Positions 1 to 64,000 of a stretch of 64,000 bases of DNA are shown here, one piece after another. The translations under genes and the position numbers were made by a program. The DNA is taken from contig NZ_CP137854.1 of NCBI RefSeq assembly GCF_033546935.1, positions 3,720,001 to 3,784,000 on the forward strand, written 5' to 3'. The notes beneath the pieces were generated by a model. It made no database searches and had not been told where the DNA came from. It saw only the letters and a program-made list of their open reading frames with translations. The DNA is from Xylophilus sp. GOD-11R (GTDB taxonomy: Bacteria > Pseudomonadota > Gammaproteobacteria > Burkholderiales > Burkholderiaceae_C). Numbering within the stretch: position 1 is the first letter of the stretch; every line of letters begins with the position of its first letter.

Positions 1-516
1 CAGCGTGAGCTTGAGGGTTTCCATGCCGCCGTCGACTTCACGGGCGACCGTGACGCTGTCGGCCGTGAGTTCGACCTTGCTGGCAAACGTGGCCTGCGGC
101 AGGTCGCACAGGGCGGCGAGCATCTGGCCGGTCTGGTTGCTGTCGTCGTCGATGGCCTGCTTGCCCAGGATGACGAGCGAGGGCTGTTCCTTGTCGACCA
201 GCGCTTTCAGGATCTTGGCGACGGCCAACGGCTGCAGTTCGACGTCGGTCTGCACCAGGATGGCGCGGTCGGCGCCGATGGCCAGCGCGGTGCGCAGGGT
301 TTCCTGGCACTGGGCGACGCCGCAGGAGACGGCGACGATCTCGGTGACCAGTCCCTTCTCCTTGAGGCGCACGGCCTCTTCGACGGCGATCTCGTCGAAG
401 GGGTTCATGCTCATCTTCACGTTGGCGATGTCTACGCCGCTGCCGTCCGACTTGACGCGGACCTTCACGTTGTAGTCGACGACCCGTTTGACGGGGACCA
501 GAATCTTGACGCCCAT
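1..516 (-). CDS. etfB: Electron transfer flavoprotein beta subunit (partial, C-terminus outside window)
   Basis: N-terminal 172 codons of the ETF beta subunit, which with EtfA carries electrons from acyl-CoA dehydrogenases to ETF-quinone oxidoreductase. The protein opens [20 protein letters not shown] and has the [17 protein letters not shown] segment and the nucleotide-binding stretch around [17 protein letters not shown], all typical of EtfB. The gene runs off the left edge, so the usual length of about 249 residues cannot be checked. The start at 516 follows the TGA of the upstream hydroxyacyl-CoA dehydrogenase gene by one base, so it is the downstream end of the beta-oxidation operon. It probably serves the acyl-CoA dehydrogenase at 2078-3244. 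Confidence 0.95.
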
Positions 517-517
517 G

Positions 518-1174
518 TCAGATGCCTTTCGCCTGGCGTGCCTTTGCCACCTGGGCGCGCCGTGCCGGCGCATAGGGTTCCTGGCCGAGGGCACCGTAGA
601 GCGCCAGAGTCACGTCGTGGTGTTCTGCCAAGCCGGTGCGCTCCAGCAGCGAGATCGGGCCTTCGGGATAGCCCAGCCCCAGGCACAGGGTCTTGTCGAG
701 GTCTTCGGCGCTGGCCAGTTTTTCGTCGAGACGGCGCAGCGCGGCATTGAGATAAGGGCGGATCAGCCGGTCGATGATGCGGCCGGGAAAGTCGCCGCAG
801 ACCGCCACCTTGAGGCCGGCGGCCTCGAAGGCGGCGCGTGCAGCGGCGATGGCTGCTTCGCTGGTCGCGGGCTGGCGCACCAATTCCACCAGCAAAGAGG
901 GATCGGCGCGGCCTAGCCGGAAACGAGCGAAGCCGACCACGTTGGAACCTTCCTCGCCACGCGATTCGCCGGTGTGTACGCCCAGACATTCCTGTCCGAG
1001 TTCGATCGCCACGAAGGCGCTCGAGGCGAGGTCACCGGCTGCGGTGAAGGCGGCACCGGCGCCGTCGCCGGTGAACACATGGCCGACGCCGTCGGTCGTG
1101 GCCTGCTCGACGAAAGGATGCGCGGCAGGAAAGGAACGGCTGTCGCCCGAGGCGGTGATGCGGTAGGTTGTCAT
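518..1174 (-). CDS. 3-hydroxyacyl-CoA dehydrogenase, stand-alone C-terminal-domain protein
   Basis: A 218-residue protein that resembles the second (C-terminal) half of long PaaH-type 3-hydroxyacyl-CoA dehydrogenases. It has the 3HCDH C-terminal helical-domain pattern ([20 protein letters not shown], then [19 protein letters not shown]). The N-terminal part is not a complete Rossmann NAD-binding domain: no GxGxxG is visible. It sits 4 bp downstream of the full-size 3-hydroxybutyryl-CoA dehydrogenase gene, so the two together reproduce the architecture fused in the protein at 24108-25625. The start at 1174 (MTTYRI) was preferred over 1189 because it lies just past the preceding stop. Independent activity is uncertain. 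Confidence 0.8.
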
Positions 1175-1178
1175 GGGC

Positions 1179-2054
1179 TCAGGCTCCAAACATCTTGCTG
1201 TCTTGGTAGCGGTGGAATCCGCGGCCGGTCTTCTTGCCCAGCCAGCCGGCGGCGATCATCTTCTTGACCAGCGGCGGACAGGCCGCGCGCGGCTCATTGG
1301 TCACGCCGTGCATCGCCTCGCACAACAGCTTCTGGGTGTCCATGCCGACAAGGTCGAGCAACTCCAGCGGGCCCATGGCGTAGCCCATGCCGGCCTTGAT
1401 CGCCAGATCGATGTCGGCGGCCTCGGCCACGCCCTGCTCCACCAGACGGATCGCGTCGTTGTTGAACGGAATCAGGAAATAGTTGAGGACGAAGCCCGGC
1501 GTGTCCTGCGTGCGCACCGGCTTCTGGCCCAGCGCCTCGCACACGGCCCAGGCCCGCTGGAAGGTGTCGTCGCTGGTGCTCAGGCCGGGCGACATCTCGA
1601 CGAGTTTCATCAGCTGCGCGGGCAGGCAGAAATGCATGCCAACGAAACGGTCGGGACGCCCGCAGCCGCCGGCGATCTCGGTGATGCTGATGGTGGAGGT
1701 GTTGCTGGCGAAGATGGTGGTCTCCGGACAGATCGCATTGAGCTTGCCGAAAAGGTCGTGCTTGACCGGCAGGCTCTCGTAGACCGCCTCGATCACCAGG
1801 TCGCAGTCGGCGAAGTCCGCCAGATCGGTGGTGCCGCTCCAGGCGCCCATGATTTCGGGCAGTTTCTCGGCGGCGAGCTTGCCGCGCTCCACGCTCTTGC
1901 GCAGAAAGCCTTCGGTCTGGCCGCGTGCCCGGTCGATGGACTGCTGGCTCACGTCGAACACGCGCGTGCGAAAGCCGGCTCGCGCGCAGACGATGGCGAT
2001 GCCGGCACCCATGGTTCCGGCGCCGGCGATGCCGATGGTCTTGATCTCGCTCAT
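1179..2054 (-). CDS. 3-hydroxybutyryl-CoA / 3-hydroxyacyl-CoA dehydrogenase
   Basis: A 291-residue NAD-dependent dehydrogenase oxidising L-3-hydroxyacyl-CoA to 3-oxoacyl-CoA. Visible are the N-terminal Rossmann motif IGIAGAGTMGAGIA, the ASNTSTISITEIA segment, the catalytic His in VGMHFCLPAQLMKLVE (usually HFFNP; here FCLP), and the C-terminal helical domain with DTPGFVLN and GMGYAMGPLELLDLVG. Length matches the Hbd/PaaH short form. The start at 2054 (MSEIKTIGIAG) follows an AGGAGACAGGA ribosome-binding site. It lies between the acyl-CoA dehydrogenase and a stand-alone C-terminal-domain homologue. The HFFNP-to-HFCLP change may alter acyl specificity; that is inference. Confidence 0.9.
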   Translation of the reverse strand: MSEIKTIGIAGAGTMGAGIAIVCARAGFRTRVFDVSQQSIDRARGQTEGFLRKSVERGKLAAEKLPEIMGAWSGTTDLADFADCDLVIEAVYESLPVKHDLFGKLNAICPETTIFASNTSTISITEIAGGCGRPDRFVGMHFCLPAQLMKLVEMSPGLSTSDDTFQRAWAVCEALGQKPVRTQDTPGFVLNYFLIPFNNDAIRLVEQGVAEAADIDLAIKAGMGYAMGPLELLDLVGMDTQKLLCEAMHGVTNEPRAACPPLVKKMIAAGWLGKKTGRGFHRYQDSKMFGA

Positions 2055-2077
2055 TCCTGTCTCCTTGGATTCGTTGC

Positions 2078-3244
2078 TCAGCGCTGCAGAAAGCTGCGCC
2101 CCACCAGTTGGCGGTGGACCTGGTTGGTACCTTCCCAAATCTGGGTGATCTTGGCGTCGCGCATCAGGCGCTCCACCCGGTAGTCCTTGCAGTAGCCATA
2201 GCCGCCGAACAGCTGGACTGCGTCGGTGCTGACCTTCATGGCCAGGTCGGTGGCGCGCAGCTTGAGCAGCGACGCCTCAATGCCGAAATCGGTGGCGCCG
2301 GCGTCGACCCAGCCGGCCACCTGCCAGAGCCAGCCCTCGACCAACGCGAGCTCGGAGGCCAGGTCGGCCACCATGAACTGGATGCCCTGGAATTCGAGGA
2401 TGCGCTTGCCCGACTGCCGGCGTTCGTTGATGTAGGCCACGCTGTCCTCGAACGCGGCACGCGCGATGCCCAAGGCATGCGCGGCCACGCTGGGACGCGA
2501 TTTGTTGAGCGAGGCGAAGAGGATCTTCAGGCCGTCGCCCGGATTGCCCAGCAGGTTGGCGCGCGGCACGCGGCAATTGTCGAAGGCCAGGGTGGCAGTG
2601 CTCGACGCGCGGGTGCCCATCTTGTCCTCGAGCCTCACTACCGACAGGCCCGGCGTGCCCTTTTCCAGCACCAGCACCGAGATACTCTCCTTGGCTCCGG
2701 CAATGCCCTCCCATTTGCCGAAGAGCAGGTAGAGATCGGCCACGTCACCGTTGGTGATGAAGGTCTTGCCGCCGTTGACGACGATCTCGTCGCCCTCTTC
2801 GCGGAAGGTGGTGCGCATGCCGGTGGCATCGGAGCCGGCGCCCGGCTCGGTGATGGCCAGCGCGCCCAGGCCGCCCTCGGCGATCCGGGGGAGCAGGCGC
2901 TGCTTCTGCTCTTCCGAGCCCCAGTCGATCAGCGGCTTCATGCCGTGGTAATTGGTGGCCCAGATGATGCCGGTGGAAGCGCAGGCCTTGGAGATCTCGC
3001 GGCAGCAGGCCAGGTAGGCGGTATAGGACATCTGCGCACCGCCATAGGCCTCGGGGATGAACATCGCGTTGAGCCCCAGTTCGTTGATCGACTCGACGTG
3101 CTCCCAGGGGAACTCGCCAGTGCGGTCGAAGTGCTCGGCGCGCGGCGCGATGCGCTCGGTCGCCAATTGCTGCACGCTGTCGAACAGCATGCGTTCGTCG
3201 TCGTCGAGCGCAATGCGGGAATCGAGTCTTTGAAGGATGGTCAT
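2078..3244 (-). CDS. Acyl-CoA dehydrogenase
   Basis: A 388-residue FAD-dependent acyl-CoA dehydrogenase catalysing the first alpha-beta oxidation of an acyl-CoA and passing electrons to ETF. It has the signature ALAITEPGAGSDATGMRTT in the beta-domain, the FGGYGYCKDYRVERLMRDAK C-terminal signature, and the catalytic-base region IWEGTNQVH (Glu). Start 3244 (MTILQRL) is chosen as the first Met that begins the family's N-terminal helix. It is the fifth-last gene of the operon starting at 8533, with ETF encoded in the same operon. Substrate cannot be read from sequence. Confidence 0.92.
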   Translation of the reverse strand: MTILQRLDSRIALDDDERMLFDSVQQLATERIAPRAEHFDRTGEFPWEHVESINELGLNAMFIPEAYGGAQMSYTAYLACCREISKACASTGIIWATNYHGMKPLIDWGSEEQKQRLLPRIAEGGLGALAITEPGAGSDATGMRTTFREEGDEIVVNGGKTFITNGDVADLYLLFGKWEGIAGAKESISVLVLEKGTPGLSVVRLEDKMGTRASSTATLAFDNCRVPRANLLGNPGDGLKILFASLNKSRPSVAAHALGIARAAFEDSVAYINERRQSGKRILEFQGIQFMVADLASELALVEGWLWQVAGWVDAGATDFGIEASLLKLRATDLAMKVSTDAVQLFGGYGYCKDYRVERLMRDAKITQIWEGTNQVHRQLVGRSFLQR

Positions 3245-3257
3245 GTCTTGGTTTTCC

Positions 3258-4016
3258 TCAGTGCGCGATGCCCTGGCCACCGTCCACGTAGATGGTCTCG
3301 CCGGTCAGGAAGCCGCCAGCCGGCGTGAACATGGCGGCGACAAGCTCGCCCACGTCGCCGGCAGTGCCGGGCTCGCGGCCCGGGATGCGTTTGTCGAGAT
3401 AGGCGCGCAGCGGCCCGCCGGGCGCCATGGCTTCGCCGTTGAGGTCGGTGACGATGTAGCCGGGCGCGATGTTCATTACCCGGATTCGCTTTCCGGCCCA
3501 CTCCACCGCCAGGCAGCGGGTGATGGCGCCCACGGCCGCCTTGCTGGCGCAATAGGCCAGGTTGCGCTTGACGCCGAGTTTTTCGAAGAAGGAGCCGATG
3601 TTGACGATGACCCCGCCGCCGCCGGCCACCAGGTGCGGATAGGCCGCCTGGCACGCTGTGACCACCGAGGTGGCGTTGGTGTCCATGACCTGGTGCCATT
3701 CGTCCAGGGCCAGTGCGGCCGACGCGGCGTCGATGTGCACGCCGGCGTTGTTCACCAGGCCCGCGATGCGCCAGCCTTCGGCGGTCAACTGACCGAAGGC
3801 GGCGGCAAGCGAGCCGGCCACGGTGACATCGGCCTTCAAGCCGATCCAGCGCGCGACGACGTCGGCCGGTGCGTTGCTGCAGGCCGGCATGCCGCCGGAG
3901 CGCGACAGGCAGGCCACGTGGCGGCCCTGGCGGGCCAGCGCTACGGCGATGGCCGCGCCGATGCCCCGGCTGGCGCCAGTCACGACGATGCATTCCCTCT
4001 GGCTGTTCTCACTCAT
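3258..4016 (-). CDS. SDR-family oxidoreductase (3-oxoacyl-ACP reductase-like)
   Basis: A 252-residue short-chain dehydrogenase. It shows the TGASRGIGAAIAVALARQG cofactor motif, the NNAG segment (LVNNAGVHID), the catalytic YCASK with upstream Ser (NIGSFFEKLG), and the C-terminal TGETIYVDGGQG. The ATG at 4016 overlaps the end of the upstream enoyl-CoA hydratase gene by 8 bp, which indicates translational coupling. In this operon it probably acts on a hydroxyacyl- or oxoacyl-CoA intermediate; the exact substrate is unknown. Confidence 0.9.
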   Translation of the reverse strand: MSENSQRECIVVTGASRGIGAAIAVALARQGRHVACLSRSGGMPACSNAPADVVARWIGLKADVTVAGSLAAAFGQLTAEGWRIAGLVNNAGVHIDAASAALALDEWHQVMDTNATSVVTACQAAYPHLVAGGGGVIVNIGSFFEKLGVKRNLAYCASKAAVGAITRCLAVEWAGKRIRVMNIAPGYIVTDLNGEAMAPGGPLRAYLDKRIPGREPGTAGDVGELVAAMFTPAGGFLTGETIYVDGGQGIAH

Positions 4017-4773
4017 CGCGGAAAACCGCCTTTCTTTTTTCGACAAACGCCTGCATGCCCTCCTCGGCATCGCGGGTGCGGTAAGCCAGCGTGGAAAGAT
4101 CGGCTTCCATGTGCAGGCCCTCGGCCAAACCCATGTCGGCCGACCGCAGCACCGCCTCGCGGGCAAACTGCAGGGCGCGCAGTCCGTGGCCGGAGAACTC
4201 GCGGGCGTAGGCTTTGGCATGCTCGAGGCCCGGCGATGGCACGATGCGGTTGACCAGCCCGATGGCCAGCGCCTCTTCGGCTGCCACGGTCCGACCGGTC
4301 ATCACCAGCTCGAGCGCGCGGCCCATGCCCACCAGGCGCGGCAGACGTTGCGTGCCGCCGTAGCCGGGGATCAAGCCGAGCTTGACTTCGGGCAGGCCGA
4401 ACTTGGCGGTCGGCACCGCCAGCCGCAGCGTGCAGGCCAGCGCTAGTTCGCAGCCGCCGCCGAAGGCATAGCCATTGACCAGCGCGATGGAGGGAATCGA
4501 AATGCGATCGAGCAGCGCGAACACCGACTGGCCGCGCACCGCTCCCTCGCGCTGGGCGGCGAGCGCGCGGTTCTGCAGTTCCTTGATGTCGGCACCGGCG
4601 CAAAAGGCTTTCTCGCCCTGGCCGGTGATGATCAGCGCACGCGCCCGGGAACGTGCGGCCTTCATGATGTTCTCGCCGATCAGGTCGATCAGCTCGAAGC
4701 TCAGGGCGTTGAGGGCTTCCGGGCGCTGCAGCGTCAGCACCGCGAATTCCTCGTCATGTGTCAGTTCGATCAT
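4009..4773 (-). CDS. Enoyl-CoA hydratase/isomerase family protein
   Basis: A 254-residue crotonase-fold protein that probably hydrates an enoyl-CoA. Both oxyanion-hole segments are present (KAFCAGADIKEL and NGYAFGGGCELALAC), as is the catalytic-Glu region FGLPEVKLGLIPGYGGTQRL, which is canonical for true enoyl-CoA hydratases. The ATG overlaps the TGA of the preceding acyl-CoA synthetase gene as ATGA, and its end overlaps the next SDR gene by 8 bp. It is therefore embedded in a tightly coupled operon. Confidence 0.92.
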   Translation of the reverse strand: MIELTHDEEFAVLTLQRPEALNALSFELIDLIGENIMKAARSRARALIITGQGEKAFCAGADIKELQNRALAAQREGAVRGQSVFALLDRISIPSIALVNGYAFGGGCELALACTLRLAVPTAKFGLPEVKLGLIPGYGGTQRLPRLVGMGRALELVMTGRTVAAEEALAIGLVNRIVPSPGLEHAKAYAREFSGHGLRALQFAREAVLRSADMGLAEGLHMEADLSTLAYRTRDAEEGMQAFVEKRKAVFRDE

Positions 4774-6464
4774 TTGTCGGTGGCGGGTACGGGGGTGGGA
4801 GCGCGGTATCGCACGGGCTGCGGATGCAAGCGGCCGTCACGCACCCATTGGGTGAGTTCGCGCTTGAGGATCTTTCCGCTGGCTGTCAGCGGAAATTCGG
4901 TGACCACGGCGTAGAACTCAGGCATGTCGAACTTCGACAAACCTTCGCGCGCCAGGTGCTCCAGCAGCTCGGCAGCCTCGGGGCCGTCCTCGTGCGCGGT
5001 GATGGCCAGGCAGACTTTTTCGCCCAGGCGTTCGTCGGGCACGCCGAAGGCCGCGGCTTTTTTCACAGCTGGATGGCGGTGGGCGTATTCCTCGATGTGC
5101 GCCGGGTGGATGTTGTGGCCGCCGCGGATGATCAGGTCCTTCTTGCGGCCGACGATCTGCAGGTTGCCGGCCTCGTCGAAGCGGCCCAGGTCGCCGCTCA
5201 GGAACCAGCCAGAGCGGTTGAAGGAGGCCTCCGTCGCCGCCTGGTTGCTGAAGTAGCCGAGCATCAGCACACCGCCCTTGCCGCCGATCTCGCCGACCTG
5301 TCCGGCCGGCACTCCCACGTCGGGGTTGTCCGGGTTCCACAGTCGCACCTCGTAGGCCGAGCAGGCCTTGCCGCAGGTGCTGGTGATGACCTCCACCGGG
5401 TCGGCGGGCTTGGTGTACTGGTGCGAGCCGTTCTCGGTCATGCCGTAGACGTTCTGCGGCTTGGCGCCGAGCGACAGCAGGCGCCGCGCGGTCTCGGTGG
5501 GAATCGGCGCGCCGGCCATGTAGAACACCTTGACCGAACCCAGCTTCTTCAGGGCCCGCGCATCCACCTCCTGCAGCAAGTCCATGGCGTGCGTGGGCAC
5601 GCCCATCACGTAGGTGGCGCCGGTCATCTCCAGCCAATCGATCGCCTTCACGCCGGCGCCGGGATCGTGCATGACCAGCTCGCAGCCTGCCACCAGCACC
5701 TGCTCCAGCGCCACGGTGCCGATGTGATGGCTCATGGGGCTGAGCGTGAGCAGCACCGTGCTGTGGTTCTGGCCCCAGTCGGCGACCATCGAGCGGCCGT
5801 TGGCCAGCAGCGTGTTGTCGCTGTGCATCACGCCCTTGGGCGTGCCGGTGGTTCCGCTCGTGAAGGCCAGGTAGACGATCTTGTCCGGATGCGTGCTGGC
5901 AGGCGGCAGCGGCAGGCGCAGCGGCTGCGTCGCCTCCGGCATGGCGCGCGTGCTGGGTGGCAATTGGGCATCGGACTTCGCGAGCGGTGGCAGGGCATAG
6001 ACCCGGCGCATGTGCGGGAGGTCGAGCGCGCGCTCGAAGACGTCGGCCGTGGCTGCGTCGGCGCCCCAGCCGGGCTGGGCCAAGAACGCGGCGCAGTCGA
6101 TGCGCTTGAGCAGTGCCTCGATCTCGGCCACCGTGTAGTTCTGGTGCAGCGAGGGGTTGCAGACGTAGCCGTTGCGCGAGCAGGCCAGCATCACCACTAC
6201 CGCCTCAACCCGGTTGGGCAGCCAGACCGAGACCCGGTCGCCGCGCCGCAGCCCGGCCTCGTGCAAGTCGGCGGCCAAAGCGTCGGTCCAGGCCACCAGC
6301 GCACTCCAGCTCAGGCGGCGGGCGCTGTCGCGCACCGCGAAAGCGGCGCCCCGCTCGTTGGAATGGCCGCGCGCCAGGGAATACAGCGTGTCGGTCTGCC
6401 AGACACCGGAGACGTAGTTCTCGCGGGCAACGGCGGGATCGTGGAGGGTCAGGAGGTGCGACAT
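4770..6464 (-). CDS. Acyl-CoA synthetase (AMP-forming, class I adenylate-forming enzyme)
   Basis: A 564-residue AMP-binding ligase activating a carboxylic acid to its CoA thioester. Motifs in order: the P-loop-like YLAFTSGTTGTPKGVMHSD, the YGMTENGSHQY A5 region, SGDLGRFDEAGNLQIVGRKK with the hinge, RGGHNIHPAHIEE, and the C-terminal catalytic Lys in TASGKILKREL. Start 6464 (MSHLLTLHDPAVA) fits the family. It lies 20 bp after the BadI-like gene and its stop overlaps the next ATG (ATGA). With the upstream CoA-transferase, the operon has two routes for CoA activation. The substrate is unidentified; family members take fatty, aromatic or alicyclic acids. Confidence 0.92.
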   Translation of the reverse strand: MSHLLTLHDPAVARENYVSGVWQTDTLYSLARGHSNERGAAFAVRDSARRLSWSALVAWTDALAADLHEAGLRRGDRVSVWLPNRVEAVVVMLACSRNGYVCNPSLHQNYTVAEIEALLKRIDCAAFLAQPGWGADAATADVFERALDLPHMRRVYALPPLAKSDAQLPPSTRAMPEATQPLRLPLPPASTHPDKIVYLAFTSGTTGTPKGVMHSDNTLLANGRSMVADWGQNHSTVLLTLSPMSHHIGTVALEQVLVAGCELVMHDPGAGVKAIDWLEMTGATYVMGVPTHAMDLLQEVDARALKKLGSVKVFYMAGAPIPTETARRLLSLGAKPQNVYGMTENGSHQYTKPADPVEVITSTCGKACSAYEVRLWNPDNPDVGVPAGQVGEIGGKGGVLMLGYFSNQAATEASFNRSGWFLSGDLGRFDEAGNLQIVGRKKDLIIRGGHNIHPAHIEEYAHRHPAVKKAAAFGVPDERLGEKVCLAITAHEDGPEAAELLEHLAREGLSKFDMPEFYAVVTEFPLTASGKILKRELTQWVRDGRLHPQPVRYRAPTPVPATDK

Positions 6465-6484
6465 ATCGTGCGCTTCCGTTTGTG

Positions 6485-7264
6485 TCAGTGTCCGAATTGC
6501 GAGGCGTCGGGGGCACGGCGCTCGGCGAAGGACCTGGCCAGCTCCTCGTGCTCCTTCGTGTCGAGGTAGCCGCGCAGCAACAGGTCGTGCGCCATGCGCG
6601 ACAGGCCGCCCACGCCACCGTGCCGGGCGTTGAAGGCCCCTTTGATCGACGCCAGCGCGAAAGAGCCACGGTCGGCCACTTCCAGGGCGAACTTGCGGGT
6701 GGCCGCGGCCAGTTCGGCGTCGGGCACCACCTGGTTGATCAGGCCCCATTCCTGCGCCTCGCGGGCGCTGAGCTTGGGGTTGCGGTACCACATCTCCTTC
6801 GCGCGCTTTTTGCCGACCAGGTCTTCCAGGTACCAGGTGCCGTAGCCCGCGTCGAAGCTACCCATCATCGGACCGACCTGACGAAACACCGCGCTTTCCT
6901 TGGCGATGGTCAGGTCGCACACCATCTGCAGCACGTTGCCGCCGCCGACAGCGAAGCCGTTGACGCTGGCGATCACCGGCTTCTGCAGCCGGTCGATGGC
7001 CTCGTACATCTCCAGCGTGGGCAAGACGCCGGCATACAGCAGCGTCTCCTCCATGCCCTCCTTGCGTCCGCCGATGCAGAAGAAGCGGTCACCGGCGCCG
7101 GTGATGACCACCACACGGGTCCGCGTCTCGCGGCGAATCTCGTTGATGCAATCGCGGATCTCGTGGCACATCAACGGCGTGAACATGTTTCCGTCTTCGG
7201 GCCGGTTCAGCGTGATGGTTCCGACGGGGCCGTCTTCGGCGTAGATGATTTCCTTGAATTCCAT
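6485..7264 (-). CDS. Crotonase-family ring hydrolase/synthase-like protein (BadI/MenB subgroup)
   Basis: A 259-residue crotonase-fold protein. It is closer in pattern to 2-ketocyclohexanecarboxyl-CoA hydrolase (BadI) and naphthoate synthase (MenB) than to hydratases. The region GPMMGSFDAGYGTWYLEDLV replaces the canonical PEVxLGxxPGxGGTQ, and it is followed by GKKRAKEMWYRNPKLSAREA with WGLINQVVPD, as in BadI/MenB. Oxyanion-hole parts FFCIGGRKEG and NGFAVGGGNVLQM are present. If it is BadI-like it would hydrolytically open a cyclic beta-keto acyl-CoA, which would make the operon one for alicyclic acids. That is an inference from motifs only; no other men genes are nearby. Confidence 0.8.
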   Translation of the reverse strand: MEFKEIIYAEDGPVGTITLNRPEDGNMFTPLMCHEIRDCINEIRRETRTRVVVITGAGDRFFCIGGRKEGMEETLLYAGVLPTLEMYEAIDRLQKPVIASVNGFAVGGGNVLQMVCDLTIAKESAVFRQVGPMMGSFDAGYGTWYLEDLVGKKRAKEMWYRNPKLSAREAQEWGLINQVVPDAELAAATRKFALEVADRGSFALASIKGAFNARHGGVGGLSRMAHDLLLRGYLDTKEHEELARSFAERRAPDASQFGH

Positions 7265-7279
7265 TTTCTTGTCTCTCTC

Positions 7280-8533
7280 TCAAATGACGCGCTGCGCGCG
7301 GAGTTGCTCGATCTGCGATGGCTCCCGTTCGATCCAGGAAGTCAGGATCTGTTCGGTGTGGGCGCCCAGGCGGGGCGGCGGCATCTGCGTACCCTCGGTA
7401 CGGCCGTCGAAGCGGATGCCCAGGCCCAGCTGCGGAATCTGGCTGCCGGGGCCGTCAGGTCCGTCGGTGCGGTAGAGCAGCCCGGCGGCCTGCAGCGCCT
7501 CGTCCTGCGCAAGTTCGTCGAGCCGGTGGATCGGGCCAGCCGGCACCCGCGCCGCGCCGAGCAGTTGCAGCCAGTGCGCGCGTGGTTTCTCCCGCAGCAC
7601 CGCGGCGATGGCCTGCACGATCTCCGACCGGTTCTCGCGGCGCTGCGCATTGCTGCCATAGGCGGGGTTGGCCGCCACGTCGGGCTGTCCGACCGCTTCC
7701 CAGAAACGCCTCCAGATGGCGTCGTTGCCGAGGCCGAGCGTCATGGGTTCGTCGGCGGTGCCGAATACCTGGTAGATGGCAATCACGCTATCGCGCCCGC
7801 CGGTGCGGCGACTGAGCTCACCCGAGCCCAGGTAGGGCAACACCCGCGGGCTCATGAAACGCGACATGCTCTCCACCATCGCCACGTCGATGTCGCAACC
7901 CTGGCCATCACGCTCGCGCCGAAGCAGCGCCGCCAGCACAGCCATCGCGGCGTCGTGGCCCGCCAGCATGTCGGCCGCAGGCGTGCCTACCTTCTGCGGC
8001 GGCGTCTCGGCTTCACCGGTGAGGTCCATCACGCCGGAGTAACCCTCGGCGATGAGGTCGTAGCATGGCAGGTCGGCACGCGGGCCCTGCAGGCCGAAGC
8101 CGGTGAGCGAGACATGGACCAGGCGCGGATTGATGGCGCGCAGCGTGGTCGAATCCAGCTTCAACTTGCGCTGTGCACGAGCCACCAGATTGAGCAGTAC
8201 CACGTCGGCTTTTCCGACCAGCTCGTGCAGCAACGCCTGGCCCTGCGGCGAGGCGATGTCGAGCGTGACGCTGTGCTTGCCGCGGTTCACGCTGAGGAAC
8301 CAGAGTGACTCGCCGTGCAGGAAGGGAGGGCCCCAGGCGCGCGCATCGTCGCCGCTGCCGGGCTTCTCGATCTTGACCACTGTCGCACCCATGTCGGCAA
8401 GCAGCTGGCCTGCGTAAGGGCCCGCGATCGACGAGGTCAGGTCGAGGACGCGAGTGCCCTGCAGCAGGTCCAGCGAAGGGGCAGAACGATGGGGCAGCTC
8501 GTGGAAGGGAAGGTGGTGTGTGGGCGTGGACAT
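7280..8533 (-). CDS. CaiB/BaiF (family III) CoA-transferase
   Basis: A 417-residue family III CoA-transferase moving CoA between acyl groups. It carries the N-terminal TRVLDLTSSIAGPYAGQLLA, the VVKIEKPGSGDDAR segment, and the presumed catalytic Asp in CYDLIAEGYSGVMDLTG. It is the first gene of the minus-strand operon that continues to etfB. A sigma-54 -24/-12 element (8547-8561) lies so close that its predicted transcription start falls about 2 bases before the ATG at 8533. No Shine-Dalgarno is seen, so translation may be leaderless or start elsewhere. Confidence 0.9.
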   Translation of the reverse strand: MSTPTHHLPFHELPHRSAPSLDLLQGTRVLDLTSSIAGPYAGQLLADMGATVVKIEKPGSGDDARAWGPPFLHGESLWFLSVNRGKHSVTLDIASPQGQALLHELVGKADVVLLNLVARAQRKLKLDSTTLRAINPRLVHVSLTGFGLQGPRADLPCYDLIAEGYSGVMDLTGEAETPPQKVGTPAADMLAGHDAAMAVLAALLRRERDGQGCDIDVAMVESMSRFMSPRVLPYLGSGELSRRTGGRDSVIAIYQVFGTADEPMTLGLGNDAIWRRFWEAVGQPDVAANPAYGSNAQRRENRSEIVQAIAAVLREKPRAHWLQLLGAARVPAGPIHRLDELAQDEALQAAGLLYRTDGPDGPGSQIPQLGLGIRFDGRTEGTQMPPPRLGAHTEQILTSWIEREPSQIEQLRAQRVI

Positions 8534-8546
8534 TGCATGGTGTTCT

Positions 8547-8561
8547 GCAATCCGTGTGCCA
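8547..8561 (-). promoter_or_regulatory. Sigma-54 promoter for the 8533-to-etfB operon
   Basis: The minus strand reads TGGCACACGGATTGC, a perfect -24/-12 element (GG and GC separated by 10 bases). It precedes the CoA-transferase gene and lies 80-90 bp from the inverted motif at 8640-8656. The predicted +1 is near 8535. Confidence 0.85.
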
Positions 8562-8639
8562 CCACGACGTGTCCCCGGCGCGCCCCGCACCACCCCTGTG
8601 TATTCCCGGCGTGAACGGCCGGAAACCTTGCGAAACCGG

Positions 8640-8656
8640 TGTCCTTGCCGAGGACA
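8640..8656. promoter_or_regulatory. Candidate enhancer site for the sigma-54 activator
   Basis: The 17-bp inverted motif TGTCCTTGCCGAGGACA (TGTCC/GGACA half-sites, 7-bp spacer) sits just upstream of the activator gene and about 80 bp upstream of the sigma-54 promoter at 8547-8561. Similar motifs recur near other sigma-54 promoters at 12108 and 14176. Confidence 0.55.
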
Positions 8657-8679
8657 TCGACACCGCCAACCCCAGTATC

Positions 8680-10425
8680 ATGACTTCAATGGAGACACCA
8701 ATTTCAAAGCGCGACGACGCCCCCTCAGCCCCCGGCCGCGGGGTGCTGATGCTGGCCGTAGACGGGCGCCAGACGATGGCCGGCGGCATCGCGGAAAACC
8801 CCGAGACGGCCGCAGCCATGGTGCGCGGCTGGCACGAAGCGCGGCGGCGCGACAAGCGCCTTTTTTCGGTCGATACCGCCGACGGCACACCACTGGTGGT
8901 GGTGGCTTTAGCGGCCGACGGTGAGTGCGCGTTGGTGGCCATGCAGCGCGACCAGCGCGACCCGCTGTTCGAATTCGCCGCGTCGGTCGACTTCGCCGGT
9001 GACATCCTGGCCCACTTCCTCACCAATCCCTTCGAAGCGCTCAGCGTGGTCGACCGACAGGGCCTGGTGCGCTACATGAGCCCCGTCCACGAACGCTTCT
9101 TCGGCCTGCGCGCCGGCGGTGGCGTGGGTCAGCACGTTACCGAGGTCATAGAGAACTCGCGCCTGCATCACGTGGTGGAAGCTGGCAAGTCCGAGATCGG
9201 TCTGCTGCACGAGATGCGCGGCATCACCCGCGTGGTCATGCGCCACCCGATTCGCAACAGCCGCAAGGAAACGGTCGGAGCCATCGGTCAGATCATGTTC
9301 AAAGGCCCCGAGCAATTGCAGGCGTTGTCGGGCGAGCTGACCAAGCTCAAGTCCGAGGTGGCCTACTACAAGCGCGAACTCAGTGACCTGCGCAACCGCA
9401 GCTATGGTCTCGACCAGATGGTTGGCGAGAGCCTGGCAATGCAGCGGCTCAAGCAGCAGATCATCAAGGTGGCGCCGCTCGACATTCCCGTGCTGCTCAC
9501 CGGCGAAAGCGGCACCGGCAAGGAACTCGCAGCCCATGCGATCCACAAGCTCAGCCACCGGCGCGAGGCCACCATGGTGATGGTGAACGCGGCCGCCCTA
9601 CCCTCCACGCTGGTCGAAAGCGAACTCTTCGGTTACGAGGCCGGCTCCTTCACCGGCGCCGAGCGCAAGGGCCGTAAGGGCAAGATCGAACAGGCCGATC
9701 GTGGTTCGCTCTTTTTCGACGAAGTGGGCGATATGCCCGCCGAAGTACAGGTGAAGCTGCTGCGGGTGCTGCAGGACGGCTCATACCAGCGCGTTGGCGC
9801 CAACGAGGTCAAGCACTCCGACTTTCGCCTGGTGAGCGCGAGCAACCGCAACTTCGAAGCCATGATCGCCGAGGGCACTTTCCGCCTCGACCTTTTCTAT
9901 CGCATCGGCGCGGTGACCATCCGCCTGCCCTCGCTGCGCGAGCGGCTCGACGACATCCCGGCGCTGGCCGAGTTGGCCCTGAACCAGTTCGCCGAACGCC
10001 ACGGCCAACGGCCCAAGCACCTGTCCGAAGACGCGATTGCCTTTCTGCAGGCCCAACGCTGGCCGGGCAACGTGCGCCAGCTCATGCACACGGTGGAACG
10101 CTCGGCCATCTTCAGCGAGGGCGACGTGATCGGACCGGCAGACTTCGGCATGCTCGAATCCGGATTCGCCGAATTCGCCGAACTCGGCGGCGAGCCCGCG
10201 TTCAGCTCGCCAGCCGGCGCTGGCGCGCATTCGCTGGAGCCCGACAGCACCGAGCCCATGCGGGTCAGCAGCGCGGTCGAGCAGGTGGAAGAGCAGCTCA
10301 TCCGCCAGGCCATGGCACGCAACCATGGCAACAAGAAGCGTGTGGCGGCCGAGCTCGGCATCTCGCGTTCGTATCTCTACAAGCGCCTGGCCCAGATGGA
10401 GCCCGGCGCCGAGCTGACCGGCTGA
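8680..10425 (+). CDS. Sigma-54-dependent Fis-family transcriptional activator with PAS domain
   Basis: A 581-residue enhancer-binding protein. The N-terminal part (about residues 85-220) includes a PAS-like sensor (NPFEALSVVDRQGLVRYMSP). A central AAA+ domain has Walker A GESGTGKE (275-282), the L1-loop sigma-54 contact motif as GSFTGA (322-327) instead of GAFTGA, and Walker B GSLFFDEVGDM. The C-terminus ends in a Fis-type helix-turn-helix (KRVAAELGISRSYLYKRL). It is divergent from the catabolic operon. With seven sigma-54 promoters in the first 24 kb, it is the likely master activator. The start at 8680 has an in-frame alternative at 8689. Confidence 0.93.
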   Translation: MTSMETPISKRDDAPSAPGRGVLMLAVDGRQTMAGGIAENPETAAAMVRGWHEARRRDKRLFSVDTADGTPLVVVALAADGECALVAMQRDQRDPLFEFAASVDFAGDILAHFLTNPFEALSVVDRQGLVRYMSPVHERFFGLRAGGGVGQHVTEVIENSRLHHVVEAGKSEIGLLHEMRGITRVVMRHPIRNSRKETVGAIGQIMFKGPEQLQALSGELTKLKSEVAYYKRELSDLRNRSYGLDQMVGESLAMQRLKQQIIKVAPLDIPVLLTGESGTGKELAAHAIHKLSHRREATMVMVNAAALPSTLVESELFGYEAGSFTGAERKGRKGKIEQADRGSLFFDEVGDMPAEVQVKLLRVLQDGSYQRVGANEVKHSDFRLVSASNRNFEAMIAEGTFRLDLFYRIGAVTIRLPSLRERLDDIPALAELALNQFAERHGQRPKHLSEDAIAFLQAQRWPGNVRQLMHTVERSAIFSEGDVIGPADFGMLESGFAEFAELGGEPAFSSPAGAGAHSLEPDSTEPMRVSSAVEQVEEQLIRQAMARNHGNKKRVAAELGISRSYLYKRLAQMEPGAELTG

Positions 10426-10429
10426 GTGC

Positions 10430-10453
10430 CGGGGCTTGCGGCGGCAAGCCCCG
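10430..10453. terminator. Bidirectional terminator-like hairpin between convergent genes
   Basis: A perfect 10-bp stem (CGGGGCTTGC/GCAAGCCCCG) with a 4-base loop lies in the 35-bp gap between the activator gene and the aldehyde dehydrogenase gene, which converge. There is no clear U-tract. Confidence 0.6.
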
Positions 10454-10460
10454 CATGGCT

Positions 10461-11975
10461 TCAGAGTCGCATCATCACGGACTTGGTCTGGGTGTAGGCC
10501 TCGATCGACTCCATGCCCAGCTCCCGCCCATAGCCCGACTGCTTGTAGCCGCCCATCGACATCACCGGATCAGCCTCGGCATAGGTGTTGATCCAAACCC
10601 GGCCCGATTTCAGCGAACGTGCCACACGATGCGCCCGGCTCACGTCGCGGGTCCACACTGCGGCGGCCAGGCCGTATTCGGTGTCGTTGCCCTGCAGCAC
10701 CGCGTCATTCTCGTCCTTGAAGCCGATGATCGACAGCACCGGGCCGAAGATCTCCTCGCGGGCGATCTTCATGCCGTTGGAGACACCGGCGAACACCGTG
10801 GGCTGCACGAAGTAGCCGACATTGCCCACGCGCGAACCGCCGAGCGACAGCTTGGCGCCGCCTTCGCGGCCGGCGTCGACGTACGACAGCACGCGCTCCA
10901 TCTGCCGCTCCGAGATCAGCGGGCCGAGCTGCGTGTCGGGCGCGAAAGGCGCACCTACCTTGTAGCCCGCGGCAAGCGCAGTGACCCGCTCGCCGACCTC
11001 GTCGACGACGCTTTCGTGCACGAAGAGCCGGGTGCCGGCCGAGCAGATCTGGCCGGAGTTGCGGCAAAAGGTGGACACCGCTGCGTTGATGGCCAGGTCC
11101 ATGTCGGCGTCGGGAAAAATGATGTTGGGCGACTTGCCGCCGAGCTCCAACGTCACCTTCTTCATATTCACGGTGGAGGCCTGCAGGATCGCCCGGCCCA
11201 CCGCGGTGGAGCCGGTGAAGGCGACCTTGTCGATGTCCGGATGCGCGGCGATGGCCGCGCCCGCCGTGGCGCCGTAGCCCGGCACGATGTTCACCACGCC
11301 CGGTGGCATGCCGGTCTGCTCGATCAGCTCGGCCAGGCGCAGCGTGGACAGCGGAGCTTGCTCCGCCGGCTTGAGCACCAGGGTGTTGCCGCAGGCCACG
11401 GCCGGAGCGATCTTGTTGGCGGCCATCACGATCGGCACGTTCCAGGCGTTGATCAAGCCGCACACGCCCATGGGCTCGCGCAGCATGTAGAGAAACCGTG
11501 CGCCGTCGATTGGGTTGGTGGTGCCGAAGATCTTGGTCGGCCAGCCTGCGTAGTAGCGGAAGATTTCCGCGACCTGCACCGAACGAGCGCGGGTGGAAGC
11601 GATGGGCGCCCCGCTGTCAATGGTCTCGAGCACGGCGAGCTCTTCGGCGTGCTGGTCGACCACGTCGGCGATCTTCAGCAGCAGACGGGTGCGGGCGTGC
11701 GGAGACATGCCTGTCCAGGACGGTTGTTCGTAGGCCTTTCGGGCAGCGACAACCGCGCGGTCGACGTCGGCGCTGTCGGCCTCGGCCACCTCGACCAGCG
11801 CTTGTTCGGTGGCGGGGTCGAAGGTGGTGAACGTCTTGCCGCTCACGGCGTCGACCCAGCGACCGTCGATGAGCAGGCGTTTGGGACCGGTCTCGAGCCA
11901 GGCGAGCGCAGCCTGGTGGCCGGCGGTCAGCGGTGCGGCGCTCACGGGTTTTTCGGTTTGTGCGGTGGAACTCAT
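10461..11975 (-). CDS. Aldehyde dehydrogenase family protein (NAD(P)+-dependent)
   Basis: A 504-residue ALDH oxidising an aldehyde to the acid. The catalytic Cys lies in FCRNSGQICSAGTR, the general base Glu in VTLELGGKSPN, the Asn in INAWNVPI, and the cofactor motif is AFTGSTAVGRAI. The C-terminal EEIFGPVLS is also present. The ATG at 11975 has a strong AGGAGAT ribosome-binding site. A perfect sigma-54 promoter lies about 70 bp upstream (12041-12055), with two candidate enhancer sites further up. It probably turns an aldehyde derived from the same substrate into the acid entering the CoA pathway. Confidence 0.92.
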   Translation of the reverse strand: MSSTAQTEKPVSAAPLTAGHQAALAWLETGPKRLLIDGRWVDAVSGKTFTTFDPATEQALVEVAEADSADVDRAVVAARKAYEQPSWTGMSPHARTRLLLKIADVVDQHAEELAVLETIDSGAPIASTRARSVQVAEIFRYYAGWPTKIFGTTNPIDGARFLYMLREPMGVCGLINAWNVPIVMAANKIAPAVACGNTLVLKPAEQAPLSTLRLAELIEQTGMPPGVVNIVPGYGATAGAAIAAHPDIDKVAFTGSTAVGRAILQASTVNMKKVTLELGGKSPNIIFPDADMDLAINAAVSTFCRNSGQICSAGTRLFVHESVVDEVGERVTALAAGYKVGAPFAPDTQLGPLISERQMERVLSYVDAGREGGAKLSLGGSRVGNVGYFVQPTVFAGVSNGMKIAREEIFGPVLSIIGFKDENDAVLQGNDTEYGLAAAVWTRDVSRAHRVARSLKSGRVWINTYAEADPVMSMGGYKQSGYGRELGMESIEAYTQTKSVMMRL

Positions 11976-12040
11976 GGTTTATCTCCTGAGGCTGGATTCC
12001 GGGAATACAGGTATGAAAACAGTCGCCGATGGGACTGTTC

Positions 12041-12055
12041 GCAAGGGTGGTGCCA
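12041..12055 (-). promoter_or_regulatory. Sigma-54 promoter of the aldehyde dehydrogenase gene
   Basis: The minus strand reads TGGCACCACCCTTGC, with GG and GC 10 bases apart. The predicted +1 is near 12029, giving a leader of about 54 bases before the ATG at 11975. Confidence 0.85.
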
Positions 12056-12107
12056 CCGGCAGCGTCGCGCCCAGTCGGCGGGCCCGGCAAAGCATCGGGG
12101 CGGGGAG

Positions 12108-12124
12108 TGTTTTCGGCGAGGACA
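12108..12124. promoter_or_regulatory. Candidate enhancer site (TGTTT/GGACA motif)
   Basis: TGTTTTCGGCGAGGACA lies 53 bp upstream of the sigma-54 promoter at 12041-12055 and matches the 8640 site at most positions. A second, weaker TGTCG...GCACA motif lies at 12151-12167. Confidence 0.5.
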
Positions 12125-12150
12125 TCGGCTGGCCTCGCCACCGACGACAC

Positions 12151-12167
12151 TGTCGCCGAACCGCACA
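12151..12167. promoter_or_regulatory. Second candidate enhancer half-palindrome (TGTCG-N7-GCACA)
   Basis: TGTCGCCGAACCGCACA shares its form with TGTCGTCGGCACGCACA at 23939-23955, midway between two other sigma-54 promoters. It could be an activator site or a LysR site for the gene starting at 12264. Confidence 0.35.
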
Positions 12168-12263
12168 CACCTGCCTAGACGCCGCGCTGCCGGCCCGCCC
12201 GATGGCGCAGGGGCATGCAAGTTGCGGTGAATCCACGCTGCCCCGACCCACGCCGATCGCCCC

Positions 12264-13202
12264 ATGGAACTCCGTCATCTCCGCTATTTCATGGCCGCCG
12301 CCGAAGAGCAGCACTTCGGCCGGGCCGCCGAGCGCCTCAATGTCACGCGACCAGCCGTGTCGCAACTCGTGGCCGACCTCGAGTCCGAACTTGGCATCGC
12401 GCTTTTCGAGCGCATGCCGCAGCAGATCCGCCTGACCACGGCCGGCCGCGCCTTGCTGCCGCAACTCCACGCGGTGATGGACGACCTGAACGAGGCGTTG
12501 GCCATGGCGCGGCGCGTGGGCCACGGCGAAGCCGGCAGCCTCACCGTCGGCTACGGTTCGCTGACCCTGCTCAACAAGGTGTTCCGCGCGGCGATCAAAC
12601 GGTTTCACGAGACCTATCCGGCCGTCACGCTGTCGCTGGTGGAAATGCCCACCTCCGCGCAGCCGCAGGCGCTGGCCGACGGCCGCATCCAGGCCGGCTT
12701 CATGCATTTCGGACCGGAGCCGCCTTTTCAGACCCGCAAGCGGGGGGCAGGCAACACGGTGCAGGTAGAAACGGTGCTCGACTGGTTTCCGATCCAGACC
12801 GGCGGGCTCGGCGTGGCGGTGCCGCATGACCACCGGCTGGCGCAGCAGGCATCGGTGAGCCTGGCCGACCTGGTCGACGAAGGCTTCGTGGTGGTGCCGC
12901 AATCGGCCAGCAGTCCGGGCTTCGGCCTGCTCTACGCTTTCTGCCAGAAGGCGGGCTTCGTGCCGCGCATCGTGCAGGAGGTGAGTTCCATCACCTCGCA
13001 GCTCAACCTGATCTCGGTTGGCATGGGCATCGGCATTACGGTCATCGGGCGCAACTTCAGCTATCCCGATAGCCTGGTGGTGATACCGCTGCACGAGGTC
13101 GACTACCGGATGAACTTCGTCTTCGGCTGGGTGAAGGGGCAGCATGACCCCGTGCTCGAACGCATGCTCGACGTGGTGAAGGCTGTCGCCCGGGAGCAGT
13201 AG
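12264..13202 (+). CDS. LysR-family transcriptional regulator
   Basis: A 312-residue LysR-type regulator. An N-terminal winged helix-turn-helix (MELRHLRYFMAAAEEQHFGR, then RPAVSQLVADLESELG) is followed by a periplasmic-binding-protein-like effector domain. It is divergent from the aldehyde dehydrogenase gene and convergent with the enoyl-CoA hydratase-like gene at 13240. It is strongly similar along its length to the LysR protein at 22005-22970 (same MELRHLRYF start and the same shared segments HFGP, VLDWFPIQTG, EVSSITSQLNL), so the two are recent paralogues. Effector unknown. Confidence 0.93.
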   Translation: MELRHLRYFMAAAEEQHFGRAAERLNVTRPAVSQLVADLESELGIALFERMPQQIRLTTAGRALLPQLHAVMDDLNEALAMARRVGHGEAGSLTVGYGSLTLLNKVFRAAIKRFHETYPAVTLSLVEMPTSAQPQALADGRIQAGFMHFGPEPPFQTRKRGAGNTVQVETVLDWFPIQTGGLGVAVPHDHRLAQQASVSLADLVDEGFVVVPQSASSPGFGLLYAFCQKAGFVPRIVQEVSSITSQLNLISVGMGIGITVIGRNFSYPDSLVVIPLHEVDYRMNFVFGWVKGQHDPVLERMLDVVKAVAREQ

Positions 13203-13239
13203 GTCGCGGGGCCCGTGCCACCCCCGGGCGCCACGCATC

Positions 13240-14058
13240 TCAGGCGACCTTCGCGGTGTGGGCCGGGCGACCGGTCGCGGCCTTCACGAAGTCGGCCTGG
13301 CGCCCCGAGATAGCCGCGTCCAGGCCTTCACGGAACTCAGGGTTCGACATGGCCAGCACCGCCCCGAAGCCTTCGTACGCGAACATTTCGCTCATCGACG
13401 ATTCGAAGCTGCGCGCCATGATGTTCTTGGCCAGGCCCATCACCTCGGCCGGGCCTTCGGACAGGCGCACCGCCTCGGCCAAGCCCGCGTCATAGACCTC
13501 GTGATCGGGCACGACCTTGGCAGCCAGACCAAGCTCCAGCGCTTCGGGCGCCAGCATGGTGGCGTTGGCAAACAGAAAGTTCTTGGCCCGTGCCATACCG
13601 ATCAGGCGTGGCAGGTGGTACATCATTCCAACGTCCGGTACGGTGCCGAGCCGGAAGAAACCCGACATGAGTTTGGTGCTCTCGCCGATCACCACCACAT
13701 CGCCCGTCAGGGCCAGGCCCATGCCTCCGCCGACCGCGTGGCCGCGCACGCCCACCACCACCGGCTTGTTCAGCGAGATCAGCGGAATCAGCCAGCGGCT
13801 CAGGTTACGAAAACGCCGGTGTACCGGCCACGGATCGCACTGCGTCTTGAGCATCTTGAAGTCGCCGCCAGAACAGAAGGTCGGGCCATCGGCGGTGAGA
13901 TAGACAGCGCGCACCGCCGGGTCGCGGTCAGCCAGATCGATCGCCTCGCCGAGCTGCTCGCGCAGCTCGATCGTGAGCGAGTTCCGGTTCTCCGGGCTCG
14001 CCAGCCGCACGATCAGCACGGAGCCGTGCATCTCGGTAATCACCACTTTCTTGTCCAT
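13240..14058 (-). CDS. Enoyl-CoA hydratase/isomerase family protein (PaaG-like)
   Basis: A 272-residue crotonase-fold protein. Oxyanion-hole segments TFCSGGDFKML and GHAVGGGMGLALTGD are present. The catalytic loop reads FFRLGTVPDVGMMYHLPRLI, without the PEV Glu of hydratases and closer to the PaaG-type isomerase pattern, so isomerisation is more likely than hydration. Start 14058 (MDKKVVITE) has an AGGAAAC ribosome-binding site. A sigma-54 promoter at 14099-14113 drives it, divergently from the dienoyl-CoA reductase gene. Confidence 0.85.
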   Translation of the reverse strand: MDKKVVITEMHGSVLIVRLASPENRNSLTIELREQLGEAIDLADRDPAVRAVYLTADGPTFCSGGDFKMLKTQCDPWPVHRRFRNLSRWLIPLISLNKPVVVGVRGHAVGGGMGLALTGDVVVIGESTKLMSGFFRLGTVPDVGMMYHLPRLIGMARAKNFLFANATMLAPEALELGLAAKVVPDHEVYDAGLAEAVRLSEGPAEVMGLAKNIMARSFESSMSEMFAYEGFGAVLAMSNPEFREGLDAAISGRQADFVKAATGRPAHTAKVA

Positions 14059-14098
14059 GTGTTTCCTGTTTATGTCGTGCAAGGGTGGGCTGCGGTCT

Positions 14099-14113
14099 GC
14101 AAAGCACGTGCCA
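14099..14113 (-). promoter_or_regulatory. Sigma-54 promoter of the PaaG-like gene
   Basis: The minus strand reads TGGCACGTGCTTTGC. The predicted +1 is near 14087, 29 bases before the ATG at 14058. Confidence 0.82.
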
Positions 14114-14175
14114 TCGCCATGCAGCCCCATCACCGCCCTTGCCGCCATCCAGAAAGACGTGCCGGCACCGCTTTT

Positions 14176-14192
14176 TGTCCACGGCGAAAACA
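14176..14192. promoter_or_regulatory. Candidate shared enhancer site between divergent sigma-54 promoters
   Basis: TGTCCACGGCGAAAACA lies between the divergent promoters at 14099-14113 and 14289-14303 and matches the consensus TGTYY-N7-RRACA seen at 8640 and 12108. Confidence 0.5.
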
Positions 14193-14288
14193 CTCAGGTG
14201 CGCCCTGCGGACACTCCGATGCCCAGCCTGCGCGCGCTGCCGACCTGCCCCGCTCGACAGCCCCGTGCAAGCCAGCATCGGCACGCTC

Positions 14289-14303
14289 TGGCACACCGTT
14301 TGC
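14289..14303 (+). promoter_or_regulatory. Sigma-54 promoter of the dienoyl-CoA reductase gene
   Basis: TGGCACACCGTTTGC on the plus strand is a perfect -24/-12 element. The predicted +1 is near 14315, about 34 bases before the ATG at 14349. Confidence 0.85.
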
Positions 14304-14348
14304 GGAAAAAGCGACCGGCAACCAATGACTACTACACGGAGAAGTTCG

Positions 14349-15128
14349 ATGTTCACCAATGAAACCCTGCAGGGCCGCGTCGCGTTGATCACCGGAGGCG
14401 GCACAGGGATAGGCCTGGAGATCGCCACCACCTACGCCAGGCTGGGCGCGAGCGTGATGCTCGTCGGCCGCAACGAAGAGCGCGTGCAGGCCGCCGCCGC
14501 CGCCATCACCCAGGAAGGCGGCAAGGCCCAGGCCATGCGGGCCGACGTTCGCAACTACGACGACGTGAAGGCCGCGGTGGACGCCACCGTGGAGAAGTTC
14601 GGTGCGCTCGACATCCTGGTCAACAACGCGGCCGGCAACTTCGTCTGCCCAACCGCCGAACTCTCGCCCAACGGCTGGCGTACGGTAATCGACATCGATC
14701 TGAACGGCACCTTCTACGGCTGCCACGCCGCCTACCCGCACCTCAAGACGTCGACATTCGGCGGATCGATCATCAGCATCATCACCATGCTCGGCGTGAC
14801 CGGCTGGCCGGGCGCGGCGCACGCGTCAGCGGCCAAGGGCGGCATTCTGTCGCTGTCGCGCACGCTGGCGGTGGAATGGGGTGGCGACGGCATCCGCGTC
14901 AACACCATCTCGCCCGGCCCGATCGGCGATACCGAAGGCGTGCAGCGTATGTACATCGATGCCGGCAAGGGCGACCTCGAGGCCCGCAAGACCGCGCTCG
15001 GCCGCTTCGGACGCAAGGCCGACATCGCCAACGCTGCGGTCTATCTCGGCTCGGACCTGGGCTCCTACGTCACTGGAGACAACATCATCGTGGACGGTGG
15101 CCGCTGGCTGAAATATGTGGCTGGCTGA
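14349..15128 (+). CDS. SDR-family 2,4-dienoyl-CoA reductase-like protein
   Basis: A 259-residue SDR. It has the cofactor motif TGGGTGIGLEIATTYARLG and NNAAGNF, but the catalytic Tyr of YxxxK is absent: the position reads HASAAKGG. That pattern, with SPGPIGDTEG, is typical of peroxisomal-type 2,4-dienoyl-CoA reductases, which use other residues. It would therefore reduce dienoyl-CoA intermediates from unsaturated acyl chains with NADPH. It has a sigma-54 promoter upstream and a terminator-like hairpin directly downstream. The pntAB genes further on could supply NADPH; that is inference. Confidence 0.87.
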   Translation: MFTNETLQGRVALITGGGTGIGLEIATTYARLGASVMLVGRNEERVQAAAAAITQEGGKAQAMRADVRNYDDVKAAVDATVEKFGALDILVNNAAGNFVCPTAELSPNGWRTVIDIDLNGTFYGCHAAYPHLKTSTFGGSIISIITMLGVTGWPGAAHASAAKGGILSLSRTLAVEWGGDGIRVNTISPGPIGDTEGVQRMYIDAGKGDLEARKTALGRFGRKADIANAAVYLGSDLGSYVTGDNIIVDGGRWLKYVAG

Positions 15129-15153
15129 AGGTTCACGCCCCAAGCCTTTTCAA

Positions 15154-15182
15154 GCGCCCGCCGGCCACTCGCCGGCGGGCGC
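15154..15182. terminator. Terminator-like hairpin between convergent genes
   Basis: A perfect 12-bp GC-rich stem (GCGCCCGCCGGC/GCCGGCGGGCGC) with a CACTC loop lies between the stop of the reductase gene and the stop of the convergent CoA-transferase gene. It lacks a U-tract. Confidence 0.65.
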
Positions 15183-15191
15183 ATTCTGCAT

Positions 15192-16334
15192 TCAGAGCCA
15201 GTCAACGGACCCTGCCCCGCCCAGGGCCGGCGCTCCCGGCGCGTCAGAACCTCGCAGGCTGGCGTCCACCGCGGTGGGCAGCGCCGGGATTTCGGTGCCG
15301 TCGTCGCCGCGCACCCGACGCTCGAACAGGCCACGGGCCTTGAAATGCGGGCTCGCCACCGCCTCCTCTACCGACTTCACTATCGACACGCAGGCGTCCA
15401 CACCGTCGAAACGACGCAGCCAATCGTCGGCGCTGCGGCTGGCGACGATGGCCGCCACCGCCTGCCGCACTCCGGCCGGATCGGCCTCGTCGTCAAGCAA
15501 TTGAGGGGCCTCCAGCACACGCAGGAAGTTTTCCCAGAACTTCTGCTCCAGCGGGGCCGCCGCGAGAAACCGGCCGCAGGCCGTGCGATAGACCTGGTAG
15601 CGCGGCGTGCCGCCGGTCACCAGTTCGCCACCCGGACGCGGCCACTGGCCGGCCCCGAAGCCGCTGCCCAGGCCCCAGTACTGGAAGGTGAAGAGGTTGT
15701 CGGCCATGGCCACGTCGAGCGTGCGCCCCCTGCCATCGGCATCGCGTGCGCGCAGCGCCAGCAGGATGTTCATCACCGCCGGATAGGCCCCTCCCGCGAT
15801 GTCGGCGACCAGTGCCTGTGGCAGGCCCGGCGCGCCGTCAGCGCCGGCGGTGAGGGACACCATGCCCGCCTCGGCCTGGTAGTTGAGGTCGTGCGAGGCC
15901 ACCTGCGCGAGCGGCCCGCTCTGGCCCCAGCCGGTGATCGAGCAATACACCAGGCGTGGATTGAGCGAGCGCATGGCCTGCGGGCCGAGGCCGAGCCGCT
16001 CCATCACGCCGGGCCGGTATTGTTCGATCAGCACGTCGGCCGCTGCGATCAGCGCAATGGCCCGGTCGCGCGCGGCGGCGTCCTTCAAATCGAGCGCAAG
16101 GGAGCGCTTGCCTTGGTTAAGCAGGGTGAAATTGACGCTGTCGCGGCCCAGGCGCGGTTCGTAATTCCGCATCTCGTCGCCGCGTCCGGGCCGCTCGATC
16201 TTGATGACATCGGCACCTGCCTGCGCCAGGAGCAGGCTGCACATGGGCCCGGGCAGCAAGGTGCTGAAGTCGACGACACGAATACCCGCCAGCGCTGGCC
16301 GCGCGGCGGTCGATGGAGATTTGGCTTGGTTCAT
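15192..16334 (-). CDS. CaiB/BaiF (family III) CoA-transferase
   Basis: A 380-residue family III CoA-transferase. It has GIRVVDFSTLLPGPMCSLLLA at the N-terminus, VIKIERPGRGDEMR, and the presumed catalytic Asp in ASHDLNYQAEAGMVSLT. Its start at 16334 (MNQAKSPS) lies only about 3 bases downstream of the predicted +1 of a sigma-54 promoter (16349-16363), suggesting a leaderless transcript. It is divergent from a second CoA-transferase gene (16493) that lacks the Asp. Confidence 0.9.
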   Translation of the reverse strand: MNQAKSPSTAARPALAGIRVVDFSTLLPGPMCSLLLAQAGADVIKIERPGRGDEMRNYEPRLGRDSVNFTLLNQGKRSLALDLKDAAARDRAIALIAAADVLIEQYRPGVMERLGLGPQAMRSLNPRLVYCSITGWGQSGPLAQVASHDLNYQAEAGMVSLTAGADGAPGLPQALVADIAGGAYPAVMNILLALRARDADGRGRTLDVAMADNLFTFQYWGLGSGFGAGQWPRPGGELVTGGTPRYQVYRTACGRFLAAAPLEQKFWENFLRVLEAPQLLDDEADPAGVRQAVAAIVASRSADDWLRRFDGVDACVSIVKSVEEAVASPHFKARGLFERRVRGDDGTEIPALPTAVDASLRGSDAPGAPALGGAGSVDWL

Positions 16335-16348
16335 GTCTGAGGCTGGCT

Positions 16349-16363
16349 GCAAGGCACATGCCA
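16349..16363 (-). promoter_or_regulatory. Sigma-54 promoter of the CoA-transferase gene at 15192-16334
   Basis: The minus strand reads TGGCATGTGCCTTGC with exact GG-N10-GC spacing. The predicted +1 is near 16337, almost at the start codon. I see no TGT...ACA motif nearby. Confidence 0.78.
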
Positions 16364-16492
16364 TCCACGACACATCGGAACCTGCCCCGGTGGTGGTCAG
16401 CGGAACTTAAGCCCCGGGCAAAAAAAGCGACTCGACACCCGGCAGGCCCGCTTCGCAGAATCGTTCGACCACCCCATCAGCGGACCCCTCGC

Positions 16493-17794
16493 ATGCTGCA
16501 AGAAATTTCAAACGAACGTCCCCTCTCCGGCATCCGCGTGCTGGAGCTCAGCCACCTCATCGCCGGCCCGTATTGCGCGCAGATGCTCGCCGACGAAGGT
16601 GCCAGCGTGGTGAAGGTGGAGCCGCCCGGCGGCGAGCTGACCCGCAAGCGCGAACCCATGCGGCACGTGGGCGATGAGAAGGTCGCGGCCTATTACGCCT
16701 CGCTCAACCGGGGCAAGCGGAGTGTGGTGTTGGACCTGAAGAATCCGGCCGGACTCGACGTGATGGAACGCCTGCTCGCCTCTTGCGACGTCTTCGTCAC
16801 CAACATGCGGGTGGCCGCGCTGGAGCGGCTGGGCCTGCATCCGCAGGCGCTGCACCAGCGTTTTCCGAGGCTGATCGTGGCCTGCATCTCGGGCTTCGGC
16901 ATGGAGAACGCCGACGCCCACACCGGCCGCGCGGGCCTGGCCATGGTGGCAGAGGCGCTTTCCGGCGCCACCGGCCTCACCCGCGATCATTCGGGCAATC
17001 CGGTGTGGTGCGGCTTCGCGCTGGGCGACATCACTGCCTCGCTGTCGGCCCACGCGGCGATCCTGCTGGCCCTGCGGCAGCAGGAGCGGCACGGCATGGG
17101 ACGGGTGATCGACATCGGCCTGGTCGAATGCATGCTGCCAATGGTGTCGGTGGCCATGGGACGGGTGCAGGTCGAAGACCAGGCCTGTTCGGGCTTCTCC
17201 GGCTCCAACGGTTTTCACGGCGTGCCCTACGGCGCATTCCCCGCAGCCGACGGATTCGTCAACATCGGCGTCAACAGCGACGAGTTCTGGCGCCGCCTCT
17301 GCGGCGCCATGGGCCGACCCGAGCTCGGTACCGACGCACGCTACGCCACCTACGTGCAGCGCGCGCTGCGTCAGCAGGAGGTGCACGCCATCACCGAGCA
17401 ATACACCCGCGCTCACACGCGGGCCGAACTTACGGCGCAGCTGTCGGCAGCCGACGTGCCGGTGGCCGGCATCCTGAGCATGAACGAGGTCATCACCGAC
17501 GACTACCTGCGCGAGCGCGGCGCGGTGATGGATGTGGACGACGGCTACGGAGGCCGCTTCGTGCTGCCGGCCGACCCCGCCTGGCCGGCGCAGGACGGCG
17601 TGGTGCCGCGCATTCCGCGCCTGGGCGAACACCGCGATGCGGTGCTGCATCAGGAACTGGGCCTGCCGATCGAGGAAATCGACCGGCTCGAGCGGTCCGG
17701 CGCCTTTGGCGGCGCCGCCCCCCAGCGACCCGCCGCCAGCCCCGTCACGGCAGCCAGCACCGTCACGGCAGCCAGCACCGCCGCCGTGGAGTAA
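16493..17794 (+). CDS. CaiB/BaiF CoA-transferase homologue lacking the catalytic Asp
   Basis: A 433-residue family III CoA-transferase homologue with RVLELSHLIAGPYCAQMLAD, VVKVEPPGGE and NRGKRSVVLDLK. Where active members have Asp before the LIAQA-type helix, this protein has Ala (about residue 150, AGLAMVAEA). It may be a non-catalytic partner subunit or work differently. The C-terminus is a low-complexity Ala/Ser/Thr tail encoded partly by an exact 18-bp tandem duplication. It is followed 10 bp later by the MaoC gene and is probably co-transcribed with it. Confidence 0.85.
   Translation: MLQEISNERPLSGIRVLELSHLIAGPYCAQMLADEGASVVKVEPPGGELTRKREPMRHVGDEKVAAYYASLNRGKRSVVLDLKNPAGLDVMERLLASCDVFVTNMRVAALERLGLHPQALHQRFPRLIVACISGFGMENADAHTGRAGLAMVAEALSGATGLTRDHSGNPVWCGFALGDITASLSAHAAILLALRQQERHGMGRVIDIGLVECMLPMVSVAMGRVQVEDQACSGFSGSNGFHGVPYGAFPAADGFVNIGVNSDEFWRRLCGAMGRPELGTDARYATYVQRALRQQEVHAITEQYTRAHTRAELTAQLSAADVPVAGILSMNEVITDDYLRERGAVMDVDDGYGGRFVLPADPAWPAQDGVVPRIPRLGEHRDAVLHQELGLPIEEIDRLERSGAFGGAAPQRPAASPVTAASTVTAASTAAVE
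17743..17778. repeat. Exact 18-bp tandem duplication in the 3' end of a CDS
   Basis: The unit CGTCACGGCAGCCAGCAC occurs twice head-to-tail (17743-17760, 17761-17778), encoding a repeated VTAAST peptide at the end of the CoA-transferase homologue. Confidence 0.9.
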
Positions 17795-17804
17795 GCCGCC
17801 TACG

Positions 17805-18263
17805 ATGGATACCGGCCTCTACTTCGAGGAATACGACGAAAGCTGGACCTTCGAGACGCCGCCGGTCGCCATCACCGACGCACGCATCCAGGCCTTTGTC
17901 GAACTGCACGGCTTCTCCACCCCCACCTATACCGATCCCGGGTATATGCAGGCGGCCTATGGCGGCCGCCTGGCGCCCGGCCTTCTGGTGCTGTGTACCG
18001 CCGAAGGACAGGTGCTGTCGGCCGGGGTTACGCGGCGGCGCGGTATCTTCCTCATGGAGCTCACACCACGTTTCCTGCGACCGGTCCATGCAGGCGACAC
18101 CGTCGCCGGCCGCATCCGCTTCCAGTCGAAAAAACCCACGTCCAGGCCCGACCGGGGCGTGGTGGTCACGACACACGAAGTCGTCAACGGCCAGGGCGAG
18201 ACGGTGATCCGCTACGACGCCACCCGCATGATCCGCACCCGGGCCTTCGTCGAGCCAGGCTGA
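17805..18263 (+). CDS. MaoC-like dehydratase-family protein
   Basis: A 152-residue hot-dog-fold protein of the MaoC/R-hydratase type. Visible are FVELHGFSTPTYTDPGYMQA, the GGRLAPGLLVLC helix, and the C-terminal strand region VHAGDTVAGRIRF. In family enzymes Asp and His in the D-x-N-x-x-H region are catalytic. Here the equivalent stretch (TPTYTDPGY) has no obvious His, so hydratase activity is doubtful. It lies 10 bp downstream of the CoA-transferase homologue. Confidence 0.8.
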   Translation: MDTGLYFEEYDESWTFETPPVAITDARIQAFVELHGFSTPTYTDPGYMQAAYGGRLAPGLLVLCTAEGQVLSAGVTRRRGIFLMELTPRFLRPVHAGDTVAGRIRFQSKKPTSRPDRGVVVTTHEVVNGQGETVIRYDATRMIRTRAFVEPG

Positions 18264-18275
18264 AATCCAGCGCAC

Positions 18276-18303
18276 AAAAAAGCGGCCCCTTTGCAGGAGC
18301 CGC
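18276..18303 (-). terminator. Rho-independent terminator for the minus-strand operon ending at 18338
   Basis: A GCGGCCCC/GGAGCCGC stem with one mismatch and a 6-base loop is followed on the minus strand by six U residues. It could also act weakly for the plus-strand MaoC gene. Confidence 0.7.
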
Positions 18304-18337
18304 CCGGTCGGGTCGAGCCGCGTCGGCCTAAGCGCCC

Positions 18338-19576
18338 TCAGGCCCGCTGGCGCTGCTGCAACTCGTCGGCCACGTCGTTCTTGCGGATGTCGCGCAGGCC
18401 GGTCTTGCCGTGGTGACGGTCGGCAATCTTGTAGCCCAGCGCGTCCTCCGCGATCATGATCTTCTGCACGTTGGCCGAGCCCTCGCCGGTAAAGGCCAGG
18501 TCGGCATAGGAGCGCAGCCAGGAGACGCGGTACTCCGATGCGAGCCCGTAGCCGCCGAAGATCTGCATGGCCTTGTCTGCGCAGAACTTGGCAGTCTGCG
18601 AAGCGTGGTACTTGGCGATCGACGAAATGCGGTTGGAGGGCATCGAGTTGTCCATGCACCAGGCGGCCTTGTAGACCAGCGCCCGGCTCGCTTCGATGGC
18701 GACAGCCATTTCGGCGATGTCGGACTGGATCATCTGGAAACGGCCGATCGCCTGGCCGCGCAGCTCGCGCTCGTTGGCGTAGCGCACCGCGTCCTCGAAG
18801 CAGGCGCGCGCCACGCCGAGCGCCTTGCCGGCCACGGTCACCCGGCCCGGCTGCAGCGCCCGCATGATGATCTTGAAGCCGTCGCCCTCGGCGCCGAGGC
18901 GGTTCTCGACCGGCACGATGAAGTCGTCGAGAAACAGCACGTTGGTGCGCATGGCGTTCGACAAGCCCATCATCTCGATCGGCTCTGCCTTCCAGCCAGG
19001 GTACTTCCTGGGCTCCACGATGAAGGCGGTGACACCCTTGGCTCCGGCATCGCGATCGGTCTTGGCGAAGAGAATTCCGACATCGGTCTCGTTGGCCATG
19101 GAGGCCCACATCTTCTGGCCCGAGATGCGGTAGACGTCACCCTCGCGCCGCGCGAAGGTCTTCATGTTGCCCTCGGCGTCGGAGCCTCCGCCGGACTCGG
19201 TCAGCGACATCATGCCGATGGTCTTGCCGGCGATGAGGTTGGGCACGTAGCGCTCGATCTGTTCGGGCGTGCCGCCCAGGTAGATGCAGCTCGGACAGGT
19301 GGAGCCCTGCTGGTTGTTGCAGGCCGCGAAGCGCACGTCGATGCGCGCCATCTCCTCCTGGATCACCGTGGCGGCCATGTAGCCCATGTCGCTGCCGCCG
19401 ACCGATTCGGGGAACACGGCGCCATAGAGGCCGGCCTCGCCGGCCTTGCGCACCAGCTCGCGCGGGAATTCGCCGCGCTTCTCGTAGCCCTCCATCACGG
19501 GGGCCACTTCCTGGGTCATGAAACGGATGACCATGTCGCGCACGGCTTCGATTTCGGGGGTCATCGAGGGATCCAT
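18338..19576 (-). CDS. Acyl-CoA dehydrogenase
   Basis: A 412-residue FAD-dependent acyl-CoA dehydrogenase. It contains MSLTESGGGSDAEGNMKTFA, IFGGYGLASEYRVSWLRSYA, and a C-terminal FTGEGSANVQK where the family catalytic Glu region normally reads YEGT. An AAGGAG ribosome-binding site precedes the ATG at 19576. It follows the TctC gene by 31 bp and probably belongs to the operon starting at 21886. The extra C-terminal tail (RNDVADELQQRQRA) is not informative. Confidence 0.9.
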   Translation of the reverse strand: MDPSMTPEIEAVRDMVIRFMTQEVAPVMEGYEKRGEFPRELVRKAGEAGLYGAVFPESVGGSDMGYMAATVIQEEMARIDVRFAACNNQQGSTCPSCIYLGGTPEQIERYVPNLIAGKTIGMMSLTESGGGSDAEGNMKTFARREGDVYRISGQKMWASMANETDVGILFAKTDRDAGAKGVTAFIVEPRKYPGWKAEPIEMMGLSNAMRTNVLFLDDFIVPVENRLGAEGDGFKIIMRALQPGRVTVAGKALGVARACFEDAVRYANERELRGQAIGRFQMIQSDIAEMAVAIEASRALVYKAAWCMDNSMPSNRISSIAKYHASQTAKFCADKAMQIFGGYGLASEYRVSWLRSYADLAFTGEGSANVQKIMIAEDALGYKIADRHHGKTGLRDIRKNDVADELQQRQRA

Positions 19577-19607
19577 CTGGCTACTCCTTGGGTGTCGGTT
19601 CGTTCGT

Positions 19608-20588
19608 TCAATCTGCGCGGATGTTGGCGGCCTTGATGACCTGGCCCCAACGGTAGATGTCGTTCTTCACGCTGGCGCCCCAGGCCTGCGGATCGGCGAG
19701 TGCCGAAGTCAGGCCGAGCGTCTGGAACCGCTCCTGCACCGCCGGCGTGTTGACCACACGGGCGATGGCCTCGTAGAGCTGTACGACCACGGCCGGCGGG
19801 GTATTGGCCGGGACCATGTAGCCGTAGTTGCTCGACGGATCGAAATTGGGAAAGCCGGCTTCGATCATGGTGGGCACGCCGGGAAACGCAGCCACGCGCT
19901 GGGTGGCGGTGACCGCCAGCGCCCGCAAGTGGCCGCCGCTCACGCCCTGCAGTGCCTCGGGCTGGGTAGCGAAAAAGAAGTCGAGCCGACCACCGATGAG
20001 GTCGGGAATCACCGCCGCGTTGCCTTTGTAGGGCACATGCAGCGCACTGATGTTGGCCGCCCGCTTGAAGAGCTCGCCCGAGAGGTGGCCCAGCGAGCCG
20101 ACCGCACCGGATCCGAAAGTCAGCCCGCCGGGCCTGGCCTTGCCGGCGGCCACCAGGTCCGCGACGCTGCGGCCCGGAGCGTTCACCGAGGTGGTCAGGA
20201 CCAGCGTGGTGCTGGCCACACGGGCCACCGGGACGAAGTCGCGCAGCAGGTCGTAGCGCACGTTTTCCTTGAGCACCATGTTGACCGCCTGCGGCGTGGA
20301 GACCTGCAGGATCGTGTAGCCGTCAGGCGGGGTGCGTGCCGCGTATTCGGTACCCATGGCCGCGTCGCCACCGGGCCGGTTCTCCACGATCACCGGCTGG
20401 CCCAGGACCTCGCCCAACGGCGTGCTCAGAATGCGAGCCACCACGTCGCCGACGCCGCCGGCGACATACGGAACCACGATGCGGATCGATCGCGAGGGAT
20501 ATTTGTCCTGGGCCTGGACAGGGGCCAGTGGCAGGGCGCCGATCGCCATCACCAGGCAGGCCAACGCACTGCGGACGAAGCGGTTCAT
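19608..20588 (-). CDS. TctC/Bug-family tripartite tricarboxylate transporter substrate-binding protein
   Basis: A 326-residue periplasmic binding protein. A signal peptide (MNRFVRSALACLVMAIGALP, cleavage after VQAQ) precedes the mature start DKYPSRSIRIVVPYVAGG. Bug-family motifs include VENRPGGDAAMGTEY, HVPYKGNAAVIPDL and PTMIEAGFP. It lies between the iron-ADH-like and acyl-CoA dehydrogenase genes, suggesting it binds the acid those enzymes handle. No TctA/TctB membrane subunit is nearby. Confidence 0.93.
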   Translation of the reverse strand: MNRFVRSALACLVMAIGALPLAPVQAQDKYPSRSIRIVVPYVAGGVGDVVARILSTPLGEVLGQPVIVENRPGGDAAMGTEYAARTPPDGYTILQVSTPQAVNMVLKENVRYDLLRDFVPVARVASTTLVLTTSVNAPGRSVADLVAAGKARPGGLTFGSGAVGSLGHLSGELFKRAANISALHVPYKGNAAVIPDLIGGRLDFFFATQPEALQGVSGGHLRALAVTATQRVAAFPGVPTMIEAGFPNFDPSSNYGYMVPANTPPAVVVQLYEAIARVVNTPAVQERFQTLGLTSALADPQAWGASVKNDIYRWGQVIKAANIRAD

Positions 20589-20722
20589 TCCATGTCTCCT
20601 TCTTTATGAATGGCCTGGCGGAGCCGGCCGGGTCGCTCATCGATTCTCGAAGTCGCTACCCCTGGCTGTCGAGTCGGCTTTTGTGGAGTCAGCGGTAAGC
20701 AAAGCTGACCGGCACCGCGGCA

Positions 20723-21886
20723 TTACCAGGCGGCCTGCAGCAACTCCAGCACCTCGTCGGCATGGACCACCGTGCGCGGGTTGCGGCTGATGAACCAGTC
20801 CGACATCGCCGCCTCGGCTATCTCCGGCAGATGCGTCTGCTCGATGCCGATCTCGCGCAGACGGCGCGGCACCGCCAGTCCGGCCAACAGCGCCTGCAGG
20901 GTCTCCACGGCATCGCCTGCGCCCAGCGCCTCGGCCACCCGCGGGCGCCGAGCGGCCGTGGCGCTGGCGTTGAAGCCCAGCGTGTAAGGCAGCACGATGG
21001 CGTTGACGATGCCGTTCGACGCGGTGCTGCGGCGGCCGATGGCATGGGCCAACACCGAAGCCAGCCCGCCGCCCGACTGCTCGGTACCGCGCCCACACAG
21101 CACCGCCGACACGGCCAGGGCCGCGCGCGCAGCGGGGTCGTCTTCGCCCCGTCCGCCAAGGTGCCTGGCCACCAGCCGAATCGCCTGCATCAGCCACGCC
21201 TCGGAGAACGGATCGCAGCGCGGCGTCTCCAATGCCTCGATGGCGGTCGACAGCGTGTTGAGGCCCGCCTCCAGCACCAGCGATGGCGGCGCGCTGGCCA
21301 GCAGGCCGGGATCGAGAGCGATGGCGCGGGCCCGGGTCTTGGGATCGAACAGTGCCATGCGGCGTCCGCTCGCCGGGTCGTGTACCGCGCTGCCGGCCTT
21401 GACGAAGGCGGTGCTCGGCGTGGTTGGCACGACGAACTGCGCGAGCTTGGGCGCCGACAGTCGCGGGCTGTCGAAGCGACCGTCGGGCAGCCGGCGGGTA
21501 CACAGCTCCTCGGCTGGACGCTCCTCGGCCAATAGGATCGCCGCCGCCCGCCCCGTCACCGCCGCCGAGCCCCCGCCCACTGCAATCACGGCATCGGCCT
21601 GCAGCGCGTGCAGGCGGGCAGCGACTTCGGCCACTGCGGGCATCGGGCTGTCTGGCTTGACTGCATGGCTCTCGCCCACCAGCACATCGCCGAGCGCATC
21701 GCGCAGCGCCTGCAGGGCCGGCGACGCACCGACCGAGCGGCCGGTGACGACGACCGCCCGGCTGCAGCCGGCACGTCGCACCTCCTGCGCCAGCGCCGCA
21801 AGGCTCCGAACGCCGCAATGCAGCCGCAACTCGGGCGCCAGGTACTGGAAATCGGAAAAGTGGGGATGGGGGAAAACGCTGTGCAT
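20723..21886 (-). CDS. Iron-containing alcohol dehydrogenase/maleylacetate reductase family protein with degenerate metal site
   Basis: A 387-residue protein with the family fold. The NAD-loop is IAVGGGSAAVTGRAA, then VVPTTPSTA, then AGLNTLSTAIEALE, then LAHAIGRRSTASNGIVNAIV. In metal-dependent members these last two motifs read G-D-x-L-x-H-A and H-A-x-x-H...H-G. Here the Asp is Asn210, the first His is Thr214 and the final His is Asn291; only His281 remains. Metal-dependent dehydrogenase activity is therefore doubtful. The gene is first in a minus-strand operon and is divergent from a LysR gene. Start 21886 (MHSVFPHPHF). Confidence 0.82.
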   Translation of the reverse strand: MHSVFPHPHFSDFQYLAPELRLHCGVRSLAALAQEVRRAGCSRAVVVTGRSVGASPALQALRDALGDVLVGESHAVKPDSPMPAVAEVAARLHALQADAVIAVGGGSAAVTGRAAAILLAEERPAEELCTRRLPDGRFDSPRLSAPKLAQFVVPTTPSTAFVKAGSAVHDPASGRRMALFDPKTRARAIALDPGLLASAPPSLVLEAGLNTLSTAIEALETPRCDPFSEAWLMQAIRLVARHLGGRGEDDPAARAALAVSAVLCGRGTEQSGGGLASVLAHAIGRRSTASNGIVNAIVLPYTLGFNASATAARRPRVAEALGAGDAVETLQALLAGLAVPRRLREIGIEQTHLPEIAEAAMSDWFISRNPRTVVHADEVLELLQAAW

Positions 21887-21919
21887 GGTGCAGACAGCCG
21901 AGGCTGCAATGGGGTTCAA

Positions 21920-21942
21920 ATCGACTGCTTCATGCAATCGAT
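21920..21942. promoter_or_regulatory. Candidate LysR operator in the 20723/22005 divergent promoter
   Basis: ATCGA-N13-TCGAT forms a dyad with the T...A symmetry expected of LysR sites. It lies in the 118-bp gap between the divergent ADH-like and LysR genes. Confidence 0.45.
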
Positions 21943-22004
21943 ATGCCACGGAGGCAGGGCATGCTTGTTGCGATGCGAACGGCCTTGCCGCCACTGCCCG
22001 ACTC

Positions 22005-22970
22005 ATGGAACTGCGTCACCTCCGATATTTCATAGCCGCGGCCGAAGAGGAACATTTCGGCCGCGCGTCCGAACGGCTGCACGTCACGCGGCCGGCGGTT
22101 TCCCAGATCATCGCGGACCTGGAGGACGAGCTCGGAACGCTGCTTTTCGAGCGCCTGCCGCAGCACGTCAAGCTGACCGCCGCCGGCCGCGCCTTCCTGC
22201 CGCAGCTGCAGGCCATCATGGTCGAGCTGCAGGAGGCGGTGGCCCTCACCAAGCGGGTCGGACAGGGCAAGTGCGGCAGTCTCAACATCGCCTACGGCAA
22301 CCTCACCCTGCTCCACTCGCTGTTCAAGGCCACCATCAAGCGTTTCAGCGAGCGGTATCCCGAAGTCGCCCTGCACCTGGTGGAGTTGCCCAGCTTCCAG
22401 CAGCCCAAGGCGCTGACCGATGGTCGGGTGCAGGCAGGCTTCATGCATTTCGGCCCCGACCCCGGCCTGCTCACCCGCCGCCGCGCCGACGGTTTGCCAC
22501 CGGCAGAGCAGACGCAGCTCGACTGGTTTCCGATCCAGACTGGCAGCCTGGGCGCGGTGGTGCCGCGCGACCACCGGCTCGCCGGCCGCGCGTCGGTCAC
22601 CTTGGCCGAGCTGGCCGACGAACGCTTCGTGGTCGTCCCGCAATCGAGCAGCAGCCCCGGCTATGGCGCGATCTACGCGCTTTGCCAGAAGGCGGGCTTC
22701 GAGCCCAACGTGATCCAGGAAGTGAGCTCCATCACTTCGCAGCTGAACCTCGTGTCTGTCGGCATGGGCATCGGGCTGGCGGTGATCGGCGAGCACTTCG
22801 CCTATCCGCCCAGCCTGGCGGTGGTGCCGCTGCACGGGGTCGACTACACCACCAACTTCGTCTTCGGATGGTCGCGCGGGCGGACCGATCCGGTGCTGGA
22901 GCGCATGGTGCAAGTGGTGAAGGAAGTGGCCGCCGAGCTTCAGGCGCAGCCGCCCGATCAGCGCCCCTGA
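22005..22970 (+). CDS. LysR-family transcriptional regulator
   Basis: A 321-residue LysR regulator starting MELRHLRYFIAAAEEEHFGR with the HTH segment TRPAVSQIIADLEDELG and an effector domain. It is a close paralogue of the 12264-13202 regulator. Its 3' end overlaps the convergent enoyl-CoA hydratase gene by 13 bp. It probably controls the divergent ADH-like/TctC/acyl-CoA dehydrogenase operon through the dyad at 21920. Confidence 0.93.
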   Translation: MELRHLRYFIAAAEEEHFGRASERLHVTRPAVSQIIADLEDELGTLLFERLPQHVKLTAAGRAFLPQLQAIMVELQEAVALTKRVGQGKCGSLNIAYGNLTLLHSLFKATIKRFSERYPEVALHLVELPSFQQPKALTDGRVQAGFMHFGPDPGLLTRRRADGLPPAEQTQLDWFPIQTGSLGAVVPRDHRLAGRASVTLAELADERFVVVPQSSSSPGYGAIYALCQKAGFEPNVIQEVSSITSQLNLVSVGMGIGLAVIGEHFAYPPSLAVVPLHGVDYTTNFVFGWSRGRTDPVLERMVQVVKEVAAELQAQPPDQRP

Positions 22971-23746
22971 AACTTCGGCGTGCGCTTCTCCTTGAAGGCC
23001 GCCACCGCTTCGCGATGGTCCTCGCTGGTCCGCACGATGGGCAGGTTGGCCGCGACGATTTCCTGCGCAGTGGCCAGATCCTTGTCGAGACCGAAACGCA
23101 TGACCCGTTTGATCAGCTGCACCGACAGCGGCGCACCATCGGCCACGCGCCGCGCGAAGGCGTAGGTGCCGGCCATCAGCTCCTCGTCGGCGAACACCTT
23201 GCTCACCAGGCCGATACGTTCGGCCTCGCGCGCATCGACCCAATCGGCGGTCCAGAACATCTCCAGCGCCTTGGCCCAACCCACGATACGCGGCAGCAGA
23301 TAGGCGCCGCCCACGCCGGGGATCAGGCCCATGCGGGCATAGGTCTCGGCAAAGCGCGCGCTCTCTGCGGCAAAACGTATGTCGCAAGCCAGCGCGATGT
23401 CGAGCCCGCCGCCGGTGGCCATGCCGTTGAGCGCGCAGATCACCGGCTTGTCGATCTCCCAGATCTTGCGCGGCAACCGCTGCGCTCCTTCGGCCACGCG
23501 CGTCTTGATGCGCTCTGCACTCATCGCCGCCGAGGCAGAGAAGGTCTCGACATCGCCGCCGGTGGTGAAGGCCCGGCCGGTGCCGGTCATCACGATCACC
23601 CGCACCTCGGGATCGGTGCGGCACAGCTCCAGCGTGTTGATCCATTCCTCGAGCATCTCGTCGGTGAAGGCGTTCAGCTTTTCGGGGCGGTTGACGGTGA
23701 TGGTTGCAATGCCATCGTCCACCTTCAACATCAATTGTTCTGACAT
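22958..23746 (-). CDS. Enoyl-CoA hydratase/isomerase family protein
   Basis: A 262-residue crotonase-fold protein with AFTTGGDVETFS and NGMATGGGLDIALACD oxyanion-hole segments. The catalytic region ETYARMGLIPGVGGAYLLPR lacks the standard PEV Glu but keeps GxGG. The ATG at 23746 has an AGGAGAT ribosome-binding site, with a sigma-54 promoter about 80 bp upstream (23838-23852). It converges with and slightly overlaps the LysR gene. Confidence 0.9.
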   Translation of the reverse strand: MSEQLMLKVDDGIATITVNRPEKLNAFTDEMLEEWINTLELCRTDPEVRVIVMTGTGRAFTTGGDVETFSASAAMSAERIKTRVAEGAQRLPRKIWEIDKPVICALNGMATGGGLDIALACDIRFAAESARFAETYARMGLIPGVGGAYLLPRIVGWAKALEMFWTADWVDAREAERIGLVSKVFADEELMAGTYAFARRVADGAPLSVQLIKRVMRFGLDKDLATAQEIVAANLPIVRTSEDHREAVAAFKEKRTPKFQGR

Positions 23747-23837
23747 CTCTGCAATCTCCTGGTTCTATCTGGCGCGTATCGGCGCTGATGGGGGACGGCT
23801 GCCGCTGCGGCCATGCTGCCCTGCCACGAATCACGCC

Positions 23838-23852
23838 GCAAGCCGTGTGCCA
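23838..23852 (-). promoter_or_regulatory. Sigma-54 promoter of the enoyl-CoA hydratase gene at 22958-23746
   Basis: The minus strand reads TGGCACACGGCTTGC. The predicted +1 is near 23826, an 80-base leader. Confidence 0.85.
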
Positions 23853-23938
23853 CGCGAGGACGCGTCGCGTGGCCGGGGTATTGCAGCCGCATTGGGACGC
23901 CAGCGGATTTCTTCTGATCGCGTCCACGCGGCACGATC

Positions 23939-23955
23939 TGTCGTCGGCACGCACA
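23939..23955. promoter_or_regulatory. Candidate shared enhancer site
   Basis: TGTCGTCGGCACGCACA lies 86 bp from each of the divergent sigma-54 promoters at 23838-23852 and 24042-24056, and resembles the site at 12151-12167. Apart from this and the two promoters, I see nothing else in the 361-bp gap. Confidence 0.4.
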
Positions 23956-24041
23956 CGGCCGTGTGCAGGGACGACACCGCCACGTCGTCGCTGGCAGCGC
24001 GGGCCGCCATGCCCGGGAGTGGCAAGCCGTTACCTCATCGC

Positions 24042-24056
24042 TGGCACACCGCTTGC
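24042..24056 (+). promoter_or_regulatory. Sigma-54 promoter of the hydroxyacyl-CoA dehydrogenase/thiolase operon
   Basis: TGGCACACCGCTTGC on the plus strand, near-identical to the element at 14289. The predicted +1 is near 24068. Confidence 0.85.
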
Positions 24057-24107
24057 GCAAACGCTCCTTTCCCCAAACGGCGCGATGCGCGCCACGGAGC
24101 AGACAAG

Positions 24108-25625
24108 TTGGGACAAGAACTGAAAAAGATCGGCATCGTCGGCGCCGGCGCCATGGGACGCGGCATCGCGCAGGCATGCGCCGCCGCCGGCTGCGAGGTG
24201 CAGCTGTTCGACATGGCCGCCGACGCGGTGGCTCGGGCGCTCGACGCCGTCCGGACGGACCTCGCGCAAGGCGTGGCCAAGGGTCGTCTGAGCCAGGAAG
24301 ACCTCGACGCCACCATGGCCCGGCTGCAAGGTATCGGCGACATCGCGCTGATGGCCGACCGCGACTTGGTGGTCGAAGCGATCGTGGAAAAGCTCGAGCC
24401 CAAGCAGCAGCTGTTTCGCCAGCTCGAAGGCATTGTCGGACCGGACTGCGTGCTTGCGACCAACACCTCATCGCTCAGCGTGACGGCCATCGCCGCCAAC
24501 TGCGAGCGGCCACAGCGAGTGGCCGGGTGGCATTTCTTCAACCCCGTCACTCGCATGCGGGTGGTGGAAGTGATCCAGGCTCCGCGCACCTCCGACGAGG
24601 CGGTGGAGGCGCTGGGCGAGCTGTCCAGGCGCATGGGCCACCGTGGCGTGCGCACATCCGACTCGCCGGGCTTCGTGGTCAACCACGCCGGGCGAGCATT
24701 CGTCACCGAAGGGCTGAAGCTGCTGTCGGAACGCACTGCCGAGCATCCAGTACTCGACGGCATCCTGCGGTCCTGCGCGGGCTTTCGCATGGGCCCGCTG
24801 GAGTTGCTCGACCTGACCGGTCTGGACGTGTCGGTGCCGGTGATGGAATCGATCCACGGCCAGTACTACGGCGACGACCGCTACCGCCCTTCCCCCCTCG
24901 CCCGCACCCGTCTGTTGGCCGGCCTGTTGGGCCGCAAGGCCGGCCAGGGCTTTTACCGCTACGAAGCCGGTGCCGGTGCCGCCACGCCCGCCGACGCCAA
25001 GACGCTCGCAGCACCCTACGAGGGCGCCGTGTGGTGGCCCGACGACGGCCCGGCCGCCCTGCCCGCGGCGCTGGCAGAGATCCTCGGCGCGGTTCGCCGC
25101 GTGGCCGACCCGGCCCAGGCTGACCTGCTGCTGCTCGCACCACTGGCTGAAGACCTGTCCACCACCGTCGCCACACTCGGCCTCGACGCCGCCCGAGCGG
25201 TGGCGATAGACCCGCTTTTCGGCAGCCGCAACGGCGTCACCCTCATGGCCAGCCCGGCCACCAGCGGCGCTGCCATCGACGCCGCGCAAGCCGCCTTCGC
25301 CGCCGCCGCGGTGCCCGCCTTCGTCATCGCCGACTCGCCCGGTTACGTGGCGCCGCGCGTGGTCGCCTGCGTGGTCAACCTGGCTTGCGAGATGGCGCAA
25401 CAGGCGGTCGCCTCGCCGGCCGACATCGACGCTGCGGTGCGCCTGGGCCTGGGCTACCCCATGGGGCCGTTCGAATGGGGCGACAAGCTCGGTGCCACAA
25501 GGGTGCTGGAGGTGCTGCGCGGCCTGCAAACCACTTTCGGCGACCAGCGCTACCGCCCCGCCCCCTGGCTCGTTCGCCGCGCCCGCCTCGGACTAAGCCT
25601 GTCCGCACCCGATCGGCAACCCTGA
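24108..25625 (+). CDS. Two-domain 3-hydroxyacyl-CoA dehydrogenase (PaaH-like)
   Basis: A 505-residue protein fusing a full 3-hydroxyacyl-CoA dehydrogenase to a second C-terminal helical domain, as in 3-hydroxyadipyl-CoA dehydrogenase PaaH. Motifs: IGIVGAGAMGRGIAQACAAA (NAD site), ATNTSSLSVTAIA, the catalytic His in AGWHFFNPVTRMRVVEV, DSPGFVVNHAGR, then a second IADSPGYVAPRVVACVVN and LGLGYPMGPFEWGD. I chose the TTG at 24108, preceded by GGAGC; no ATG fits. It forms an operon with the 3-oxoadipyl-CoA-type thiolase 25 bp downstream. Confidence 0.88.
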   Translation: MGQELKKIGIVGAGAMGRGIAQACAAAGCEVQLFDMAADAVARALDAVRTDLAQGVAKGRLSQEDLDATMARLQGIGDIALMADRDLVVEAIVEKLEPKQQLFRQLEGIVGPDCVLATNTSSLSVTAIAANCERPQRVAGWHFFNPVTRMRVVEVIQAPRTSDEAVEALGELSRRMGHRGVRTSDSPGFVVNHAGRAFVTEGLKLLSERTAEHPVLDGILRSCAGFRMGPLELLDLTGLDVSVPVMESIHGQYYGDDRYRPSPLARTRLLAGLLGRKAGQGFYRYEAGAGAATPADAKTLAAPYEGAVWWPDDGPAALPAALAEILGAVRRVADPAQADLLLLAPLAEDLSTTVATLGLDAARAVAIDPLFGSRNGVTLMASPATSGAAIDAAQAAFAAAAVPAFVIADSPGYVAPRVVACVVNLACEMAQQAVASPADIDAAVRLGLGYPMGPFEWGDKLGATRVLEVLRGLQTTFGDQRYRPAPWLVRRARLGLSLSAPDRQP

Positions 25626-25650
25626 AATTTCTCGACTCCCTCCAAGAACT

Positions 25651-26856
<1,206 letters not shown>

Positions 26857-26908
26857 CCATGCACGGCTTATCCATCTTCTCCGACCCCACTTACCCAGAG
26901 CAGACATC

Positions 26909-28027
26909 ATGCAGATAGGCGTACCCGCCGAAACCACGGCGGGAGAAACCCGCGTGGCCGTTACCCCTGAAACGGCCAGGAAACTCGTCGCCCAGGGCCA
27001 CCGCCTGCGTATCGCCAGCGGTGCGGGACTGGCCGCGAGCGTGCCCGACACAGCCTACGAGGCTGTCGGCGCCGAGATCACCGACCAGCCGGGCGCCCTC
27101 GCCTGCGATCTGGTGCTGAAGGTGCGCGCACCGCTGCCCGCGGAGTTGCCGGCGATGCGTCCCGGCGCCACGCTGGTCGGCATGCTCGACCCCTTCGATG
27201 CCGCCGGCCTGCAGCGGATGGCCGAAGCCGGCCTGACCTCCTTCGCGCTGGAGGCCGCCCCCCGCACCACGCGGGCGCAAAGCATGGACGTGCTGTCCTC
27301 GCAGGCCAACATCGCCGGCTACAAGGCGGTGATGATCGCGGCCGACCGCTACCAGCGCTTCTTCCCGATGCTAATGACCGCGGCCGGTACGGTAAAGGCC
27401 GCGCGGCTTGTGGTGTTGGGCGTGGGCGTGGCGGGGTTGCAGGCTATCGCCACGGCCAAGCGCCTGGGCGCCGTCATCGAGGCATCGGACGTGCGGCCCA
27501 GCGTCAAGGAACAGGTCGAGTCGCTAGGCGCGAAGTACATCGACGTGCCGTACGAAACACAGGAAGAAAAGGATGCCGCGTTAGGCGTGGGCGGCTATGC
27601 GCGCCCCATGCCGCGGTCGTGGCTGGACCGCCAGAAGACCGAGGTGGCCAAGCGCGTGGCCGCGGCGGACATCGTCGTCACCACCGCACTGATCCCCGGC
27701 CGCCCGGCGCCGGAGCTGGTGACCGAAGACATGGTGCGCGCCATGAAACCCGGCTCGGTCATCGTCGACCTGGCCGCGCCGCAAGGCGGCAACTGCCCGC
27801 TGACCGAGCCCGGCCGCACGGTGCAGAAGCACGGCGTGACCCTGATCGGCGAGACCAACCTGCCCGCCCTGGTGGCGGCCGACGCCTCGGCCTTGTACGC
27901 CCGCAACGTGCTGGACTTTCTGAAGCTGGTGGTCGAGCCCGAGGCCGGCATCCGCATCGACATGAACGACGACATCGTCGCTGCCTGCCTGGTCACGCAG
28001 GGCGGCGAGGTGAAGAGGACGAGGTAG
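26909..28027 (+). CDS. pntAa: NAD(P) transhydrogenase subunit alpha part 1
   Basis: A 372-residue NAD(H)-binding domain I of the proton-translocating transhydrogenase, which moves hydride from NADH to NADP+ using the proton gradient. It has MQIGVPAETTAGETRVAVTP, the RAQSMDVLSSQANIAGYKAV loop, the Rossmann LVVLGVGVAGLQAIATAKRL and DLAAPQGGNCPLT. It lacks membrane segments, as in the three-subunit (Rhodospirillum-type) enzymes. It is 2 bp before pntAb, and could supply NADPH to the dienoyl-CoA reductase. Confidence 0.95.
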   Translation: MQIGVPAETTAGETRVAVTPETARKLVAQGHRLRIASGAGLAASVPDTAYEAVGAEITDQPGALACDLVLKVRAPLPAELPAMRPGATLVGMLDPFDAAGLQRMAEAGLTSFALEAAPRTTRAQSMDVLSSQANIAGYKAVMIAADRYQRFFPMLMTAAGTVKAARLVVLGVGVAGLQAIATAKRLGAVIEASDVRPSVKEQVESLGAKYIDVPYETQEEKDAALGVGGYARPMPRSWLDRQKTEVAKRVAAADIVVTTALIPGRPAPELVTEDMVRAMKPGSVIVDLAAPQGGNCPLTEPGRTVQKHGVTLIGETNLPALVAADASALYARNVLDFLKLVVEPEAGIRIDMNDDIVAACLVTQGGEVKRTR

Positions 28028-28029
28028 CC

Positions 28030-28338
28030 ATGGAAATTTCCCACACCATCATCAACCTGATCATCTTCGTGCTGGCCATCTACGTGGGCTACCACGTGGT
28101 CTGGACTGTCACCCCCGCCCTGCACACGCCGTTGATGGCGGTGACCAACGCCATCTCGGCGATCGTGATCGTGGGCGCCATGCTGGCCGCCGCGCTCACC
28201 GACACGCTCTTGGGAAAAAGCATGGGAGTGCTGGCCGTGGCACTGGCCGCTGTCAACATCTTCGGGGGCTTCATGGTCACCCGCCGCATGCTCGAGATGT
28301 TCCGCAAGAAGGACAAACGCACGGAGGTGCGCAAGTGA
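28030..28338 (+). CDS. pntAb: NAD(P) transhydrogenase subunit alpha part 2
   Basis: A 102-residue membrane subunit with three predicted helices (about residues 8-30, 38-58, 64-84) and a charged C-terminus (FRKKDKRTEVRK). The length and arrangement between pntAa and pntB fit PntAb of the three-subunit transhydrogenase. Its stop overlaps the GTG start of pntB. Confidence 0.92.
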   Translation: MEISHTIINLIIFVLAIYVGYHVVWTVTPALHTPLMAVTNAISAIVIVGAMLAAALTDTLLGKSMGVLAVALAAVNIFGGFMVTRRMLEMFRKKDKRTEVRK

Positions 28339-29759
28339 GCATGAATATCGTCACGCTGCTCTACCTGGCGGCATCGGTCTGTTTCATCCAGGCGCTCAAG
28401 GGACTCTCGCATCCCACCACCTCGATCCGCGGCAACCTGTTCGGCATGACCGGCATGGCCATCGCGGTACTAACCACCGGCGCGCTCATCGTGGAGCTGG
28501 CCGGCGGTGCCCTCGGCGGTCTGTCGTGGGTGCTTGTCGGCCTGGTGGCCGGCGGCGGCTACGGTGCCTGGCGTGCCAGGACGGTCGAGATGACCAAGAT
28601 GCCCGAGCTTGTCGCGTTCTTCCACAGCATGATCGGCCTGGCCGCGGTGTTCATCGCAGTGGCCGCCGTGGCCGAGCCGCACGCGTTCGGCATCGCGGCG
28701 CGCGGCAATCCGATCCCCGTGGGCAATCGGCTGGAGCTTTTCCTGGGCGCAGCCATCGGCGCCATCACCTTCAGTGGCTCGGTGATCGCCTTCGGCAAGC
28801 TCTCGGGCGGCTACAAGTTCCGCCTCTTCAGGGGCGCGCCGGTGGTGTTCACCGGCCAGCACCCGCTCAACCTGGCGTTGGGCCTGGTCACCATCGGCCT
28901 GGGGCTGGGCTTCATGCTCACCGAGAGCTGGCCGGCCTTCCTGGCCATGCTGGCCCTGGCGTTCGTCATGGGCGTGCTGATCATCATCCCGATCGGCGGC
29001 GCCGACATGCCGGTGGTGGTCTCCATGCTCAACAGCTACTCGGGGTGGGCCGCCGCTGGAATCGGCTTCTCGCTGAACAACTCGATGCTGATCATCGCGG
29101 GCTCGCTGGTGGGATCGTCCGGCGCCATTCTGTCCTACATCATGTGCAAGGCGATGAATCGCTCGTTCTTCAACGTGATCCTGGGCGGGTTCGGCGGCGA
29201 CGCGGCGGTAGCCACGGTCGGCGAAGCGGTGCAGCGGCCGGTCAAGAGCGGCAGCGCCGACGACGCCGCCTTCGTGCTGGGCAATGCCGAGACGGTTGTC
29301 ATCGTGCCCGGCTACGGCCTGGCGGTGGCGCGGGCGCAGCATGCGGTCAAGGAACTGGCCGAGAAGCTCACGCACCGGGGCATTACCGTGAAGTACGCGA
29401 TCCACCCGGTGGCCGGGCGCATGCCGGGCCACATGAACGTGCTGCTGGCCGAGGCAGAAGTGCCTTACGACCAGGTGTTCGAGATGGAGGACATCAACGG
29501 CGAGTTCGGCCAGGCTGACGTGGCAATCGTGCTCGGCGCCAACGACGTGGTGAACCCGGCCGCGCTGCAAAAGGGCACCGCCATCTACGGCATGCCGATC
29601 CTGGAGGCCTACAAGGCCAAGACAGTGATCGTGAACAAGCGTTCCATGGCTGCCGGCTACGCGGGCCTGGACAACGAACTGTTCTACATGGACAAGACCA
29701 TGATGGTCTTCGGCGACGCCAAGAAGGTCGTGGAGGACATGGTCAAGGCCATCGAATAG
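28335..29759 (+). CDS. pntB: NAD(P) transhydrogenase subunit beta
   Basis: A 474-residue membrane subunit: an N-terminal set of hydrophobic helices, then the NADP(H)-binding domain III with VIVPGYGLAVARAQHAVKEL, HPVAGRMPGHMNVLLAEA and VVNPAALQKGTAIYGMPI. GTG at 28335 overlaps the pntAb stop (GTGA); an ATG at 28341 is an alternative. It completes the proton-translocating transhydrogenase. Confidence 0.94.
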   Translation: MSMNIVTLLYLAASVCFIQALKGLSHPTTSIRGNLFGMTGMAIAVLTTGALIVELAGGALGGLSWVLVGLVAGGGYGAWRARTVEMTKMPELVAFFHSMIGLAAVFIAVAAVAEPHAFGIAARGNPIPVGNRLELFLGAAIGAITFSGSVIAFGKLSGGYKFRLFRGAPVVFTGQHPLNLALGLVTIGLGLGFMLTESWPAFLAMLALAFVMGVLIIIPIGGADMPVVVSMLNSYSGWAAAGIGFSLNNSMLIIAGSLVGSSGAILSYIMCKAMNRSFFNVILGGFGGDAAVATVGEAVQRPVKSGSADDAAFVLGNAETVVIVPGYGLAVARAQHAVKELAEKLTHRGITVKYAIHPVAGRMPGHMNVLLAEAEVPYDQVFEMEDINGEFGQADVAIVLGANDVVNPAALQKGTAIYGMPILEAYKAKTVIVNKRSMAAGYAGLDNELFYMDKTMMVFGDAKKVVEDMVKAIE

Positions 29760-29786
29760 CGGTCGACAACACAGGAGCTTTCTCCC

Positions 29787-30023
29787 ATGCGATATCTCAA
29801 ACTCTCGCGCAGCGATCTCGCGGCCCTGGGCATGCACCACGTGACGTCGGTGGAGCAGCTGGAGATCGACGAAAACACGGTCCTGCAGGGCACTGGCAAC
29901 CTGGTGCTGTTCGAAAAATGGTGCCAGGACCTCGACGCCGCTGGATGCGCCTACGAGATCCATCACGGCAAGTGGCCGACTCCGCCCGGCGTTGGCACAT
30001 CCCTTTACCCGAAGACGACATGA
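29787..30023 (+). CDS. Small hypothetical protein (78 aa), translationally coupled
   Basis: A 78-residue ORF of unknown family beginning MRYLKLSRSDLAALGMHHVT, with no signal peptide or membrane segment. An ACAGGAGC ribosome-binding site precedes it, and its stop overlaps the next ATG as ATGA. That coupling, and good GC-rich codon use, argue it is real. It may be part of a small unit with the NTF2-like and CMD genes. I do not recognise it. Confidence 0.55.
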   Translation: MRYLKLSRSDLAALGMHHVTSVEQLEIDENTVLQGTGNLVLFEKWCQDLDAAGCAYEIHHGKWPTPPGVGTSLYPKTT

Positions 30024-30421
30024 CCGAATTCCCCCAAGACGACCCGCGTCGCCAGACGCTGCTGGAGAGCCACCGCCGACGCGCAGATAGCCTGCTGCGC
30101 AACGACGCCGACGCCCTGGCCGCCCTGCTGGACGACCGCCTGGTCTTTGTGCATGCCAACGGCCGCACTGAGTCCAAGACCGAACTCGTCTCCTCGTTGC
30201 GCGAAGCCCGCCTGCGCTACGACAGCGTGCAGATGCTCGACAGCCGGGTCAGCCTGCTGGGCGACATCGCGTTGATCGAAGGCGAGCTGCATGCCCGGAT
30301 CTTCGCCCGTGGCGAACAGAAAACGTTGGCAACCGCCTTCTGCTCGACCTGGATCGGCGGCGATGGCGGCTGGAAGCTGCTCGCCTATGCGGCCACGCCG
30401 CTGCCCAAGGCCGCGCCATGA
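30020..30421 (+). CDS. Nuclear transport factor 2 / SnoaL-like protein
   Basis: A 133-residue protein of the NTF2-like alpha+beta barrel type. The pattern LLRNDADALAALLDDRLVFVHANGRTESK followed by beta-strands (ALIEGELHARIFARG; FCSTWIGGDGGWKLLAYAAT) matches small DUF4440/SnoaL-like families, which bind or transform small molecules. The ATG overlaps the previous stop, and its own stop overlaps the CMD start (ATGA). Specific function unknown. Confidence 0.75.
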   Translation: MTEFPQDDPRRQTLLESHRRRADSLLRNDADALAALLDDRLVFVHANGRTESKTELVSSLREARLRYDSVQMLDSRVSLLGDIALIEGELHARIFARGEQKTLATAFCSTWIGGDGGWKLLAYAATPLPKAAP

Positions 30422-30753
30422 CGTCGGCGACCAGCGGTGATTCGGCCCGCGTCTACCAGCACGTACCCCAGCTCGCACGCTTGCGCGAGCAGGTACTGCT
30501 TGGCGATGTGTGGAAGCAGCCCGAGATGGCCTACCGCGATCGCATCCTGGTGACCTGCACCATCCTCGCGACCTGCGGCAAGCTCGACGAACTCAAGGTT
30601 TGGATGCGGCGCGGTGTAGAGAACGGCATCACCCTCGACGAGCTGCGCGGCATGGTGGTGCAGCTGGCCTTCTATGTCGGCTGGCCCACCGCGCTCGGCG
30701 CCGGCAAGGCCGCGCTGGAACTGTTCGACAAAGCGGGCAAGCCGCCCGCCTGA
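30418..30753 (+). CDS. Carboxymuconolactone decarboxylase family protein
   Basis: A 111-residue CMD-family protein (AhpD/PcaC-like fold) with RDRILVTCTILATCGKLDELKVWMRRGVENG and ITLDELRGMVVQLAFYVGWPTALGA, including the conserved WP. The redox CxxC of AhpD is not present. Members decarboxylate gamma-carboxymuconolactone or have unknown roles. It is the third gene of the coupled small-gene trio after pntB. Confidence 0.85.
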   Translation: MTSATSGDSARVYQHVPQLARLREQVLLGDVWKQPEMAYRDRILVTCTILATCGKLDELKVWMRRGVENGITLDELRGMVVQLAFYVGWPTALGAGKAALELFDKAGKPPA

Positions 30754-30776
30754 TCGCTGCGAGCCACAGTCGCCGG

Positions 30777-31760
30777 CTACTGCTTGGGAATGCCGAGTTC
30801 GGCGACCAGCTTCTTCATCTCTGCAGTCTCCTTCACCACGTAGTCGTCCAACTCCTGCGGGCTCATGGGCGTCGGGTCCGAACCCTCGCTCACGAAACGG
30901 TCGTGCAGCTCCTTGCTGGTGATGGCGTAGCGCAGCGCATCGGAGAGCTTCTGCACCACGTCCTTGGGCGTGCCCGCCTTGGCGACCAGACCCAGCCAGA
31001 GCGTATAGCTGTAGTTCACGCCCTGCTCGGCGAAGGTGGGCACGTTGGGCAACGGCGCGATGCGCGCGGTGGAAGTCACCGCCAGGGGCCGCAACTTGCC
31101 GGACTGGATGTACGAAATGCTGCTGATGTAGCCGTCGAAGATGGTGTTGACCAGGCCCGAGGCCACGTCTGGCAGCGCCACGCCATTGCCCTTGTAAGGC
31201 ACCGTCGCCACGTCCAATCCCTGCTGACGGAAGAACATGGCGGCAGCCATGTGCGGCGGCCCGCCGATGCCGCCCGAGGCGAAGGTGAGCTTGTCGGTCC
31301 TGGCCCTCGCGATGAACTCGGCCAGGTTGCGCGACGGATCGGTTGCGCCAACCAGCATCATGAAAGGCAGGCGGCTCATCAAGCCGATCGAGTTGAAGTC
31401 CTTCACCGGGTCGTAGCCCGCCTCGGACTTGAGTGCCGGAATGATGGTGAAGCCGTTGGCCTGCGCGAGGATGGTGTAGCCGTCGGCGGGCTGGTCCTTC
31501 ACGTACCGGGTGCCGACCATGGTGTCGCCGCCCACCCGGTTGTCGACCAGCACCGGCTGACCGAGCCGCTCGCCCATCTTCTGCGCGATGAGACGCGTGA
31601 TCAGGTCCATCGAGCCGCCCGGTGCCGCAGGCACGATGATGCGGATCGGTTTGCTCGGAAAGGCGTCGGCGGCCGATGTAGCCGTGCTGCCCAGACCCAG
31701 GCCTGCTACCACGGCGAATGCGACGTGTGCGATACGGCGCCTGGAAAGATCAACGTTCAT
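30777..31760 (-). CDS. TctC/Bug-family substrate-binding protein
   Basis: A 327-residue periplasmic binding protein with an N-terminal signal (MNVDLSRRRIAHVAFAVVAG, Ala-rich cleavage near ATSAAD). Bug signatures: PIRIIVPAAPGGSMDLITR, NRVGGDTMVGTRYVK, YKGNGVALPDV and VPTFAEQGV. It is a close paralogue of the 37767 protein, sharing the QANGFTI and MKKLVAE-type C-terminus. It stands alone beside a LysR gene, with no permease nearby. Confidence 0.93.
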   Translation of the reverse strand: MNVDLSRRRIAHVAFAVVAGLGLGSTATSAADAFPSKPIRIIVPAAPGGSMDLITRLIAQKMGERLGQPVLVDNRVGGDTMVGTRYVKDQPADGYTILAQANGFTIIPALKSEAGYDPVKDFNSIGLMSRLPFMMLVGATDPSRNLAEFIARARTDKLTFASGGIGGPPHMAAAMFFRQQGLDVATVPYKGNGVALPDVASGLVNTIFDGYISSISYIQSGKLRPLAVTSTARIAPLPNVPTFAEQGVNYSYTLWLGLVAKAGTPKDVVQKLSDALRYAITSKELHDRFVSEGSDPTPMSPQELDDYVVKETAEMKKLVAELGIPKQ

Positions 31761-31889
31761 TTTTTGTCTCCGTCTTGTTGAACCGGTAAGCAAGGTGAGC
31801 CACCGACCTGTCGGGCACGGCCGCTCGGCGGCCTGGCTCCCGGCAGCGCTGGTGCGAAACATGTGCCAGTTGGTGGCGACCGCTGGTAA

Positions 31890-32834
31890 CTACCGAGCCA
31901 GCGCCGCAGCGACGGCCGGAGCTTCGTCGGCATGCGTGTTGAAGTCGGCGTCGGCAAGGCCGGGATCGAGCTGCGAGATGAAGTCGTGGACATGGCGCGG
32001 CAGGTGCATGTGCCGGCGCAGCACCACCGCCGACAGGGCCGGCTCGAACAGGTGGCTCGCGTCGCGCACCGCCAGGCCCTGGTCCACGCCCGAGCGATGA
32101 CAGGCCGCCGAGATGATGCCCACTCCCAGACCCGCGGCCACGTAGCTTTTGACCAGGTCGGTATCGAGTGCCTGCAGCGCGACGTCGACCCGCACGCCGG
32201 CGTCGCGGAACACGGTCACGATCTGCCCGCCATGCGAGCCGAACGAATGTGGCAGAACCACCGGATAGGCCGCGATGCGCTCAAGCGTGAGCTCTGGTCC
32301 GTCGAGCAGCGGGTGGCCGTTGGGCGCCAGCAGCACCCGCGGCGATCCACGGAAAGGGAAGGCCACCACTTCGCTCGACGCTGCCGGCGGCATCAGTGTC
32401 AGCCCCACCACGGCCCGACCGTCGCGCACCATGTCGACCACCGCTTCCGGCGACACCTGCAGCATCTTCACGCGAACCCGTGGGAAACGGTCGATGAAAC
32501 TCGCGAGCTTCGGCAGCACCAGGTATTTGGCATGCATGTGGCTGGCCGCCAGCGCGAAATCGCCAACACCGACATCCCCGTGCGCAGCGGCGCGGAGGTT
32601 ATCGGTGCATTGCAACGCACGGCGTGCCCACGCCAGGCACCGCTCGCCCGCCTCACTCAGAGCCACCGGCCGACCGGCCTGGCGCAGCAGCAGATCGCAG
32701 CCGAGCTCTTCCTCGAGCTGGCGCAACTGTTTGCTGATGGCCGGTTGGGTGGCGTGCAGCGCCAGAGCTGCGCGCGAAATGTTGAATCCGACGTCCGCGA
32801 CCGTGCACAGGCATTGCAACTGGCGCAGCTTCAC
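31890..32834 (-). CDS. LysR-family (CysB-like) transcriptional regulator
   Basis: A 314-residue LysR regulator. The HTH is VKLRQLQCLCTVADVGFNIS...TQPAISKQLRQLEEELG, closest in form to the CysB/Cbl group. The effector domain runs VLPKLASFIDRFPRVRVKML to the C-terminus. The GTG at 32834 (VKLRQLQ) is chosen because homologues start there; in-frame ATGs at 32903 and 32894 would add an unlikely basic extension. The start is therefore uncertain. Confidence 0.85.
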   Translation of the reverse strand: MKLRQLQCLCTVADVGFNISRAALALHATQPAISKQLRQLEEELGCDLLLRQAGRPVALSEAGERCLAWARRALQCTDNLRAAAHGDVGVGDFALAASHMHAKYLVLPKLASFIDRFPRVRVKMLQVSPEAVVDMVRDGRAVVGLTLMPPAASSEVVAFPFRGSPRVLLAPNGHPLLDGPELTLERIAAYPVVLPHSFGSHGGQIVTVFRDAGVRVDVALQALDTDLVKSYVAAGLGVGIISAACHRSGVDQGLAVRDASHLFEPALSAVVLRRHMHLPRHVHDFISQLDPGLADADFNTHADEAPAVAAALAR

Positions 32835-33058
32835 CTTTCGCCGCCCCCGACGGCGAGAAGTTTTCGAACATATTCGATGATTGCCATGCTTCATGACGAG
32901 CAATTACCATTCCATTAAGCGATTTATTATCGTTTTTACCTAGCCCGCATTTATGACGTGACTGCGCGGCAGGCAACCGCGTCTTTCTTGAAGACACCGC
33001 TGACCGTACCGAATACGCGGCATTCCGTTCTAAATGTTTTCCCAGGGTATTCCATTCA

Positions 33059-33118
33059 GTTTGGCAAGCCAAACAAAATATCAGACTGATATTTTTCGGT
33101 TATCTGCTGAAATAACCG
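33059..33118. repeat. Three consecutive perfect inverted repeats upstream of the porin gene
   Basis: GTTTGGC-AA-GCCAAAC (33059-33074), AAAATATCA-GAC-TGATATTTT (33075-33095) and CGGTTAT-N8-ATAACCG (33097-33118) abut one another in the 377-bp gap (32835-33211). The DNA is unusually AT-rich. They could be operators or 5'-UTR hairpins for the porin. I see no other feature in this gap beyond possible promoter elements. Confidence 0.7.
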
Positions 33119-33211
33119 TACCCCCAGATAGGCGGGTGGAAATGGCCTGTGAGGCCCCGCGTCGCGCGCAAGGCGTGCAACGCCGGAATACCAACCAACG
33201 GAGACTGCTAG

Positions 33212-34318
33212 ATGAAAAAATCACTGCTGACGATGGCGGCGCTCGCCGCATTCAGCCCGGCCCTGTTCGCACAATCGTCGGTCACACTTTTCGGGGTGCT
33301 GGATGCAGGCGTCGGGCGGATCAGCAATTCCGGCGCGGGTAGTACCAACGGCATCACCAACGGCGCCAACACCACGAGCCGACTCGGCTTCCGCGGAACC
33401 GAAGACCTGGGTGGTGGACTTGCCGCGAGTTTCTGGCTTGAAGGTGAAGTGCAGGCAGACAACGGCAACGCGGCCGGCTTCAACTTTGTCCGCCGCTCCA
33501 CGGTGAGCCTGTCGGGCAACTTCGGCGAGGTTCGCCTCGGTCGCGATTTCACCGCGCACTACCTGAACATGATCGCTTTCGACTCCGCCGCCCAGCGAGG
33601 GTTCGGCACGATCGAGAACTACGGGCCGGGAGCCGGAGTCACCACCAGCGGCGGTGCAGGCTTGAGTTACATCCGTACCAGCAACGCGGTGTCGTACTTT
33701 CTGCCAGCCACGCTCGGCGGTTTCTACGGTTCGGTGCAGTACGCCTTTGGCGAGCGCAACTCCGACACACCCACGACCGCCACCAACTCCGACAAGCAAG
33801 GCAACTACCTGGGTGGCCGTGCCGGCTTTACCAACGGAGCGCTCGACGTGGCGGCTGGCTACGGCGTTTTTTATGACGTCTCGCGCAACGCGGCCTATGT
33901 CGACGACTACAAAGTCGCCAACCTGGGTGCCTCCTACAACTTCGGCTTCATCAAGCCGATGGCGTTCTTTCAACGCGAAACCCTGGATGGCCGCGGGGCG
34001 TTGCCGGAGTTCAAGTTCAACACCTACGCCATCGGCTTCACCGCGCCGCTCGGCGCGGGCTTGCTGCGTGGCCAGATCTCGCGCTATGACAACAAGTCGG
34101 CAAACGCTTCGAATCTGGACGCCAATAAAGTTTCGGTAGGTTATGCCTATAACCTTTCCAAACGCACTGCAATTTACGCGGAAGTGGCACGCGTCAATAA
34201 TCAGGGCGCCGGCAATTTTGTCGTCGGTACCGTCGGCGGGTCTATTCCCAACGTGAACGCCCCAACCCCCGGCGGAAACTCGACGGGTTATGTCGTAGGC
34301 CTCAAACACACATTCTGA
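33212..34318 (+). CDS. Gram-negative porin
   Basis: A 368-residue outer-membrane general porin of the Burkholderiales type. A signal peptide (MKKSLLTMAALAAFSPALFA, cleavage before QSSV) is followed by alternating amphipathic beta-strands (SVTLFGVLDAGV, SRLGFRGTEDLGGGLAASFW, GEVRLGRDF) and the terminal Phe (GLKHTF) needed for outer-membrane assembly. Regulation may involve the three palindromes upstream. A good terminator follows. Confidence 0.95.
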   Translation: MKKSLLTMAALAAFSPALFAQSSVTLFGVLDAGVGRISNSGAGSTNGITNGANTTSRLGFRGTEDLGGGLAASFWLEGEVQADNGNAAGFNFVRRSTVSLSGNFGEVRLGRDFTAHYLNMIAFDSAAQRGFGTIENYGPGAGVTTSGGAGLSYIRTSNAVSYFLPATLGGFYGSVQYAFGERNSDTPTTATNSDKQGNYLGGRAGFTNGALDVAAGYGVFYDVSRNAAYVDDYKVANLGASYNFGFIKPMAFFQRETLDGRGALPEFKFNTYAIGFTAPLGAGLLRGQISRYDNKSANASNLDANKVSVGYAYNLSKRTAIYAEVARVNNQGAGNFVVGTVGGSIPNVNAPTPGGNSTGYVVGLKHTF

Positions 34319-34362
34319 TAGATTATTGCCGGCGCTGCCGGCACTTGTTTCCCCAAGGTATT

Positions 34363-34396
34363 GAAGGCTGCCGACCCCCGACAGCCTTCTTTTTTA
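34363..34396 (+). terminator. Rho-independent terminator of the porin gene
   Basis: GAAGGCTG/CAGCCTTC stem followed by TTTTTT on the plus strand, 45 bp after the porin stop. Confidence 0.9.
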
Positions 34397-34415
34397 TTGG
34401 CGAACCGTATTTTCT

Positions 34416-35408
34416 TCAGTCGGCCGTGATGCCAGCCTCAGAAACGAGTTTTCGATAACCCTCTTCCTTGGCTCGATAGAACTGGTCGAATTGCGCCGGC
34501 GTGGCGTCGGGGGCCAGGGACTGACCGAGCGATTCGAACTTGGCTGCGAGCTTGGGATCGATCTTTGCGGTCCGCATCGCGTCGACCAGGCGAATGCGCA
34601 CCGCCATGGGCGTGCCGGCCGGCGCGACCAGGCCGATGAAGAGTTCCGAGCTGGCGCCGGGATAGCCCAGCTCGCGAAAGGTCGGCACGTCGGGAAAAGC
34701 CTGAACCCGTGACTCCGAACTGACCGCGATGGCGCGCATCTTTCCAGCCTTGAGCAATTCATGAAACGAAGTAGCCGTGCCCATCGTGAAGTCGATGCGG
34801 CCGGCCAGCAGGTCGGGAATGATCGCCGTCACGCCCTTGAACGGCACGTGGATCACCTCGATGCGCGCCTGCCGCGCCAGCTGCACCACCGGCAGGTGCG
34901 ATGTACCGCCCACGCCGGTGGAGCCGTACGACAGCCTGCCAGGCGAACGCCGGGCGGATTCGACCAGGTCCGCCAACGACCTGATCGGCGAAGCCGCCGG
35001 CACCACCAGCAGCAACGGCGAGCGCGCCAGCTCGCCAATGCCGGCGAAGTCGCGTGCCGCGTCGTAGCCGGCGCTCTTGTTGAGCAAGGGCGCCGTGAGG
35101 AAGGTGTCGGCAAAAGACATCAGCGCATAACCGTCCGGCGGCAGCGCTGCAACCTTGCGGGCGGCCACGATGGTGCTGGCTCCCGGCACGTTCTCCACCA
35201 CCATCGGCTGACCCAGGTAGGTGCCCATGCGCTCGGCGAATTCGCGGCTGGCGATATCCACCAGGCCACCTGCCACGCTGGCCACGTAGAGGCGGATCGG
35301 CCGCTCCGGATAGCCGGCGGCGAGGGCGACGTGCGCGGGCACCACTGCCGCCATGGCTGGAACGGTGGCGAGCCGGAGAACCCGGCGTCGGTCGATGAGG
35401 TTCATCAT
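34416..35408 (-). CDS. TctC/Bug-family substrate-binding protein
   Basis: A 330-residue periplasmic binding protein. The N-terminus carries RRRVLRLATVPAMAAVVPAH, which looks Tat/Sec-like, with cleavage near ALAAG. Bug motifs: PIRLYVASVAGGLVDIA, VENVPGASTIVAARKV, HVPFKGVTAIIPDLL and PTFRELGYPG. ATG at 35408 and 35405 overlap the amidohydrolase stop, and the AGGAGAC ribosome-binding site lies within the end of that gene, so they are co-transcribed. The ligand is probably the amidohydrolase substrate. Confidence 0.92.
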   Translation of the reverse strand: MMNLIDRRRVLRLATVPAMAAVVPAHVALAAGYPERPIRLYVASVAGGLVDIASREFAERMGTYLGQPMVVENVPGASTIVAARKVAALPPDGYALMSFADTFLTAPLLNKSAGYDAARDFAGIGELARSPLLLVVPAASPIRSLADLVESARRSPGRLSYGSTGVGGTSHLPVVQLARQARIEVIHVPFKGVTAIIPDLLAGRIDFTMGTATSFHELLKAGKMRAIAVSSESRVQAFPDVPTFRELGYPGASSELFIGLVAPAGTPMAVRIRLVDAMRTAKIDPKLAAKFESLGQSLAPDATPAQFDQFYRAKEEGYRKLVSEAGITAD

Positions 35409-36556
35409 GTCTCCTCGCCCTGCAGGGCTGTTTCAGTGGGTGTCGCATCGCCGGCCGGCTGGTCTGCAGGCGCGATTCGGTAAATCCGTCGGGCGGTGCC
35501 GCTGAAGAGCGCCGAACGTTCCTGCTGGGAGCATCCAGCGGTAAGGCGCTTGAACACGTTCCAGACGGTGCCGAAGCCCAAACCGGCCTTGTCCACCGGG
35601 AAGTTCGACGAGACCATGCACCGATCGACACCGAACAACTCGACGCACGGCTCGATATAGGGGCGCCACAGATCGGCCAGAGCCTCCGAGCCGAGGGGGC
35701 GCTCGGCGCGCGAATAGTCGTAGCTGGCCAGGTTGATCAGAATCCCGCCAAGCTTTACGCAGGCGTTCGGGCAGCGCGCCAGTTCGGTCATGTGAGCCAG
35801 CCAATCCGCGTGCACCTGCGCCTGCCGGCCGGCATAGGCGCCGTGGCCCACAGGGCTGCCGCAATGCACCAGTACGAGGGACACGTCGGGATGGGCGCGT
35901 GCGAGGGCGGTAACGTCCGGAATCTGTGGATGGAACACGCTTGCGTCGAAGGACAGGCCGAGTGCCGCAAGCTCGCGCATGCCTCGGTTGAAATCGGGGT
36001 CACGGTAGAGATGTGGCCGGTCGGCGCAGTACCGGCCACGTACCGCCGGGTCGGCGTCCCATTTGCCGAGTTGGCGCACGCCGCGAAAACGGCCGTTGCC
36101 GGCTTTCACGTGCGCTTCCAGCGCCTCGCGGGTGCGCTCACCCAGGGTCAGCTCGCCATGGCCGACGATGACCGCGGCAACCCGCGAGTCGGTGAAGGCA
36201 CCGCTGTCGGCCATGGCAGCCTGACCGACGGCGAACTCGGTCTCGCCCACGCAGCGCAGATGCGCCGGGCCACGCGCGCGGTACATGTGAAAGCACTCTT
36301 CGTAAACCGAGGCCTCGATGCGATGACCGCAATTCGCGGCATCGCCGGCGTAGTCTTCGACGTAATAGCGCGCCCCGCCCGGCGGATGCCAGAGATGCAT
36401 GTGCGCGTCGACGATGGGCAGTGCCGGGTCCAGCGTCGGCTCCTGCTCGGCGAGCGCCAGCCAAGCCGGGCGCGGGGCATGGATCTGCGCGAAGACAGCC
36501 CGGCCCGCGTTGTCGGCCGAAACAGGCGATGGAGAAGAAATGGAGTCGCCGGTCAT
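35405..36556 (-). CDS. Amidohydrolase family protein
   Basis: A 383-residue TIM-barrel hydrolase of the amidohydrolase_2 group. The first metal-binding motif is VDAHMHLWHPPGGARYY. Further motifs are the mid-barrel His segment LVLVHCGSPVGHG and the terminal Asp-bearing SSNFPVDKAGLGFGTV. Such enzymes hydrolyse lactones or decarboxylate aromatic acids (for example 2-pyrone-4,6-dicarbaldehyde hydrolase relatives). It lies between two TctC genes in one operon, with only 5 bp to the upstream gene. Exact substrate unknown. Confidence 0.88.
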   Translation of the reverse strand: MTGDSISSPSPVSADNAGRAVFAQIHAPRPAWLALAEQEPTLDPALPIVDAHMHLWHPPGGARYYVEDYAGDAANCGHRIEASVYEECFHMYRARGPAHLRCVGETEFAVGQAAMADSGAFTDSRVAAVIVGHGELTLGERTREALEAHVKAGNGRFRGVRQLGKWDADPAVRGRYCADRPHLYRDPDFNRGMRELAALGLSFDASVFHPQIPDVTALARAHPDVSLVLVHCGSPVGHGAYAGRQAQVHADWLAHMTELARCPNACVKLGGILINLASYDYSRAERPLGSEALADLWRPYIEPCVELFGVDRCMVSSNFPVDKAGLGFGTVWNVFKRLTAGCSQQERSALFSGTARRIYRIAPADQPAGDATPTETALQGEET

Positions 36557-36561
36557 CACCT

Positions 36562-37611
36562 TCAGTCCAGCTTCACGTCGGCGGCGACTACGCGCGCCTG
36601 GTAGATGCTCGCGGCCCTGGCGAGGTATTGCGAAAACTCCCGTGGATCGTCGCCGATGGCGAAGCATCCGTAACGCACGATCTCGCGTTCGGCGAAGACC
36701 GGTTCGGCCACGATGGCCTTCACGTCGGTGGCAATCTTGGCAACCACGTCGAGCGGGGTGCCGGCCGGTGCGACCACCGCGGTCAGCGCCTGCACCACCA
36801 CGTCGTAGCCGAGCTCGGCAAGCGTGGGCGTGTCGGCCAGGACCGGCAAGCGCCGGGCGCTGGTCGCCGCGAGCGGCCGCAGGGTATTGGACTTGAGAAA
36901 GGGCTCGGCCACCGACAACGGCACTGCTGTCATGTCGACATCGCCAGCGAGAACCGCCTGCATGGCCGGCCCGCCGCCCTTGTAAGGCGCATGGATGAAC
37001 TTTACGCCGGCCTTCACCGCCAGCCAGTTGAGCGCCTGATGGATGTGACCGCCGGGGCCGTTGGACGAATAGCTCACCTTGCCCGGATCGCGCCGCGCCG
37101 CGTCGAGCAACTGCGCCACGTTCTGGTAGGGACTGTTGGCCCGCACCACCATGACCATCGGCGCGTCCATCGTCCGGATGATCGGCAGCAGGCCCTTCAC
37201 CGGGTCGTAGGGCAGCTTGTGGAACAGAAACTGGTTGCTCAGCAGCGCCTGGTCGGTCGACAACAGCAAGGTGTAGCCATCAGGCTTGGCGCTGGCGACC
37301 GCTGCGGCGCCGACGATCTCCGAGCCGCCGGGCCGGTTGTCGACGAAGACTTCGCGCTTCCATTTCTCGCTGAGCTTCTGCGCCAGCGCCCGTGCGAAGA
37401 CGTCGGTGGAGCCGCCTGGCGCATAGCCGACGATGAGCCGCACCGGCTGCGACGGATAGACGTCGGCGGCCAGGGCCGCCGGCGGCAGCGCCGACAACAG
37501 CAGCGCAGTCAGCCAGGAGCCGATCCGGACGGCCATTCGCTTGGCGAAATGGCCAGCGTGTCGTGCGCTCAGCCATGCGGCCGACACACGCCGCGAGTTG
37601 GATGAATCCAT
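36562..37611 (-). CDS. TctC/Bug-family substrate-binding protein
   Basis: A 349-residue binding protein with a long signal region (basic KRMAVRIGSW then hydrophobic LTALLLSALPPAALA, cleavage before ADVYPSQ). Bug motifs: PVRLIVGYAPGGSTDVFAR, VDNRPGGSEIVGAAAV, HAPYKGGGPAMQAVLAGDV and PTLAELGYDV. Start at 37611. It is followed 5 bp later by the amidohydrolase gene, so a three-gene unit TctC-amidohydrolase-TctC is likely. Confidence 0.92.
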   Translation of the reverse strand: MDSSNSRRVSAAWLSARHAGHFAKRMAVRIGSWLTALLLSALPPAALAADVYPSQPVRLIVGYAPGGSTDVFARALAQKLSEKWKREVFVDNRPGGSEIVGAAAVASAKPDGYTLLLSTDQALLSNQFLFHKLPYDPVKGLLPIIRTMDAPMVMVVRANSPYQNVAQLLDAARRDPGKVSYSSNGPGGHIHQALNWLAVKAGVKFIHAPYKGGGPAMQAVLAGDVDMTAVPLSVAEPFLKSNTLRPLAATSARRLPVLADTPTLAELGYDVVVQALTAVVAPAGTPLDVVAKIATDVKAIVAEPVFAEREIVRYGCFAIGDDPREFSQYLARAASIYQARVVAADVKLD

Positions 37612-37766
37612 GTTGCTGTCTCCAGGTTGTTCTTCTCGCCCATGACCGGCGGCGGCAGTCGCTGCATTTTTCCGGTCCGCCGGAGGTGGCGGTGTCGGGT
37701 TTTCTGACACCGCCTTAAGCGTTGGCTAAACGAGGGTTTGTGCCAACGCGACGAAGTGCAGCCGGT

Positions 37767-38780
37767 CTACTGCTTGACCATGTTCTGCTCGGCCGCGAGC
37801 TTCTTCATGTCGGCCACTTCGCGCGCCAGATAGGCGTCGAATTCCTGCGGTTTCATGAAGGTGGTGTCGGCTCCCTCGGCGGCAAAGCGCTCTTTCAGGC
37901 TCTTGTCGGCCAGGGCGTGGCGCAGGGCGTCGGACAACCGCGCCACCACTGCCGGCGGCGTGCCCGACCGCACGACGAGGCCGAGCCAGAGTGTGTAGGT
38001 GTAGTCGACACCCTGCTCGACGAAAGTCGGCACGTCCCGCAGCGCGGCGATGCGCCGGGTGGAGCTCACCGCCAACGGCCGCAACTTGCCGGACTGCAGG
38101 TACGGCACCAGCCCGCTGTAGCCGCCGAACATCATCGAGACACGGCCGGCGACCAGGTCTGGATAGGCCGCGCCGGTGCCCTTGTAAAGCACGTTGGTGA
38201 GATCCAGGTTCTGGCTCTTCAGGAACAGCAGCGCCGAGATGTGGGGTGGCGCGCCGAGACCGCCGGAGGCGAAGCTGAGCTTCTCGATCCTTGCCCGTGC
38301 AATGAATTCCTGCAGGTTGCGACCAGGCTCCTCGCCGCCGATCACCATGACCTGGGGCGAGCGGGTCATCATGCCGATGCCCCTGAAATCGGCGAGAGGG
38401 TCGTAGCCGGGGTTGAGGTTGAGTTCGGGCAGGATCGTGAAGCCGTTGGCCTGCGCCAGCACGGTGTAGCCATCGGCCGGCGCGTCCTTTACGTACCGGG
38501 TGGCGACCAGCGTGTCGGCGCCGGGTCGGTTCTCTACCACCACCGGCTGTCCCAGGTACTCGCCCAGCTTCAACGAGACCAGCCGGGTCACGATGTCGAG
38601 CGCGCCACCGCTGGCCGACGAGACGACCATGCGGATCGGCTTGGCGGGATATTGCTCGCCCCCCTGGGACGCGGCGGCCTGCACGCCTGCTGACGGCAGC
38701 AGCAGGCACGCCGCCGCCAGCGCCGCGAGCCCAAGCAGGCAACGCCTCTTTGTTCGGGTCGTTCCCTTCGATGCCTTCAT
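37767..38780 (-). CDS. TctC/Bug-family substrate-binding protein
   Basis: A 337-residue binding protein. A signal peptide (KRRCLLGLAALAAACLLLPS, cleavage near VQAAAS) precedes PIRMVVSSASGGALDIVTR. Further motifs are VENRPGADTLVATRYVK, YKGTGAAYPDL and VPTFVEQGVDYTYTLW. It is the closest relative in the window of the 30777-31760 protein. It stands upstream of the 36562 gene with a 155-bp gap, so co-transcription is uncertain. Confidence 0.92.
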   Translation of the reverse strand: MKASKGTTRTKRRCLLGLAALAAACLLLPSAGVQAAASQGGEQYPAKPIRMVVSSASGGALDIVTRLVSLKLGEYLGQPVVVENRPGADTLVATRYVKDAPADGYTVLAQANGFTILPELNLNPGYDPLADFRGIGMMTRSPQVMVIGGEEPGRNLQEFIARARIEKLSFASGGLGAPPHISALLFLKSQNLDLTNVLYKGTGAAYPDLVAGRVSMMFGGYSGLVPYLQSGKLRPLAVSSTRRIAALRDVPTFVEQGVDYTYTLWLGLVVRSGTPPAVVARLSDALRHALADKSLKERFAAEGADTTFMKPQEFDAYLAREVADMKKLAAEQNMVKQ

Positions 38781-38833
38781 GTCTTGTCTCCATCCTTCTT
38801 TTTGTTTCGACGCGGCCGATGCCGTACGCGCCC

Positions 38834-39679
38834 CTAGTCGTCTGCCATGGTCGACAGCGAAAGCTCCTCCCAGCGGTCGAACTCCACCTCTACCGAGCGC
38901 ACCTGCTCTCGTAACGCATCGATGCAATCGCGGCCCAGCGGCAGGCGCAGCGGCGGCTCGTCGGCAGCCACCAGGCGGCACATGGCGGGGCCGAACTTGG
39001 CAGGATCGCTTTCCTGCTTGCCGTGCCGCTCGTTCACGTATCGGGAAATGCGCAGGTTGGCGGCGGCATAGTCGCCGTCTTCGCCCAGGGCCGTAACCAG
39101 CGAGGGGCCGGCGAAGTCGCTGCGGAAACCGCCCGGCTCGACGATGGTCACGCGAATGCCGAGTTCACGTGTCTCGGCCTGGACCGACTCCGAAAAACCC
39201 TCCACCGCGAACTTGGAGGCGCAATACATCGAGAAGCCGGTCACGCCGATGAAACCGGCCTTGGACGACAGGTTGATGATGTGGCCCGACCGTTGGCGCC
39301 GCATGATGGGCAGCACCGCCTTGGTCATTTCCACCAGCCCGAAGAAGTTGACCTCGAACATCGCTCGGTATTTGTCGACCGGCGTGGCTTCGGCCACCGC
39401 CATCAGGCCGTAGCCGGCGTTGTTGACCAGCACGTCGATGCGGCCGAAGGCCTGCTCGGCCAGCGCAACCACCTCGGCGAAACGGTGGTGATCGCGGGCG
39501 TCGAGGTGAATGGCGCGAAAGCGGTCCGGGTACTCGGCCGACAGCACGTGGCTGCCGTCGGCGGCCAGCACCGTCACGACGACCTGGTCGCCCTGTTCCA
39601 GAGCCGCCTTGGCGGTGGAAAGGCCGAGGCCCTTGTCCGCGCCTGTGATCAGCCACGTGCGCTTGCGCTGTCCTGTCAT
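38834..39679 (-). CDS. SDR-family oxidoreductase
   Basis: A 281-residue short-chain dehydrogenase with TWLITGADKGLGLSTAKAAL (cofactor), VLVNNAGYGLMAVAEA, catalytic Ser in INLSSKAGFIGVTG and YCASKFAVEGFSE. It resembles classical NADP-dependent SDRs of the retinol/oxidoreductase type with a long C-terminus. It follows the aldehyde dehydrogenase gene by 37 bp, probably as an operon. Substrate unknown. Confidence 0.9.
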   Translation of the reverse strand: MTGQRKRTWLITGADKGLGLSTAKAALEQGDQVVVTVLAADGSHVLSAEYPDRFRAIHLDARDHHRFAEVVALAEQAFGRIDVLVNNAGYGLMAVAEATPVDKYRAMFEVNFFGLVEMTKAVLPIMRRQRSGHIINLSSKAGFIGVTGFSMYCASKFAVEGFSESVQAETRELGIRVTIVEPGGFRSDFAGPSLVTALGEDGDYAAANLRISRYVNERHGKQESDPAKFGPAMCRLVAADEPPLRLPLGRDCIDALREQVRSVEVEFDRWEELSLSTMADD

Positions 39680-39716
39680 GACATATCTCCTTTGGTTGTT
39701 CGGGTCCGGTTGATCG

Positions 39717-41195
39717 CTAGACGGGCCGCGTGTTCAACAGCACCGTGCGGGTGGTGGTGTAGGGCTCCAGGCTCTGTGCCCCGCCCTCACGGCCTATGCC
39801 GCTTTCCTTCACACCGCCGAAGGGCGTGTCGGGGCCGCAGCTGCCGAAGTGGTTGATCGACAGCACGCCGCAGTCGAGCTCCTGGCTGAAGCGCTCGGCT
39901 TCTTCCATGGAGTTGGTGAAGGCGTAGGCGGCCAGGCCCGTCGGCAGGCCGTTGGCCATCGCGATGCCCGCGTTCATGTTGTCGACGGCCACGCACAGGG
40001 CAAGCGGGCCGAAGGGTTCCTCGTGCAGGGCGCGGGCCTCGGCCGGCACCTCGGCCAGTACCGTCGGTGCGTAGAAGAAACCACGCTCGCCGATGCGGTG
40101 CCCACCCGCTGCGACGCGCGCCCCGCGGGCGCGGGCGTCTTCCACCAAAGACTCGATGGCCTGCACGCGCCGGGCGTTGACCAACGGCCCCATCTGCACA
40201 CCCGGCGCGAAACCGTCGCCCACCACGAAGTCGCGGGCGACCTGGGCGAATGCGTTCACGAAGGCGTCATAGCTGCGCCGGTGCACGATGAAGCGCGTGG
40301 GCGAAGCGCAGATCTGGCCAGCCATGCGCATCTTGGCGGTGCCCGCCAGACGACCGACGGCGGCTGCATCGACATGCTCGCCCACCAGCACCGGCGCATG
40401 GCCGCCGAGTTCCATCAGCACCGGTTTCATGGCCTGAGCGGCCAAGGCCGTCAGGCGTTTGCCGACGGCCACCGAGCCGGTAAGCGTGACCATGCGGATG
40501 ACGGGCGAGGCGATCAGCGTGGTGGAGACGAGATCCGGCTCGCCGAACACGAGATTGAGCACACCCGGAGGCAGGCCGGCGTCGATGAAGCACTGCACGA
40601 AGGCACAGGCGGTGCCGGGGGTTTCCTCGGCCGCCTTGATGATCACCGAACAGCCCGCCGCCAGAGCGCCGCTGATCTTGCGGCCGGGCGAGCTGATCGG
40701 CACGTTCCACGGCGTGAAGGCCGCCACCGGGCCGATCGGCAGGCGCAGCACCGACTGCCGCATCCGCGGCCCCGCCGGCACGACGCTCCCGTAAAGGCGC
40801 TGGGCCTCGGCGGCGTCCCATTCGAGGAAGGTGCTGGCGCGCTGCACCTCGTTTCGGGCATCGGCGATTGGCTTGCCCTGCTCCAGCGTGATGGTCCGGG
40901 CGATCGTTTCGGACCGCTCCCTCACCAGCGCGCAGGCCCGCATCAGCAGCTGCGCACGCTCGATCGGCAGGACTCGCCGCCATTGCTCGAAGCCGTCCTG
41001 CGCGGCCTCCAGCGCCAGCGCCAAATCAGCCGGCGTGGCGCCGGGCACCGGGCCGAGCGGGGTCTCGTCGCTGGGATTGACCACCTGCCGGCAGGCGGGT
41101 CGGTCGTGAATCCATTGGCCGGCGATGTGGAGTCCGACAGCGGGGTAATCCACGGCCGTGCGGATCTTCTCTATCGCGATGTCGTCGCTGTACAT
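39717..41195 (-). CDS. NAD(P)-dependent succinate-semialdehyde dehydrogenase-like ALDH
   Basis: A 492-residue aldehyde dehydrogenase. Motifs: FTPWNVPISSPGRKI, the cofactor motif TLTGSVAVGKRL, general base Glu in LMELGGHAPVL and catalytic Cys in RMAGQICASPTRF. C-terminal EEPFGPLAL and KESGIGREGG are as in GabD-type enzymes. Start 41195. It probably oxidises an aldehyde made by the SDR downstream or released from the same substrate; GabD-like specificity is inferred from motifs only. Confidence 0.88.
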   Translation of the reverse strand: MYSDDIAIEKIRTAVDYPAVGLHIAGQWIHDRPACRQVVNPSDETPLGPVPGATPADLALALEAAQDGFEQWRRVLPIERAQLLMRACALVRERSETIARTITLEQGKPIADARNEVQRASTFLEWDAAEAQRLYGSVVPAGPRMRQSVLRLPIGPVAAFTPWNVPISSPGRKISGALAAGCSVIIKAAEETPGTACAFVQCFIDAGLPPGVLNLVFGEPDLVSTTLIASPVIRMVTLTGSVAVGKRLTALAAQAMKPVLMELGGHAPVLVGEHVDAAAVGRLAGTAKMRMAGQICASPTRFIVHRRSYDAFVNAFAQVARDFVVGDGFAPGVQMGPLVNARRVQAIESLVEDARARGARVAAGGHRIGERGFFYAPTVLAEVPAEARALHEEPFGPLALCVAVDNMNAGIAMANGLPTGLAAYAFTNSMEEAERFSQELDCGVLSINHFGSCGPDTPFGGVKESGIGREGGAQSLEPYTTTRTVLLNTRPV

Positions 41196-41350
41196 GTCTC
41201 GTCTTTTTCGTGTCGAGCCCTCGGGGGGCGGCGTTGGCCAGTCTAGGGACGGGTCAGGGCCCGCGGTAGGGCAGAGGCACTGACGAGCTCTTCACTGCAT
41301 ATGAAGACCCCATGAGGACGCGGACGCGGCTCGGCAGGGCCGCGGTGCCG

Positions 41351-42292
41351 TCACCCTTCGACGAAACTGGCGCCCGGCCAATGACCGGCGTCGATCACCT
41401 GGCGGGCGGTGTCACGCAGCACGATTCGCGCGGCCAGCACGGCGGGCGATAGCTCCTCGTCGCGCAGGCTGACCATGGTGCTCAGGCGACAGGCATCGAT
41501 ATCGGCGATTTCGATGGAGCGCAGGGTGCCGGCGGGCAGGCGCACGATGGCCGCGCCGGGTTGGATGGTGGCACCGAGCCCGGCGCGGACCGCGTCGAGC
41601 AATACCGGCAGGCCGTCGATTTCCATCGCCACCTGCGGCACGCACTGCACCCGCGCGAACGCGGCGTCCACGTCGTGCCGCACGCCGAGCGAGCCGAGCA
41701 CCAGCGGCATGGCGGTGATGTCGCGGATCTCCACGCGCTTTTCCGGTAACGCCAGCATCTCGGGCATCTGACGCGAGCCGATCAGGAAAAGCCGCTCGCG
41801 CACCAGCGGCACCGCATGGCCCCGACGCGCGGTGACCGCGTCGAACAACATCGCCAGGTCGAGCTGGCGCGAGTCGAACATGGCCGAGAGGTTGGACGAC
41901 AGACTTTCAACCAAGCGCAGCCGCACGTCCGGATAACGGTTGCGCATGGCCTGCATGTAAGGTAAAGCCAGCACGGCCGCGGTGGAAGGCGCGAGCCCCA
42001 GGCTCACATGACCTGACAGCCGTGCCTGCTGCGCCGCCACGATGGCGTCGTCGACATGGCGCAGCGCGAGTTGCGCCTGGCGGTAAAAGGCCAACCCGGC
42101 GTCGGTGGCGAGCACGCCCATCGGCGAGCGATGCAACAGACGCGTGGACAGCTCGGTCTCCAGGCGGCCGATCTGCTGGCTGAGCGCGGAAGTGACCAGA
42201 TCGAACTCCTTCGCGGCGCGCCCGAAGCTGCCGAGATCGACCACACGAATGAAGTAGCGAAGCTGGCGAAGTTCCAAGGTGTCCGGCTGCAC
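41351..42292 (-). CDS. LysR-family transcriptional regulator (NAC/CbbR-type)
   Basis: A 313-residue LysR regulator: HTH ELRQLRYFIRVVDLGSFGR...TSALSQQIGRLETELS and an effector domain. It lies on the same strand between selB (95 bp upstream) and the aldehyde dehydrogenase gene (155 bp downstream). It could regulate the aldehyde dehydrogenase/SDR genes. It is probably not part of the selenium system. Confidence 0.9.
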   Translation of the reverse strand: MQPDTLELRQLRYFIRVVDLGSFGRAAKEFDLVTSALSQQIGRLETELSTRLLHRSPMGVLATDAGLAFYRQAQLALRHVDDAIVAAQQARLSGHVSLGLAPSTAAVLALPYMQAMRNRYPDVRLRLVESLSSNLSAMFDSRQLDLAMLFDAVTARRGHAVPLVRERLFLIGSRQMPEMLALPEKRVEIRDITAMPLVLGSLGVRHDVDAAFARVQCVPQVAMEIDGLPVLLDAVRAGLGATIQPGAAIVRLPAGTLRSIEIADIDACRLSTMVSLRDEELSPAVLAARIVLRDTARQVIDAGHWPGASFVEG

Positions 42293-42387
42293 GACGCGTT
42301 ATTCGGAACCGAGCATTGTGCAGACAAGGGGTCGTGCGAAGTGAAGGCATTTACCCGTCGTGCAGGGGTCGCGTATGCCTGTGAGCA

Positions 42388-44289
42388 TCAGCCGTCCGGC
42401 CCGGTACACCGTCGCAGGTCGCCCGAGCGCCGGGTGACGCCGATACGGTCCAGATGCTCCAGCACCTCGATCGCGAGGTTGCGCCCCACCGCCGCCGCGT
42501 CACGGAAGCCGGCCGCCCCGAAACCGCCCCCGGCCTGCTCGCGGTCCAGCGTGCGGGCCAGGTCGGCGAAGGTATGCACGGTTTCTGCCAGCGCAAAACG
42601 TTCGCCGCTCAGCCGCACGACCGGTCCGGTCTCGCTCTTGCGGTGCAGGAACTCGCGCAGCTGCTGGTAAGGCACACCCGAGGCTTTCGCCAGCTGCCGC
42701 ACCGCCGGCACCGCGTGGCCGGCTTGCATCAGATGCGGCCGCACGCGCTGCCATACCGCCGTGTCGCGCGGGTTATCGGTGGGGTCGTGGCCTACCAGGC
42801 GCAGACGCATCGCGTCCAACCCCACCACACCGGGCGGCAGTTGCCGGCGCAGCAGCGCCACGAAGCGCTCGCCCGGCATAGAACGCGCCAGTTCGCCGCG
42901 CAGTGCCCCCGGTGGCATGCCAGCCTCGGCAGGTTGCTCGGCATGGAAACGTGCCAGCCGCAAGGGCGTCTCACGCATCAGCCGCTCTACCGTCGGCGCT
43001 GGCAGCGCCACCGGGCCGGGGGCCTGCACCAGCACCGCGTCGGGTGGCAACGCGGCCTGCACCTGAGCAGGCCGCAGGTTGAACACACGTGCCACCCAGG
43101 CCAGGTCGAGCCCGGCGTCATCGATCGCCAGCAGTTCCGGCAGTGCATCCTTCGCACCGCCACGAGACAGTGCCTGCAGCACCTTGGCGCGGCGTTCGGC
43201 CCGAGTTGGCCCGGGCTCGGAGTCCAACACTACGCCGCCGGCCAAGGTGATGCTTGCCGACTGGTCGCGCAGCACGATGCGGTCGCCGTGGGCAGCATGC
43301 ACAGGCCGCGCAAGCCGCAGCTGCGCGAAGCCCGACTCACCCGGCGCGATGCCCGCGCCCCGGGGCAACGCCAGCCGCGCCGGCACGTCTGCGGCACCGA
43401 CGTGTACATGCAGCTGCGCCCAGTGGCGCAGCGCGGCGGGTGCGGAGTCCAGCACTCGCAGGCGGATGTCCAGGGTCTGCACGGGCTGCACCGGCTGGCG
43501 GGCCGGGGCCTCGACCAGCCAGTCGCCCCGGCGGACCTCGCTGCGTTCGATGCGCGAAAGGTTCACCGCACAGCGTTCACCCGCGCGCGCTCTCTCCACC
43601 GTGCCGCCGTGGCGTTGCAGCTTGCGCACCCGTGCCGGCTTGCCCGAAGGTGCGATCAGCAACTGGTCACCAGAGGCCAGCGAACCGGCGATGACGGTGC
43701 CGGTCACCACCGTTCCGCTGCCGGCGATGGTGAATGCGCGGTCCACCACGTAGCGCAGTGGCTGCGTGTCAGTACCGTCGTCCCGGCGCCAGGCGGTCGC
43801 AACTCCGGTGAGGTGGTCGCGCAGCAGATCCAGGCCATGCCGCGTGGGCGCGCTGAATTCCAGCAGCGCGGCGTGCCGCAACACCGTGCCGCGTACCAGT
43901 GCGCGCAACTCGTCGCGCACGTGGGCCAACCGGTCCTCGTCGACCCGATCGCACTTGGTGATGACCAGCGTGCCGCCGGCCACGCCGAGGAGGTCCACGA
44001 TCTGCAGGTGTTCGCGGGTCTGCGGCATCACGCCGTCGTCGGCGGCCACCACCAACAGCACATGCCCCACCGCATAGACGCCGCCGAGCATGTTGCGAAC
44101 GAAACGCTCGTGGCCGGGCACGTCGACGAACGCGACGGTGTGGCCCGCCAGCTCGCAATGGGCGAAGCCGGGCTCGATCGAAATGCCGCGCGCCTTCTCT
44201 TCGGGCAGGCGATCGGTGTCCACCCCGGTGAGCAGGCCCACCAACGTGGTCTTGCCGTGGTCGATGTGACCGGCCGTAGCGATGATCAC
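42388..44289 (-). CDS. selB: Selenocysteine-specific elongation factor SelB
   Basis: A 633-residue translation factor that brings Sec-tRNA(Sec) to UGA codons marked by a SECIS. The GTPase domain shows G1 AGHIDHGKTTL (6-16), DVPGHERF (56-63) and TKCD (111-114). The C-terminus carries the winged-helix repeats that bind SECIS RNA (region ending HTFADLARTLDREQ...FRDAAAVGRNLAIEVLEHLD). The GTG at 44289 puts the P-loop at the family's usual position. It is 19 bp downstream of the reductase gene and near tRNA-Sec. With the UGA selenoprotein it makes a functional Sec-decoding unit; selA and selD are not here. Confidence 0.97.
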   Translation of the reverse strand: MIIATAGHIDHGKTTLVGLLTGVDTDRLPEEKARGISIEPGFAHCELAGHTVAFVDVPGHERFVRNMLGGVYAVGHVLLVVAADDGVMPQTREHLQIVDLLGVAGGTLVITKCDRVDEDRLAHVRDELRALVRGTVLRHAALLEFSAPTRHGLDLLRDHLTGVATAWRRDDGTDTQPLRYVVDRAFTIAGSGTVVTGTVIAGSLASGDQLLIAPSGKPARVRKLQRHGGTVERARAGERCAVNLSRIERSEVRRGDWLVEAPARQPVQPVQTLDIRLRVLDSAPAALRHWAQLHVHVGAADVPARLALPRGAGIAPGESGFAQLRLARPVHAAHGDRIVLRDQSASITLAGGVVLDSEPGPTRAERRAKVLQALSRGGAKDALPELLAIDDAGLDLAWVARVFNLRPAQVQAALPPDAVLVQAPGPVALPAPTVERLMRETPLRLARFHAEQPAEAGMPPGALRGELARSMPGERFVALLRRQLPPGVVGLDAMRLRLVGHDPTDNPRDTAVWQRVRPHLMQAGHAVPAVRQLAKASGVPYQQLREFLHRKSETGPVVRLSGERFALAETVHTFADLARTLDREQAGGGFGAAGFRDAAAVGRNLAIEVLEHLDRIGVTRRSGDLRRCTGPDG

Positions 44290-44308
44290 GGTACGCGCGC
44301 TCTCCAGC

Positions 44309-45214
44309 TCAGGCGTGCGCCGCTGCGCCCAGCCGCGCCACGGCGGAGCGTGCCGCAGCGATGCCGTCGGCCACCGCGTCGGCCAATGCACCACCACAGC
44401 CCGCCCGCACCGCGCCGGCCGCATATACGCCCGGCAACGCGGTCTGCAGTCCCGGTCCGGTCACGATGCGGCCGTTGGCGTCGCGCTCGATCGCAACTGG
44501 CAGGTAGCCGGAGGACGGCACCAGGCCGACATAGGCGAAGACACCGGTGGCGGCCAGCAGCGCGGTGCCGACCCGCACGCCCTCCACTCCTTCGGCGCCC
44601 ACGATCTCGGATACCTCGCTGCCGGCATGTACCTCGATCGCTGACGTGGCCCGCACGGTCTCGACAAAGGCCGGTTTGGCGGTGAAGGCCGGGCCGCGAT
44701 GCACCAGGTGGACCTTGCCCGCGTACTGCGCCAGCACCAATGCCGACTGCAGCGCCGAGTCGCCGCCGCCCACTACCACCACCGTCTGACCCAGGAACAT
44801 GGGGCCGTCGCAGTCGGCGCAGTGCGACACGCCCCGGCCGTCGAACTCGGCTTCGCCGGGCACACCGAGCTTGCGCAGCCCGGCGCCCGAAGCCACCACC
44901 ACTGCTCGCGCGCGGTGGGTGCCAGCGTCGCTGGCGACCAGCAGCGCATCGCCCGCCGCCTCGATGCCGCGCACCTCGGCCTCGATGCTCTCGGCGCCGG
45001 CCTCCAGCACCTCGTTCACCAGGTTGGACGCGTACTCCGCGCCGCTGCCCTGCACCGCGCCCTCCAGTTCGTTCACGTTCAGGACGAGGCCGCCGAACAT
45101 CTTCGATTCGAAATAGGCGACGGACAGGCCGTCGCCCAGGGCCTGGCGCACGGCAGAAAGCCCGGCGACGCCGGCTCCGATGACCACGAGGTCGTGTTGG
45201 GTGGTGGTGTTCAT
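44309..45214 (-). CDS. Thioredoxin-reductase-like FAD-dependent disulfide oxidoreductase
   Basis: A 301-residue flavoprotein of the bacterial thioredoxin reductase group: FAD motif VVIGAGVAGLSAV, NAD(P) motif VVVVGGGDSALQSAL, and a redox-active CADC (residues 132-135). Length and order fit the low-molecular-weight TrxR. Start 45214 (MNTTTQHDLVVIGAG) lies 24 bp from the end of tRNA-Sec, with selB directly downstream. It is likely the reductase for the UGSC selenoprotein or its thioredoxin partner. That is inferred from context. Confidence 0.92.
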   Translation of the reverse strand: MNTTTQHDLVVIGAGVAGLSAVRQALGDGLSVAYFESKMFGGLVLNVNELEGAVQGSGAEYASNLVNEVLEAGAESIEAEVRGIEAAGDALLVASDAGTHRARAVVVASGAGLRKLGVPGEAEFDGRGVSHCADCDGPMFLGQTVVVVGGGDSALQSALVLAQYAGKVHLVHRGPAFTAKPAFVETVRATSAIEVHAGSEVSEIVGAEGVEGVRVGTALLAATGVFAYVGLVPSSGYLPVAIERDANGRIVTGPGLQTALPGVYAAGAVRAGCGGALADAVADGIAAARSAVARLGAAAHA

Positions 45215-45237
45215 GCGGTGGCTGGTTGACGTTGTGT

Positions 45238-45331
45238 TGGCGGAGGAGAGTGGGAGTCGAACCCACGCGGGATCGCTGCGACCCCCACCGGCTTTGAAGG
45301 CCGGCCATCCCACCGGAGATGTTTCTCTTCC
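45238..45331 (-). tRNA. selC: tRNA-Sec (anticodon UCA)
   Basis: The minus strand reads GGAAGAGA... with the long D-stem, the anticodon loop CTTCAAA (UCA, complement at 45295-45297), a long variable arm (GGGGGTCGCAGCGATCCC), TTCGACTCC T-loop and encoded CCA (45238-45240). It is 94 bases long, matching bacterial tRNA-Sec with an 8-bp acceptor stem. The acceptor stem has one A-C mismatch (position 4, against the 3' CCTCC). It lies at the head of the reductase/selB genes. Confidence 0.97.
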
Positions 45332-45426
45332 ACGTCGGGCAGTCTAGGAATGCACCGCACGGCGACCAACGGCCTGCGTCGGAAAACACTGTTCGTCTTT
45401 TCCATCACCTGCGGGCCGGGGCAGCC

Positions 45427-46416
45427 TCACTCCGGCTCGATTCCTGCCGCGCGGATCACCCGGCCCGTCTTCTCCGTCTCCTCGGCCTGAAAGCGGGCCA
45501 GTCCCTCGGGTGTGCTGGTGACGATAGTGGTCACGTTGGTGGTTTCGAACGTTTTCATTTCCGGGGCCTCGAGCGACTTGTGCACCATGGTGTTGAGCCG
45601 CTCGGTGAGCGCCGGGGAAGCTCCCGCCGGCAGGTAGAGGCCGGTCCAGACAGCCAGTTCGAAGCCCTTGACGCCGGCCTGGTCCATGGTCGGCACCGCT
45701 GGCAGACGACTCAGGCGCTCAGCGCCCGATACCGCCAACGCCCGCAGCTTGCCGCTGGCGACCTGCGGCAGCGCGGTCGGTCCGTCGGTGAAGAGAAAGT
45801 CGACCTGGCCGCCCAGCAGGTCGGCCACGGCCTGCGGGTTGCTCTTGTAGGGCACGTGAACCAGTTGCAGGCCGGCGGTCTGGCGGAACATCTCGGCGGC
45901 GATTCGGGCGGTGGCGCTACCCGCGCCGTAGGTCACCTGGCCCGGCTCCCTGCGTGCGTGGGCGACCAGGTCGGCCATTGACATCACCGGCGATGCCGAG
46001 TTGACCAGCAGCACCATGAAACCCTTGTAGACCAAGCTCACCGGCGTGAAATCCTTCACCGGATCGAACGGCAGGTTCTTGTAGAGAAATACACCTGCCG
46101 ATTGGGTTGTGCCACCCGACAGCAGCAGGGTGTAGCCGTCCGGCGGCGCCTTGGCCACGAAACGCGCAGCAATAAAGCCGTTGGCGCCCGGCCGGTTGTC
46201 TATCAGCACCGGCACCTTGTATTGCTCCGACATGCGCTGGGCCATCAGCCGCGCCACCTGGTCGGTGCCGCTGCCGGCCTGGTAGGGCAGCACGATGGTG
46301 ATCGGCCGACGGGGAAAGTCGTCTACCGCGAACCCCGTCCCCGGCCAGGCCCAGGACGACGCGCCGATCACGACCAGCGTTGCCGCCCGGCGACGTGAAA
46401 TGAATACCTCGCGCAT
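45427..46416 (-). CDS. TctC/Bug-family substrate-binding protein
   Basis: A 329-residue periplasmic binding protein. Its signal peptide (RRRAATLVVIGASSWAWPGT, cleavage near GFAVD) precedes PITIVLPYQAGSGTDQVAR. Motifs: IDNRPGANGFIAARFV, HVPYKSNPQAVADLLGG and PTMDQAGVKGF. The AAGGAGAC ribosome-binding site lies just after the selenoprotein stop (46442). It is therefore in the same operon as the UGSC selenoprotein and probably binds its substrate or a related organic acid. Confidence 0.92.
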   Translation of the reverse strand: MREVFISRRRAATLVVIGASSWAWPGTGFAVDDFPRRPITIVLPYQAGSGTDQVARLMAQRMSEQYKVPVLIDNRPGANGFIAARFVAKAPPDGYTLLLSGGTTQSAGVFLYKNLPFDPVKDFTPVSLVYKGFMVLLVNSASPVMSMADLVAHARREPGQVTYGAGSATARIAAEMFRQTAGLQLVHVPYKSNPQAVADLLGGQVDFLFTDGPTALPQVASGKLRALAVSGAERLSRLPAVPTMDQAGVKGFELAVWTGLYLPAGASPALTERLNTMVHKSLEAPEMKTFETTNVTTIVTSTPEGLARFQAEETEKTGRVIRAAGIEPE

Positions 46417-46441
46417 GCGCGTCTCCTTCTTGTCTGCCGGG

Positions 46442-48166
46442 TCAGCCAGCCCCGCTGCTTTGCAAATCAATCTTTTTGGTGGTGGGGAAACCCAGCCGGC
46501 CGTTGTGCCCGAAGGTGTAGCCGTGATTGCGCAGCGGGTCGCCGGTGACCACCAACATGATGTGTTCCGGCGCCCAGACGATAGGCACGAGCCGGTTGGG
46601 GTCGTCCGAGGTGCCGTAGAGCTCGCGTGGCATGTTGCCGGCGGCCACCTGCTCGGCCAGGTTCCAGATGGCGTGGTCCTTCCAGTCGCGCAGCATGCGT
46701 TCGAACTGCCATGCAGGGATGCGGCATTGCTCGAACAGGAAGCGCTTCACGTCGTCCTTGGACCAGCCGCAGGCCGCGATAGTCTCGGCGACGATCGGCG
46801 TGATGAGCGCCAGCGGCCGCAGCGTGCCGAAAGCCGCGCCCATGGTGAAGGAGATCTGCCAGTGGGTCTGGTTGACGATGCTGTCGGCCAGGTAGGGCAG
46901 CAGCTTCTCGGGCGTGTTGCCGGACATGGAAGTGACCATGCCGCCACCCGTATAGCGCGCGATCGTGACCGTGCTGTCGTCCGGCCCCAGCCCCATGTCC
47001 ACGCTGAGCGGCTGCCAGCCGATGCGGCGCACTACCTCGTCGTTCTCGGCGATGACCACGCGCCAGGTGTTGCCGAAGCAGCCCTTGTCGGTCTTGTGCG
47101 GCAGAAAGCCCGCCACGTTGCGCAGGTAGAGCCGCCAGAAGCGGCCCACCGACGTATTGGGCTGGAAGCCGTCGCGCATCACACCCTGGGTGTAGTTGAA
47201 ACCCAGCTTCTGGATCACCGGCCCGTTGAGGATTACCAGCGTGTCGCCACCGGGCGTGTTGCCGCTGTGCTCGTTGCCATAGCCGGGGTCGCACATGGCG
47301 TCGATCATGCTGACCAATAGCGGCATGTATTCGGGCCGGCAGCCGGCCATGACGCCGTTGACCGCCACGTTCCACACGGTGGCGACACGATTGTCGGGCA
47401 GCAGCACGCCGAGCACCTCGTCGGGGCTGCGCCGGGTGTGCGCCAGGAAGGCCTCGATGCGCTCGCGCGTGGGCGGCACCACCGGCAGGCCGTCGCTCCA
47501 TTCGCGTTCGATGAAGTATTCGTTGAGCTCGGTCAGTCCGCCGCGAAACACCACGTCACGCGGATCGGGCTCGCGTTCGCCGCCGCCCTGCGCGGCCATC
47601 GATGTGGTGAGGTTGTCGATCACCTCGGTCAGCGTGTGCTCGCGGAAGTTGTCGCGCACCTGCTCTGTCGTCTGCACGCCCGGGTGACCGACGATGGTCG
47701 CCCACGGGAGATCGCGGAAGCCGAGTCCGACACGGGTGGCCTTGGCCTGCGAGACGAAACCCGCCGACACCAGGGACGAAGATGGGATCCCCGCCGCCTC
47801 GCACGCTGCACTGGCCCGCAACACGGCGGGCGTACAGCTGCCTCAGGCGGCGACGGACGTAATGACCGCGTCGATGCCGGCGGCTTTGAGCTTGGCGGGC
47901 AACTCGGCCACCATCCGGCGCTCGTCGTTGCCATGAATGCTGCCCCACTCGTCCCAGTGGGAGAAGCTGATGCCGGGGTAGCGTTTGGTGAACTCTTCCT
48001 GGATGACCCCGTACATCGCGTCGCCGCGAAACAGGTAGTCCCAGAGAAAGGCAATGCGCTTGCCGTCGAGCGTTGCCGGGCGCGGCGCCAGTTGCTTGCT
48101 GGTGACCTTGCGCACTCCGCGCGGCCAGTAGGCCTCGAAGTAGCCGTCGTTGGGGGTGGAATCCAT
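46442..48166 (-). CDS. UGSC-family selenoprotein with in-frame UGA (Sec) at residue 108
   Basis: A 574-residue protein if UGA at 47843-47845 is read as Sec: the frame is exact, giving SVAAUGSCTPAVLRASAACE. The N-terminal part (ATG 48166, after a GAGG ribosome-binding site) is an alpha/beta domain (GKRIAFLWDYLFRGDAMYGV) leading to the U-G-S-C redox motif. The C-terminal part (about 145-574) has no domain I can name; conserved-looking parts are SDGLPVVPPTRERIEAF, NTPGGDTLVILNGP and ARYTGGGMVTSMSG. A 13-bp SECIS-like hairpin follows the UGA. UGSC proteins are a known bacterial selenoprotein family with unclear function. A gene caller would split this at the UGA. Confidence 0.93.
47805..47838 (-). 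ncRNA. SECIS-like mRNA hairpin for UGA recoding
   Basis: Counted from the base after the UGA, nucleotides 5-38 fold as GCUGUAC/GUGCAGC (7 bp, one G-U), a 2-base CA bulge, GCCCGC/GCGGGC (6 bp) and loop CGUGUU (18-23). Position and GU-containing loop match bacterial SelB-binding SECIS elements. The fold was checked by hand only. Confidence 0.8.
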
Positions 48167-48366
48167 GGTGATTGCCTCAGCTCGTCCGGTCGCGAAAAAA
48201 ACGCATCGCCTCGAGGCCGCCACTTGGGCGCCAGAGCAGCGCAAGGGCGGCCGTACACGTTCTGGATTATTGGCGCGGCCCCCCCGTCGACGGCACAAGA
48301 ACTGCGAAAGGAGTTTTCGTGTCTGAGCGATAGTGGGCCCGGCAACGTTCGCGGCAGGAGCGACCC

Positions 48367-49278
48367 TCACATTGCTGCTCCCCCGTGGCCCCCGTGCCGT
48401 CCGATCGACTGCCCGAAAAACTCGGTGAAGGCCCGCACCTGCGGCGAGCCGGCGCGCGAGCGCGGGCTGACGAAATGCAGGACACGCACCGGCATCTGCC
48501 AGTCGGCGTAGGCGCGCACCAACGCGCCACTGCGCAGGTGGTGGCAGGCCAGCAGGTCAAGTACGCAGGCGACGCCTACGCCTGCCAGGGCTGCTGCCAG
48601 CGCATCGTGGCCGCTGTTGAAATGCAGCGCGCCACCCGGTCGCACCTGCACCGACTCGTCGCCGCGGATGAACTCCCAGGGCCTGCTGGCGGGCTGTCCT
48701 GGCTGCAGCACACCGATGCAGGCGCGTGGCTCGATGTCGCGCGGATGCGGCGGCAGCACCCCCTTCCACGAAGGCGCAAAACACACCACGTGCGCCGACT
48801 CGCAGACCGACTCGGTCAACAGGTCCGGCTCCGGCGTGGCGTCCAGGCGCAGGGCCACGTCGAAGGCCTGGTCGGTGCTGCGACCGGCCGCGCTTCCCAG
48901 CGATAGCGAGGTGCGGATGCCCGGATAGGCCTTCGCGAAGTCCGGCAGCCGGGGGCACAGCAGCGCGCTTCCCAGCGAAACCGACGCTTGCAGATGGAGG
49001 CGTCCGGCGGGCCGGCCAGCGCGGCGGCGTACTTCGTCGTCGGCACGGGCCACGCGCGCCAGAATCTCGCGGGCATGCAGCAGATAGGCCTGGCCTTCCT
49101 CGGTCAGGCCGAAACGGCGGGTGTCGCGGTTGATCAGTGTCACGCCGAGGTGCCGCTCCAGGTTGCGCACCCAGGTGGTGGTGGCGGCATTGGCCTGATC
49201 CAGCGACTCGGCCGCACGCGAGAAGCTGCGGCACTCCGCCACACGTACATACACCTCCATCGCCGACAGCAGATCCAT
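48367..49278 (-). CDS. LysR-family transcriptional regulator
   Basis: A 303-residue LysR regulator: MDLLSAMEVYVRVAECRSFSR, then the HTH ATTTWVRNLERHLGVTLINRD, and an effector domain. It is a tandem paralogue of the next gene (49285), 6 bp apart, and precedes the selenoprotein gene by 200 bp. It is a candidate regulator of the selenoprotein/TctC operon. The 200-bp gap holds the presumed selenoprotein promoter; no clear -10/-35 is seen. Confidence 0.9.
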   Translation of the reverse strand: MDLLSAMEVYVRVAECRSFSRAAESLDQANAATTTWVRNLERHLGVTLINRDTRRFGLTEEGQAYLLHAREILARVARADDEVRRRAGRPAGRLHLQASVSLGSALLCPRLPDFAKAYPGIRTSLSLGSAAGRSTDQAFDVALRLDATPEPDLLTESVCESAHVVCFAPSWKGVLPPHPRDIEPRACIGVLQPGQPASRPWEFIRGDESVQVRPGGALHFNSGHDALAAALAGVGVACVLDLLACHHLRSGALVRAYADWQMPVRVLHFVSPRSRAGSPQVRAFTEFFGQSIGRHGGHGGAAM

Positions 49279-49284
49279 CGCAGC

Positions 49285-50265
49285 TCAATGCTTCTTTCTC
49301 GACGTGCGGATCGCCGCCGTGCGTGCCACGGGCGGCCGACGCCGCGCGGCCACTGCGTCGAGCAGAAAATCGGTAAAGGCCCGCACCTTGGCCGACCCGG
49401 TGCGCGACTTGGGCGCGACCAGGTAGAGCGACTTGGCAGGCGTGGTCCAGTCCGGATAAAGACGCACCAGCGATCCCTCGGCCAGATAGGGCTGCGCCAG
49501 GATGTCGAGCACACAGGCGACCCCCATGCCGGAGCGCACCGCCTGCAGCAATTCCGCGCCGGAGTTCAGATGCAGTGGGCCGTCGGGCCTTATTTCGACC
49601 ACTTCGTCGCCGCGCGCCAGGCGCCAGCCGATGACCGCCGACCGTTGCTCCAGCAGGATGCCGAGGCAGGCGCGGGAATCGAGCTGGGCCGGATGGGCCG
49701 GCAACGCAGCCCGCAGTGCCGGAGCGCAGCAGACCACGTAGGGGGTTTCGCAGACCGGCCGCGCCACGAGATCGGCGTCTTCCACATAACCTACCCGCAG
49801 GGCAACGTCGATCGCGTTCTCGAATACGTTGTTGGGCTGATTGCTCAAGGTCAGCGCCAGGACGATGTCCGGATAGCGCCGGGAAAACTCCGGCAATAGC
49901 GGACAGACCAGCGCGTGTCCCAGCGAGATGGTGGCCTCCACATGCAAGCGGCCACGAAGCTTGCCGAGCTGGCCACGTACCTCGGCCTCGGCCTGCGCCA
50001 CGCCAGCCAGGATCTCGCGCGCGCCGGGCAGGTAGGCGCGCCCCTCGGTGGTGAGTTCCAGGCCGCGCGCGGCCCGGACGATGAGCGGCACTTCGAGGTG
50101 GCGCTCCAGATTGCGCACCGCCGCCGCTACCGTGGCGTTGGCTAGGCCGAGCGACTGCGCCGCGCGTGCGAAACCGCCGCACTCGGCCGTCTTGACGAAC
50201 ATGCGGATGGCGGCCAGACGATCGATGGAATAACCCCTTTGAAAATTTGCGGGTGCTCGCAGCAA
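49285..50265 (-). CDS. LysR-family transcriptional regulator
   Basis: LysR regulator, 326 residues if started at the TTG at 50265. Homologues begin (M)DRLAAIRMFVKTAECGGFAR, and the codon there is ATC at 50226, preceded by AAAGGGG at a good ribosome-binding distance. The true start may be this rare ATC or the TTG; no ATG fits. HTH ANATVAAAVRNLERHLEVPL and effector domain (GHALVCPLLPEFSRRYPDIV) are clear. It lies just before the 48367 paralogue. Confidence 0.85.
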   Translation of the reverse strand: MLRAPANFQRGYSIDRLAAIRMFVKTAECGGFARAAQSLGLANATVAAAVRNLERHLEVPLIVRAARGLELTTEGRAYLPGAREILAGVAQAEAEVRGQLGKLRGRLHVEATISLGHALVCPLLPEFSRRYPDIVLALTLSNQPNNVFENAIDVALRVGYVEDADLVARPVCETPYVVCCAPALRAALPAHPAQLDSRACLGILLEQRSAVIGWRLARGDEVVEIRPDGPLHLNSGAELLQAVRSGMGVACVLDILAQPYLAEGSLVRLYPDWTTPAKSLYLVAPKSRTGSAKVRAFTDFLLDAVAARRRPPVARTAAIRTSRKKH

Positions 50266-50880
50266 CCGGGCGTTGGCGCAAGGTCCATGCCGTTGACCGC
50301 ATGGCGGTCAGACCACGGGAAAAACCGCTGGGCCGTTGAAAACTGGCTGCAAGTTGTCGTCGGCAAACACACTGTTGCTTCGCGCGCGGACAAAACCCGC
50401 ACAAGAGCCGGATCAACCCGACGCGGCACGCAAAACAAGAAAACACATTTCGTGATCGCCGGGTGCAGCAGGGCGTTTTGAGGAAAAGAATGCCGCCAAC
50501 ACTGAGGCATCTTCTATGACCGAGCGAAAGCATCACCGGCATCCGCCCGAGCGCTTGACTCAGCCCCCGCGCCGGCTGGCCCGCCCGGATGTCACACAAC
50601 CACGACAAACCGAACGCCGGCCACCCCGGCGCGCATGAGTCCGCAGCCCGTCCGCCGTGTCGCGTGCGTGCAGGGGACCGCCCCGGGGTTACCGCATCTC
50701 AGGCTCGGCAAGGTGAGGCTCGGCTTATGCGCTCCCGTGCCCCAAGCCACTTCGAACGAAAGCGCTCGTCGCGCTCCCGACCGGGATCGCGCCACTTCCC
50801 GGGCGGTTGCGGAAACCCTTGCTCGGAGGCGCAAGGGCGCCACCCGCCGTCCGCGCATCCGACCGCGCACCGCCCCAGGC

Positions 50881-50919
50881 GATCGGCGATCGGCGATCGG
50901 CGATTGGCGATCGGTGATC
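50881..50919. repeat. Short tandem repeat (unit GATCGGC)
   Basis: GATCGGC is repeated about 5.5 times with small changes (one GATTGGC, one GATCGGT) just upstream of the TctC gene. The rest of the 679-bp gap (50266-50944) shows no gene I can support; the ORFs there are out-of-frame with no homology. Confidence 0.8.
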
Positions 50920-50944
50920 CATGGCACAAATAACGGAGACAAAC

Positions 50945-51928
50945 ATGACAAACAGACGGACTTTGCTGAAAGCCGGTGCCCTGCTGGGTGCCGCATCCGG
51001 TCAGTGCGCGCTGCGTGCCCAGAGCAACGGAAAAACCGTTCGGCTGGTGATCGGCTTCCTGCCGGGCGGCGTCACCGACGTGATCGCCCGGACGCTTGCC
51101 GACGGCCTGAACAAGCTCAACCCTGGCGCACAGGTCATCGTGGACTCGCGCCCTGGAGCCAGCGGCCGCATAGCGGTGCTCAACGCGAAAAACAGCCCGC
51201 CGGACGGCACCACGCTGTTGCTGTCGCCCGGCAACGTGCTCACGCTGCTGCCGCATTTCTTCAAGAACGACGATCTCGATCCGATGGTCGACCTTGTACC
51301 CGTGGCAGGCGTGTTCGCCTTCGCGTACGTGTTCTCGGTAGGGCCGGCAGTGCCGGCGTCGGTGGTGACGATGAAGGACTATCTTGCCTGGGCCAAGGCC
51401 CATCCGGAAAAGGCAACATTCGCGGGTATTTCAGCGGCGCCACAGCACCTGCTGACGGCCCAACTCTCGCGAACTTCCAGCACACCGCTCACGCTGGTCC
51501 CCTACAAGGGCGGTGGTCCGCTGATGGTGCAGGACGTGTTGCGCGGCGACGTGCCCGCCGTCGCGCAAATCACCGGTGACGCCCTCCAGTGGCAGGGGCC
51601 GGACAAGCTGCGCACCCTGGCCAGTTTCACCAAGGCGCGCTCGCCCTTCCTGCCCGATGTGCCGACCATCGGCGAAGCCGGATTCCCCGACCTGATGGTG
51701 TCCGACTGGGGCGCGGTTTACGCGCCACGGGGCACGCCGCCAGCCATCGTCAAGCGCTGGAGCGAGGCGATCCAGCAGGTGGTTTCGCAGCCGTCCTTCA
51801 AGGCCGCAACTGCAATGCAGGGCGCCGAGCCCTATCCGACCAACGCCATGCAGATTGCCCAGACCATGCGTGAGGACACGCCTTTTTGGGGCAGGCTCGT
51901 CGCGTCCACCGGGGTGACGATGCAATGA
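50945..51928 (+). CDS. TctC/Bug-family substrate-binding protein
   Basis: A 327-residue periplasmic binding protein with an N-terminal RRTLLKAGALLGAASG (Tat-like RR but no full Tat motif) and Bug motifs TVRLVIGFLPGGVTDVIAR, VDSRPGASGRIAVL, VPYKGGGPLMVQDV and PTIGEAGFPD. A GGAG ribosome-binding site lies 5 bases before the ATG at 50945. Its stop overlaps the GMC oxidoreductase ATG (ATGA), implying a shared substrate. Confidence 0.93.
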   Translation: MTNRRTLLKAGALLGAASGQCALRAQSNGKTVRLVIGFLPGGVTDVIARTLADGLNKLNPGAQVIVDSRPGASGRIAVLNAKNSPPDGTTLLLSPGNVLTLLPHFFKNDDLDPMVDLVPVAGVFAFAYVFSVGPAVPASVVTMKDYLAWAKAHPEKATFAGISAAPQHLLTAQLSRTSSTPLTLVPYKGGGPLMVQDVLRGDVPAVAQITGDALQWQGPDKLRTLASFTKARSPFLPDVPTIGEAGFPDLMVSDWGAVYAPRGTPPAIVKRWSEAIQQVVSQPSFKAATAMQGAEPYPTNAMQIAQTMREDTPFWGRLVASTGVTMQ

Positions 51929-53529
51929 CGGTCGCGTTCGACTACGTGCTCGTAGGTGCTGGCGCCGCCGGCTGCGTGCTGGCGCGCCGCCTGGTGGACT
52001 CCGGCGCGACAGTGTTGCTGCTGGAAGCCGGCGGCGAAGACCGGCATCCGTATGTCCGCATCCCCGCCGGCTTCTTCAAGATGCTGCGCAGCGGCCGCGC
52101 CGACTGGGGCTATTCCGTAGAACCGCAGGCCGGCCTGGACGGGCGTGCCTTTGCGTTCCCCCGGGGACGCATCGTGGGCGGCAGCGGCTCGATCAACGGC
52201 ATGGTGCAGGCCTGGGGCCTGCCATATGACTTCGACCGCTGGGCCGCCGAGGGCTGCAACGGGTGGTCATTCCAGGAGGTGCTGCCCTACTTCATGAAGT
52301 CGGAGCACTACGCTGACGGCGACCCGCGCACCCGCGGCCGAGACGGTCCCATGATGGTCTCCGGCTATACCGACGCGCATCCGGTCGCCCACGACTTCCT
52401 GCGCGCGGCCACCGAACTTGGCGTGCCAGTGCATGCCGACTACAACAGCAACGGCGGCGGCAGCGGCGTGGGCCTGTCGCAGCAGACCCGCAGAGGCCGC
52501 CTGCGCGAGACCGCCGCCACCGCCTACCTGCAGCCGGTACGCGACCGGCCCAATCTGGAAATGCGCACCAATGCCCTCGCCTGCAACGTGCTGACCGACC
52601 AGGAGCGCCGCGCCACTGGCGTCGTCTACCGCCAGGGCGGCCGGCGGCACACGGTGCGGGCGCTGCGCGAGGTGGTGCTGTGCGGCGGCGCCATCAACAC
52701 GCCCCACCTGCTGCAACTCTCGGGCATCGGCGACGGGCCGGCCCTGCAGGCCGCCGGCATTGTCGTGCGGCACCACTTGCCGGGTGTGGGCCAGGGGCTG
52801 CAGGACCACTACGCCGCGCGCGTTGTGCGTCGGGTGCACGGCGTCTCCACGCTCAACCAGCAGGGTCGGGGGGCCCGGCTGGTCGGCGAGGTGCTGCGCT
52901 ACCTTTTCAGCGGTCGCGGCATCCTGACTTATTCACCATCGTTTGTGACCGGTCACCTCAAGAGCGAGCCGGTACTGGAGCGGCCCGACCTGCAGGTGTC
53001 CTTCATTCCGGGTAGCTTCCGGGTCGGCGGCAAGTACCAACTGGAACGTGAGCCGGGTATCACGCTGGGCATGTGGCAAATGCGGCCCGAGAGCCGGGGC
53101 TATGTGCGCACTCTGTCGCCCGACCCGGATCAAGCCCCGGCCATATCGCCGGCCTATCTGGAGTCGCCGGTCGACCAGCGCTGCATAGTGGCCGCTCTCC
53201 ACTGGTGTCGAAGATTTTTGTACGCACACGCTTTCGACGGCTATGGCGCAGAAGAGGTGCAGCCGGGCGCCAAAATTCGGTCGGACGAAGCGTTGCTGAG
53301 TTATGCGCGGCAGATCGGCGGCAGCGTGTTTCACGCGGCCAGCACCTGCCGCATGGGCGTCGGCTCCGACGCAGTCGTGGATCCTGAATTGAAGGTCCAC
53401 GGTATTCGTGGACTGCGCCTGGTGGACGCCTCCATCATGCCCCACCTCACTTCGGCGAACACACACGCGCCGACAGTAATGATTGCGGAAAAAGCTGCAG
53501 ACCTTTTGCTTCAAAGCACCTCTTTTTAG
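51925..53529 (+). CDS. GMC-family FAD-dependent oxidoreductase (choline dehydrogenase-like)
   Basis: A 534-residue GMC oxidoreductase: FAD motif DYVLVGAGAAGCVLARRL, LEAGGEDRHP, the GMC signature PRGRIVGGSGSINGM, GGAINTPHLLQLSGIG, and the C-terminal catalytic His region FHAASTCRMG, with Asn in TSANTHAPTVMIAEKAADLL. Such enzymes oxidise alcohols (choline, aliphatic, cyclic). It is translationally coupled to the TctC gene, so it may act on the molecule that protein binds. Confidence 0.93.
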   Translation: MTVAFDYVLVGAGAAGCVLARRLVDSGATVLLLEAGGEDRHPYVRIPAGFFKMLRSGRADWGYSVEPQAGLDGRAFAFPRGRIVGGSGSINGMVQAWGLPYDFDRWAAEGCNGWSFQEVLPYFMKSEHYADGDPRTRGRDGPMMVSGYTDAHPVAHDFLRAATELGVPVHADYNSNGGGSGVGLSQQTRRGRLRETAATAYLQPVRDRPNLEMRTNALACNVLTDQERRATGVVYRQGGRRHTVRALREVVLCGGAINTPHLLQLSGIGDGPALQAAGIVVRHHLPGVGQGLQDHYAARVVRRVHGVSTLNQQGRGARLVGEVLRYLFSGRGILTYSPSFVTGHLKSEPVLERPDLQVSFIPGSFRVGGKYQLEREPGITLGMWQMRPESRGYVRTLSPDPDQAPAISPAYLESPVDQRCIVAALHWCRRFLYAHAFDGYGAEEVQPGAKIRSDEALLSYARQIGGSVFHAASTCRMGVGSDAVVDPELKVHGIRGLRLVDASIMPHLTSANTHAPTVMIAEKAADLLLQSTSF

Positions 53530-53680
53530 CCTGATACGCCAGCACCGGCGCAAAAGAATTCTTTGAGAGAATGCGAATTGCTGGAGTACCAAGCACGTGA
53601 TCGAGCGTTGTCTGCTGTCCTTTCAGTCCACCTCCGAGTCCGCTCCCCGCAACTTGCATTGCGAATCTCACCTCAAAAAC

Positions 53681-53721
53681 AAAAAGGCTGCAATCCTTGC
53701 GAACTGCAGCCATTGCTTTTT
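53681..53721. terminator. Bidirectional rho-independent terminator
   Basis: GGCTGCA/TGCAGCC stem flanked by an A-run and CTTTTT. It can stop both GMC transcription (plus) and tRNA-Ser transcription (minus). The rest of the 254-bp gap (53530-53783) holds nothing else I can support. Confidence 0.85.
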
Positions 53722-53783
53722 GTGGCATCTGATGTGCGACAGAGCTGACAATATTTTCCAACCCATTGATGGCAATGAGTCCC

Positions 53784-53871
53784 TGGCGGAAGCGGTGAGA
53801 TTCGAACTCACGGATCCTTGCGGATCGCCGGTTTTCAAGACCGGTGCAATCGACCACTCTGCCACGCTTCC
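53784..53871 (-). tRNA. tRNA-Ser (anticodon UGA)
   Basis: The minus strand reads GGAAGCGTGGCAGAGTGG... with anticodon loop CTTGAAA (UGA), long variable arm (CGATCCGCAAGGATCCG), TTCGAATCTC T-loop and encoded CCA. The acceptor stem GGAAGCG/CGCTTCC is perfect. There is no integrase or duplicated end nearby. Confidence 0.97.
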
Positions 53872-53951
53872 ATTGGGTCCGGCGCCCGCATTGCACGGGA
53901 GCCGGCGCCGATTCTAAGCGGCCCCGACAGCCGCACCGGCATCGATGCGGA

Positions 53952-55187
53952 TCAGTCCTCCAGGAACAGCCCCTGCAGGTCGTTGAGAAAGTCGAAGCCC
54001 TTTTCGGTCGGCCAGACGCGGTGCAGGTCGCGTTCGATCAGGCCCTGCGATTCGGCCTCGGCCAGCGGCTTGGCTATTGCCGTGACGGCCAGGCCGGTGC
54101 GGGCGCTGAAGTCCTCCAGCGCGAAACCGTCGCGCAGCCGCAGCGCGTTCATCATGAATTCGAAGGGCAGGTCGCCGCGGGCGACGTCGTTCTCGCGGGC
54201 CAGCGGACGGCCGGCCAGGGCCTGGCGCATGTAGAGCTCCGGCTCGCGAAACCGCACCTGGCGCACCACGCGATGCGCGAAGGTAAGTTTGCCGTGCGCG
54301 CCGGCGCCGATGCCGAGGTAGTCGCCGAAGCGCCAGTAGTTGAGGTTGTGACGGCAGGCGTGGTCGCCGCGGGCATAGGCCGATATCTCGTAGCGCTGCA
54401 GGCCGTCGGCAGCCGTCATGGCGGTAATGCGGTCGAGCATGTCGTAGGCGTCGTCGTCCTCCGGCAGGCGCGGCGGATGCTTGGCGAAATACGTGTTGGG
54501 CTCCACCGTCAGGTGGTAGATGGACAGGTGCGGCGGCTGGAAGGACAAGGCCGTCGCCACGTCGGCCTCCAGCTCGGCCATGGTCTGTCCGGGCAGCGCG
54601 TACATCAGGTCCAGGTTGAAGGTGGAAAAAGCACTGGCGGCCTCCTCCAGCGCGGCGCGCGCCTGCGCACCATCGTGTACCCGGCCGATGGCCTGCAGGT
54701 GGCGGTCGTCGAAACTCTGCACGCCCACCGACAGCCGCGTGACGCCGGCCTGCCGGAACGCCCGGAAGCGGTCGCGTTCGAAAGTGCCGGGGTTGGCTTC
54801 GAGGGTGATTTCGCAGTCGGGGGCCAGGCGCAGGCGGGCGCGGATGGCGCCGATGAGCCGCTCGATCGATTCCGGCGAAAACAGGCTGGGCGTGCCGCCA
54901 CCGAAGAAGATGCTGATGACGGTGCGGCCCCACACGATGGGCAGCGAAGCCTCCAGGTCGGCGATGAGCGCATCGACATAACGCGCCTCCGGCACCTCGC
55001 CGCGTGACTCGTGCGAATTGAAGTCGCAGTAAGGGCATTTGCGCAGGCACCAGGGCAGGTGCACGTACAGCGACAGCGGCGGCGGCGCGCCGAAGCGCAG
55101 CGTGCCCATGCGCATGTAGTGCACCGGATCGGCGATGGCGCCGTCGCCGCGCTCCTCGCCCGCGGCCAGGATGGGGATGTGGCTCAT
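53952..55187 (-). CDS. hemW: Radical SAM protein HemW (heme chaperone, formerly HemN-like)
   Basis: A 411-residue radical SAM protein with the CX3CX2C cluster CLRKCPYC, then DFNSHES. Other HemW features are IFFGGGTPSLFSPESI, LEANPGTF, LSVGVQSF, LDLMYALPGQT and GIGAGAHGK, and it lacks the HemN-type residues for oxygen-independent coproporphyrinogen oxidase. HemW transfers heme to proteins. The first 20-25 residues look weakly conserved, so the start could be later. It opens the housekeeping block. Confidence 0.92.
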   Translation of the reverse strand: MSHIPILAAGEERGDGAIADPVHYMRMGTLRFGAPPPLSLYVHLPWCLRKCPYCDFNSHESRGEVPEARYVDALIADLEASLPIVWGRTVISIFFGGGTPSLFSPESIERLIGAIRARLRLAPDCEITLEANPGTFERDRFRAFRQAGVTRLSVGVQSFDDRHLQAIGRVHDGAQARAALEEAASAFSTFNLDLMYALPGQTMAELEADVATALSFQPPHLSIYHLTVEPNTYFAKHPPRLPEDDDAYDMLDRITAMTAADGLQRYEISAYARGDHACRHNLNYWRFGDYLGIGAGAHGKLTFAHRVVRQVRFREPELYMRQALAGRPLARENDVARGDLPFEFMMNALRLRDGFALEDFSARTGLAVTAIAKPLAEAESQGLIERDLHRVWPTEKGFDFLNDLQGLFLED

Positions 55188-55268
55188 GCCTTATCCAGTA
55201 ACGCCGTGAAGCCGGTTTCGACGGGCCACTGGCGTTGCCCCCGGCAGGGGGTAGGCGCAGACACGAAG

Positions 55269-55316
55269 TGCGCAGCCTGGGGGCGAGCCCAATCCTTGCG
55301 CAGCCTGGGGGCGAGC
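55269..55316. repeat. Direct repeat of 20 bp upstream of hemW/rdgB junction
   Basis: TGCGCAGCCTGGGGGCGAGC occurs at 55269-55288 and again at 55297-55316 in the 130-bp gap between hemW and rdgB. Function unknown; such GC-rich intergenic duplications are common. Confidence 0.8.
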
Positions 55317-55317
55317 G

Positions 55318-55920
55318 TCATGTCAGCCAACGTCCGATGACCAACTCGACCATTCCGCGCGCGGCGGCACCCCGGTGGCTGACCGAGTTCTTCACCGCCG
55401 GCGGCAGCTGCGCGAAGGTCTTGCCGAACTGCGGCAGAAACATGACCGGATCGAAACCGAAGCCCTGGTCGCCGATCGGCTCGCGGGTGATCTCGCCGAC
55501 CGCCCGGCCGGAGGCGATCAGCGGCTCCGGGTCGTCGGCCGAGCGCACGCCGACCAAGGTGCTCACCAGCGCTGCGCGGCGGTTGTCCACGCCCTGCATC
55601 TGCTCCAGCAGCGCACGCACGTTGTTGGCGTCGCCCTTCTCGTAGCCGAAGCGGGTGGCGTAGTAGGCGGTGTCCACGCCCGGCAGGCCGCCGAAGGCGT
55701 CGACGCACAGGCCGGCGTCGTCGGCGATGGCCCACAGCCCGCTGGCGCGCGCCGCATGGCGGGCCTTGGTCAACGCGTTCTCGACGAAGGTGCGGTAGGG
55801 CTCCTCGGCCTCGCCGATGCCCAGCGCCTTCTGCGGCACCAGTTCCACGCCGAGCGGCGCGAACAGGGCGTCGAGCTCCGCCAGCTTGCCGGCGTTGTTC
55901 GAGGCCAAAACGATCTTCAT
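55318..55920 (-). CDS. rdgB: RdgB/HAM1-family non-canonical purine NTP pyrophosphatase
   Basis: A 200-residue house-cleaning enzyme hydrolysing ITP, dITP and XTP to monophosphates. N-terminal [19 protein letters not shown] and [14 protein letters not shown] (with catalytic Asp) plus [18 protein letters not shown] and [10 protein letters not shown] are diagnostic. Its start overlaps the rph stop as ATGA, the usual rph-rdgB pair. Confidence 0.95.
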
Positions 55921-56705
55921 GCGGCCACCTTCGCCGGCAGCGCGGCGGCCAGGGCCTGCGTCTGCAGGGTGACGAGTTCGCCGATGCCTTTTTCGGCAAG
56001 GGCGAGCAGCCGGTCCATCTCGGTGCGGGTGAAGGCGACGCCCTCGGCCGTGCCCTGAACTTCCACGAAGTTGCCGGCGCCGGTCATGACGACGTTCATG
56101 TCGGTGTCGCAGGAGACGTCTTCCACGTATTCCAGGTCGAGCAGCGGCACGCCGCCGACGATGCCCACCGAGATGGCCGCCACATGGCCAGTGATGGGCG
56201 AACTCTTGAGCTTGCCGGCCGCCAGGAGCGTGGAGACCGCGTCCTGCGCGGCGACGAAGGCGCCGGTGATGGCCGCGGTGCGGGTGCCGCCGTCGGCCTG
56301 CAGCACGTCGCAGTCGAGATGGATGGTGCGTTCACCCAGGCGTGCCAGATCGAACACCGCGCGCAGCGAACGGCCGATGAGGCGCTGGATTTCCTGGGTG
56401 CGGCCGCTCTGCTTGCCGCGCGCGGCCTCGCGGTCGCTGCGGGTGTGGGTGGAGCGCGGCAGCATGCCGTATTCGGCGGTGACCCAGCCTTCACCGGAGC
56501 CGCGCTTGTGCGGCGGCACTTTTTCTTCGACGGAGGCGGTGCACAGCACCTTGGTGTTGCCGAACTCGATCAGCACCGAACCTTCGGCGTGGATCGTGTA
56601 GCCGCGGGTGATGCGGACGGGCCGCAGCGAATCGGCGGCGCGGCCCTGGCGCACGGTCTCGCCGGTGGAGGAAAGAACGGGCGCGGCGGTGGTGGCGGAT
56701 GTCAT
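55917..56705 (-). CDS. rph: Ribonuclease PH
   Basis: A 262-residue phosphate-dependent 3'-5' exoribonuclease processing tRNA 3' ends. Visible: [68 protein letters not shown], and the C-terminal [20 protein letters not shown]. Start 56705 (MTSATTAAP). It overlaps rdgB by four bases. Confidence 0.95.
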
Positions 56706-56793
56706 GGTCGGCAAAAAGGAAAAGGTCGAATCGGTTGAAGGAAAGATCGTGGCGCCGACGCGGCGAGGCGCCGGCCGCGAAAAATCGCCGGGC

Positions 56794-57702
56794 CTACCGG
56801 CGAGAACGCAGCGCGGTGCGGCGAATGGCCTCGTTGATCTCGGCGATGGAGCGCTCGATGGCGGCTTCGTCGAGTTCGTCGCGGTCGGCGCGGTCCTGCA
56901 GTTCGGTCGGCGTGGTGGAGGCAAAACCGTCGTCGGACGCGGATTCTTGCGCACCGGCGAGCCCGGCTCCGGCCTCGGAGGCTTCCCACTCGAAAGCCAC
57001 GGCGGTGACATTGTCGCTGGCCGCGCCTGCGCCCCGCAGTGCGCGCTCGACCAGCTCTGGCACCGACTCGGCCACCGGATGCGCGCCGAGCACCTTGGCG
57101 ATCTCGCGGTCGGACAGCACGCTCCACAGCCCGTCGGAGCACAGGATGACCCGGTCACCCCCCTCCAGCGGCGTGGTGTCGGACATGTCGACCATCGGCC
57201 GCACCGGCGAGCCCAGGCAGGTGAACAGCACGTTGCGATTGGCCACCTGGCGGCCCAGCGAAGTGCCGATTTCGGGGTATTCGGCGTAGGAGTGGTCGCG
57301 GGTGCGCTTCTGCAACCCGCCCCGGCGCACCAGGTAGAGCCGCGAATCGCCGCAATGCGCCCAGGTGGCCGCGCCCTCCTGCACCACGCAGGCGACGACC
57401 GTGGTGCGCGGGCAGTCGGGCATGTGCTTGCTGCCGGCATAGGCCAGCATCTGGCGATGGGCCGAGAAGATCGCTTCGTCGAGGAAGGCTTTCACATCGG
57501 GCAGGGTCGGCCGGGCACGGTTCTGGAACATGCTCGAAATGGCCTGCAGCGCGATCTGCGCGGCCACCTCGCCTTCGGGGTGACCGCCCATGCCATCGGC
57601 CAGCAGAAACAGGCCCGCGTCGCGGGTGTAGCTGTAGCCCATGCGGTCTTCGTTCTTCTGACGGCCGCCCTTGCGGCTGACCTGGAAGACGCTGAACTTC
57701 AC
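56794..57702 (-). CDS. PP2C-family protein serine/threonine phosphatase
   Basis: A 302-residue metal-dependent phosphatase: [54 protein letters not shown] and SDNVTAVAF provide the PP2C metal ligands. The GTG start at 57702 overlaps the kinase stop (GTGA). It probably reverses phosphorylation by the kinase encoded directly upstream. The C-terminal region (from about residue 245) is a low-complexity, acidic extension. Confidence 0.9.
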
Positions 57703-58757
57703 GTGTTGCTCCCGGCCGGGCGCTCGGCGGTGGCGCCGGGCGGGCCCTGCCGACGGGGCTTGAGGGTGTCGGCCAGCAGCATGTCGATCTGCAGTCGCAC
57801 CCGCTCGGCCACCGACAGCCGGGTGTAGCGCCGCTCGATCAGCCGGCCGAGCTCCTTCTGCAGCGAAAACACCGACTGCGGCCGCGCCGACGGGTCGAGC
57901 GCCATGCACCACTGCACCACCTCGAGCAGGTTGTCCGAATACACCCCGCGCAACTTGGACAGCGAGATCGGCAGCCGGTCCTTCTTGATGCGCTGGGGCG
58001 CGTCGGTCGGCGGAAAACCCTGCATGCAGGCGTACATGCAGGCGCCCACCGCGTAGATGTCGGTCCAGGGGCCGAGGGTGGCGTCGCGCTTGTACATCTC
58101 CGGGGCGGCAAAGCCCGGGGTGTACATGGGGCGCACGAAGTAGACCTCCTTGTTGAGCACCTCGCGCGCCGCACCGAAGTCGATCAGCACCGCCTTGTTC
58201 TCGTCGGTGATGAAGACGTTGGCCGGCTTGATGTCGAGATGCAGCATCTTGTGCTGGTGCACGATGCGCAACCCGCGCAGCACCTCGTCGAACAGGGAGC
58301 GGATGGTGGACTCGCGGAACACCTTCTGGGTGCGCTGCTCGCGTGCGGCGATGATGAAATCCTGGAGCGTGTCGCCTTCCAGGTAATTCATGACCATGTA
58401 GACGGTCTCGTTCTCGCGGAAGAAGTTGAGCACGCTCACCACCGAAGGGTGGGAGATCTGCGCGAGCGCCCGGCCTTCCTCGAAGAAGCTCTTGAGCCCG
58501 AGGCGGTAGAGCGAGAGTTTCTCGGGCGCCACGTAGGGCACGAGCTGGTCGCCGCCGCGGCTGGCGAGCGACGAGGGGAGATATTCCTTGATGGCGACCA
58601 ACTGGCCTTCGGGCGACCGCGCCAGGTAGACGATGCCGAAGCCGCCAGCCGATACGCGTCGCACGATGCGATAGCCGCCGACCAAGGTGTCGGGGGCGAG
58701 CGGCGATGGCTTGGATCGGGTGGGTGCGGCGGGCATGGCGGGCGATGGATGCGGCAA
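57699..58757 (-). CDS. Serine/threonine protein kinase
   Basis: A 352-residue Hanks-type kinase: VSAGGFGIVYLA (glycine loop), VAIKEYLP (Lys), MLHLDIKPANV (catalytic loop with HLD instead of HRD; Asp kept), LIDFGAAREV (DFG) and TPGFAAPEMYKRDA. No membrane segment or PASTA domain is seen, so it is soluble. It pairs with the PP2C phosphatase gene. ATG 58757 or 58736; the extreme N-terminus is uncertain. Confidence 0.9.
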   Translation of the reverse strand: MPHPSPAMPAAPTRSKPSPLAPDTLVGGYRIVRRVSAGGFGIVYLARSPEGQLVAIKEYLPSSLASRGGDQLVPYVAPEKLSLYRLGLKSFFEEGRALAQISHPSVVSVLNFFRENETVYMVMNYLEGDTLQDFIIAAREQRTQKVFRESTIRSLFDEVLRGLRIVHQHKMLHLDIKPANVFITDENKAVLIDFGAAREVLNKEVYFVRPMYTPGFAAPEMYKRDATLGPWTDIYAVGACMYACMQGFPPTDAPQRIKKDRLPISLSKLRGVYSDNLLEVVQWCMALDPSARPQSVFSLQKELGRLIERRYTRLSVAERVRLQIDMLLADTLKPRRQGPPGATAERPAGSNT

Positions 58758-58839
58758 CCAGTGAAGTGCTGTCGACGCGCCATCGGGAAGGGTTCGCCGA
58801 CCCGTTATTCTCGGAGCGTTTCAACGATCCGTGAACCTC

Positions 58840-59757
58840 ATGGCAGTCTACAGCATGACCGGCTACGCAAGCGCGCAGCAGACCCTCGCCGCCACCCCTG
58901 CCGAGGGCATGGCGCGCAGCGCGCCCGCACGCCGGCTCGGACTGGAAATCCGATCGGTCAACAGCCGCTTCCTGGACCTGACCTTTCGCCTGCCCGACGA
59001 ACTCCGCCCCCACGAAGCCGCGCTGCGCGAGCGCATCGGCGCCAAGCTCAAGCGCGGCAAGGTCGAGGTGCGCGCCTCGCTCGAGGTCGATGCCGAGGGC
59101 GGCCTGCCCGAACCGTCGGTGCGCCTGCTGCAGCGCCTCAACGCCCTGCAGGACGGCGTGCGCACCTGGCTGCCCTCCGCCGCGCCGTTGTCGGTGGCCG
59201 ACGTGCTGCGTTTGGCCTCGGGCACCGAAAGCCGCGGCGGCGAACCGGCTGCGGCCGTGCTGGCCCTGGCCGACGAAACCATCGCCAGCCTGCTGGCGGC
59301 CCGCAAGCGCGAAGGCGGCCGCCTCGCCACCATGCTCAAGGGCCACACCGCGCAGCTGCGCACGCTCGCCGAAACCGCCGCGCCGCTGGTGCCGCAGCTG
59401 GTCGAACAGCAACGCCAGCGCTTCCTGGAGCGCTGGACCGAAGCCATGGCGCTCACCGAAGGCGCCACCCTGCCCGAGGCCGCCCAGGACCGAGCTTTGT
59501 CCGAAGCCACCGCGTTCGCCATCCGCATCGACGTGGCCGAAGAGCTGACCCGGCTGGCGTCGCACCTCGACGAGATCGACCGGCTGCTGGCCAAGGGCGG
59601 CGAGCTCGGCAAGCGGCTCGACTTCCTCATCCAGGAACTGCACCGCGAGGCCAACACGCTGGGTTCGAAGTCGGCGGTGCTCGAAATGACCCGCATCAGC
59701 GTGGACATGAAGGTGCTGATCGAGCAGATGCGGGAGCAGGTGCAGAACATCGAGTGA
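58840..59757 (+). CDS. yicC: YicC family endoribonuclease
   Basis: A 305-residue YicC protein. The N-terminal MAVYSMTGYASAQ and LGLEIRSVNSRFLDLTFRLP, and the C-terminal KRLDFLIQELHREANTLGSK, are diagnostic. It acts in stress-related RNA turnover in other bacteria. It is divergent from the kinase gene and precedes gmk. Confidence 0.93.
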   Translation: MAVYSMTGYASAQQTLAATPAEGMARSAPARRLGLEIRSVNSRFLDLTFRLPDELRPHEAALRERIGAKLKRGKVEVRASLEVDAEGGLPEPSVRLLQRLNALQDGVRTWLPSAAPLSVADVLRLASGTESRGGEPAAAVLALADETIASLLAARKREGGRLATMLKGHTAQLRTLAETAAPLVPQLVEQQRQRFLERWTEAMALTEGATLPEAAQDRALSEATAFAIRIDVAEELTRLASHLDEIDRLLAKGGELGKRLDFLIQELHREANTLGSKSAVLEMTRISVDMKVLIEQMREQVQNIE

Positions 59758-59833
59758 GCCGCGCCGGTGCCGGGCACAGGCACAATGACGCCCCGCGGCC
59801 CATTCAGCGCCGCCCGAATCCGCCTTCCTCCAC

Positions 59834-60454
59834 ATGGACTATCCCGGAAACCTCTTCGTCGTCGCAGCACCCAGCGGCGCTGGCAAGTCGAGCCTGGTCA
59901 AGGCACTGATGGAGGTGGACTCCAGGGTGCAGTTGTCGATCTCGCACACCACCCGGCCGCCGCGCGGCCAGGAAAAACATGGCCGCGAGTACTACTTCGT
60001 GTCCGACCCCGAGTTCGACGCCATGGTCGCGGGCAATGGCTTCGTCGAGTGGGCCCACGTGCACGGCCGGCGCTACGGCACCTCCAAGCGCGCCATCGAG
60101 GACCGCGTGGCCGAGGGCCAGGACGTGATCCTGGAGATCGACTTCCAGGGCGCGGTGCAAATCCGCGACACCTTCGCCAACGCGACGCTGATCTTCATCC
60201 TGCCGCCGAGCTGGGAAGAACTGCGCTCCCGCCTGGAGCGCCGCGGCGAGGACGCGCCCGACATCATCGACCTGCGTCTGAAGAACGCCGCCGAGGAAAT
60301 GGCCCAGGCCTGCAGATTCGACTACGTTATAATCAACGAGTTATTTGAGCGTGCTCTTTTCGACCTGAAGGCGGTCGTTCAGGCGCAACGCCTCAAGTTC
60401 GCGTCGCAGCGGCGCGCCAGAGCCGACACCTTTCAGTCGCTCTCGATCTGTTAG
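59834..60454 (+). CDS. gmk: Guanylate kinase
   Basis: A 206-residue guanylate kinase converting GMP to GDP: P-loop [50 protein letters not shown] and [19 protein letters not shown]. It follows yicC by 76 bp and is 37 bp before rpoZ, a conserved order. A TATAAT-like stretch inside its end (60328-60333) may help transcribe rpoZ. Confidence 0.95.
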
Positions 60455-60491
60455 ATCCCTCCTGTCGAAACACCTTTCTCGAGACCTATTC

Positions 60492-60692
60492 ATGGCCCGC
60501 ATCACCGTCGAAGACTGCCTTGAGCAAATCCCCAACCGCTTCCAGCTGGTGCTCGCCGCGACCTACCGCGCCCGCATGCTGAGCCAGGGCCACGCGCCCA
60601 AGATCGAGAGCAAGAACAAGCCGGCCGTGACCGCGCTGCGCGAAATCGCCCAGGGCAAGACCGGCATCGAGATGCTCAAGCGCGTTCCGTGA
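60492..60692 (+). CDS. rpoZ: RNA polymerase omega subunit
   Basis: A 66-residue omega subunit: [32 protein letters not shown], and the [16 protein letters not shown] segment. Its length is typical of betaproteobacteria. It lies between gmk and spoT as in many relatives and is followed by a strong terminator. Confidence 0.96.
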
Positions 60693-60724
60693 TATCAGCC
60701 GGCCTGCAGGGGCCGCACTCGAAC

Positions 60725-60750
60725 AAAGCACCGCCGCGCGGTGCTTTTTT
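60725..60750 (+). terminator. Rho-independent terminator after rpoZ
   Basis: AAGCACCGC/GCGGTGCTT 9-bp stem with CGC loop and TTTTTT, between rpoZ and spoT. Confidence 0.92.
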
Positions 60751-60821
60751 CGTTGGGAATCCCCCAACGGACGGTTGCATTGCGCGACGCAGGGCTTTGG
60801 CTCGCACGCTACAGTGAAGCC

Positions 60822-63086
60822 ATGACCGCGCTTTTCCATTCGGCCGTTCCCACGTCGCCCACCCTGACCGGCGGGGACACCCGGGGCGCGGCCGCCGCCA
60901 ATGCCGCCGCGGCCAGCTTCGCATCGCTTACCGCCGCGCTCGATTACCTGGGCCCGGCCGACATCGAACAGGTCCGTCTGGCCTATCGCTTCGCCGACGC
61001 CGCCCACCTGGGCCAGATGCGCAACAGCGGTGAGCCCTACATCACCCATCCGATCGCGGTGGCCTCGCTGTGCGCCACTTGGAAGCTCGATGCCCAGGCG
61101 CTGATGGCCGCGCTGCTGCACGACGCGATGGAAGACTGCGGCGTCACCAAGCCTGAGCTGATCGAGCGCTTTGGCGTCACCGTGGCCGAACTGGTCGACG
61201 GCCTGACCAAGCTCGACAAGCTGCAGTTCAATACCCGAGAAGAAAGCCAGGCCGAATCCTTCCGCAAAATGCTGTTGGCCATGGCGCGCGACGTGCGGGT
61301 GATTCTGGTGAAGCTCGCCGACCGCACCCACAACATGCGCACCATGGGCGACATGCCGCGCAGCAAGTGGGGCCGCATTGCGTCCGAAACGCTGGAGATC
61401 TACGCGCCCATCGCCCACCGCCTGGGTCTGAACCAGACCTACCGCGAGCTGCAGGATCTCTCCTTCCGTTACCTGCACCCCTGGCGCCAGGCCACGCTCG
61501 CCAAGGCCGTGGCGCGCGCACGCAGCCGACGCCGCGACCTGCTGGTCAAGGTCAAGGCAGACGTCGAAGGCATCTTCCTGGCCGCCGGCATGCAGATGCA
61601 TATCGACGGCCGCGAGAAGACGCTCTATTCCATCTACCGCAAGATGACCGACAAGCACCTGAGCTTTGCCCAGGTGACCGACATCTACGGCTTTCGCGTC
61701 ATCGTGCCGGGCGTGACCGACTGCTACACCGCTCTGGGCCTGCTACACCAGATGTACAAGCCGGTGCCGGGCCGCTTCAAGGACCACATCGCGATCGCCA
61801 AGGTCAACGGCTACCAGTCGCTGCACACCACGGTGGTGGGGCCGTCGGGCATCAATATCGAATTCCAGATGCGGACGCAGGAGATGCACGTCGTGGCCGA
61901 ATCCGGCGTGGCGGCGCACTGGATCTACAAGGGCGACGAGTCGTCCAACGCTTCCGAGCGGCTGGGCGCCCAGTGGCTGCAGTCGCTGCTCGACATCCAG
62001 TACGAGACCCGCGACGCCGCCGAATTCTGGGACCACGTCAAGGTCGACCTGTTCCCCGACGCGGTCTACGTCTTCACGCCCAAGAGCCAGATCATGGCCC
62101 TGCCGCGCGGCGCCACCGTGGTCGATTTCGCCTATGCCATCCATACCGACGTGGGCGACCGCACCGTCGGCGCCCGCATCAACGGCGAGCAGGTCACCCT
62201 GCGCACCGAGCTCAAGAACGGCGACGTGATCGAGATCGTCACCGCGCCCGGCTCGCGGCCCAACCCGGCGTGGCTGGGCTTCGTGCGCACCGGGCGGGCA
62301 CGCTCCAAGATCCGCCACTACCTCAAGACCCTGGAGCAGACCGAATCGCAGGAGCTCGGCGAGAAGCTGCTCACCCAGGCGCTGCGCTCCGAAGGCATCG
62401 AGAGCCTGCCCGAGCACACGCCCGAGTACCAGCCGATCTGGGACAAGCTGCTGCGCTTCACCGGCAGCCGCGACCCGGACGAGTTGCTCACCGATATCGG
62501 CCTGGGCAAGCGCATCGCCAGCATCGTCGCCAAACGCCTGGTGGTGCTGCTGGCCGAGCTCGGCGCGCGGCCCGATGCGCTGCTGCTCACCCGCGAACGC
62601 TACAGCTCGCACGAGCGCATTTCGCAGGGCGCCGTGGTGCTCGACGGCAGCGAAACCGGTTCGGTGCAGTACGCCAAGTGCTGCCGGCCGGTGCCGGGCG
62701 ACGACATCGTCGGCTACCTCGGTCGCGGCGAAGGCCTCACGGTGCACCAGCGCGAATGCGCCGTCGCCGCCCGATTGCAGTACAAGGACAGCGAACGCTT
62801 CATCTCGGTGGACTGGGCCGACGAGCCCACGCGCCTGTTCGAGACCGGCGTCATCGTCACCGTCACCAACCGCAAGGGCGTGCTGGCGCGGGTGTCGGCC
62901 GAACTCGCCCGCTCCGAGGTCGACATCACCCATGTCGACATGGGCGACGAGGCCGGGCTCGACACCGCCGACCTGCGCTTCGTGATCGAGGTGCGCGACA
63001 AGGCCCATCTCGACGCCGCGTTGCGCAACCTGGCGCGAACCTCGTCGGTGCTGCGCACCCGGCGCGTGCTGCCCGCGGCCAGCTGA
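60822..63086 (+). CDS. spoT: Bifunctional (p)ppGpp synthetase/hydrolase
   Basis: A 754-residue RelA/SpoT-family protein: HD hydrolase (YITHP with His76; HD 100-101, ED 104-105), synthetase region with FKDHIAIAKVNGYQSLHT, TGS domain (VYVFTPKSQIMALPRGATVV) and C-terminal ACT domain (ETGVIVTVTNRKGVLARVSA). Intact HD and synthetase motifs imply both activities. ATG 60822 chosen. The usual PK before NGYQSLHT reads AK here, which may reduce synthetase activity. It is downstream of the rpoZ terminator. Confidence 0.95.
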   Translation: MTALFHSAVPTSPTLTGGDTRGAAAANAAAASFASLTAALDYLGPADIEQVRLAYRFADAAHLGQMRNSGEPYITHPIAVASLCATWKLDAQALMAALLHDAMEDCGVTKPELIERFGVTVAELVDGLTKLDKLQFNTREESQAESFRKMLLAMARDVRVILVKLADRTHNMRTMGDMPRSKWGRIASETLEIYAPIAHRLGLNQTYRELQDLSFRYLHPWRQATLAKAVARARSRRRDLLVKVKADVEGIFLAAGMQMHIDGREKTLYSIYRKMTDKHLSFAQVTDIYGFRVIVPGVTDCYTALGLLHQMYKPVPGRFKDHIAIAKVNGYQSLHTTVVGPSGINIEFQMRTQEMHVVAESGVAAHWIYKGDESSNASERLGAQWLQSLLDIQYETRDAAEFWDHVKVDLFPDAVYVFTPKSQIMALPRGATVVDFAYAIHTDVGDRTVGARINGEQVTLRTELKNGDVIEIVTAPGSRPNPAWLGFVRTGRARSKIRHYLKTLEQTESQELGEKLLTQALRSEGIESLPEHTPEYQPIWDKLLRFTGSRDPDELLTDIGLGKRIASIVAKRLVVLLAELGARPDALLLTRERYSSHERISQGAVVLDGSETGSVQYAKCCRPVPGDDIVGYLGRGEGLTVHQRECAVAARLQYKDSERFISVDWADEPTRLFETGVIVTVTNRKGVLARVSAELARSEVDITHVDMGDEAGLDTADLRFVIEVRDKAHLDAALRNLARTSSVLRTRRVLPAAS

Positions 63087-63095
63087 TCGGTTGCC

Positions 63096-63662
63096 TCAGG
63101 CGGGCGACCGGTAGTCGACCGACACGATCTCGATCTCCCGCACGCCGGCCGGCGTCGCCAGCTTCACCACGTCGCCCACCCGCGACTTGAGCAGCGCCCG
63201 CGCGATGGGCGACACCCAGCTCACTTGCTGACGGGCGCTGTCTGCCTCGTCGATGCCGAGAATGGTGACGCGGTGCTCCACGCCCTCGGGATCCTCGTAA
63301 CCGACGGTCGCGCCGAAGAACACCTGGTCGCTGCCCGCATGCACGCTGGAGTCGACCACCTCGGCGATTTCCATGCGCCGGGTCAGAAAGCGGATGCGGC
63401 GGTCGATCTCGCGCAGCCGCTTCTTGCCGTAGAGATAGTCGCCGTTCTCCGAACGATCGCCGTTGCTCGCAGCCCAGTGCACGATCTCGACGATCTTCGG
63501 CCGCTCGTCGTCGATCAGGGAAAACAGCTCGGCGCGCATGCGGTCGTAACCCGCGCGGGTCATGTAGTTCTTGCTGCCGGCGGGCAGGGGCGGCAGCGCG
63601 GCGTCGCCGTCCTCGTCGTTGTCCGGCGCATCGTCCGATTCGCGGGTGAATGCCTTGCTCAT
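63096..63662 (-). CDS. greB: Transcription elongation factor GreB
   Basis: A 188-residue GreA/GreB-family factor that rescues backtracked RNA polymerase. The N-terminal coiled-coil region (NYMTRAGYDRMRAELFSLI, GDYLYGKKRLREIDRRIRFL) and C-terminal FKBP-like domain (FFGATVGYEDPEGVEHRVTI; GVREIEIVSVDY) fit GreB rather than GreA (YGKKRLREID). It converges with spoT, 9 bp apart. Confidence 0.93.
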   Translation of the reverse strand: MSKAFTRESDDAPDNDEDGDAALPPLPAGSKNYMTRAGYDRMRAELFSLIDDERPKIVEIVHWAASNGDRSENGDYLYGKKRLREIDRRIRFLTRRMEIAEVVDSSVHAGSDQVFFGATVGYEDPEGVEHRVTILGIDEADSARQQVSWVSPIARALLKSRVGDVVKLATPAGVREIEIVSVDYRSPA

Positions 63663-63763
63663 ACCGTGACTTTGCCACGGCGCTTTTGGATGGATGTCGC
63701 AACAAGCTAACTTTTAGAGCATGTTGTAATTCGCGTTGCCCGTGCGCGGTCCCACTCCTCTGC

Positions 63764-64000
63764 ATGCCAGCCCCCTCCGCCCTCCCATCCCTGCCCGCCC
63801 AAGGACCCACCGCCTCGCTGATGCGCAGCTTCGACTGGGCCGCCAGTGCTTTCGGCGCTCCCGACACCTGGCCGCCCCACCTGCGAAGCACCGTGGCGAT
63901 GCTGCTCGACGCGTCGCAGCCGATGCGCCTGGCCTGGGGACCGCAGCGCCTGCTGCTCTACAACGACGCCTATGCGGCGATCCTCGGGCAGCGCCATCCA
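63764..64000 (+). CDS. PAS-domain sensor protein, probably hybrid histidine kinase (partial)
   Basis: The first 79 codons of a protein cut by the right edge: SFDWAASAFGAPDTWPPHLR and MRLAWGPQRLLLYNDAYAAI, a pattern common at the start of PAS-containing hybrid histidine kinases. The catalytic domains are outside the window. Confidence 0.7.
   Translation, partial: MPAPSALPSLPAQGPTASLMRSFDWAASAFGAPDTWPPHLRSTVAMLLDASQPMRLAWGPQRLLLYNDAYAAILGQRHP

Follow-up and report, generated by a model that had tools for sequence, protein, structure and literature searches.

A predicted selenocysteine codon within one reading frame

The locus raises the question of whether a TGA that separates two minus-strand open reading frames in the window (the whole 64,000-nt stretch of Xylophilus sp. 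GOD-11R DNA analysed here) ends a protein or is read as selenocysteine (Sec), and, if the latter, what the protein might do and which machinery would decode it. The two open reading frames, 48370-47843 and 47824-46442, share one frame, with six codons between the TGA at 47845-47843 and the GTG at 47824 from which the downstream one begins. As the original prediction had it, reading through gives SVAAUGSCTPAVLRAS and a protein of 574 residues; the TGA, at residue 108, is the single internal one of the frame 48166-46442, whose terminal stop is the TGA at 46444-46442 (Table 1). Its assignment to the UGSC selenoprotein family also held, Pfam UGSC (PF24696) matching residues 13-187 across the TGA with 96.9 bits against a cut-off of 25 (E 1.9e-27). 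The NCBIfam equivalog NF041046 (UGSC_fam) scored 45.8 bits, under its curated cut-off of 125 bits, and the protein is therefore filed here under PF24696 and not under that equivalog. A search of the genome itself returned one UGSC match only, the window gene.

Table 1. Features of the UGSC locus, in coordinates of the window
Feature	Position	Strand	Basis
UGSC-family fusion selenoprotein gene, 574 residues, predicted Sec at 108	46442..48166	-	Frame, Pfam match, homologues
In-frame UGA predicted as selenocysteine, residue 108	47843..47845	-	TGA/Cys conservation at homologous sites
Codon of Cys111, proposed resolving Cys of U-G-S-C	47834..47836	-	Cys in 60/60 aligned rows
GCCCGC-CGUGUU-GCGGGC, predicted SECIS hairpin that begins 11 nt past the UGA	47814..47831	-	Folding, covariation, bSECIS limits
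UGSC domain, residues 13-187, predicted (beta-alpha)5 fold, profile kin of PrdB/GrdB Sec domains	47606..48130	-	Pfam, structure model, profile comparison
C-terminal partner domain, residues 194-574	46445..47587	-	Homologues, stand-alone relatives, structure model
TctC-type periplasmic receptor (tripartite tricarboxylate transporter), ATG 46416 taken as its start, 25 nt 3' of the UGSC gene	45427..46416	-	Pfam
tRNA-Sec, window copy, one of two in the genome	45242..45331	-	tRNA search
Thioredoxin-reductase-like flavoprotein, C-A-D-C, 301 aa, proposed dedicated reductase	44309..45214	-	Profile matches, linkage
selB2, 633-aa selenocysteine-specific elongation factor with a GTG start; the genome has two selB	42388..44289	-	Profile matches

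A database search with the fusion protein matched 3888 proteins, of which the best 120 were listed. That annotation splits such genes, as had been claimed, is borne out by 108 of these 120 relatives, which are stored as pieces of 419-475 aa covering 73-79% of the query; the four pieces that were aligned begin right after codon 108, as expected when gene-finding software meets a Sec gene. The homologues were where the original prediction had suggested looking for a stop, or for a lack of Cys or Sec, at this site: position 108 is Cys in all 12 listed homologues with a query coverage of 98% or more, and a UGSC-profile search of the fetched loci found codon 108 to be TGA at 168 of 169 sites and TGC at one (the same genome was fetched twice for some loci, and 144 of the TGA sites are distinct in sequence). 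The codon is likewise TGA in 113/113 tblastn alignments that cover residue 108, some of these loci being duplicates. The lone TGC (Cys) site, L010 (G037:C58), lies in a frame that also holds a TAG. Across 60 aligned proteins the U/C column of the U/C-G-S-C motif is aligned in every row, and the invariant positions include D99, U/C108, C111, D225, R342, N350, E374 and W384. We infer that U-G-S-C is a redox motif. Since one Pfam domain spans the TGA and the same codon is TGA in relatives, the single-frame pattern, judged from sequence, is far beyond chance.

The genome has selA (647314-648687 of the 5.13-Mb contig), selB, selC and selD (2895658-2896584), and selB and tRNA-Sec do lie near the UGSC gene, within the 4 kb that had been claimed. 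Among 399 genomes of the order, tRNA-Sec, counted at 66 bits or more, was present in 28 of 29 genomes with UGSC and its TGA vs 79 of 370 others (raw counts, relatedness ignored).

A conserved hairpin behind the UGA

The predicted hairpin lies within published bSECIS limits (PMC13188914), with a CGUGUU loop, 6 bp, 17 nt and -16.5 kcal/mol for a 35-nt stretch. Within the class of fused genes, the five inner pairs can form in all 95 unique sites and all six pairs in 91; as outer pair, 86 sites have G-C and four have A-T, and where it is A-T the codon bearing the 3' side of the pair reads Val in place of Ala. In a second hairpin class all seven pairs are present in 41/41 sites, the apical one being G-C in 29 and C-G in 12, and eight of the 144 unique sites belong to neither class. 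These patterns argue that the stem is kept by compensatory changes. The codons beneath it are frozen: at 86 close sites including the window, they are GCC (86), GTG (86), TTG (79) and CGG (86), against an overall use in the same genes of TTG for 670 of 4278 Leu codons (16%) and of CGG for 569 of 2992 Arg codons. Dinucleotide shuffles of the window hairpin region did as well in only 2 of 200 cases; compared with synonymous recodings, its energy is ordinary (z -0.66, 24% as low). An alternative hairpin at 47805-47822, offset 20 after the UGA, overlaps the predicted SECIS; 88 of 168 sites have a hairpin of this kind, which the frozen codons may produce incidentally.

The UGSC domain as a distant relative of PrdB and GrdB

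In hhalign comparisons the UGSC domain aligned with a PrdB-like alignment, Sec on Sec, over 91 columns with a probability of 90% and a score of 50.9, against maxima of 23.3 for the controls (SelB, TrxB-like, TctC, the C-terminal domain and reversed sequences) and 21.8 for 40 column shuffles. Against GrdB alone the E-value was 3e-4 and the probability 38%, and the Pfam UGSC profile gave weak in-register matches to two of four GrdB/PrdB proteins (E 0.026 and 0.25). The link covers just 48-91 columns. UGSC and PrdB-like proteins have in common the pattern DAV..-U-x-x-C-T-...-E..-G-(I/V)-P, which GrdB shares from U onward. No PF07355 match to the fusion protein was listed at E up to 10, a range of which the HMMER filters drop most above 0.1, and the domain is thus to be regarded as a distant relative of the Sec-bearing domains of PrdB and GrdB, a kinship read from profiles, and not as a member of their family. 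PF07355 had no match in the genome itself; it had matches in 9 of 15 searched UGSC- or partner-bearing genomes, one of them a GrdB (G306) and the rest PrdB-like selenoproteins.

These PrdB-like selenoproteins of UGSC-bearing Burkholderiales, nine of them with UPNCTC (L178-L184, L186 and L187, in G396, G279, G133, G090, G161, G040, G417 and G306), have frames of ~400 codons, compared with 242 residues in clostridial PrdB (PMC3091704). In the Burkholderiales contig G306:C148 (L177, L188) a GrdB with Sec (VSTUGTCTRCGA) adjoins a GrdE-like gene.

The confident structure model of the UGSC domain (pLDDT 89.1) consists of five alternating strand-helix units, Sec immediately preceding the helix after strand three, and thioredoxin is absent among the structure matches listed for it, a listing with which a thioredoxin-like fold would still be compatible. 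The strand-helix order of thioredoxin is unlike such a series of five alternating units. The predicted fold is (beta-alpha)5, which would not be the thioredoxin order proposed in 2008 (PMC2398784).

Outside the UGSC domain no residues matched Pfam or NCBIfam. The model of the C-terminal domain is also confident (pLDDT 89.7) and found no good match among solved structures; compared with the GrdE-like L188 it had a probability of 0.1%, and PF09338 (GrdE/PrdA, pyruvoyl type) had no match in the genome itself. The domain is probably the 'Unknown_1' of the 2008 paper (PMC2398784). Its relatives also occur alone, beside stand-alone UGSC genes (for example G040:C2 and C3, G231:C88 and G282:C22), from which we take the fusion to join two subunits.

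Two decoding sets and the neighbouring genes

That the selB/tRNA-Sec set beside the UGSC gene is a second, diverged one was not part of the original prediction, and neither were the PrdB/GrdB kinship and the fusion to a second conserved domain; the genome has two tRNA-Sec and two selB in all. Set 1, at ~0.65 Mb (L143 = G000:C1:636001-656000), comprises a formate dehydrogenase gene with its own in-frame TGA, which we take to be fdnG from recognised sequence resemblance, together with selA, selB1 and a tRNA-Sec. Set 2, in the window at ~3.77 Mb of the contig, runs on one strand from the UGSC gene through the TctC gene, tRNA-Sec and the TrxB-like gene to selB2, with successive gaps of 25, 95, 27 and 19 nt, and is without selA. 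SelB1 and SelB2 are ~40% identical. A tree of 33 SelB sequences places SelB2 in a clade of 25 rows (support 100/99) that also takes in most SelB of the searched UGSC-bearing genomes; SelB1 groups with a SelB of G282, which has two (100/99), and with one from G171 (100/96). Two selB over the cut-off were found in three of 36 genomes, the third being G171 (C282 and C223), and a single one in 32 of the 35 genomes having any.

None of six other genomes of the genus had a match to the UGSC fusion protein; three have one tRNA-Sec and three have none. Variovorax sp. WDL1 (L037) and a gammaproteobacterial bin (L036) are the nearest relatives; in both, tRNA-Sec lies ~0.2 kb from UGSC with selB beyond, and the Variovorax locus has TrxB-like and TctC genes as well. 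We infer that the UGSC/selB2/tRNA-Sec set was transferred as a module. The SECIS loops of the two sets differ, AGGUCU for fdnG and CGUGUU for UGSC; G-U is common to both, so that separate reading by SelB1 and SelB2 can be put forward as a hypothesis only.

Of 30 selB loci, 18 have a TrxB-like gene next to selB and on its strand and 12 do not, among which are all seven loci tested of the SelB1 clade (0/7 with such a neighbour), four of the other clade and one more that ends at a contig edge. In 8 of 60 loci such a gene comes directly 3' of the fused UGSC gene and in the same orientation; most UGSC genes are without it. CxxC is present in 11/11 TrxB-like proteins compared, and the canonical TrxB of the genome is encoded elsewhere. 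Gene order thus indicates that the flavoprotein is linked to the UGSC protein and its SelB. TctC genes are common in these loci at all distances (17-30%), and the neighbouring receptor hints, weakly, at an imported organic acid as substrate. The window has three TctC-type receptor genes within ~14 kb of one another, at 37767-38981 (-), 45427-46416 (-) and 50921-51928 (+); Pfam assigned only the middle one, and the other two were named by resemblance.

Proposed mechanism and alternatives

Taken together, the family match, the exchange of Sec and Cys, the covarying hairpin at fixed spacing, the sel genes and the co-occurrence with tRNA-Sec make it nearly certain, on comparative grounds, that the UGA at 47845-47843 is read as selenocysteine. 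The opposite reading, in which the codon is an ordinary stop in this strain and the locus is a decayed Sec gene or encodes two separate proteins, could point to the GTG at 47824 as a start for the downstream frame; that GTG, however, lies within the UGSC domain, which would be cut, and a hairpin over frozen codons, an intact C-terminal frame, TGA kept at all but one of the 169 sites and a full machinery with selB and tRNA-Sec adjacent leave this reading highly improbable. What kind of selenoenzyme the gene encodes is less settled. The kinship of the N-terminal domain with the PrdB/GrdB Sec domains suggests that it works as a reductase, and we lean towards a protein whose Sec attacks a substrate and is recharged by the adjacent flavoprotein. 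A selenoprotein of another kind, a thiol-disulfide or peroxide-type oxidoreductase with a thioredoxin-like fold, was suggested in 2008, and UxxC is tabulated for several thioredoxin-like families in that paper (PMC2398784); the linked TrxB-like reductase would suit such an enzyme too. The predicted order of the five strand-helix units speaks against it, as does the profile comparison, which favours PrdB/GrdB over the control families (SelB, TrxB-like, TctC, the C-terminal domain), and we consider it unlikely, though with more weight than an ordinary stop.

For the substrate-reductase reading that we favour, kinship and gene linkage together lead us to propose for the UGSC fusion the chemistry suggested for PrdB, in which the alpha carbon of the bound substrate comes under attack from Sec, the selenoether so formed is resolved by a Cys, and reduction of the Se-S bond follows; glycine reductase, for its part, is supplied by thioredoxin reductase (PMC3091704). 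In decoding, the hairpin at 47831-47814 would bind SelB2, which would bring Sec-tRNA made from the adjacent tRNA-Sec gene, with SelA and SelD supplied from selA and selD elsewhere in the genome. By analogy with the PrdB proposal (PMC3091704), Sec108 might then attack an activated carbon of the substrate, and Cys111 might free the product and leave a Se-S bond, which the TrxB-like flavoprotein might reduce at the expense of NAD(P)H. Substrate binding or activation would fall to the C-terminal domain, perhaps in the place of GrdE/PrdA, with no detectable relation to the GrdE tested.

The second selB/tRNA-Sec set may be a redundant passenger, SelB1 and SelB2 each serving formate dehydrogenase and UGSC alike; we give this an even chance, for G-U is present in both SECIS loops and most genomes with selB over the cut-off make do with one, even though the two SelB are so diverged, fall in separate supported clades and, on the UGSC side, keep company in Variovorax sp. 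WDL1 as well with genes for UGSC, a TrxB-like protein and TctC. A bolder picture, which we offer tentatively and think the less probable outcome, is that of two separate Sec codes, SelB1 and its tRNA-Sec for formate dehydrogenase and a transferred SelB2 with its own tRNA-Sec for the UGSC hairpin only, UGSC proteins being a new branch of PrdB-type selenium reductases that would split imported acids, each with a Sec half and a substrate half, and be fed by a dedicated flavoprotein encoded next to SelB2.

Relation to known systems

The UGSC family and its fusion to an 'Unknown_1' domain were published in 2008 by Zhang and Gladyshev (PMC2398784), so that the selenoprotein itself is not of a new kind: domain (PF24696), U-G-S-C motif, Sec/Cys exchange and 'Unknown_1' fusion are the same. 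What differs from the family as described in the text of that paper available to us is the linkage of the window gene to a second selB/tRNA-Sec and a TrxB-like gene; PrdB/GrdB kinship is not mentioned there, and the fold predicted here would not be the thioredoxin-like one proposed there. PrdB of D-proline reductase and GrdB of glycine reductase (PF07355) align Sec on Sec in UxxCT...E..G(I/V)P, and there is a second subunit in both; unlike them, the UGSC protein has no PF07355 match and no pyruvoyl-type partner (PF09338) and is fused to another domain. The formate dehydrogenase clusters fdoGHI-selABCD, whose transfer among Proteobacteria has been mentioned (PMC8124441), likewise move selenoprotein genes together with a selB and selC of their own. 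Here, in contrast, the cargo is UGSC, and the window set is without selA, in a host already equipped with an fdn-selA-selB-tRNA-Sec cluster. Two tRNA-Sec/sel sets per genome are also known from Photobacterium profundum 3TCK, with two complete sel operons (PMC5330540), unlike which the second set here differs from the first in SelB clade and in the selenoprotein family that it accompanies.

The PrdB/GrdB kinship and the TrxB-like/SelB linkage make the function of the UGSC family a testable proposal, and with two decoding sets in one genome it can be tested directly whether SelB-SECIS pairs stay separate. In annotation, the consequence is that many close relatives are stored as pieces without the active-site residue. 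The kinship with PrdB/GrdB, the flavoprotein linkage and the presence of a second decoding set may be new to specialists.

UGSC proteins are among the commonest selenoproteins of the Global Ocean Sampling metagenomes (PMC2398784, PMC9402790), and a 2026 review counts them among selenoproteins of largely uncharacterized function (PMC13188914). UGSC genes like those of betaproteobacterial bins turned up in metagenome bins titled Bordetella parapertussis, Chitinophaga pinensis or Chloroflexi, titles that may be wrong (L041, L053, L064, L071, L075, L082, L088, L093, L094, L102, L103, L105, L106; L062; L101). Some relatives hold UGSC proteins in many copies, with more than one UGSC or partner-domain gene in G040 (22 matches) and G047 (8 matches), and in eight loci (L041, L047, L048, L053, L055, L057, L058 and L106) a second UGSC gene of another subtype, with UGSCSSWS or similar, lies a few kb from the fused gene.
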